Below, in pieces: positions 1 to 28,318 of a DNA stretch of 28,318 bases. How positions within the stretch are numbered: position 1 is the first letter of the stretch; every line of letters begins with the position of its first letter. Below the pieces are notes generated by a model. The model was not told the DNA's origin. It searched no databases and saw nothing but the letters and a program-made list of their open reading frames with translations. The stretch is from a virus, in IMG/VR virus record IMGVR_UViG_3300021347_000023, positions 1-28,318 of that record. The stretch is one strand, 5' to 3'. The translations under genes were made by a program, and so were the position numbers.

Positions 1-966
1 CTCGTATCTTCCGTCTTTAGCTAGGTAGGGATTATCCTGTAACCTAGCGGGTATAAACTTTCTCGTGAGGCCATCTGAGCCTCTAAAGCTTTGGTTGGGC
101 GGTGCGGGGTCAATATACCGCTTCTTTACCCAGTTAGCTCCAGAACCACCGGGATTGGCTGTACATCGCATGTACGTTTCAATCTCTGGGTCGGTAGTAC
201 GTAACCGTGAAGCTAGGTAGTTCCAAGCAAACTCTGTGGGGAGATGTGTAATCTCGTCAAAGCCTATAAAACTATATGCTTGACCTTGGTAGCGATATAC
301 ATCTGCATCACGCTCCAAGAACCCAAACTCCATCTTTGCTCCGCTTGGAAATATCCAAAGCTTTTCTACTTCTTTGTACTTAGCACCGGGAAATGCTTTA
401 GGATACAGCTCCCGACTCTTATCAATAAGTTCTCGCAGTTCCGGCATAGAGCGTCTGATAATCAGTGCTCGGTGTGCAGGACGGTGTGCGAATCTCAGGG
501 GGTCAATAAGCATGGCGTATGACTTACCACCTCCTGCTGCTCCACCGTACAACACATCCGTTTCTCCGGCTGCGAGGAAGTCTTCCTGTGGGCCTTCGTT
601 AGCCTTAAAGATAACATTCTCTTGTGCTTCAGCTTGCAGAGCTGATGGAATGTCGTCCAACTCATTGGCGCTTACGAGCTTTGATTCGTTCTCGTTTTCG
701 AGCTTGCTAAGAGTCTTTTTGGTTTTCTTTATAGACTTCTTATAATTATCTATTTTATTTTGGGCTGCTTTGAGTTTCTTTTCTTTTTGTTTTACGCTTC
801 TCTTTGCAGCTTGCTTGGCTTTGGTTTCTGAGTGGTATGTGTACCCTCTGCCCTTTGAGCCTTTTGGTCTACCACCTTTCTTGCGGGGAGTACCATCAGC
901 TTTTAGCTTGAAGTTGCCTTCCTCGTCTTTTAGGTAGTTATCGGGATTTAGTTCCCAATCTTTCAT
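1..966 (-). CDS. terL: Terminase large subunit (TerL), C-terminus cut by window edge
   Basis: This is the ATPase/nuclease motor that packages phage DNA into the prohead. The frame is open from an ATG at 966 to the window start, giving 322 residues with no stop, so the RNase H-like nuclease domain lies outside. I read a Lys-rich N-terminal tail with coiled-coil character (about residues 20-90), a Walker A motif GGAAGGGKSYA with K148, and a Walker B motif FIGFDEIT with D237 and E238. A coupling segment MRCTANPGGSGANW follows. The start overlaps the upstream gene's stop by one base (TAATG), indicating translational coupling. The family is clear from the ATPase motifs and from the TerS-like gene upstream. 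Confidence 0.93.
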   Translation of the reverse strand, partial: MKDWELNPDNYLKDEEGNFKLKADGTPRKKGGRPKGSKGRGYTYHSETKAKQAAKRSVKQKEKKLKAAQNKIDNYKKSIKKTKKTLSKLENENESKLVSANELDDIPSALQAEAQENVIFKANEGPQEDFLAAGETDVLYGGAAGGGKSYAMLIDPLRFAHRPAHRALIIRRSMPELRELIDKSRELYPKAFPGAKYKEVEKLWIFPSGAKMEFGFLERDADVYRYQGQAYSFIGFDEITHLPTEFAWNYLASRLRTTDPEIETYMRCTANPGGSGANWVKKRYIDPAPPNQSFRGSDGLTRKFIPARLQDNPYLAKDGRYE

Positions 967-1205
967 TACGCTTCTTTCCTTTTATCGGCTATCTTCTTTA
1001 AGCCCATATGCGAAATGAAACGTCCTGTTTTGTGTTCAAGAAATAATGATGCTTCTCGTAAGCTTAGTGTTCTATCATTAATCATTGTAATCATTTTGTC
1101 CAATTCTTCTAGTTGCTCTGGAATTGGATTAAGTAATTCTGTGTTGTCTTCGTCTAGCTTGTAGCCAAATGGAATTGTACTACTCGACCTCCGTATACTC
1201 TCCAT
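966..1205 (-). CDS. Small protein resembling a stand-alone recombinase-type DNA-binding domain, between TerS and TerL
   Basis: This 79-residue protein overlaps the TerS gene by 26 nt and abuts TerL. It reads IPFGYKLDED near residue 11, then a helical segment, then SLREASLFLEHKTG and ISHMGLKKIADK. That pattern resembles the PF07508 'Recombinase' domain that follows the catalytic domain in large serine recombinases, but there is no catalytic serine domain. I infer a small DNA-binding accessory protein of the packaging operon. The family assignment is from memory of the motif and the function is unknown. Confidence 0.72.
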   Translation of the reverse strand: MESIRRSSSTIPFGYKLDEDNTELLNPIPEQLEELDKMITMINDRTLSLREASLFLEHKTGRFISHMGLKKIADKRKEA

Positions 1206-1578
1206 CTATAACTACCTCCTTTTTCGCGGGAATGACGAATAAACCACCACCTGTGTTTACGTTTACGTCTAACCTTTCGGTTTTGCCAAGTCCTACACGG
1301 TCTAGTATTTGCTGTGCAGCTTGTATACGCATATTAGCTTGTGGTACAGGTTCAGGGCTATCCATAATCTGAATTAACTTAGAAGCTGCTTTAGGGGCAT
1401 TCAGAGCCATTATATTTGTAGCGATGTCTAGTATCTCAGACTTCAGTGCTTTGACTACAGCGTAATGTGTGCCTTCTGCATATCCTGCTAATTCTGCTGC
1501 ATGTCTAACATCACCACCACAAGTAGTAAGATTATCTAGAAACGCTTGTTGCTTTGTGGTCAGTTGTTTGTCAGGCAT
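1180..1578 (-). CDS. terS: Terminase small subunit-like protein (TerS)
   Basis: This 132-residue protein is the first gene of the leftward packaging operon. TerS recognises phage DNA and hands it to TerL. The N-terminus (TTKQQAFLDNLTTCGGDVRHAAELAGYA, residues 7-34) has the usual small-terminase helix-turn-helix form. A helical oligomerisation region follows (about 40-95), then a short acidic C-terminus. A GGAAG ribosome binding site lies just upstream of the ATG at 1578. The leftward promoter at 1614-1642 gives an expected 5' leader of about 30 nt. Position before TerL and the HTH support the call; sequence conservation in this family is always low. Confidence 0.8.
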   Translation of the reverse strand: MPDKQLTTKQQAFLDNLTTCGGDVRHAAELAGYAEGTHYAVVKALKSEILDIATNIMALNAPKAASKLIQIMDSPEPVPQANMRIQAAQQILDRVGLGKTERLDVNVNTGGGLFVIPAKKEVVIDGEYTEVE

Positions 1579-1613
1579 TTAGACTTCCTAGTCATTTAAA
1601 CTCTATATACTAT

Positions 1614-1642
1614 AGTATACCCGTAATATTGAGGTTTGTCAA
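1614..1642 (-). promoter_or_regulatory. Leftward sigma-70 promoter for the packaging operon
   Basis: On the minus strand a perfect -35 TTGACA (1642-1637) is followed by a 17 bp spacer and a -10 TATACT (1619-1614). The bases next to the -10 read TTACGGGTATACTA, almost the same as in the rightward promoter at 1732-1760. Transcription should start near 1607, just before TerS. The promoter is inferred from the sequence only. Confidence 0.85.
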
Positions 1643-1666
1643 GTTTTTTATAACATATATGCCTAA

Positions 1667-1700
1667 AAATGTACATTTATAGCATATATATGTACATATA
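1667..1700. promoter_or_regulatory. Pair of TGTACA palindromes between the divergent promoters (possible operators)
   Basis: AAATGTACATTT (1667-1678) and TATATGTACATATA (1687-1700) are perfect palindromes sharing a TGTACA core. Their centres are 21 bp apart, two turns of the helix, so dimers bound to both would face the same side. They lie between the leftward -35 (1637-1642) and the rightward -35 (1732-1737). An operator role is inference; AT-rich DNA yields short palindromes by chance. Confidence 0.45.
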
Positions 1701-1731
1701 AGTGTAGACCTGCAAATAAATGAAATAAAAC

Positions 1732-1760
1732 TTGACAAGAGGCTGATTTACGGGTATAAT
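1732..1760 (+). promoter_or_regulatory. Rightward early sigma-70 promoter, full consensus
   Basis: TTGACA (1732-1737), a 17 bp spacer and TATAAT (1755-1760) match the bacterial sigma-70 consensus at all 12 positions. The segment TTTACGGGTATAATA resembles the matching part of the leftward promoter. This is the strongest promoter visible in the window and should start the structured leader near 1767, leading into the gene at 2405. Confidence 0.92.
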
Positions 1761-1967
1761 AGATATTAAGCCCAGCGGGGTTATATACATATATCCTGCA
1801 CCCCTATTTACCTACCCTTTAAAGCCCTTGGAAGCCGCCCGACTTCCCAGACCTTGCCCCTCCCTTTGAAGCCTTTTAAGCTGCGGCACAGTCTGGTTTA
1901 CATGGCATATCTCCGTAAAATGTATAAGATTGTGTATATATCCCAGTACCCCCCCATGGCCACTTGC

Positions 1968-2279
1968 CCCAGTCTTTTAAAAGCTCCATAGAGCTTCTTA
2001 AAAGCTGGGTCAGAGACTCAGAAGCTCTCCAAAGACTTTGAAAGTCTTCAATCCCAAGCAGAGATGCCCACGGCTGTGAAGACTTTTAAAGTCTTTTAGG
2101 ATTTTCTAGTTTACAAAACTAGAGAGAAGCTGAAAAATCTTTAAAGCTTTAGCTTTGTTCAAAAAACTTCAGCATCTTCAGCAACTTACAAGCTTTTTGA
2201 GCAAAGCTCAATTTAGTGCTTCCAGACTTTTAAAGTCTGCTGAGTCTTTATCGCCTACAGGGAAATCCGTAAGGATTTC
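1968..2279 (+). repeat. Cluster of short hairpins in the early leader, three sharing an AGACTTT/AAAGTCT stem
   Basis: Seven inverted repeats follow each other. The arm pair AGACTTT-N-AAAGTCT occurs three times (2033-2047, 2080-2094, 2224-2238), each with a one-base centre. Others are an imperfect CCCAG/CTGGG-ended stem at 1968-2009, CTAGTTT/AAACTAG at 2106-2122, TTGAGC/GCTCAA at 2197-2211 and GAAATCC/GGATTTC at 2262-2279. None is followed by a T-run, so they are not intrinsic terminators. A repeated stem suggests a structured RNA or a multi-site protein target; this is inference. Confidence 0.65.
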
Positions 2280-2290
2280 TGCCGGAAAAA

Positions 2291-2331
2291 TTAGTATCTC
2301 CATAACCTATAAAAGGTTATGGAGATACTAA
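2291..2331 (+). repeat. Perfect 18 bp hairpin in the leader
   Basis: The arms at 2291-2308 and 2314-2331 are fully complementary over 18 bp (outer end TTAGTATCTCC) around a 5 nt loop. Only a few bases separate it from the longer hairpin at 2335-2401, so the two could stack coaxially in the transcript. No T-run follows, arguing against a terminator. It may be an RNase III substrate or part of a structured control element. Confidence 0.75.
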
Positions 2332-2334
2332 AAA

Positions 2335-2401
2335 AGTATTCCTTATTTTTTAGTTAAAAAGAAGTCACTTGTGACTTTTTAACTAAAAAATAAGGAATAC
2401 T
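2335..2401 (+). promoter_or_regulatory. 31 bp hairpin that buries the ribosome binding site of the first early gene
   Basis: The left arm (2335-2368) and right arm (2371-2401) pair over 31 bp with one 3 nt bulge and a TT apex. The right arm contains TAAGGAAT, the only Shine-Dalgarno-like sequence for the ATG at 2405, so the folded transcript hides it. Such an arrangement can block translation until the stem is cut, melted or bound. Which of these applies cannot be told from sequence. Confidence 0.72.
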
Positions 2402-2404
2402 AAT

Positions 2405-2884
2405 ATGGCCAACTCAAACTTCAGCAAAATCGATTCAAACAAAATTGCTACTTCTCGACAAGTCTTTGCCGTAGCTTCTCACTTTGCTAATATCCAAGCT
2501 TCCTCTCCATCGGAGAGATATGGATTGACCAAAGTCTTTAATGCAGTGCTTAATAAGCACTATAAAGACTCTGATAGCTTTATGACCCATTCTGATGTTT
2601 CAGAATGGTTTGAATGGGATTGTGTTCCAGAGCAGTTCCTTCATATGATTTCTACCAAGAAATCAAAAGCGAAAACCAAGCCAAAAGCAAAAGCAAAATC
2701 AAAAGCTAAAACAGATTGGTCTCGACCCTCTAAAGAGGCTTTAGATATTGTTGCTAAAGTAGAAGCAAAACAAAAAGCAAAGCCAAAGGCTTCCAAGAAA
2801 TCAACTACTTTGACTCAACGAGTTGAGGCAATGGAAGCTACTCAAGCTAAAATCTTAGAGCTTCTTGAAGCTATCGCTAAATAA
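2405..2884 (+). CDS. Lys/Ala-rich early protein with C-terminal coiled coil, unknown function
   Basis: This is the first rightward gene, 159 residues. The N-terminal part (1-80) is a compact, mixed-charge domain I do not recognise. Residues about 84-103 are a KAK/KPKAKAK repeat resembling the tails of histone H1-like nucleoid proteins, with a second such patch at about 122-134. The end (TLTQRVEAMEATQAKILELL) is a short predicted coiled coil, suggesting oligomerisation. It has its own strong promoter and terminator, and its ribosome binding site is inside a hairpin. I infer a nucleic-acid-binding immediate-early protein, possibly for host takeover. Confidence 0.8.
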   Translation: MANSNFSKIDSNKIATSRQVFAVASHFANIQASSPSERYGLTKVFNAVLNKHYKDSDSFMTHSDVSEWFEWDCVPEQFLHMISTKKSKAKTKPKAKAKSKAKTDWSRPSKEALDIVAKVEAKQKAKPKASKKSTTLTQRVEAMEATQAKILELLEAIAK

Positions 2885-2892
2885 AATCTATC

Positions 2893-2919
2893 GGGAGGGC
2901 TTCGGCTCTCCCTTTTTTT
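2893..2919 (+). terminator. Intrinsic terminator after the first early gene
   Basis: An 8 bp GC-rich stem GGGAGGGC / GCTCTCCC (one G-T pair) closed by a TTCG tetraloop is followed at once by seven Ts (2913-2919). It lies 9 nt past the stop codon. There is no T-run on the other strand, so it acts rightward only. It makes the gene at 2405 a separate transcription unit, and expression of the following genes needs read-through or antitermination. Confidence 0.93.
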
Positions 2920-2957
2920 GTCTTTAAATTCTATTAATTTTAAAGGATATATAATCT

Positions 2958-3113
2958 ATGAAAAAAATTAAGCTTAAATCTGGCGATGAATTTGATGCCC
3001 TGACTAAAGCTAGAAAGTTTCATAACTTTAAAAAGGGTGAACTAAAGAAAATAAAACGTAAATATAATAAAAGATTTCGCCAGACTTTTAAGTCTCTGGC
3101 CAAAGAAGATTAG
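2958..3113 (+). CDS. Small basic protein, 51 aa, unknown
   Basis: The frame runs from an ATG at 2958 to TAG at 3111, with AAAGGA about 10 nt upstream. It is very basic, with GELKKIKRKYNKRFRQTFKSL in the second half. Short proteins of this kind with a KIKRKYNKRFR-like stretch are familiar from marine T7-like phages, where no function is known. A hairpin (3079-3100, GCCAGA/TCTGGC) lies inside the 3' end. A TATAAT at 2950-2955 lacks a well-spaced -35. Confidence 0.72.
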   Translation: MKKIKLKSGDEFDALTKARKFHNFKKGELKKIKRKYNKRFRQTFKSLAKED

Positions 3114-3160
3114 TTAATTTATAAAGCCTATTACATAGTAGTAGGCTTCAATAAATTAAC
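3113..3160 (+). repeat. Inverted repeat between two small early genes
   Basis: GTTAATTTAT (3113-3122) pairs with ATAAATTAAC (3151-3160), and AAGCCTA pairs with TAGGCTT inside, with small unpaired bases between. The apex is about 11 nt. No T-run follows. It begins on the last base of the stop codon of the 2958 gene and ends 23 nt before the next ATG, the same placement as the other early-region hairpins, although its sequence differs. Confidence 0.65.
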
Positions 3161-3183
3161 TCCAACTGAAAGGCTGTTTGCTT

Positions 3184-3342
3184 ATGTATAAAGTTATATT
3201 CGATGGTAATGCAATGCTCTGTATAGATTTAGATGATGCTACTGAGACTGCTCTGCATCTAAGAGATGCTGAATATAGTTCTGTTCAGATTGTTCCGGCA
3301 GAGCCGACTGACATAGATTCTTTCATTGAGATAGAGGTATAG
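3184..3342 (+). CDS. Hypothetical protein, 52 aa
   Basis: The frame is ATG at 3184 to TAG at 3340. It is acidic and has no recognised motif (starts MYKVIFDGNAMLCIDLDDA, ends DIDSFIEIEV). A plausible AAAGG lies about 12 nt upstream. It fits the gap between the hairpin at 3113-3160 and the 3347 gene with no overlap. Base and codon use match the surrounding early genes. Confidence 0.65.
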   Translation: MYKVIFDGNAMLCIDLDDATETALHLRDAEYSSVQIVPAEPTDIDSFIEIEV

Positions 3343-3346
3343 AGAT

Positions 3347-3643
3347 ATGAAAATAGTTATTTGTACTCAGCACGTTGAAAACTATGGAGCACATGATTGG
3401 AATGGCGAAGGAAAATGCCCTAAGTACTGGAAGTACAAAGGCGGTAGTACTTATGTTGTATCTGATGTAGATATATCAGATGCTACAGATAAAAGCTATT
3501 GGTCTGAAATAGCTGATGCTGTTGTTTCCAGTGATGATTACTGGCAAGAGTATATTCTTTTGATGGAGCTAGTAGATGATATAGATTTTGATATATCTAA
3601 ATACTGTGAAGATTGGGAAGAACCTATAGACTTGGAGGTATAA
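3347..3643 (+). CDS. Hypothetical early protein, 98 aa
   Basis: The protein starts MKIVICTQHVENYGAHDW and has a conserved-looking core with two Cys and several aromatic residues (CPKYWKYKGGSTYVV, residues 24-38). The C-terminal half is acidic. Proteins with this YGAHDWNGEG...YWKYKGG pattern recur in marine phage early regions, as far as I recall, without known function. AGAG lies just before the ATG and the next gene follows 1 nt after the stop. Confidence 0.8.
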   Translation: MKIVICTQHVENYGAHDWNGEGKCPKYWKYKGGSTYVVSDVDISDATDKSYWSEIADAVVSSDDYWQEYILLMELVDDIDFDISKYCEDWEEPIDLEV

Positions 3644-3644
3644 A

Positions 3645-3734
3645 ATGTTATCATTAGCGACAATAATGACAATGGTATTTGGTGGTATAGTATTAGGTTT
3701 AATATTTGAATACTATGGAGGCCATGATGAATAG
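3645..3734 (+). CDS. Tiny single-pass membrane protein, 29 aa
   Basis: The frame is ATG at 3645 to TAG at 3732 with GGAGG 7 nt upstream. Residues 3-22 (SLATIMTMVFGGIVLGLIF) form one hydrophobic helix, followed by a short acidic tail. It overlaps the next gene by a few bases. The good ribosome binding site and tight fit between neighbours support a real gene. The role is unknown; small early membrane peptides can affect the host envelope. Confidence 0.6.
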   Translation: MLSLATIMTMVFGGIVLGLIFEYYGGHDE

Positions 3735-3858
3735 ATATACAGTTTGGGTTGGTGGTGTTGAGGCTAATCAATACTATCTAACCAAGGGCGAGGCAGAAAA
3801 GTTAGCGGCTATCTATATAGCTGAAGGTTATAACGATGTCTATATAGAAAAAGTATAG
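3727..3858 (+). CDS. Hypothetical protein, 43 aa
   Basis: Starts MNRYTVWVGGVEANQYYLT and ends YNDVYIEKV. There are two ATGs in a row (3724, 3727); GGAGG at 3717-3721 gives the better 5 nt spacing to 3727. Short proteins of the form RYTVWVGGxE...YYLTKxEAEKLA are common in phage early regions. The fold looks like a small alpha/beta unit. No function is known to me. Confidence 0.68.
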   Translation: MNRYTVWVGGVEANQYYLTKGEAEKLAAIYIAEGYNDVYIEKV

Positions 3859-3875
3859 TAATTATTATTTTAAAA

Positions 3876-3921
3876 TGTCTTTATTAGTTAGTAAGTTCTT
3901 ACGAACTAACTAATAAAGACA
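3876..3921 (+). repeat. Early-region inverted repeat, copy 1 of 3
   Basis: A 46 nt inverted repeat with arms TGTCTTTATTAGTTAG (3876-3891) and its complement ending at 3921. The apex, GTAAGTTCTTACGA, is shared with the copies at 4510 and 6521. It lies in the gap between the stop at 3858 and the ATG at 3940. No T-run follows. The outer stem differs from copy 2 by paired changes that keep base pairing. Confidence 0.88.
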
Positions 3922-3939
3922 CAAAAGAGGCGAACCGAT

Positions 3940-4098
3940 ATGAAAAAAGTTGATTTGTTTTACACTCCGACTAGCATGAAAGACTTAGAAGATAGATTGG
4001 AAAGCTTTTCAGGCAGCGAGAAGTCTATAGCTTGGCTTGCCGCAATGATGGCTTGGAATCTAGCTTGTGATATAGCTAACAAAGAAGAGGATAAATAA
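3940..4098 (+). CDS. Hypothetical protein, 52 aa
   Basis: The frame is ATG at 3940 to TAA at 4096, preceded by AGAGG at 3926-3930. It starts MKKVDLFYTPTSMKDLEDRL and carries SIAWLAAMMAWNLACDIA, a mildly amphipathic helix, near the C-terminus. The pattern recurs in T7-like marine phages in my memory, always without function. It follows inverted-repeat copy 1 by 18 nt. Confidence 0.7.
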   Translation: MKKVDLFYTPTSMKDLEDRLESFSGSEKSIAWLAAMMAWNLACDIANKEEDK

Positions 4099-4099
4099 T

Positions 4100-4369
4100 A
4101 TGATACATATTACGAAACTAGAAAAGACTTTACGGTCACGTTTAGATGCAGAATTAGTTAGTTCTTGTGGTATACTAGGAATCTGTATTAGTTATAAGAG
4201 CAAACATATAGATGCTTTTAAAGCTGACTCTGAATATATGTTCCATAGTTGGGGCAATAATGGAGATGAAATAGATATATTCTGGGGTCACTATGACCTT
4301 ACAATCTCAGAAGCTCTAAACATTTGGAAAGATAAAATTAACCAGAATCCCGCAGGAAAAAGGTGGTAA
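4100..4369 (+). CDS. Hypothetical protein, 89 aa
   Basis: Starts one base after the previous stop; AGAGG lies about 10 nt upstream. The sequence is of mixed charge with several aromatic residues (MFHSWGNNGDEIDIFWGHYDLT, residues 47-68) and two Cys. No family recognised. Likely co-translated with its neighbours. Confidence 0.75.
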   Translation: MIHITKLEKTLRSRLDAELVSSCGILGICISYKSKHIDAFKADSEYMFHSWGNNGDEIDIFWGHYDLTISEALNIWKDKINQNPAGKRW

Positions 4370-4370
4370 A

Positions 4371-4502
4371 ATGGTAGAAGTTAGCGATGAATTTGTACAT
4401 TATTTAGTTGAAAGACTAATAAAAGATGGATATATTACTAGCGGTGAAGTCTTCAACGCCATCGAAGACTGGAATGACCGCTATATAACTCAAGAAGATT
4501 AA
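4371..4502 (+). CDS. Hypothetical acidic protein, 43 aa
   Basis: The frame is ATG at 4371 to TAA at 4500, one base after the previous stop, with AGGTGG upstream. The protein (MVEVSDEFVHYLVERLIKDG...) is acidic and probably helical. No recognised motif. It is the last gene before inverted-repeat copy 2. Confidence 0.65.
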   Translation: MVEVSDEFVHYLVERLIKDGYITSGEVFNAIEDWNDRYITQED

Positions 4503-4509
4503 TTTTAAA

Positions 4510-4555
4510 TGGACTTATTAGTTAGTAAGTTCTTACGAACTAACTAATAAGTCCA
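4510..4555 (+). repeat. Early-region inverted repeat, copy 2 of 3
   Basis: A 46 nt inverted repeat with arms starting TGGACTTATTAGTTAG at 4510 and ending TAAGTCCA at 4555. It has the same apex as copies 1 and 3. Compared with copy 1, TGTCTT becomes TGGACT in the left arm and the right arm changes to match. It lies 8 nt past the stop at 4502 and 15 nt before the ATG at 4571, with no T-run. Confidence 0.88.
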
Positions 4556-4570
4556 CAATTGGAGATGCCG

Positions 4571-5185
4571 ATGTTTAATACTCATTGCAAAGCAGTTCAG
4601 GAATACTCTCAGCGTAGTGCTACTAATATGTCAGATACAGTTCTGATGGTAGTTCTAAGCATTCAACAAAACTGGCTTGGTGTTGGCGAACAGATAGCCG
4701 ATGTAAGATTAAATAAATCTGAGTCTCGATTCTTGTGGGGCAATAAAGCCAAGACATATAGCTACTTAAAATCTAATCAGCATAAAGTATATGCTCAAGT
4801 GATGGCCGTTATCAACAGCAAACAAACAGATTTCCTAAAGTCTATATCGCTAATGAATATATTCTTGAGGGTTGATGGCTTGGGCTTAGCTAAAGCTGGC
4901 TTCTGCTGTCAGTTGATTGCAGGGTTGGTAGGCTGTATGGATACTCATAACATTAGGATGTATGGGTTGGATACTAAAGACTTAACACTGGCGAAAAATC
5001 CCAAGACCCAGAAGGGCATCGATGCCAACAACGCTAAGATAGATAAATACATAGAGCTATGTGCTGACTATGGCTGTGAGAATCTTTGGAATTCTTGGTG
5101 TAATTTTGTAGCTACTAAATCTAAGCGGTGGCAAGATGGAAATCATGTATCTGAAGTACATTATACTTACTTAACTGGAGAATAG
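4571..5185 (+). CDS. Putative helix-hairpin-helix (HhH-GPD glycosylase-like) protein
   Basis: 204 residues. I chose ATG 4571 because GGAG at 4561-4564 gives a 6 nt spacing; TTG 4559 and ATG 4565 are in frame but badly placed. Residues about 98-130 read FLRVDGLGLAKAGFCCQLIAG then GCMDTHNIRMYG. This matches the glycosylase/endonuclease III layout: an LxGLGxxKA hairpin, then an Asp in a DTH motif that is catalytic in true glycosylases. If so, it would act on modified or uracil bases in DNA. No iron-sulfur Cys cluster is seen. The family assignment is inferred from motif only. Confidence 0.75.
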   Translation: MFNTHCKAVQEYSQRSATNMSDTVLMVVLSIQQNWLGVGEQIADVRLNKSESRFLWGNKAKTYSYLKSNQHKVYAQVMAVINSKQTDFLKSISLMNIFLRVDGLGLAKAGFCCQLIAGLVGCMDTHNIRMYGLDTKDLTLAKNPKTQKGIDANNAKIDKYIELCADYGCENLWNSWCNFVATKSKRWQDGNHVSEVHYTYLTGE

Positions 5186-5187
5186 CT

Positions 5188-5646
5188 ATGAACGACATAG
5201 AATTTTTTGATTGGCTAAAGACTTGTCCGTCTGATGACTGGACTGTTATAGATGCTACCACTTCATCAGTTAAAATTAAATTCCCCATTAAACTCTTTAA
5301 AGAACTAGATAAAAGTTTACTGCTAGTCCATAATGTTACTAGCTCCCAGTTATGGATTACAGACTCTGAGCTGAAAGAAGCCAACGAAAAAGCTTTAGAA
5401 ATCTTTGATAAGTTCTATCTCAACGAAGGCGATGGCGAAGAAATTTGGGAAGAGATAGAAGTGAACGGTAAATTCTATGACATAAATTGTTGGGACGAAG
5501 GTATTGGTGAAGGATATAATGATAGAGAAGGCGCAGTTCATTGTACTATATATCCTTTAGACGAAGATGAAAAAGGCTATCGTTTTAATGATGGGCAAAG
5601 ATGTATTAGATTATTCACTGTTGACAAAAGCTTAGGAGAAGAGTAA
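5188..5646 (+). CDS. Hypothetical acidic protein, 152 aa
   Basis: Starts MNDIEFFDWLKTCPSDDW two bases after the previous stop, with a GGAG 9 nt upstream. It is strongly acidic, especially residues 80-130 (EGDGEEIWEEIEV and following). No family recognised. It could be a small protein inhibitor or DNA mimic given the charge, which is speculation. The stop overlaps the next ATG (TAATG). Confidence 0.78.
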   Translation: MNDIEFFDWLKTCPSDDWTVIDATTSSVKIKFPIKLFKELDKSLLLVHNVTSSQLWITDSELKEANEKALEIFDKFYLNEGDGEEIWEEIEVNGKFYDINCWDEGIGEGYNDREGAVHCTIYPLDEDEKGYRFNDGQRCIRLFTVDKSLGEE

Positions 5647-5786
5647 TGGAATTTAAAACATTCGAGATAGAAGAGTTTCAAAAAATGGTAGCTATGGCAG
5701 TTCGTGAAGGTCTTAGTTTTAGTGCTAATGCCTGCGGTGACGAGCTTCACAGAGTCTATATAATAGAATATCATGGAGGTTATTAA
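5646..5786 (+). CDS. Hypothetical protein, 46 aa
   Basis: ATG 5646 overlaps the preceding stop by one base and its own TAA (5784-5786) overlaps the next ATG in the same way. This double coupling supports a real gene. It starts MEFKTFEIEEFQKMVAMAV and ends VYIIEYHGGY. No motif known. Confidence 0.65.
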   Translation: MEFKTFEIEEFQKMVAMAVREGLSFSANACGDELHRVYIIEYHGGY

Positions 5787-6016
5787 TGGAGTTACCTACC
5801 GAAGAAGAGTTTACCAAGGTTTGTTCGGAGCATCTATGGACTTTCACAATGGAGCCGGACTTAAACAGAGCTATGGAAGGTCTAAAAACATATCACTATA
5901 TACATAATGTTATAAAACTTGGCGGCTCTAAGTACAAAAAGATACATAGAAAAGCCTTTGAAGACTTCATAGATAAAACTAAAGCGGAGGTAAATAGTTA
6001 TGCAGCTCAACCCTGA
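5786..6016 (+). CDS. Hypothetical protein, 76 aa
   Basis: ATG at 5786 follows GGAGG at 5775-5779. It appears helical, with acidic N-terminal and basic central parts (KLGGSKYKKIHRKAFEDFIDKTKAEV). The C-terminus overlaps the next gene by 17 nt. No family recognised. Confidence 0.7.
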   Translation: MELPTEEEFTKVCSEHLWTFTMEPDLNRAMEGLKTYHYIHNVIKLGGSKYKKIHRKAFEDFIDKTKAEVNSYAAQP

Positions 6017-6179
6017 CGAACGAGAAGACCTCGTATTTAAAGTTATAGGTCAGATAAGAATTGATATATATGAAGGGGCATATGAAGCTTTATTTGAAAT
6101 GCTAGAGCAGATAGACCCCAGATATTTAATAGGCTTTTTAGAAGAGGCAGAGCACCATGAAAAACTCAGATGGAATTAA
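6000..6179 (+). CDS. Hypothetical acidic protein, 59 aa
   Basis: ATG at 6000 with GGAGG at 5987-5991; TAA ends at 6179. It overlaps the previous gene by 17 nt. The protein (MQLNPDERED...) is acidic and probably all helical, ending in EEAEHHEKLRWN. No motif recognised. Confidence 0.65.
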   Translation: MQLNPDEREDLVFKVIGQIRIDIYEGAYEALFEMLEQIDPRYLIGFLEEAEHHEKLRWN

Positions 6180-6354
6180 AGAAGGTAATGTTATGTGGCG
6201 CATAGACTTTCTAGGATTATCTGGATGCCCTATGTATAGTTTTAGTTTAGAAGATGCTCATAAAGTTGCAAGACAGCAGAGCAGTGAGCCTTATATTGTT
6301 ACTATGATTACTGGTGATAGACTTCAACAGGAGGTAAGCAGTGGAAAAATCTGA
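6157..6354 (+). CDS. Hypothetical protein, 65 aa (or 53 aa from 6193)
   Basis: Two in-frame starts are plausible: 6157 with GAGG 9 nt upstream and a 23 nt overlap with the previous gene, and 6193 (MWRIDFLGLSG...) with GAAGG 7 nt upstream and no overlap. The core WRIDFLGLSGCPMYSFSLEDAHKVA looks like a small alpha/beta unit. No family known. Confidence 0.65.
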   Translation: MKNSDGIKEGNVMWRIDFLGLSGCPMYSFSLEDAHKVARQQSSEPYIVTMITGDRLQQEVSSGKI

Positions 6355-6508
6355 AGAGTTCTTTGAAATCTTAAATCAATTAAACATTAATGCAAAGTAT
6401 TTTAAAAACAATATAAACTTTAAGCCTAGCGAAGATTTGCTAGACCGTTTAAATGATATTGAATTTGAGTTGCTAAGCATGATAATCAAAGATAAAGAAA
6501 AACAGTAA
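6341..6508 (+). CDS. Hypothetical protein with GTG start, 55 aa
   Basis: The frame starts at GTG 6341 behind GGAGG at 6331-6335 and ends TAA 6506-6508. It overlaps the previous gene by 14 nt. The protein is helical and charged (EKSEEFFEILNQLNI...FELLSMIIKDKEKQ). Without the GTG start it would be missed by an ATG-only search. Last of the small early genes before inverted-repeat copy 3. Confidence 0.62.
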   Translation: MEKSEEFFEILNQLNINAKYFKNNINFKPSEDLLDRLNDIEFELLSMIIKDKEKQ

Positions 6509-6510
6509 CC

Positions 6511-6576
6511 AATTACTTAATGACTTATAAGTTAGTAAGTTCTTACGAACTAACTTATAAGTCAATTAAGTTAATT
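6511..6576 (+). repeat. Early-region inverted repeat, copy 3 of 3, with longer arms
   Basis: The core is 6521-6564: TGACTTATAAGTTAG, then the same GTAAGTTCTTACGA apex, then the complement. Beyond it AATTACTTAA (6511-6520) pairs imperfectly with ATTAAGTTAATT (6565-6576). TTATAAG/CTTATAA replaces the TTATTAG/CTAATAA of copies 1 and 2, again keeping the pairs. It marks the end of the small-gene cluster. Confidence 0.88.
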
Positions 6577-6602
6577 GTAGCACACTTTCATGGCGGTGTC
6601 AA
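6574..6602 (-). promoter_or_regulatory. Possible leftward (antisense) sigma-70 promoter
   Basis: On the minus strand TTGACA (6602-6597), a 17 bp spacer and TACAAT (6579-6574) preceded by TGC make a strong extended -10 promoter. It would start transcription near 6567, inside inverted-repeat copy 3, and run antisense to the small early genes. Only the hexamers support it, and no gene lies downstream on that strand. Confidence 0.5.
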
Positions 6603-6614
6603 GTAAAAAACCGC

Positions 6615-6643
6615 TTTACTTTTAAATAAATATATGTTATAAT
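6615..6643 (+). promoter_or_regulatory. Rightward promoter for the DUF932/MazG gene group
   Basis: TTTACT (6615-6620), a 17 bp spacer and TATAAT (6638-6643) give a perfect -10 and a four-of-six -35. Transcription would start near 6650 and reach the ATG at 6680. Two direct copies of ACATTCAAATA (6646-6656 and 6658-6668) sit at the start point and could be an operator. Confidence 0.78.
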
Positions 6644-6679
6644 ATACATTCAAATACACATTCAAATAGGTAAAAAACT

Positions 6680-6937
6680 ATGGAAACTTTATTCAACTTA
6701 ATCGCAAAACTAACACACTCTACAGTATTTAGCGGCAAGAAAAACGGTACAGTTTTAGGTAAGTCTTTTATTGTACGTAAACGTCAAAGCAAAAACCGAT
6801 TCGAGGTTAGCCGTGGAGAGTGTTTCAATATCTTCCATTGCTATAAGTGGGCGTTCTACGTTCAGCACAATCAGTCTCGAAGCGTTAGCTTCAAGAATAT
6901 TAAAGATATTAATGGCGTTGAAGGAGTACAAGCATAA
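6680..6937 (+). CDS. Hypothetical basic protein, 85 aa
   Basis: First gene after the promoter at 6615-6643, with AGG about 10 nt before the ATG. It is basic and rich in aromatics (FIVRKRQSKNRFEVSRGECFNIFHCYKWAFYVQ, residues 30-62), perhaps a small beta-rich nucleic-acid-binding protein. Its stop overlaps the start of the DUF932 gene (TAATG). No family recognised. Confidence 0.75.
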   Translation: METLFNLIAKLTHSTVFSGKKNGTVLGKSFIVRKRQSKNRFEVSRGECFNIFHCYKWAFYVQHNQSRSVSFKNIKDINGVEGVQA

Positions 6938-7869
6938 TGAATATTACACCAATGTTTAAAAACAATTCATCACTTCAAGCCATCCGAGAGGGTGGCTACG
7001 GCTCAGCAGATTTTAATATTGCAACACAGCCGTTAAGTTATTTTACACCTGAGCATGGTAATATCCAAAGCTCTAAGTCTGTTATCTATCGAACCGATAC
7101 TGGTATAGAACTTGGGGTTCATGGCCACGGCTACAAGCCAGTAGCACCAAAGCAAATGATAAATGTTACTCGTAATATTATTGAGCGTTCTGGCCTCCAA
7201 GTAGAAGGTATTCAAGAAACTATTCGTACCTCTCACGATGGCTCTAGAACTTTTGTGCAGTATAAACTACCTGAACATACCTATAGAACTACTGACGGTG
7301 ATACTGCATCACTGGGGTTGCTTGCAGTATCAAGCTTTGATGGTACTTGGCCGTTTATGATTAGTGCCGCTGCAATTCAATCAGCTTGTACAAATCTACA
7401 AGTCTTTGTTGGTGGTGAGGTTGCTGTATTTAAAGCTAAGCATACCCGAAACTTAGACATTGAGGTTGGCTCAAGAGTTATCACCAAAGCCTTAGATGTT
7501 TTTGAAAACCAACGTGAGCTGTGGGACAGGTGGAGTCACGAAAGTTTAACAGACTCTGACGCATTCCAAGAGATTGTATCAGCCTTAAAGGTTGAGTCAG
7601 CACAAAAGATTCTGAGTGATACCTACTGGAGAACAGGTGAAGATATTATGCGTAATATGCCAAGGTCTAATCCATCATTAGAATATATTTATAATGCTTG
7701 GCATAAATACAAAAGACGTTTAGGTGCTAATCGTTGGGCATTATATAATGCTATGACTGATTGGTCTACCCATGCAACAGCACAGCGTAAAGATGCTATA
7801 ATAAATATAGCTGCAACACAGAACTCTAGGCAAGCTGTTGTTCAGAACTACTTCTCAAAGGTGGCCTAA
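6937..7869 (+). CDS. DUF932 domain protein
   Basis: 310 residues. The middle reads LGVHGHGYKPVAPKQM (about 58-73) and LAVSSFDGTWPFMISAAAIQSACTNLQVF (about 129-157). Both match the pattern of the DUF932 phage/plasmid family, full length for that family. The family occurs on plasmids and phages near replication or anti-restriction genes; its biochemical role is not settled. Starts are coupled on both sides by TAATG-type overlaps. A role in early replication or host-defence evasion is inferred from position only. Confidence 0.85.
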   Translation: MNITPMFKNNSSLQAIREGGYGSADFNIATQPLSYFTPEHGNIQSSKSVIYRTDTGIELGVHGHGYKPVAPKQMINVTRNIIERSGLQVEGIQETIRTSHDGSRTFVQYKLPEHTYRTTDGDTASLGLLAVSSFDGTWPFMISAAAIQSACTNLQVFVGGEVAVFKAKHTRNLDIEVGSRVITKALDVFENQRELWDRWSHESLTDSDAFQEIVSALKVESAQKILSDTYWRTGEDIMRNMPRSNPSLEYIYNAWHKYKRRLGANRWALYNAMTDWSTHATAQRKDAIINIAATQNSRQAVVQNYFSKVA

Positions 7870-8132
7870 TGCTTACACATAAATTAACTCAACGAGAGCA
7901 AGAGCTTCTTGTTATAACTATGGAGGAGTGCTGTGAACTAGCAATGGTTTGCAGTAAACTTCTCCGGTTCGGCAAGGAAGAACAACATTTAAATAATTTA
8001 TTACAGGAGGCGGCAGATGTTACTGTCATGATAAATCTTCTTTCAGATTACAAGCTTGTTAGTCACATCGAAAGACTTGAAAAGATGTTTGACAAGCAAG
8101 ATAAACTAAAGAAGTGGAGTGATGTTTTATGA
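7869..8132 (+). CDS. MazG-like nucleotide pyrophosphohydrolase (first of two)
   Basis: 87 residues, a single all-alpha NTP-PPase unit. The metal-binding pattern EExxE (E19, E20, E23) followed 24 residues later by ExxD (E47, D50) is intact. Such enzymes hydrolyse nucleoside triphosphates to monophosphate and pyrophosphate. In phages they may clean the dNTP pool or alter ppGpp-linked signalling; the substrate cannot be read from sequence. The ATG overlaps the DUF932 stop. Confidence 0.8.
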   Translation: MLTHKLTQREQELLVITMEECCELAMVCSKLLRFGKEEQHLNNLLQEAADVTVMINLLSDYKLVSHIERLEKMFDKQDKLKKWSDVL

Positions 8133-8296
8133 ATCAAAACTTAAAGAGCGCCAGAGATGATGTCGTCAATGGTCGATTAAGTTTAATACAAGCCTTAAAC
8201 AAATGGGATTTAAAGCACGATGAGCTGCTTAAATTTATGATGGAGCAAGACCTAAAGGAGAAAGACAGTGACAACGATGTTCACGATAGAAAATAA
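8129..8296 (+). CDS. Hypothetical protein, 55 aa, between the two MazG-like genes
   Basis: ATG at 8129 overlaps the previous stop (ATGA) and the frame ends TAA 8294-8296, overlapping the next gene by 29 nt. The sequence (MNQNLKSARDDVVNGRLSLIQALNKWDLKHDELLKF...) is helical and charged. The middle resembles a small helix-turn-helix (SLIQALNKWDLKHDELLKF), which is weak evidence. No family assigned. Confidence 0.6.
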   Translation: MNQNLKSARDDVVNGRLSLIQALNKWDLKHDELLKFMMEQDLKEKDSDNDVHDRK

Positions 8297-8567
8297 AATT
8301 GTTCAGTGGCATGAAGACCGAAACCTAATTAAAGGGTCTACCGACCACCAACAATTTGAGAAACTGCTTGAAGAAGTAGAAGAGCTTAGAACAAACATAG
8401 AGTACGACCAGTTAGTTATAGATGACATAGGAGATATTATTGTAGTCTTAATTAACATTGCACACCGCAACGGTTTAACTTTATATGAATGTATTGAACA
8501 TGCATATAACGATATAAAAGACCGGAAGGGCAAGATGGTCAATGGCTTGTTTGTTAAAGAGCAATGA
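8268..8567 (+). CDS. MazG-like nucleotide pyrophosphohydrolase (second), GTG start
   Basis: 99 residues from GTG 8268, chosen because AAGGAG at 8255-8260 gives a 7 nt spacing; ATG 8277 would be 16 nt away. It has WHEDRNLIKG (14-23), EExEE (35-39), a DDIGD metal site (52-56) and the conserved end AYNDIKDRKGKMVNGLFVKE. This is a complete MazG-like fold of the phage type. It differs strongly from the 7869 protein, so the pair is unlikely to be a recent duplication. The role is likely dNTP-pool control or host signalling. Confidence 0.85.
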   Translation: MTTMFTIENKIVQWHEDRNLIKGSTDHQQFEKLLEEVEELRTNIEYDQLVIDDIGDIIVVLINIAHRNGLTLYECIEHAYNDIKDRKGKMVNGLFVKEQ

Positions 8568-8677
8568 CTACAATCTTCATAGTAATAGGATTAGCCTTGT
8601 GCGGTGCATCGCCACTGGTTGTTTTTGTTTTAGCATTAGCAGCGATGTGGGCAGAGGGTGAATTCTTTTTTAAATAA
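8564..8677 (+). CDS. Tiny membrane protein, 37 aa
   Basis: The ATG overlaps the previous stop (ATGA). Residues 3-29 (TIFIVIGLALCGASPLVVFVLALAAM) are hydrophobic and could cross the membrane once or form a short hairpin, ending WAEGEFFFK. No function known. Coupling and codon use support it, but nothing else does. Confidence 0.6.
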   Translation: MTTIFIVIGLALCGASPLVVFVLALAAMWAEGEFFFK

Positions 8678-8680
8678 AAC

Positions 8681-8714
8681 TTTACAAACGTAGTAACTTG
8701 TGGTATAATACCAC
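8681..8714 (+). promoter_or_regulatory. Promoter of the replication operon, -10 box inside a palindrome
   Basis: TTTACA (8681-8686), a 17 bp spacer and TATAAT (8704-8709) form a near-consensus sigma-70 promoter. The -10 sits in GTGGTATAATACCAC (8700-8714), a palindrome with 7 bp arms. A dimeric protein bound there would cover the -10, so this is a candidate repressor site. Transcription would start near 8716, 30 nt before the ssDNA-binding protein gene. Confidence 0.85.
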
Positions 8715-8745
8715 TTCATTTTAACCAACCATAGGAAATATAAAC

Positions 8746-9171
8746 ATGGCTATATTATCAGGAACAGCATACTGGGCAAGTGTAACTACACCAAACACTA
8801 CATATGAACCAGTATACACAGTAAATCTAGTTGTTGACGAAGACACAGCGCAGAGCTTTAGGTCTAAAGGCTACTCAGTAAAAGACATGGACGAAGGCCC
8901 AGCCCTAGTTATTAAGCGTAAGGTTAACGGCCCGAACGGTATGGTTCGCCCTGCCCCAAAGCTTGTTGATGCTAGTAAAAACCCTATTGATGAGCGTGTA
9001 GGTAATGGCTCTACAGTTAAGGTTCAGTACAAAGAGTGGGAATCTGTTTGGAAGGGTAAGACTTTCAAGGGTCTAGACTTTCAAGCTATGCAGGTTCTAG
9101 ATTTGGTATCCGTTGGAACAGTTGACGGTGGTGAGTTTGAAGTAGAAGACGAGATGGAGGAAGCGTTATAA
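8746..9171 (+). CDS. T7 gp2.5-like single-stranded DNA-binding protein
   Basis: 141 residues, first gene of the replication operon. It coats ssDNA at the fork and interacts with polymerase and helicase. Evidence is the beta-rich OB-fold-like body with basic segments (VIKRKVNGPNGMVRPAP, VQYKEWESVWKGK) and an acidic C-terminal tail (EFEVEDEMEEAL) typical of phage SSBs. AGGAAAT lies upstream of the ATG. Shorter than T7 gp2.5 (232 residues) but like the DUF2815-type SSBs of marine phages. Confidence 0.8.
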   Translation: MAILSGTAYWASVTTPNTTYEPVYTVNLVVDEDTAQSFRSKGYSVKDMDEGPALVIKRKVNGPNGMVRPAPKLVDASKNPIDERVGNGSTVKVQYKEWESVWKGKTFKGLDFQAMQVLDLVSVGTVDGGEFEVEDEMEEAL

Positions 9172-9401
9172 TGGGAACATACAAGTTAGGCGAAAACGTC
9201 TACGATGTATCGTTGCTAGATTCAGAAGCCCAAGGTTTATTCGGGCTTCTGAAGGATGCAATGATTAAGGTACAAAACTCTAATGCTGATGTGCAGTTGT
9301 ATCAAGCAGCAGCTCAACACATTAAAGATTTGTTTGAAGATAAGCTTACGGATGAAGCTATTACAAGTGCAGAGGATGCAGACATTGAAGCCGCAGGCTA
9401 A
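9171..9401 (+). CDS. Hypothetical protein next to SSB, 76 aa
   Basis: The ATG overlaps the SSB stop (TAATG). It starts MGTYKLGENVYDVSLLDSEAQ and is helical and acidic, ending DADIEAAG. Small proteins of this kind often follow SSB in phages and I know no function. A replisome accessory role is guessed from position only. Confidence 0.75.
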   Translation: MGTYKLGENVYDVSLLDSEAQGLFGLLKDAMIKVQNSNADVQLYQAAAQHIKDLFEDKLTDEAITSAEDADIEAAG

Positions 9402-9416
9402 CCACGAGGTAACATC

Positions 9417-11060
9417 ATGCCGTTTGTTAAATTTCATCTGCCCTGTCATTCGTGCGGAGGCAGTGACCCAGTAAGTCAGAACGATGACGGGTCAGCGTAT
9501 TGCTTTAGTTGCAATACTTATTTTAAAGACTACGGCACACCGGAAGTGCAACATCAAGATACTGTAACGGACTTTACAAAGTATCAGCCCAATGGAACTG
9601 GAAGCGGTTCTAGTTATAATGCCTTGACCGATAGAGGTATCAGTATTGAGACAGCCAAAAAGTATGGCGTTAAATCTACTACCCTTAACGGTCAGGTTAC
9701 TAGCCACCACTATCCTTACTTCCACAAAGGCGAAGAGGTAGCAACAAAAGTTAGAAAGCTCAACAAGCAGTTTGCTTGGAAGGGTGATTCTAAAGAAACG
9801 GGCTTGTTCGGAGAACAGCTCTTTAAATCAGGCGGTAAGTTTATTACAGTAGTAGAAGGAGAGTGTGATGCTATGGCAGCATACGAACTACTTGGAAGTA
9901 AGTGGCCTGTTGTATCTATAAAATCAGGAGCACAAGGAGGTGCTCGTGACGTTAAGAATAGCTTAGAGTTTCTAGAATCTTTCGATACAGTAGTGTTATG
10001 TTTCGACAGCGACACCGTTGGCAAGGACGGAGCTAAGGCAATTGCAAAGCTTCTCACGCCCAACAAGGCTAAGATTATGACACTGCCCGAAGGGTTCAAA
10101 GACCCTAACGATATGCTCAAGGAGCGTAAGCATTCCACCTTTGTTAATTGTTTCTGGGATGCAAAAGTCTATACCCCTTCTGGGATTATGAACCTGTCCA
10201 ATCAGCTAGATGAATACAAGCGTTTACGGACAGAAAAGCTTCCGTCAATTCCATATCCTTGGAGTGGATTAAACAAGAAGCTAGAAGGCATGAGAGCAGG
10301 TGAGCTTGTAACTCTTACTGGCGGCACTGGTCTTGGTAAGTCTTCAGTAACCAGAGAACTAGAACACTGGCTCATTAACCATACAAAAGATAACGTAGGT
10401 ATTGTAGCTCTTGAAGAGAACTGGAGCCGCACAGCCGAAGGTATCATGGCAGTTGAAGCTAACGCCAAGCTGCATCTGGATAGCGTTAAGAATGAGATAG
10501 GTGATGAAAAACTTGAACAGTATTACCGCAAGGTATTCATGGGAGAGAACGAGGGTAGAGTTTGGATTCATGCTCACCTTGGTGTCAATCACCTAGAAGA
10601 TATATTCAGTAAGCTGCGCTATCTAATTGTAGGTCTTGACTGCAAGTGGGTCGTAGTTGACCACCTTCATATGCTTGTACTTCAAGCTTTAGAGGGTGAC
10701 GAGCGTAAAGCTATTGATGGTATTATGCATCGGCTACGCTCTCTTGTAGAAGAGACAGGTGTAGGAATGATTCTAGTATCTCACCTGCGTAGAGTTGAAG
10801 GCAACCGTGGGCATGAGAACGGTATTGAAACTGGACTCTCACACCTTAGAGGTTCACAAAGTATTGCACAGTTATCAGACTGCGTTATATCTTTAGAGCG
10901 CAACCAACAATCAGAGGATGAGATTGAGGCATCAACCACCAAGGTTCGTGTCCTTAAATCTAGATACACTGGTGACGTTGGTGTTGCTTGTAGTCTTCTC
11001 TATGATGGAGGCACAGGTAGACTTTCAGAAACATACAAAGAGGAGGAGCTTGAGTTATGA
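9417..11060 (+). CDS. T7 gp4-like bifunctional primase-helicase
   Basis: 547 residues. The N-terminal zinc ribbon has C10, C13, C29 and C32. The Toprim primase domain has VVEGECDAMAAYELL (E147) and FDSD (D197, D199). The C-terminal DnaB/RecA-like helicase has Walker A GGTGLGKSS (K308), an acidic VVVDHLHML motif and MILVSHLRR. The architecture and length match T7 gp4 (566). It unwinds the fork as a ring and makes primers for the neighbouring polymerase. GAGGT lies 7 nt upstream of the ATG, and the stop overlaps the polymerase start (ATGA). Confidence 0.96.
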   Translation: MPFVKFHLPCHSCGGSDPVSQNDDGSAYCFSCNTYFKDYGTPEVQHQDTVTDFTKYQPNGTGSGSSYNALTDRGISIETAKKYGVKSTTLNGQVTSHHYPYFHKGEEVATKVRKLNKQFAWKGDSKETGLFGEQLFKSGGKFITVVEGECDAMAAYELLGSKWPVVSIKSGAQGGARDVKNSLEFLESFDTVVLCFDSDTVGKDGAKAIAKLLTPNKAKIMTLPEGFKDPNDMLKERKHSTFVNCFWDAKVYTPSGIMNLSNQLDEYKRLRTEKLPSIPYPWSGLNKKLEGMRAGELVTLTGGTGLGKSSVTRELEHWLINHTKDNVGIVALEENWSRTAEGIMAVEANAKLHLDSVKNEIGDEKLEQYYRKVFMGENEGRVWIHAHLGVNHLEDIFSKLRYLIVGLDCKWVVVDHLHMLVLQALEGDERKAIDGIMHRLRSLVEETGVGMILVSHLRRVEGNRGHENGIETGLSHLRGSQSIAQLSDCVISLERNQQSEDEIEASTTKVRVLKSRYTGDVGVACSLLYDGGTGRLSETYKEEELEL

Positions 11061-12817
11061 ATTTAGTATTCGACATTGAGGCTGACGGCCTCGACCCCAG
11101 TAAAATCTTTTGTATTGTCGCTCAAGATGTAGACACAATGGATGTGTTTACATTTGACAACACTCAACTCGAAGAGGGTTATGGGTTGTTACGAGCAGCC
11201 AACAAACTAATCGGACATAACATTCTTGGTTATGATATTCCGGCCATCAAGAATATTGCAGGCGTTAACCTGTACAACAAAAAGCTAGTAGATACTCTTG
11301 TACTTTCTAGATTGTTTAAACCAACTCGTGAAGGCGGTCACGGTTTAGAGTCTTGGGGCTATCGGCTAAAGTTTAACAAGGGTGACTATGGCTCAAACCA
11401 AGATGCGTGGGATGCTTACTGTCCTGAGATGCTAGAGTATTGTAAGCGTGATGTAGAGCTTAATACAAAAGTATATCAACAGCTACGTGTCGAGAGCCGT
11501 GGGTTTACAGCACAGTCAGTTAATCTTGAACACGCTACAGCTAAGATTATAGAGCAGCAAAGGCGTAATGGTTTTGAGTTAGACATGCGTAAAGCTATGC
11601 TGCTTGTTGCAATGTTCCAAGAAAAACTAGATGCTACAGAAGCTGAGGTGCATGAAACATTTAAGCCCAAGGTTACTGTAGAAATCCTAAAGCCCAAGTA
11701 TACTAAAAGCGGTAAGCTTGCTAAGGTTGCTGAGGGCGCTGAAGGAAAAGGTACTAGACTTACTGACGAAGAGTATGATATAATGTTAGTAAGCGACAAG
11801 CCCCTGAAGCGTGAGACTCATATAGAATTTAACTTGGGTTCTCGCAAGCAGATAGGTGAGTATCTTATCGAAGCAGGTTGGACTCCAAAGAACTTCACAC
11901 CAACTGGTCAGCCAATTGTTGATGAAGGTACACTGTCTAAGGTTAAAGATATACCAGAAGCTGCCCTGATTGCTAAGTATTTAATGCTTCAAAAACGCTT
12001 GGCTCAGGTCAACAGTTGGATAAAAGCAGTAGAGCCTGATGGCAGAATCCGTGGTTATGTTAATCCTAATGGAGCTGTAACAGGACGAATGACACATAGC
12101 CATCCTAACACTGCTCAAATACCTAGCAGCAACTCGCCCTACGGTAAAGAGTGTAGGTCTTGTTGGACAGTAAAGTCTGGCAATAAACTAGTAGGCATTG
12201 ATGCTTCAGGCTTAGAACTTAGAATGCTTGCACACTATATGGACGATAAGGAGTATACAAATGAAATCCTCAACGGTGATATTCACAGCGCTAACCAACG
12301 ACTTGCAGGACTTGAATCAAGAAATCAGGCAAAAACTTTCATATATGCATTCCTCTACGGAGCAGGAAATGCAAAGCTTGGGTCAGTGGCTAAAGCAGGT
12401 CAAGCAAGAGGTAAACAATTGCGAGAACAGTTTCTTAATAGTGTCCCATCACTTAAATCTCTTGTCAAACGAGTACAACGAGAAAGTAAAAAAGGATTCC
12501 TTAAAGGGCTAGACGGACGCAAACTTTCTATACGCTCTGAACATGCAGCACTTAACACGCTGTTACAATCAGCGGGTGCTATAGTTATGAAGGAAGCTTT
12601 AGTAATCTTAAATGAAACGATAAAGAATCTGCAACTGGATGCTAAGTTTGTAGCCAATGTTCACGATGAATGGCAGATTGAATGCAGTGAGAAAGACGCA
12701 GAAGCAGTAGGTCAGGCAGGCGTTGATGCTATTGTTCAAGCAGGTAAAAACTTAAACTTAAACTGCCCCCTTGATGGGGACTACAACATCGGAGATGCAT
12801 GGCATGAAACCCACTAA
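11057..12817 (+). CDS. Family A DNA polymerase, T7 gp5-like
   Basis: 586 residues. The 3'-5' proofreading exonuclease has FDIEADG (D6, E8), LIGHNILGYD and YCKRDV. The polymerase has motif A VGIDASGLELR (D382), motif B RNQAKTFIYAFLYG (R422, K426, Y430, Y434) and motif C VHDE (H536, D537, E538). Y430 is at the position of E. coli Pol I Phe762; Tyr there, as in T7, favours dideoxynucleotide acceptance and is common in virulent phages. At 586 residues, against 704 in T7, it probably lacks the thioredoxin-binding insertion, an inference from length and the compact thumb. Confidence 0.96.
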   Translation: MNLVFDIEADGLDPSKIFCIVAQDVDTMDVFTFDNTQLEEGYGLLRAANKLIGHNILGYDIPAIKNIAGVNLYNKKLVDTLVLSRLFKPTREGGHGLESWGYRLKFNKGDYGSNQDAWDAYCPEMLEYCKRDVELNTKVYQQLRVESRGFTAQSVNLEHATAKIIEQQRRNGFELDMRKAMLLVAMFQEKLDATEAEVHETFKPKVTVEILKPKYTKSGKLAKVAEGAEGKGTRLTDEEYDIMLVSDKPLKRETHIEFNLGSRKQIGEYLIEAGWTPKNFTPTGQPIVDEGTLSKVKDIPEAALIAKYLMLQKRLAQVNSWIKAVEPDGRIRGYVNPNGAVTGRMTHSHPNTAQIPSSNSPYGKECRSCWTVKSGNKLVGIDASGLELRMLAHYMDDKEYTNEILNGDIHSANQRLAGLESRNQAKTFIYAFLYGAGNAKLGSVAKAGQARGKQLREQFLNSVPSLKSLVKRVQRESKKGFLKGLDGRKLSIRSEHAALNTLLQSAGAIVMKEALVILNETIKNLQLDAKFVANVHDEWQIECSEKDAEAVGQAGVDAIVQAGKNLNLNCPLDGDYNIGDAWHETH

Positions 12818-12992
12818 AAAATGTAATCGTTGCGAAGATGAATTAGTAGCTGAAGAAAACTGGACTATGGGTAATGTTCGCAAAAAGAATTATATATGCA
12901 AGGCGTGCGATAACGCTAAACGAAAAGTGAACTTACAAAAAGCTAAGGAAGAAACTAACTCAGAAGAGGTTGAACAAGATGAAGCCGTGTAA
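12804..12992 (+). CDS. Small zinc-ribbon protein, 62 aa
   Basis: Start at ATG 12804 (GGAG at 12791-12794), overlapping the polymerase end by 14 nt; an upstream ATG at 12771 would overlap much more. Two CxxC pairs, CNRC (6-9) and CKAC (about 33-36), form a likely zinc site; a Lys-rich stretch and an acidic tail follow. Probably a nucleic-acid or protein-binding accessory factor of the replication module. The function is not known. Confidence 0.75.
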   Translation: MKPTKKCNRCEDELVAEENWTMGNVRKKNYICKACDNAKRKVNLQKAKEETNSEEVEQDEAV

Positions 12993-13404
12993 AGAAGATA
13001 GGAAAAAGTTTGACTTGGACTTAGCTTATGGCGAGGTTCGTGAAAATAAAATTGCAGATATGCTTACAGGTAAAAAGATAGAAGTTAAATCAGAGCGTGA
13101 CCTGTGGCAAAAGACAGGAAACATTTGCATTGAGTATAAGTCTTACGGAAAACCATCGGGTATTGATGCAACCGAATCCGACTACTGGTTTCATAATCTT
13201 TGTATTGGTGACGATGAATACTGCACACTGGTATTCAACACCAATACACTCAAGAAGATTGTCAAACGCCTAGATAGTTTCAAAACTGTATCGGGTGGCG
13301 ACCATAAGGCAAGCCAGATGTACCTGTTAAATCTTCAGAAGCTATTCTCTTCTGATGTAATCAAAGCCTTCAAGGAGTTAGAAGATGAATCAGAAGCCGC
13401 TTAG
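12979..13404 (+). CDS. Putative PD-(D/E)XK-type nuclease, 141 aa
   Basis: I chose ATG 12979 (AGAGG 9 nt upstream) over the in-frame TTG at 12970. The N-terminus has FDLDLAYGEVRENKIADML (D12, D14, E19, E22), then KIEVKSERD (E35, K37), matching the acidic residue plus ExK layout of the fold. GNICIEYKSYGKPSGIDAT follows, a stretch typical of small phage endonucleases. It likely cuts DNA, perhaps at branched or host sites. It overlaps both neighbours by about 14-20 nt. The fold call is inference from motifs. Confidence 0.75.
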   Translation: MKPCKEDRKKFDLDLAYGEVRENKIADMLTGKKIEVKSERDLWQKTGNICIEYKSYGKPSGIDATESDYWFHNLCIGDDEYCTLVFNTNTLKKIVKRLDSFKTVSGGDHKASQMYLLNLQKLFSSDVIKAFKELEDESEAA

Positions 13405-14248
13405 TACTGTAGTCCCTGATATATATGGGCTGCTTGAAAACCTTTCAAACGGTGAGCCTCTTCCAATAACGGAGGAGGCGCTTGATGAGACAATGGCTTC
13501 AATGAAAGAAGCTATCCTTCATTGGGCAACACCCAGAGAAAGAGACACTGACTTCACTGTCCGAATGTCTAACGTAGGTAAGCCATCTCGACAGATGTGG
13601 TTTGAGAAACGTGACCCCGAAGGTAGAGGCGGGGTTGATGGCCCAACTCAGATTAAGTTTCTGTACGGCCATATACTAGAAGAAGTAGCACTGATGTTAG
13701 TTCGGATGGCAGGGCATAGTGTTACAGATGAACAAAAAGAAGTTAAGGTCAAAGGTGTAACAGGCCACATGGACTGTAAAATAAACGGCCAAGTAGTTGA
13801 TGTTAAGTCTGCATCTAAGTTTGCGTTCAATAAGTTTAAGAATGGCACGTTAAATTCGGATGACCCTTTCGGTTATTTAGGACAGCTTGCAGGATATGAG
13901 GCTGCTGAAGGTACAGACGAAGGCGGGTTTCTTGTTGTAAACAAAGAAAGCGGTGAGCTTTGTATGTTTATACCTGACGACTTGGATAAGCCTAACATAG
14001 ATACTAAAATAGATACACTGTTATGTGATTTAGAACTTGACACGCCACCTGACTTGTGTTATAATCCTATACCTGACGGCAAGAAAGGTAACATGCAACT
14101 GCCTAAAGGATGCACATGGTGTAAGTATAAACACGAGTGCCATAAGGATGCCAACGATGGTAACGGCCTCAGAACTTTTAAATACTCTACGGGATATAAA
14201 TATCTAACTCACGTAGAATCAGAACCAAAGGTGGACGAGATATTATGA
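13385..14248 (+). CDS. Exonuclease of the RecB/Cas4-like PD-(D/E)XK group
   Basis: 287 residues. The catalytic pattern is GHMDCKI (D130), VDVKSA (D139, K141) and QLAGY (Q167, Y171). Near the C-terminus CTWCKYKHEC gives three closely spaced Cys, recalling the iron-sulfur site of Cas4/AddB-type nucleases. Such phage enzymes take the place of T7 gp6 in degrading host DNA and removing RNA primers. It follows the 12979 gene with a 20 nt overlap, and its stop overlaps the next start (ATGA). Confidence 0.87.
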   Translation: MNQKPLSTVVPDIYGLLENLSNGEPLPITEEALDETMASMKEAILHWATPRERDTDFTVRMSNVGKPSRQMWFEKRDPEGRGGVDGPTQIKFLYGHILEEVALMLVRMAGHSVTDEQKEVKVKGVTGHMDCKINGQVVDVKSASKFAFNKFKNGTLNSDDPFGYLGQLAGYEAAEGTDEGGFLVVNKESGELCMFIPDDLDKPNIDTKIDTLLCDLELDTPPDLCYNPIPDGKKGNMQLPKGCTWCKYKHECHKDANDGNGLRTFKYSTGYKYLTHVESEPKVDEIL

Positions 14249-14532
14249 ATCGCAAGAAGTCTAAACGCATAAGGAAACATGCAGAAACTTTGCAGATTGA
14301 ATGGCTTAAAAGTCTCCTCAGTGACGAGGAGGCTTCTAAGATTACTAAAGATAACTTCAGGGATATGCTGCCACAACAAACACATCTGTGGGCGCAGGGT
14401 ACAATACACACTAGCTTCTATACCTTGAAGTGGCTAAGCAATAAGATAAAACAATTAATAAAAATATTCCCCGACAAGGATGTTGAGGATATTACTCCCC
14501 AAGATATTGCATGGAAGATGGAGCAACGATGA
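14245..14532 (+). CDS. Hypothetical basic helical protein between exonuclease and endonuclease I
   Basis: 95 residues, coupled to its neighbours by ATGA overlaps at both ends. The N-terminus is very basic (MNRKKSKRIRKHAETLQIEWLKSLL) and the rest is helical (FYTLKWLSNKIKQLIKIF). No family recognised. Placement suggests a DNA-metabolism accessory protein. Confidence 0.75.
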   Translation: MNRKKSKRIRKHAETLQIEWLKSLLSDEEASKITKDNFRDMLPQQTHLWAQGTIHTSFYTLKWLSNKIKQLIKIFPDKDVEDITPQDIAWKMEQR

Positions 14533-15005
14533 AAAAAGTACGCAAAGGCTATAGGAAGCCAAGAGTTAAACGCCCAGCAGAAAAGGATGTGGTTAAAGGC
14601 TATGATTCAAACTGGGAGTATGAGTTACACTCTGGCATCCTAGATGCTTGGGAGCACCACGTTGACAAGGTTGAGTACACAGTTACACATAAGTACGAGC
14701 CAGATTTTGTCAGAGATATTGACGGAAAGAAGATACTGTTAGAAGCTAAAGGACGCTTCTGGGACAGCGCAGAATACTCTAAGTATGTCTGGGTTGCTAA
14801 GGTTCTTCCGGACGATGTTGAGTTGGTGTTTCTATTTGCAAACCCCAACGCCCCTATGCCTGCTGCTAAAGTTCGTAAAGATGGTACAAGACGTTCACAT
14901 GGCGAGTGGGCTTCAGCTAATAACTTTAGATGGTTTAGTGAAGATAGTATCCCCGATAACTGGATTAATTTAAAAAAGAAAGAGGACTTTAAAGATGAGC
15001 ATTGA
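14529..15005 (+). CDS. T7 gp3-like endonuclease I (Holliday junction resolvase)
   Basis: 158 residues from ATG 14529 (GGAG at 14520-14523); an in-frame ATG at 14511 lies inside the previous gene. The basic N-terminus is followed by SNWEYELHSG (E30, E32), YEPDFV (D59) and LLEAKGRF (E72, K74), matching the E, D, ExK active site of T7 endonuclease I (149 residues). The enzyme cleaves branched DNA during packaging and helps break down host DNA. The end overlaps the next gene by 11 nt. Confidence 0.92.
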   Translation: MKKVRKGYRKPRVKRPAEKDVVKGYDSNWEYELHSGILDAWEHHVDKVEYTVTHKYEPDFVRDIDGKKILLEAKGRFWDSAEYSKYVWVAKVLPDDVELVFLFANPNAPMPAAKVRKDGTRRSHGEWASANNFRWFSEDSIPDNWINLKKKEDFKDEH

Positions 15006-15414
15006 TGATGCTACCCCGCAAGAGTGGAACAGGATGAACTTTGAAAGAAACAAAATGGGTGAGCCTACGTTTGAAGAGTACATGAAACGCTTAAACTCTA
15101 AGTATGTTTACGATAGCACCGAAAGCTATGGCAATGAAGTAACTACAGATGCAGGAGACTTTGCAGATTGTTGGGAGCCTGAGCTTTCTTTATGTCCTGT
15201 AGAGAATCCTCCACACTATAATATGGGAAACGTAGAATGTATTGAGGCTATACAGGAGTCCATGTCCAGTGTTGCATTCAAAGGCTATCTCAAGGGCAAC
15301 TGCATGAAATATTTGTGGAGGTATGAGTACAAAGGCAAACAGGTGCAGGATTTACACAAAGCTATGTGGTATATGAAAAAGCTTAGCGGTATAGTTGAAG
15401 AGGAAAACAGCTAA
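14995..15414 (+). CDS. DUF3310 protein (T7 gp1.7-like nucleotide kinase domain)
   Basis: 139 residues. The C-terminal half has the full DUF3310 pattern: NPPHYNMGNVECIEAI (71-86), then GYLKGNCMKYLWRYEYKG and DLHKAMWYMKKL. T7 gp1.7, which carries this domain, is a nucleotide kinase acting on dTMP and dGMP, so a role in dNTP supply fits the nearby RNR. The N-terminal 65 residues are acidic and unassigned. The stop overlaps the next ATG. Confidence 0.88.
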   Translation: MSIDDATPQEWNRMNFERNKMGEPTFEEYMKRLNSKYVYDSTESYGNEVTTDAGDFADCWEPELSLCPVENPPHYNMGNVECIEAIQESMSSVAFKGYLKGNCMKYLWRYEYKGKQVQDLHKAMWYMKKLSGIVEEENS

Positions 15415-15608
15415 TGTTATGTTGGCACTGCGGCTCAGAAGTTATTTGGGGTAATGATGTAGACATCAGCCACGAAGACGAACAGTTTGCAGTAGAGACA
15501 AACTTAACCTGCCCGAACTGTAAATCTTTTTATGTTATTTATTACCCTAAAAAGGAGGAAGAAATTAATGGCGAAGTGGTGGCGAATATGGGCAAAGAGT
15601 CTAGGTGA
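15414..15608 (+). CDS. Small zinc-ribbon protein, 64 aa
   Basis: Starts MLCWHCGSE (CxxC at 3 and 6) with a second pair CPNC at about 33-36, a rubredoxin-like or zinc-ribbon knuckle pair in an acidic context. The ATG overlaps the DUF3310 stop. No function known; the tail is disordered. Confidence 0.78.
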   Translation: MLCWHCGSEVIWGNDVDISHEDEQFAVETNLTCPNCKSFYVIYYPKKEEEINGEVVANMGKESR

Positions 15609-15735
15609 AAAAGTTGGCGAGACAGATAAGCAAGCTAATACTGTTGCTTGTATTAGGACTATTTGGTGGGTTACTCATATGGTTACATGCATCTTTATTA
15701 TTGCAGGCAACGTAAAAACACTGGGTCTTTTGTGA
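15568..15735 (+). CDS. Small membrane protein, 55 aa
   Basis: ATG 15568 with a strong AAAGGAGG at 15552-15559; a longer frame from 15532 lacks such a site. The N-terminus is basic and Trp-rich (MAKWWRIWAKSLGEK). Residues about 32-50 (IWWVTHMVTCIFIIAGNV) form one membrane helix. The pattern MxKWWRxWAKxLGEK is familiar in T7-like marine phages with no known function. Overlaps the previous gene by 41 nt and the next by 1. Confidence 0.72.
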   Translation: MAKWWRIWAKSLGEKVGETDKQANTVACIRTIWWVTHMVTCIFIIAGNVKTLGLL

Positions 15736-15884
15736 TGGATAGAAAAGAAGAAAGGCGCGACAGATTTGACCGCAAAAAGAAGTTTAAAAAACTAACAAGG
15801 TCTTCTAAAGCTAAGGCCGAAAGGAAAAAAACAAAAGGGAACTACAATGACAATGAGTTTTATGAACATGCTGTGGAGCATTGA
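15735..15884 (+). CDS. Small, very basic protein, 49 aa
   Basis: ATG 15735 overlaps the previous stop (TGATG) and TGA ends at 15884. More than a third of the first 35 residues are Lys or Arg (MDRKEERRDRFDRKKKFKK...), followed by an acidic tail. No convincing ribosome binding site, so coupling is likely. Overlaps the next gene by 38 nt. Perhaps nucleic-acid binding. Confidence 0.6.
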   Translation: MDRKEERRDRFDRKKKFKKLTRSSKAKAERKKTKGNYNDNEFYEHAVEH

Positions 15885-16056
15885 GCCTAGAATGGGCTTT
15901 GGTTTAGACATAGAGTCTTGTTCTAGTCGTCCGGTCTGGACAACAAGCCTAAGTGACGACAAGATAGAAGCTATGGAATTTGACGGACTAGTTTTATGTA
16001 TACCTTTTTTTATTATAATAATTGGAAACGTGTGGAGGACAGACAGCGATGAATGA
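15847..16056 (+). CDS. Small protein with C-terminal membrane helix, 69 aa
   Basis: Starts MTMSFMNMLWSIEPRMGFGLDIESCSS. Near the C-terminus LVLCIPFFIIIIGNVW is a clear membrane helix. Short proteins with the MLWSIEPRMGFGLD...SSRPVWTTSL pattern recur near RNR in marine phages, in my recollection, unannotated. Overlaps both neighbours. Confidence 0.7.
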   Translation: MTMSFMNMLWSIEPRMGFGLDIESCSSRPVWTTSLSDDKIEAMEFDGLVLCIPFFIIIIGNVWRTDSDE

Positions 16057-16213
16057 TAAACATCTATTTATGCTAAGGGTTTTATTTTTAACAATTATAT
16101 CACCAGTATATGTGCCTGCGGTTGTTTTATACAAGCACAGAGAAGAAGCATACGACTTTTACAGAGAAGTCTGGCAGGTAATCAAAGGAACTCACAAAGA
16201 ATTACAGGATTAA
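16049..16213 (+). CDS. Small protein with N-terminal hydrophobic helix, 54 aa
   Basis: ATG 16049 behind GGAGG at 16034-16038; an upstream in-frame ATG at 16022 is less well placed. Residues 6-27 (LFMLRVLFLTIISPVYVPAVVL) make one membrane segment or uncleaved signal, followed by a soluble charged tail. No family known. RNR follows 3 nt after the stop. Confidence 0.7.
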   Translation: MNDKHLFMLRVLFLTIISPVYVPAVVLYKHREEAYDFYREVWQVIKGTHKELQD

Positions 16214-16216
16214 ATA

Positions 16217-18100
16217 ATGGATAAGTACCAACAGTTTATACACAAAAGCAGATACGCAAGATGGCTATCAGAAGAAGGAAGACGCGAGACTTGGGAAGAA
16301 ACAGTACAAAGATATGTAGACTTCTGGGTTAATCGTGGGCAGCTCGACAAGAAAACAGCTCAAAGATTATATGACGGAATACACAGCCAGAAGGTAATGC
16401 CATCAATGCGATGCATGATGACGGCAGGTGTAGCTTTAGACAAGGATAACGTGGCAGGGTTCAACTGTAGCTACCTAGCTATTGATTCTCCACGAAGCTT
16501 TGATGAATTAATGTATGTTTTAATGTGCGGAACTGGCGTAGGCTTTAGTGTTGAACGAGCATTTATCAACAAACTTCCAGTAATTGCTGAGACTTTTCAC
16601 CCGACTGACACAACAATTGTCGTAGCTGATAGTAAGATTGGATGGGCTTCTGCGTTTCGTGAACTGGTTGCTATGTTATATGCAGGAAAAATCCCAAAAT
16701 GGGACATGAGTAAAGTAAGACCTGCGGGTGCTAGACTTAAAACCTTTGGCGGTCGTGCTTCAGGTGCTGCACCACTAGAAGATTTGTTTAGGTTCTGTGT
16801 AGAAGTATTCCAAAAAGCAGCAGGACGCAAGCTAACATCTATTGAATGCCACGATGTTGTATGTAAGGTTGCAGATATTGTAGTGGTAGGTGGCGTTAGA
16901 CGCTCAGCACTTATAAGCCTATCAAACCTTTCGGATAATCGCATGGCTAAAGCTAAGGTTGGTGCATGGTGGGAAGCAGATGGGCATAGACGCTTGGCTA
17001 ACAACAGCGTAGCATACACTGAGAAGCCAGACTTTGAAGCGTTTATCAATGAAATGAAGACCTTATACGAAAGTCGAGCAGGTGAGCGTGGATTGTTTAG
17101 TCGTATAGCAGCTCAAAACATTGCAGCTCGTAATGGCCGTAGAGATTCTGAGCAAGACTTTGGCACTAACCCCTGCTCTGAAATTATCTTACGCAGCAAT
17201 CAATTCTGTAATCTATCTGAGGTTGTTGTACGTGAAGATGATACAGCAGAAACACTAAAGGAAAAAGTAGAACTGGCCGCTATCATTGGTACATTACAGG
17301 CTACTCTTACAGACTTTAGATATTTGCGTAACATTTGGCAGAAGAATACAGCGGAAGAAGCCCTGCTTGGTTTAAGCATGACAGGAATTATGGATAATAA
17401 ACTATTATCAGGCCAAGGTAGTCAAGATGAACTGGAAGAAACACTGGCAAGTTTACGTGAACACGCTATTAAAGTTAATGAGAAGTGGGCTAAAAAGCTT
17501 GGAATTGAACAGTCTGCTGCTATTACATGTGTTAAGCCGAGTGGTACTGTATCTCAGCTTGTTGACAGTGCTTCCGGCATTCACCCTCGCTTTTCTAAGC
17601 ATTACATTCGGAGAGTTCGTTCTGACAAGAAAGACCCGCTTGCAATCTTTATGGAAGCAGCAGGATTCCCAGTAGAACAAGATGTTATGTCAGAGTCTTC
17701 AGTTGTGTATAGTTTTCCAGTTAAGTCTCCAGACTCCAGTGTTGTAGTAAAAGAAGTAGGAGCTATGGAGCAACTAAGATTATGGAAGACGTATCAGAAT
17801 TTCTGGTGTGAGCACAAACCAAGCATTACTGTTTATTACACAGACGATGAGTTCTTGCAGGTGTCCCAATGGATATGGGAAAACTTTGACATTTGTTCGG
17901 GTATTAGTTTGTTGCCAGTTAGTGACCATGTTTATCAGCAAGCTCCTTATGAAGATATTAGTAAAGAAAGTTATGATGAACTGGTGGCTGTTATGCCTAA
18001 AGATGTAAACTGGAATGACTTAGTTTACTTTGAACAAGAAGATAACACTACAGGCTCACAAGAATTAGCGTGTGTCGGTGGGGCTTGTGAGATAGTATAA
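16217..18100 (+). CDS. Class II (adenosylcobalamin-dependent) ribonucleoside triphosphate reductase
   Basis: 627 residues. It converts ribonucleotides to deoxyribonucleotides using coenzyme B12 as radical source. The active site is complete: NPCSE (N318, thiyl Cys320, E322) with the redox pair C84 (GFNCSYL) and C331 (FCNLSEV). C320 to C331 spans 11 residues, as in the Lactobacillus leichmannii enzyme. The C-terminal CVGGAC (C619, C624) is the re-reduction Cys pair. It is about 110 residues shorter than that enzyme (739). The monomeric type is expected. Host cobalamin or uptake is required; no B12 genes are in the window. Confidence 0.95.
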   Translation: MDKYQQFIHKSRYARWLSEEGRRETWEETVQRYVDFWVNRGQLDKKTAQRLYDGIHSQKVMPSMRCMMTAGVALDKDNVAGFNCSYLAIDSPRSFDELMYVLMCGTGVGFSVERAFINKLPVIAETFHPTDTTIVVADSKIGWASAFRELVAMLYAGKIPKWDMSKVRPAGARLKTFGGRASGAAPLEDLFRFCVEVFQKAAGRKLTSIECHDVVCKVADIVVVGGVRRSALISLSNLSDNRMAKAKVGAWWEADGHRRLANNSVAYTEKPDFEAFINEMKTLYESRAGERGLFSRIAAQNIAARNGRRDSEQDFGTNPCSEIILRSNQFCNLSEVVVREDDTAETLKEKVELAAIIGTLQATLTDFRYLRNIWQKNTAEEALLGLSMTGIMDNKLLSGQGSQDELEETLASLREHAIKVNEKWAKKLGIEQSAAITCVKPSGTVSQLVDSASGIHPRFSKHYIRRVRSDKKDPLAIFMEAAGFPVEQDVMSESSVVYSFPVKSPDSSVVVKEVGAMEQLRLWKTYQNFWCEHKPSITVYYTDDEFLQVSQWIWENFDICSGISLLPVSDHVYQQAPYEDISKESYDELVAVMPKDVNWNDLVYFEQEDNTTGSQELACVGGACEIV

Positions 18101-18110
18101 GGAGATATAC

Positions 18111-18332
18111 ATGAAAGCAAAGGAAGCTAACATACTCTCATTTAAAATAATAGTCAATCATTCAGGGGCCATCCTAACGGAGCTAGGTGGCCTTCCTGAA
18201 GACCGACTACATGAAGTATTTAAAGGTGATGAGCTAAACCTTATTCGTAAGATTATTCGTGATGCTAAACCTAAGTTAGAAAGCATGCACGACTACCTTG
18301 AGAAAGAGCTTACAGCCTTCTCTACCACTTAG
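18111..18332 (+). CDS. Hypothetical protein, last rightward gene, 73 aa
   Basis: ATG 18111 with AAGGAGA at 18100-18106, close behind RNR, suggesting one operon. The protein is helical (DRLHEVFKGDELNLIRKIIRDAKPKLESMHDYLEKEL) with no family recognised. A strong hairpin (18161-18200) lies inside it. Its 3' end overlaps the convergent 18322 gene by 11 nt. Confidence 0.75.
   Translation: MKAKEANILSFKIIVNHSGAILTELGGLPEDRLHEVFKGDELNLIRKIIRDAKPKLESMHDYLEKELTAFSTT
18161..18200. repeat. Strong hairpin inside the last rightward gene
   Basis: TTCAGG pairs with CCTGAA on the outside and GGCCA-T-CCTA with TAGG-TGGCC inside, around a 7 nt loop, with small bulges. The DNA is coding, so the arms may be chance. 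There is no T-run on the plus side; the minus side is only moderately T-rich. It sits next to the meeting point of the convergent operons, where a stop for leftward transcription is needed. Confidence 0.5.
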
Positions 18333-18612
18333 ATTTATTAGCCCAATATGCCGCAGACATCTTGCCCTTAGCAATATTCTTGGCATGTCGGGCTTTAAAA
18401 CTTGCACGTTTCTTTTTCATTTTATCTGACTCTCCGGCTTTGGGCTTGCCTGCTGTTTTGGCTCCCTGCTCTCCGTACCGGATTGTTTTGATTTTGTCGC
18501 CTTCTTTTGCCACAACAATATGGCTTTTCTTCGGGTGATTTGGTGTACGCTTCGGTTTATTATATCCGCTTACTCCTGCTCTAGCTAAACGTGGGTCTTT
18601 TTTCTTACTCAT
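18322..18612 (-). CDS. Small basic late protein, DUF6321-like, 96 aa
   Basis: Reads KRTPNHPKKSHIVVAKEGDKIKTIRYGEQG (about 21-50) and SFKARHAKNIAKGKMSAAYWANKSKW at the C-terminus. This is the pattern I know as DUF6321 from marine phages, from memory. It is highly basic. It is the most downstream late gene, coupled to the 18609 gene by a 4 nt overlap. The role is unknown; a DNA-binding or virion-associated protein is possible. Confidence 0.8.
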   Translation of the reverse strand: MSKKKDPRLARAGVSGYNKPKRTPNHPKKSHIVVAKEGDKIKTIRYGEQGAKTAGKPKAGESDKMKKKRASFKARHAKNIAKGKMSAAYWANKSKW

Positions 18613-18863
18613 TTTCTATAGCTCCGTGTTTTCTTGGCAATCTTTTTGGGTTGAGCGCTATGCTGCTTACCTTTTTTAGTGTCAGCTCTTTTCTTTCGGG
18701 ATGTCGCTGCATACTCTTTTTTGGTTAAAGCCTGCCTAGCTTTCTTAGGCAGATAACGCTCCCCAGTTGCTTTCTTTCCTTGGGTACTAGGCTTACCTGA
18801 CTTAGTACCCCATTCTTCTTTAGTCCATTTCTTTAAAGATTTCTGTGATTTTTTAAGTGGCAT
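18609..18863 (-). CDS. Small basic late protein, DUF5872-like, 84 aa
   Basis: About one third of residues are Lys or Arg. The pattern LKKWTKEEWGTKSGKPST then ATGERYLPKKARQALTKKEYAA recalls the DUF5872 family, by memory. Its start overlaps the upstream gene by one base and its end overlaps the next gene. Function unknown; the charge suggests nucleic-acid contact. Confidence 0.78.
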   Translation of the reverse strand: MPLKKSQKSLKKWTKEEWGTKSGKPSTQGKKATGERYLPKKARQALTKKEYAATSRKKRADTKKGKQHSAQPKKIAKKTRSYRK

Positions 18864-19051
18864 TATTTGTAACCTCCACCTTTTGCTTTATATTCCTTTG
18901 CAAGCATCTGTGCCTTACGTGCTGACCATTGACCTGCCTTACCGCCTTTAGAGCCTGCTTTGATTTTATTAAACAGATTCTTCCGCATAGTAGGTTTGGT
19001 ATAGTTACCTGCCTTATTAACTGTTGATTTTTTTTTCCTAGCAATAGCCAT
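18863..19051 (-). CDS. Small basic late protein, 62 aa
   Basis: Starts MAIARKKKSTVNKAGNYTKP and ends GGKAGQWSARKAQMLAKEYKAKGGGYK. The form STVNxAGNYTKP...GQWSARKAQMLA is repeated in many marine podoviruses in my memory, unannotated. The start lies 2 nt after the holin stop and AGGG lies upstream. It is the third of three consecutive very basic proteins. Confidence 0.8.
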   Translation of the reverse strand: MAIARKKKSTVNKAGNYTKPTMRKNLFNKIKAGSKGGKAGQWSARKAQMLAKEYKAKGGGYK

Positions 19052-19052
19052 T

Positions 19053-19451
19053 TTATTTATCCCTCTGTACGCCTTTAACTTTCTCTGCGGTACGCATTGC
19101 GCCTAACCCAAGCATACCCATGAGGACAGGCATCATTTGACTTAAATCAAGGATTGGAATGCTGACCTCAGACTCAACCAAAGCAAGCGTAAAGTTGGCC
19201 AGTGGGATAACCAAGAAGTTACCCGCCATGCCAAGTACAGCCACCCACCCCACAGCAGGTCTCCACCCAGAGACAAACAACGACTTATGTGCCGCTTCAG
19301 TCTTATTAACTTCAATCTGAGCTTTCGCAAGTTCCTGCGCGTGTTTTTCAGCCATAGTGCTGAGTTCAAATGCGATAGCATTCTTCTTGTCTTTATCCTC
19401 TATAAATTTATCTAACAGTCCGGTAACCGGCCCAATCAATGATTGCAACAT
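19053..19451 (-). CDS. Holin, 3TM type
   Basis: 132 residues. After a charged amphipathic N-terminal half, GWRPAVGWVAVLGMAGNFLVIPLANFTLAL (about 62-91) and PVLMGMLGLGAMRTAEK near the C-terminus are hydrophobic. The SGWRPAVGWV motif is typical of the 3TM holin family (PF11351, 'holin of 3TMs, for gene-transfer release'). It makes holes in the inner membrane so the endolysin next door can reach the cell wall. AGGAG lies about 6 nt upstream of its ATG. Confidence 0.87.
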   Translation of the reverse strand: MLQSLIGPVTGLLDKFIEDKDKKNAIAFELSTMAEKHAQELAKAQIEVNKTEAAHKSLFVSGWRPAVGWVAVLGMAGNFLVIPLANFTLALVESEVSIPILDLSQMMPVLMGMLGLGAMRTAEKVKGVQRDK

Positions 19452-19463
19452 AAGTATATCTCC

Positions 19464-19826
19464 TTAATAACACCACATCACAGGAGCTTTGTCAGCTCCA
19501 CAAATCCTGCTATCCACATGGATGAAAGAACGAGCGACTCCAATGCCGCCAAATCCCATCTTGATAGCTTCCTGTACAATCTTGTACCTTTCACTTCCGT
19601 TACGTGCTCTAATGTCTGCTGCAATACCTTGGGCATGTTTTCCTGCTTTCTCCTTACGTTTTTCAATGGAGTGGCTGGGACTCCTGTAACCACTCGTTAT
19701 AATAAACGGAAAGCCACACGCCTCCCGCAGTTCGTCAAGCTTGTGTATAAAGTCCCTTGACATTTCGTTTTCGCCAGTTTCCTGACAATTAAAGTCTTCT
19801 AGCTTAAAGTATTTGAATTCACTCAT
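19464..19826 (-). CDS. Endolysin, M15 zinc D-Ala peptidase type
   Basis: 120 residues. The Peptidase_M15 layout is complete: SGYRSPSHS (45-53), KHAQGIAADI with zinc ligands H64 and D71, and FIHVDSR with H103. It would cut peptide cross-links in peptidoglycan. There is no signal peptide, so export depends on the holin. The ATG overlaps the stop of the giant gene by 4 nt. Confidence 0.93.
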   Translation of the reverse strand: MSEFKYFKLEDFNCQETGENEMSRDFIHKLDELREACGFPFIITSGYRSPSHSIEKRKEKAGKHAQGIAADIRARNGSERYKIVQEAIKMGFGGIGVARSFIHVDSRICGADKAPVMWCY

Positions 19827-22800
19827 AGTCCTAAGTCCTTTAATGTGCCAACAAATATCTTGCTTTTAAATTCATTACCCTTGTAGTTGCTTATCCAGTC
19901 TCTAAGCTTTGCATACTCATCAGGAAGAACAGAGTTTATTTGTCTTTCTAATTTGCTAAAGTCATATGTATCTGTAACATAAACCTTGTCACCTTCTACA
20001 GTTACGCCCCCTCCACCTACAGAAAATGCAGCTTCTTCTGTGGGTGTAATGTCACCAGACTTCATACGAGCTTCTAAATTGTCACGCTTTCTTTGCGCTG
20101 CGCTGCCAACCTGCGCTCTAACATTAGATTCTTTTAAGTTGTAGTCGCCATAGTCAATAGTGCTTTTGTTTTTACTTAAAGCATTAGCAGCAGCAAAACC
20201 TAGAGCCTCAATGACTTGTGGGTTATAATCATCTTCTGTTTTGTCGCCAGCAAGCGGGTTAAAAAACGCAATAAGGTTTTTAGCTACTTGAGATTGTGAA
20301 GCATTATAGAAACCTTTTAGCGTATCCACAAGACTTTCTTGGTCTTCCATCTGCTTTTCAGATTCTATCTCAATATCTTTAGGCTTAAACTCTATTGCTG
20401 GTAGTTTTATTTCTTTGGGTTCTTCTGTAGTACCCACAGTGTTTTCTGCTGTACGCCCTTCAGAACTAAAATCAAGGTCTGGTAGTTTAGTGTCAGACAA
20501 ATCGGGAGCATCAGGTGTATTAGCTTCTCGCACCTGCTCCATACTCATATCGCCCATTACATATTTTCTAAGGTCTGGAAGTTTTGCTCCGCTTAAATCT
20601 GTAGCAGCGGGTTCGCCTGTAGCTCCAGTTACATTTTCTGCTGTGCGTCCACTAGAACTAAAGTCAGCCCCCAGTAGTTTTCTTAAAGCTTTAAAAGTTT
20701 TTCCCGCTTGTGCAGAAACAGCCTCGCTTGCATCAGATACTATGCTTCCAACACTTTCGGTTGTTTCAGATACAGTATCTAATAAGCTTTCACCGACCTT
20801 AGATGTGCCTTCTTTAGCAGCGTCAATTGTTTCTGATATTGTACTTTGTACATTTTTAGAAACATTTTCTACAGTTTCTTTAATCTGCTCCACTTCTTTA
20901 ATAGGCTCTGCCTGCTCAATAACTTTAGCTTGCTTTGAAATATCAGACGCATCCTCTTTTTCTATAATCAATCTTTGTCCGGCATAGATTTTGTTTACAT
21001 CTTCAATTTTGTTTATTCGAGCAAGGTCATCCATTGAAACTCCCTCATCTAAAGCAATCTGAGAAAGTGTATCGCCTTGTTGAATTACGTATCCACCTTC
21101 TGCAAACATCTCTTGGCCTTTACGTAAGTCGGCTCTCATCTCTGGAGTTATTTCAATTGTAGGAAGCTTAACGGTTTTATCGCCTTGCTTATATTCTATC
21201 ATTTTAATTTCAGTATCATACTTCTTAGCAAAGTTATTTTTCCAAAGCTTTTGTAGGGTCTTATCATAGAAATCAAAAAACTTTTGACCGCCTGCTTTAA
21301 ATGTCATGTCGGCTGATAAAGAATATTCGCCATCATCTTTTTGCTTAGAGCTTAAAAGTTTTTCTGCGTTTTCTTTACCTATCATTTTAGGCAGCTTTTT
21401 TTCAACTTCATCAAAGTTATCAAAACTTAACACAAAATCATTATAGCCTTCTTCTCCTTTTTTAACGCCTTGCACAAGCCAACTTCCTTCGCGCTCAGGA
21501 TTGGAATCAGGATATAAAAGAACTTTAGAAACTTCTGCTAGCTTAGCATTTCTTTCAGCCTGCATTCGTCCAGTAGTTAAAGCAACTTGGTTATAGCCCT
21601 CTTCTGCTGCTACCATCATAGCCTTACGTAAGCCCTGAAGTCCCCAACGCTTTTCAGATTTAAAAGGAAGGTCTGGAACACTAGGTGCAGTACCAAAAAC
21701 TACAGAATCTATTTCTGCATCCATTAAAAGTTCTTCAAATAATTCATCTTTCTTTTCTTCAGAAACATCTAAGCTTTTTATTTTTTCTCTGCGCTGGTTA
21801 AAAGTTTGTTTCTTTAAAGCTTGTTCTTTAGCTTCTTTTGCGGTTAAATAACCTTTACCACCTATACCCGTAGCTTCTTGATGAGCATCTGCTTGAATCT
21901 CATCTACAAGAAGAGTTCTGTTAAATGCATCATCAACCTGCTCTATATCCGCTAAACGAACATGAGCTACAGGATTTATAAGTTCTGGAAAGTGTGTATT
22001 TTGGTAATCTAAATCTACTTTCTTAAATTTACTAGGTAATGTAAACACAAGCTCACGATAGTTTTGAGTATCTTGACCTTCAAACGCATAGTCTAAATGC
22101 ATGTCAACAGTTCTAAAATCTCCAGTAGTTTTTTCCCACTCTCTAAACTTTTCTTCAATCCATCTATCAACATCCTCTTGCTTATAATCTAGCTCTTCCA
22201 TCATGTCTACATCGTGAGGATAGTTTTCATTTGCCCAAGCCCAAAACTCATCATCAGAATCTAAATCATCTGATAAAGTATCTATAGGCATGTCATCTGC
22301 AACTTCGTCTGGGTTTTTGCTTGGCTTCCCAACATAAATATCAAAGTCAAAACCAGTTTCTTCAAAGTGTTGTACCACTTCTTCTTTTGTAACTGGTTTA
22401 TTATTTCCAAACTTTTCAGCCGCACCTGTCCAATCTAGCTCTTCTTCACTTACACCTTTCTTTTTAATTTCATTTAAAAATGCTTGTCCGGCTTTTGGTT
22501 TAGAGCCTTCAAGTTGTAGCGCTGATTTATGTGCTTTACTATAAAAGCCTGACTCCATTTTAGGTGCAAAAGCTTTAGCTGCTTGTGTAGCTCCACGTAC
22601 AACGCTGCCAAAGGCAAAGCCGTGTCGTGGGTCTTTTTTATCAAAAGACTTTGAAGACGATAACTTAAACTGCTCAGGCTCAAATAAAATATAAGAGTAC
22701 GAGTCTTCGCCAACATAACTAGGTTCAGCAGTATTACGATATTTAATAGAATCAAAGCCTAGCTTATTTATAAAGTCTTTAAACTTCATGTTAAACTCAG

Positions 22801-25800
22801 CACGTTGCAAATCCATTTCAACTTTTTCTAGTGGAGTTGCATAAGGTTTAGAGTCTATGCCGATGTACTTAACAAAATCAAATGACTCGTCTTCTAATAT
22901 ATCAATAATGTCAATATCTTCTTGAGTTATCTTAGCGCCTTGAGCTTTAGCAGACTTTAACAAAACTCCGATAGATTCCATATCTTGAATAATATGCTCA
23001 GCTCTCCAACTTGGCATATCCTCATCAACAATCAAAGGTTTCTTTACATCAATATAACCTTCTTGTACTGTATACGGTCTTATCTTTTTGTCAGTCCCCT
23101 TCATTTCTTTTGAAATATATTCAAAGAATTTATCGTAAGCATCAGGCTTAGGTGCTGTAGGGTTTCCGGTAAACTGTTTCATCAACCGCATTGCTGCTTC
23201 TTGGTCGTTGCCAGTAAACTCTAAAGCCATATCCCTAATCATTACTTTGTCTGCTGCGCCTTTAGCACCTACGTGTGTACCTATTTCACGAGCAAAAGGA
23301 AATGAAATATTGTAGTCTGCATTTTGATAGCTTGACACAACGCGATATACAGGGTCTTTTTTCTCCGAGTTTTGTACATACTTTTCCTGCGCTTCTTTAC
23401 GGGCTTGAGGAGAAAGTATCGTGCTATCTTCTGGAGCAGCTTCAATACGTGGAGTTTTAAATCTTGAAAAGTCTACGTTGCCTCTGGATGCTACTTTAAC
23501 CATAGCATTTTTAGACAGCTCAAATGCTCCTTTTTCGCTTAGCATTGGGAAAGTATTTTTTAGTTCTGTTCTAAAATAATCGTGCATAAAGTCTAACGAG
23601 TCTTCATCAAACTTATTAACAGAAGCTTTTTGAATTTCTTCTGGAGATAATTCAATACGAGCCTTATCTACAAAAGCTTTAATGTTTTTAATTTCATTAC
23701 TTACTAAAGCTTTTACTACTACACCGCTTCGAGCATCGTCTTCCAAGTCTTCGATGTTTCTTAGAGCCATGACATGCTCTTCATCTAGACCATCGTCCTG
23801 TTGAATTTCTCGCAGCTTAGCTTGAGCATCCTGTGAATTACGCATCTCTAAAGCTTCTTGAAACTTAGGATTGCTGTTTATTTCTTCCAATGTTTTATAT
23901 TTACCTTTTAGCTCATTTACAAGATGAGCCTCAGTCAAGTCATATAAATCATATTCAGGAGTTGCAATTATTCCCTCATCTCTAGCAAGAAGCAGATTAG
24001 AGTCTAAACGCTGTGCAGCTTTATCAACTATAGAGTTGTCAATCATTCCCTCAGTAACGCTAGAAATTTTAGCCGCAGTTGACTCAGACATAAATGGGAC
24101 TTCAGGTGTCTCTGCTTTCTTTTTAACAAGATTTGTAAATGCTTTAGCCACAACCTGCCCACCTAAAGCATATCCTATAGGTTTAGGTGTTTTTTCAAAC
24201 TCTGGAATCATGCCACCAAACACATCTTCTTGTGTTCTTTTTAGGCTTCTTCTATAGTGCCTAACATAATCTTCGCCTAATATTTGTTTACCAAAATAAG
24301 TTCCAGAAACAAGTGGAACTTTGTTGCCCATTGTAGGTATAATTCCCTGCTGAATCATACTTAACATATCTGAACCCGCAGGGCCAAAAGGCAGAGTAGC
24401 GTAAGCTAGGTTACTATTAGCATACTTAGCAGCGGTTTGTGAACGCTTTAAGCTGTCAAGCAAAAGACCATTACCGCCCCAACGGGCAATAGCTTCTTTA
24501 GTAATCTCCCACTCAGTTTTACCTCTTTCGTTTTCACCACCTGTACGAGCATAGTTAGTCCACCTAGCCATTCCAGTCATAATAGCACCCGCAGCTAAAA
24601 GCTTAGGAGCATTGCGCTTAGGATTTTTTATCATGGCTTTAGTAGCGCCTTTCAATACAGTGTTTGTAAATGCAGCAGGATAGCTAAGCAGTTGGAACAT
24701 TACCGCAGTCTTAGGATTAGAAAACAACAGTGGTTTAATTCCTGACATTGCAGTAGGCTGTAGAATTACAGAGTTTGTATAACGTGCAGCGCCTCCTAAG
24801 AAATCAGTCTTGTAAAAATCATCAGACGTTTTTGCACCTGCATTATGCCAATCAACAGCTTTTTGCCAATCAATACCTAATTCAGCCAATTCGCCTGCAA
24901 TTGTTTCTCCATCTGAATCTAATGTTTTATTTGTATAACGAGTAGCTAATTTTTTAATGTTATCGTCAATAAGGTTTTTGCCGCTTGCAAATGAAACATT
25001 CTGAACAAACTTAGTCCACTGGTCAAGCAAAGTAATTCTAAAAAACTTATTGCTCGCAGTCTGCAAACCTTCAGAAACTAACTCATCACCTGCTAGTCTA
25101 TCTCCAACTTGAGCTAGTGCTTGGTCTACATGAATGCTAAAGTTACGCATTTCAGACAAAGCTTCTTTAGCAGTTAAGCCGTTTTCTTCCATTAGCTTTG
25201 ATTGCATGTCTTTGGTAATTTTCTTATGAGACATTGACAATGCTTCGCCAAAACCCTTTACAGAATTTACAGCGCCTGCCTTACCAATATTAATAAATAC
25301 TTCTGTTAAACTAGACAGTGTTGCCAAGCCTAACAAAGCTACACGGTTTGTAAAGCTGTAAGCATCTACCGCTGTTTGAGCAGTCTTTCCGTATCGCTCC
25401 ATGCCTTCGCCCGTAGAAGTTCGATATAGTTTTTCTAGCTGACGCTCAATCTTAGGTGTAAAGTTTTGACCTTTGTTAGTCATTTCTTCACGTATACGGT
25501 TAATGTAAAAACCTTTAAACTGTTCAAAGTTGTTTACGCCTAGCACACGATGCTTAGCCACAGACTTACCTACCTGATAAGTATAAGCATGTAGCGAACC
25601 CAAAACATCAGAGTTTAAAAACTCTTCAAAATCTGCATCGTTTCCAATAGTATCAATTTTTCGTTTAGATGAAAAGAAGTAGCCGCTTGAAGTTCCTTGG
25701 TCTACTTGATTCTTAACGTCAAGCATATTATTAACTGTACGCCTAGCCTGCACTTTGCTCATACCTGCTTTAGTAACAAACAAATCTACTAGCTTATTAG

Positions 25801-27409
25801 GATTAGCCTCAATAGCGCTACGACTCCACATACGAGGAACATAGTTATCTACAAGCTTATCAATAACACCTATATCGTTAAGCTGTATACCCATATCTTG
25901 ATATAACTTCTTAGCTTCTGTAGCTGCTTTATTTATTGCAGAGTTAGTTACTTCGTCAAACTGTGTATGTACAATAGGCTTTTCGCTTCTCATACTTTTA
26001 CTAAGCGCATCGTTAATATCTGTAGCAAGTTTAGTATCTATTTCACTCAAAGATAAAGTATCTACAATAGCTCTGAATCTTTCATTATACTTACCAGTAA
26101 CTTCGCGCTGAACTTCAGACAAATCTTTTTCTACAATTTTGTCTTGAGTTTTATATTTAATACCAAACTCATGGCTTAGTTTTTTCTGCAATTGTGCCGC
26201 AGTACCCGAAAACTTCACAATAGGCGAAAGAATACCTGCGCCTTTGCCCAAGAAGTTTCCGGACAAATCTGAAGCAATTGTGTATAAGCCCTGACGAATT
26301 CTACTTGTTTGTCCTTCAACGGTATCTTCAGCATTTGCAGCAGCTCGAATAACAGCTAGAATTTCTTTGCGTGTTTTTTCACCGCCACCTAAATCTTCAG
26401 CAAACTTAGATGCAGCTCGATTTATTGCGTCATCTTCGCCATCTATAACTTTAGCTATAGAACCTTCAGGGCCACCCATGCGTAAGGCTTCGTCAACTAA
26501 GTCTCCACCAGATGCAGGAATAAAATCACCCTCAAGTGCTTGTTCAAAAAGTTCATCAGCATCTTTCAACGCAACTTCTTTAGACGGTTTTGTTCCATCT
26601 CTAAAGTATTTATTAGCTATTTTAGAACCTGCGGCATATAAGCCAACACCAAAACCTGCTCCCAGTGTCGCACCAAAAGCAGTTTCACCTAAGCTATACT
26701 CATCTTTTATGTCAGCAGAAATATCAAGCTCTTGAGCTACGTGTGAGCCTGCTGCACCGTAAGTAGCACCAATCAAAGCTGAAGCCTTGTAAGGGTTTTT
26801 AGCTTGAGCCGCAGCAGTTGCCCGTACAGCATTCATTAAAGTTCTTGTAGCTGCCTGCTGTGCAGTTTTACGTGCAGCCACGCCAGCTACAGAAGTAGTG
26901 CCGCCTGTAACAGTGCCGGACAAAACAGCACCTACAGTTGCTAAACCTTCAGGGCTAAAGATTACATCTGATGTATAATCTCCTATGGCCGACATTGTTT
27001 CGCCCAAACCAGAAAGCTCTGCTTTGTCCCAACGAGATTTCATAGTTCTAAAAGCTTTTTTAACATCTTCAGGCGCATCGTCTAAAGCATTAGCCAAAGC
27101 AAGCGGAGCACCCAAGCGCATGGTTAAATCGCGCATGTATTCAGCGGGGTCAGTGTCTTGTCCCGTAGCAGCTTGGTCAATAATATAACTGCCTAGCCCT
27201 TGTTCTTCGGCTAAGTAATCTGTAAGTTTTTCAAAGCTTGCTTTTACTATTTCATCGTTTTCCCAATCAGTAACCGTATACGAATCAGGAACAGGTACAC
27301 CTTCAATATCTAAATTTAGTCTTTCGCTTCCACGACCTGCGCTGTAATCTTGCCAATCAGAGCCGTCCATAGCTGCTGTTCCAGAACCTTCATACTTTAT
27401 ATATTCCAT
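19823..27409 (-). CDS. Giant multidomain virion protein (2528 aa): ADP-ribosyltransferase-like, EIQ-type module, LysM
   Basis: One open frame of 2528 residues, over a quarter of the window. Its place before the lysis genes and its size fit an injected internal virion protein. Residues 1-1075 are helical with small hydrophobic stretches (SPEGLATVGAVLSGTVTGG, GATLGAGFGVGLYAAG). Residues 1355-1582 resemble the ART-PolyVal ADP-ribosyltransferase of 'polyvalent' proteins (ADYNISFPFAREIGTHVG, then SYILFEPEQF). Residues 1784-1952 hold NYRELVFTLP, DEIQADAHQ (1836-1844) and ALTTGRMQAERN, another polyvalent-type module. Residues 2107-2151 are a LysM wall-binding repeat (YVIQQGDTLSQIA). The tail has low-complexity repeats. 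AAGGG lies upstream of the ATG. Domain calls are from motif memory. Confidence 0.9.
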   Translation of the reverse strand: MEYIKYEGSGTAAMDGSDWQDYSAGRGSERLNLDIEGVPVPDSYTVTDWENDEIVKASFEKLTDYLAEEQGLGSYIIDQAATGQDTDPAEYMRDLTMRLGAPLALANALDDAPEDVKKAFRTMKSRWDKAELSGLGETMSAIGDYTSDVIFSPEGLATVGAVLSGTVTGGTTSVAGVAARKTAQQAATRTLMNAVRATAAAQAKNPYKASALIGATYGAAGSHVAQELDISADIKDEYSLGETAFGATLGAGFGVGLYAAGSKIANKYFRDGTKPSKEVALKDADELFEQALEGDFIPASGGDLVDEALRMGGPEGSIAKVIDGEDDAINRAASKFAEDLGGGEKTRKEILAVIRAAANAEDTVEGQTSRIRQGLYTIASDLSGNFLGKGAGILSPIVKFSGTAAQLQKKLSHEFGIKYKTQDKIVEKDLSEVQREVTGKYNERFRAIVDTLSLSEIDTKLATDINDALSKSMRSEKPIVHTQFDEVTNSAINKAATEAKKLYQDMGIQLNDIGVIDKLVDNYVPRMWSRSAIEANPNKLVDLFVTKAGMSKVQARRTVNNMLDVKNQVDQGTSSGYFFSSKRKIDTIGNDADFEEFLNSDVLGSLHAYTYQVGKSVAKHRVLGVNNFEQFKGFYINRIREEMTNKGQNFTPKIERQLEKLYRTSTGEGMERYGKTAQTAVDAYSFTNRVALLGLATLSSLTEVFINIGKAGAVNSVKGFGEALSMSHKKITKDMQSKLMEENGLTAKEALSEMRNFSIHVDQALAQVGDRLAGDELVSEGLQTASNKFFRITLLDQWTKFVQNVSFASGKNLIDDNIKKLATRYTNKTLDSDGETIAGELAELGIDWQKAVDWHNAGAKTSDDFYKTDFLGGAARYTNSVILQPTAMSGIKPLLFSNPKTAVMFQLLSYPAAFTNTVLKGATKAMIKNPKRNAPKLLAAGAIMTGMARWTNYARTGGENERGKTEWEITKEAIARWGGNGLLLDSLKRSQTAAKYANSNLAYATLPFGPAGSDMLSMIQQGIIPTMGNKVPLVSGTYFGKQILGEDYVRHYRRSLKRTQEDVFGGMIPEFEKTPKPIGYALGGQVVAKAFTNLVKKKAETPEVPFMSESTAAKISSVTEGMIDNSIVDKAAQRLDSNLLLARDEGIIATPEYDLYDLTEAHLVNELKGKYKTLEEINSNPKFQEALEMRNSQDAQAKLREIQQDDGLDEEHVMALRNIEDLEDDARSGVVVKALVSNEIKNIKAFVDKARIELSPEEIQKASVNKFDEDSLDFMHDYFRTELKNTFPMLSEKGAFELSKNAMVKVASRGNVDFSRFKTPRIEAAPEDSTILSPQARKEAQEKYVQNSEKKDPVYRVVSSYQNADYNISFPFAREIGTHVGAKGAADKVMIRDMALEFTGNDQEAAMRLMKQFTGNPTAPKPDAYDKFFEYISKEMKGTDKKIRPYTVQEGYIDVKKPLIVDEDMPSWRAEHIIQDMESIGVLLKSAKAQGAKITQEDIDIIDILEDESFDFVKYIGIDSKPYATPLEKVEMDLQRAEFNMKFKDFINKLGFDSIKYRNTAEPSYVGEDSYSYILFEPEQFKLSSSKSFDKKDPRHGFAFGSVVRGATQAAKAFAPKMESGFYSKAHKSALQLEGSKPKAGQAFLNEIKKKGVSEEELDWTGAAEKFGNNKPVTKEEVVQHFEETGFDFDIYVGKPSKNPDEVADDMPIDTLSDDLDSDDEFWAWANENYPHDVDMMEELDYKQEDVDRWIEEKFREWEKTTGDFRTVDMHLDYAFEGQDTQNYRELVFTLPSKFKKVDLDYQNTHFPELINPVAHVRLADIEQVDDAFNRTLLVDEIQADAHQEATGIGGKGYLTAKEAKEQALKKQTFNQRREKIKSLDVSEEKKDELFEELLMDAEIDSVVFGTAPSVPDLPFKSEKRWGLQGLRKAMMVAAEEGYNQVALTTGRMQAERNAKLAEVSKVLLYPDSNPEREGSWLVQGVKKGEEGYNDFVLSFDNFDEVEKKLPKMIGKENAEKLLSSKQKDDGEYSLSADMTFKAGGQKFFDFYDKTLQKLWKNNFAKKYDTEIKMIEYKQGDKTVKLPTIEITPEMRADLRKGQEMFAEGGYVIQQGDTLSQIALDEGVSMDDLARINKIEDVNKIYAGQRLIIEKEDASDISKQAKVIEQAEPIKEVEQIKETVENVSKNVQSTISETIDAAKEGTSKVGESLLDTVSETTESVGSIVSDASEAVSAQAGKTFKALRKLLGADFSSSGRTAENVTGATGEPAATDLSGAKLPDLRKYVMGDMSMEQVREANTPDAPDLSDTKLPDLDFSSEGRTAENTVGTTEEPKEIKLPAIEFKPKDIEIESEKQMEDQESLVDTLKGFYNASQSQVAKNLIAFFNPLAGDKTEDDYNPQVIEALGFAAANALSKNKSTIDYGDYNLKESNVRAQVGSAAQRKRDNLEARMKSGDITPTEEAAFSVGGGGVTVEGDKVYVTDTYDFSKLERQINSVLPDEYAKLRDWISNYKGNEFKSKIFVGTLKDLGL
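20450..20675 (-). repeat. Internal repeats near the C-terminus of the giant protein
   Basis: Two copies of DFSSxGRTAEN occur at residues 2249-2259 and 2313-2323, 64 residues apart, each followed by a G/T/E-rich linker. Between them LSGAKLPDL and LSDTKLPDL repeat, and IKLPAIEF follows. The DNA copies have drifted, so the duplication is old or under selection. The region is probably a flexible linker. Confidence 0.75.
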
Positions 27410-27432
27410 TAACGCTTACCCTTTATTTATGA

Positions 27433-28318
27433 TTAAGCTTCAAGAGAGCCGTAGTTCTCAGTGTACTTGTTGCGTAAAACTTGCAGGCTTGCTTTAGCTA
27501 GTGTTAGTCTTCTTTTTAAATTTTTAGAAGCACTAGACATGGTAGCTAAACTTGGGTCGGCCATTTTAGTTTCTAATTCTGCAATTTTTTCTACTGTATT
27601 TTCAATTTCTGCATAGTCTTTATGCTGCGGTGAAGTCCATTGTCCTCTTTTGTTTTTTGCTTTTCCTTCAGGCATAAGCAAACTTGTAGTCTCTACACCG
27701 CTTTCTGGTGTACTAGCTTTTACACCTTCTATAGTTTTAGCGGGGCTAGTGCCAGAAAGAAATTCTTTAAACTTGTCTGGATTAGCATCAATAATCTGCA
27801 ACATTCTTTTAGTGCCGCCATAGTCTCTAGGGTTTAAACCTAGTTTAGATGCGGTTACAACAGCAAACATAGTGTTATTTGCTCTTGCTCTAGATGCAGT
27901 ATTTGCTAAATCTGGATTTTTAAAGAAAGACATATTTTCAAATTGACTTACTATGTTTTCTCTATCAGCATCACTTAAATTGTGATAATGGTCATAAAGC
28001 GCAACACCATCGGCAGCTATTCGGCTAATCCCCTCATTACCTGTTCTTAATTTATTTTGAGATGCAAGTTGGTCAATTTTAAACATAGTTGCAAAAGGAT
28101 TGTTTATTCCAGAAACAGGTAAGTCTTGAGGATTTCCAGACTTCATGTTATCTAAAATCAAGCTCAACTGAACTATTCTACCGTCTTTTGCTGTACCCCA
28201 ACCTTGTGAGGCTGCACTTACACCGCCCTGAGAAACATAAGAAGCTATTGTTCCTTTAGCTATTTCAGCAGCTTCAATATAATCAGCATCAGTTTCGTAA
28301 AACTCTCTTTCTTTTAAG
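27433..28318 (-). CDS. Virion-associated protein upstream of the giant gene, N-terminus cut by window edge
   Basis: The frame is open from the right window edge (reading LKEREFYETDADYIEAAEIA) to TAA at 27433, at least 294 residues. A TTG at 28167 is an in-frame Leu, not the start. It is helical and Ala-rich with VSQGGVSAASQGWGTAKDG near the visible start and a coiled-coil-like end (KIAELETKMADP...). No family recognised. It is 23 nt from the giant gene, so a partner in the DNA-ejection core, like T7 gp14/gp15, is plausible but inferred. Confidence 0.8.
   Translation of the reverse strand, partial: LKEREFYETDADYIEAAEIAKGTIASYVSQGGVSAASQGWGTAKDGRIVQLSLILDNMKSGNPQDLPVSGINNPFATMFKIDQLASQNKLRTGNEGISRIAADGVALYDHYHNLSDADRENIVSQFENMSFFKNPDLANTASRARANNTMFAVVTASKLGLNPRDYGGTKRMLQIIDANPDKFKEFLSGTSPAKTIEGVKASTPESGVETTSLLMPEGKAKNKRGQWTSPQHKDYAEIENTVEKIAELETKMADPSLATMSSASKNLKRRLTLAKASLQVLRNKYTENYGSLEA

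Follow-up and report, generated by a model that had tools for sequence, protein, structure and literature searches.

Three hairpins in the early region of the genome of an uncultured marine phage (IMG/VR record IMGVR_UViG_3300021347_000023; the window analysed here is the whole stretch of 28,318 nt, positions 1 to 28,318) belong to a family that is found in many marine phages and is apparently undescribed so far. They are covarying hairpins with a fixed tip that lie on the coding strand, in gaps before ribosome-binding sites. What is conserved across the family is the 12-nt tip, which contains a tandem purine internal loop, and not the 26-nt centre shared by the copies in the window. The hairpins probably mark sites where phage mRNA is processed or bound. 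Judging from sequence features, we favour, with a probability of roughly 0.43, the view that they are intercistronic mRNA processing or stability hairpins, which a host factor of the RNase III type may read through the purine-capped tip. The hairpins and their surroundings are arranged as follows:

1732–1760, + strand: perfect early sigma70 promoter (TTGACA-17-TATAAT, 12/12), upstream of the hairpin-holding operon
2335–2401, + strand: fourth site, a 27-bp perfect hairpin immediately 5' of the gene at 2405
3706–3858, + strand: small ORF upstream of copy 1, with its stop codon 17 nt before the hairpin
3876–3921, + strand: hairpin copy 1 (tip 3893–3904; covariance model score 54.4 bits)
3940–4098, + strand: small ORF downstream of copy 1, with a Shine-Dalgarno-like GAGG between hairpin and ATG
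4371–4502, + strand: small ORF upstream of copy 2, with its stop codon 7 nt before the hairpin
4510–4555, + strand: hairpin copy 2 (tip 4527–4538; covariance model score 53.3 bits)
4571–5185, + strand: 204-aa gene downstream of copy 2, with Shine-Dalgarno sequence GGAG
6341–6508, + strand: final gene of the early operon, ending 2 nt before copy 3
about 6511–6576, + strand: hairpin copy 3 (tip 6537–6548; covariance model score 51.0 bits)
6574–6602, − strand: leftward sigma70-type promoter (TTGACA-17-TACAAT), ending at copy 3
6615–6643, + strand: rightward promoter of the next operon (TTTACT-17-TATAAT)

All three copies are located between ORFs. Copies 1 and 2 each fit between a stop codon and the ribosome-binding site that comes after it. 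Copy 3 stands behind the final gene of its operon, ahead of the promoter for the following operon, and the leftward promoter that adjoins this copy has hexamers that are kept in relatives and a diverged spacer. Copies 1 and 2 have stems of 17 bp without a mismatch (arms 3876–3892/3905–3921 and 4510–4526/4539–4555, respectively) on a 12-nt loop, the tip AAGTTCTTACGA, and copy 3 combines a 16-bp perfect upper stem (6521–6536/6549–6564) with an imperfect lower stem. As described in an earlier note on this DNA, the 26-nt centre AGTTAGTAAGTTCTTACGAACTAACT is identical at all three positions, the outer stem pairs differ through compensated changes that preserve pairing, and the copies stand in gaps between genes with no T-run at their ends. 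No shuffled sequence folded as stably as copies 1, 2 and 3 (z-scores of −7.2, −6.7 and −7.7, respectively). Intrinsic terminators can be dismissed, as the stems are AT-rich rather than GC-rich, the T-run is missing and none of the copies is listed as terminator-like. An H-type pseudoknot in the core (GTAA/TTAC with GTTC/GAAC) was also rejected: it would leave no nucleotides for the connecting loops and is broken by the core variants ATAC and TAAC. The earlier note had seen no related copy elsewhere in the window. This holds for the 26-nt centre, which occurs three times in the whole record and no more, but not for the site at 2335–2401, which is a genuine copy site in two relatives (L025 and L001) that have the tip motif there; in the window, the tip has diverged and the motif is lost.

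Analysis of other phage sequences located the exact 26-mer in 39 stretches of IMG/VR. For the 16-nt core GTRAGTTCTTACGAAC the number exceeds 118, a lower bound that includes some chance matches. Among 50 carrier records that were searched whole, five had only weak, probably chance matches and the others had 1–7 strong ones each. Terminase and portal genes differ among the phage types that carry the element, so that the description 'small phage-specific repeat', offered earlier, proved too narrow. Copies inside one genome have near-identical stems; between phages the stem sequences are unrelated, yet the pairing persists. There was no element in the searched stretches of the isolated relatives HTVC115P, HTVC103P, HTVC027P and HTVC023P, nor in those of HMO-2011, CRP-5, CRP-13, CRP-114, CRP-361 and CRP-902 or of ICBM2, DSL-LC04 and Pag-Yong1, most of these records being covered by the model in part. 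Bacterial genomes yielded zero exact matches to TAGTRAGTTCTTACGAACTA or GTAGAGTATCTTACGATAC, the two patterns tried. Rfam release 15 gave no match at the hairpins of the window, six other carriers had no Rfam match anywhere, and a search of the open-access literature, with its limited coverage, produced no description of the element.

The pairing itself was assessed in two ways. Among 76 distinct pairs of flanks of the exact core, for which pairing was not used in the selection, 44 match at 9–10 of 10 positions, against 1.2 with shuffled partners. A set of 40 nonredundant copies has a covariation score of 0.805; shuffled partners give 0.166 (sd 0.019) and slid partners no more than 0.198, and 14 of the 15 stem pairs have changed on both sides. 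This set was chosen for pairing, which inflates its percentage of paired cells, a bias that does not affect the 76 flank pairs. The covariation score and the flank-pair result together rule out a chance origin. Related phages have both the centre and the pairing, clearly against the condition under which the earlier note would have been refuted, and the selection on stem pairing that had been suggested from the window alone is strongly supported.

When only the outer stem was fixed and the tip left free in the scan, the identical core was recovered in 15 of 18 distinct tips. From the base upwards, the element consists of a lower stem, frequently a single mismatch, an upper stem of 10–11 bp, an RA/GA internal loop, 2–3 bp and a UCU(U) loop. 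The covariance model retrieved further copies whose tips are altered: some have UCU triloops or an additional purine, others GUA/UAC together with UCU, CU/AG instead of GU/AC, or a U-G wobble; the GUA/UAC version alone is found in 62 stretches, with up to four copies in each. A scan by shape only covered loci that had been retrieved with the motif and accepted every hairpin in which a 2x2 internal loop lies close to the tip. GA/GA came up 110 times and AA/GA 25 times; apart from the reverse complements TC/TC and TC/TT (129 together), nothing else occurred more than 7 times. In these hairpins GA/GA is constant and the inner pairs vary. As nearly all capped hairpins with a 2x2 loop have GA/GA or AA/GA, the fixed feature is the tandem purine internal loop, which likely consists of sheared G.A pairs if the usual sequence rule is followed. 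A kink-turn, with its 3-nt bulge beside tandem G.A pairs, does not fit, the internal loop being 2x2 in most copies with at most one extra purine. The stem has its first mismatch at pair 11 or 12 in 30 of 74 copies, and the three pairs past the first mismatch are all restored in 42 of 63 cases, which points to an upper helix of one helical turn. Such a helix bounded by a mismatch is not seen in every copy, copies 1 and 2 of the window being perfect over 17 bp.

The placement of the element in carrier genomes is equally regular. A Shine-Dalgarno sequence and ATG follow on the sense strand in 110 of 154 copies, at a median of 28 nt from the modelled end, compared with 3 on the opposite strand and 19% at random sense positions, and the upstream stop codon stands at a median distance of 16 nt. 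The purine-capped strand is the coding strand. The 204-aa gene downstream of copy 2 has 17 orthologues with a hairpin at the equivalent position, down to 67% protein identity. Overall, the genes downstream of the copies fall into 51 unrelated clusters, which argues for a signal of general use and against a switch tied to one gene; one frequent downstream gene in the family of the window, limited to part of the carriers, encodes a Lys-rich protein. BLAST clustering revealed no protein family common to all carriers. An RNase III domain was found in none of 18 carrier records by a search that was positive in 8 of 14 control genomes, and a T7-type RNA polymerase (PF00940) in none of 17 carriers, with a model that works in two control phages and may miss N4-type polymerases. 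Taken together, these results make a host factor the simplest reader of the hairpin. It is quite possible, although short of probable, that the tandem-purine-capped hairpin is a phage RNA signal of a new class. Several unrelated marine phage lineages would use it as a modular tag in front of many different early genes, and a host factor, either an RNase III specific for the tip or an RNA-binding protein, would recognize it through the tip.

In the favoured view of mRNA processing or stability, the hairpins would be transcribed inside polycistronic early mRNA and each RNA would fold into an upper helix of 10–11 bp with its RA/GA cap, 2–3-bp stem and UCU(U) loop, the single mismatch often forming the lower boundary of the upper helix. 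A host-encoded double-strand-specific endoribonuclease of the RNase III type would then take its position from the tip and from one helical turn of stem and cut close to the mismatch, so that the small early cistrons would come apart and each would keep a protective stem. This view is favoured by the covariation, the paired flanks, the placement before Shine-Dalgarno sequence and ATG, the 51 gene clusters, the one-turn helix and the GA/GA tip, as well as by the precedent of T7 and the lack of an RNase III gene in the carrier records tested. It is weakened by the following points: known bacterial RNase III sites, to our knowledge, do not require a conserved tip; G-U pairs are not preferred in the stem; and copy 3 is found at the end of the operon, beside a leftward promoter, rather than before a Shine-Dalgarno sequence.

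RNase III or mRNA-stability sites and protein targets, both named in the earlier note, are now the leading explanations. The latter, the main rival to processing, is a somewhat unlikely but serious alternative in which the hairpins are operators: a phage or host RNA-binding protein would bind the purine-capped tip in mRNA leaders and control translation, decay or antitermination of an early regulon. A tip that is fixed in sequence and geometry on a free stem resembles protein-bound hairpins, and a regulon would agree with copies standing before so many different gene clusters. The gene for the Lys-rich protein could be controlled by its own product, although it is restricted to some of the carriers, no protein family is common to all of them and the hairpin leaves the Shine-Dalgarno sequence free.

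The composition of the stems bears on whether they are read as RNA at all. RNA-selected stems usually tolerate G-U pairs better than other mismatches. Here, pairs 1–8 have 2 G-U pairs and 19 other mismatches (592 cells), and pairs 1–12 have 13 G-U pairs and 87 mismatches, a G-U share of 0.13 compared with a random expectation of 0.155; the terminators and tRNAs of the same contigs were too few or too contaminated to serve as a comparison. Between close orthologues there are eleven double Watson-Crick changes, most of them T-A/A-T flips, and only two changes that pass through G-U. In their lack of a preference for G-U the hairpins depart from what is usual for RNA-selected stems. This could reflect DNA-level selection, repair of the palindrome by template switching or a reader for which the helix has to be regular.

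The lack of a preference for G-U keeps in play a second alternative, unlikely in our view, that the hairpins act as DNA, extruded as cruciforms and read on the purine-capped strand, for example as an N4-like hairpin promoter or a priming site. G-U (G-T) pairs being tolerated no better than other mismatches and flips taking the place of G-U steps in close orthologues would both be expected of it. The early promoters of N4, which combine conserved tip bases, a free paired stem and a sheared G:A pair, show that such a structure can function as a DNA signal (PMC4496689). However, N4 requires the hairpin on the template strand and the stems found here are far longer, no T7-type polymerase was detected in the carriers (with the above proviso for N4-type enzymes), the giant protein of the window is a virion protein of an endolysin family and ordinary sigma70 promoters flank the operon. 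It is improbable that a mutational process, template switching in a palindrome, keeps the stems perfect and that the hairpins are generic 5'-end stabilizers with no specific partner. Perfect Watson-Crick stems with few G-U pairs and one-step flips would fit this process, and so would the survival of the 27-bp perfect stem at 2335–2401 despite its diverged tip, but the same RA/GA tip in phages with unrelated stems and genes would stay unexplained. Mobile or selfish hairpins (REP- or MITE-like) spreading among gaps, which the earlier note had also considered, could account for several copies per genome with near-identical stems but are very improbable, given that stems are unrelated between phages with tip and pairing maintained, that orthologous sites retain the element at 67% protein identity and that its orientation tracks transcription.

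If a specific factor reads the tip, abundant uncultured marine phages would share a regulatory code that is independent of their gene content, and this code would offer a handle on the control of their early mRNA. No precedent would exist for a bacterial RNase III that recognizes a specific tip. The DNA reading, if right, would add a new kind of hairpin control element; under either, the covariance model is a ready annotation marker for such phages.

Several known systems share features with these hairpins. REP palindromes are also short intergenic inverted repeats in several copies, but they keep the stem sequence (with a GTAG or CGTC tag) and vary the loop, the reverse of the phage hairpins; the unrelated stem sequences of the latter exclude them from this class. 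The N4 early promoters, used by the virion RNA polymerase, are likewise present in a few copies in the early region and have a conserved tip, a sheared G:A pair and a free paired stem. They differ in being template-strand hairpins of 5–7 bp, whereas here the stems are longer and on the coding strand and no T7-type polymerase was found. The lambda nut/boxB and HK022 put RNAs are hairpins of early phage mRNA with conserved tips, but one or two copies are located near early promoters, compared with up to seven inside operons here; we identified no boxA or partner protein for such a role, and BLAST clustering of the carriers gave no shared protein. The AGNN-tetraloop substrates of yeast Rnt1p, an RNase III, resemble the phage hairpins in their conserved tip, their variable covarying stem and the use of stem length as a ruler; the enzyme is eukaryotic and the tip another one, and we know of no bacterial RNase III with Rnt1p-like tip recognition. 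In T7, host RNA polymerase makes an early mRNA of about 7 kb, which host RNase III cuts at five sites (PMC4858673). The phage hairpins, as candidate cleavage sites, differ from the T7 signals (R0.3 to R1.3, R1.1) in having a fixed tandem purine tip and freely varying stems and in occurring in unrelated phages. As in T7, a lytic phage, several coding-strand hairpins stand between early genes near ribosome-binding sites, part of the copies having an internal irregularity that ends the helix after about one turn, and they are sense-strand hairpins between the cistrons of a polycistronic phage mRNA.

Further features of the window, positions 1760 to 7869, are the following.

1760-2290: long noncoding leader that separates the early promoter from the first gene, with many short repeats (AGACTTTTAAAGTCT and similar)
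2291-2331, minus strand: terminator-like 18-bp hairpin, which closes the leader
2335-2401: perfect 27-bp hairpin ahead of the first early gene
2405-2884: basic protein whose tail is rich in Lys and which ends in TLTQRVEAMEA
6574-6602, minus strand: leftward sigma70-type promoter, TTGACA-17-TACAAT, adjoining copy 3 (6511-6576)
6937-7869: DUF932 protein (phrog_1221)

The hexamers of the leftward promoter were found again in most relatives, with a divergent spacer between them. Their retention and the position of the promoter next to copy 3 suggest that transcription starting at this hairpin would yield antisense RNA to the early operon, which holds copies 1-3. The DUF932 protein is common to many other phages carrying the hairpin.

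At the site of the 27-bp hairpin, the tip motif (tandem purine internal loop, RA/GA, 2-3 bp and a UCU(U) loop) is present in relatives but has been lost in the window. Searches of PHROGs and Pfam returned no family match for the basic protein encoded behind this hairpin. Its versions in relatives are also located downstream of the hairpin. In the IMG/VR loci L061, L074, L094 and L122 the protein that follows the hairpin is another one, likewise Lys-rich and bearing a TQRV-like motif.

Variant hairpins occur in several other loci. Locus L061 has a tip variant at 9493-9529, with GA/GA around AC-AUA-GU, and a standard copy in the same phage. At apparently orthologous sites in L045 (3297), L062 (8220) and L070 (553), the outer stem is that of standard copies and the tip is unrelated (AGCTTTCTTTGA or a near variant). 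The copy at 4628-4653 of L011 is chimeric, joining at the 26-nt centre a left arm and a right arm from two different sites; it reflects either recombination of copies with each other or an assembly error.
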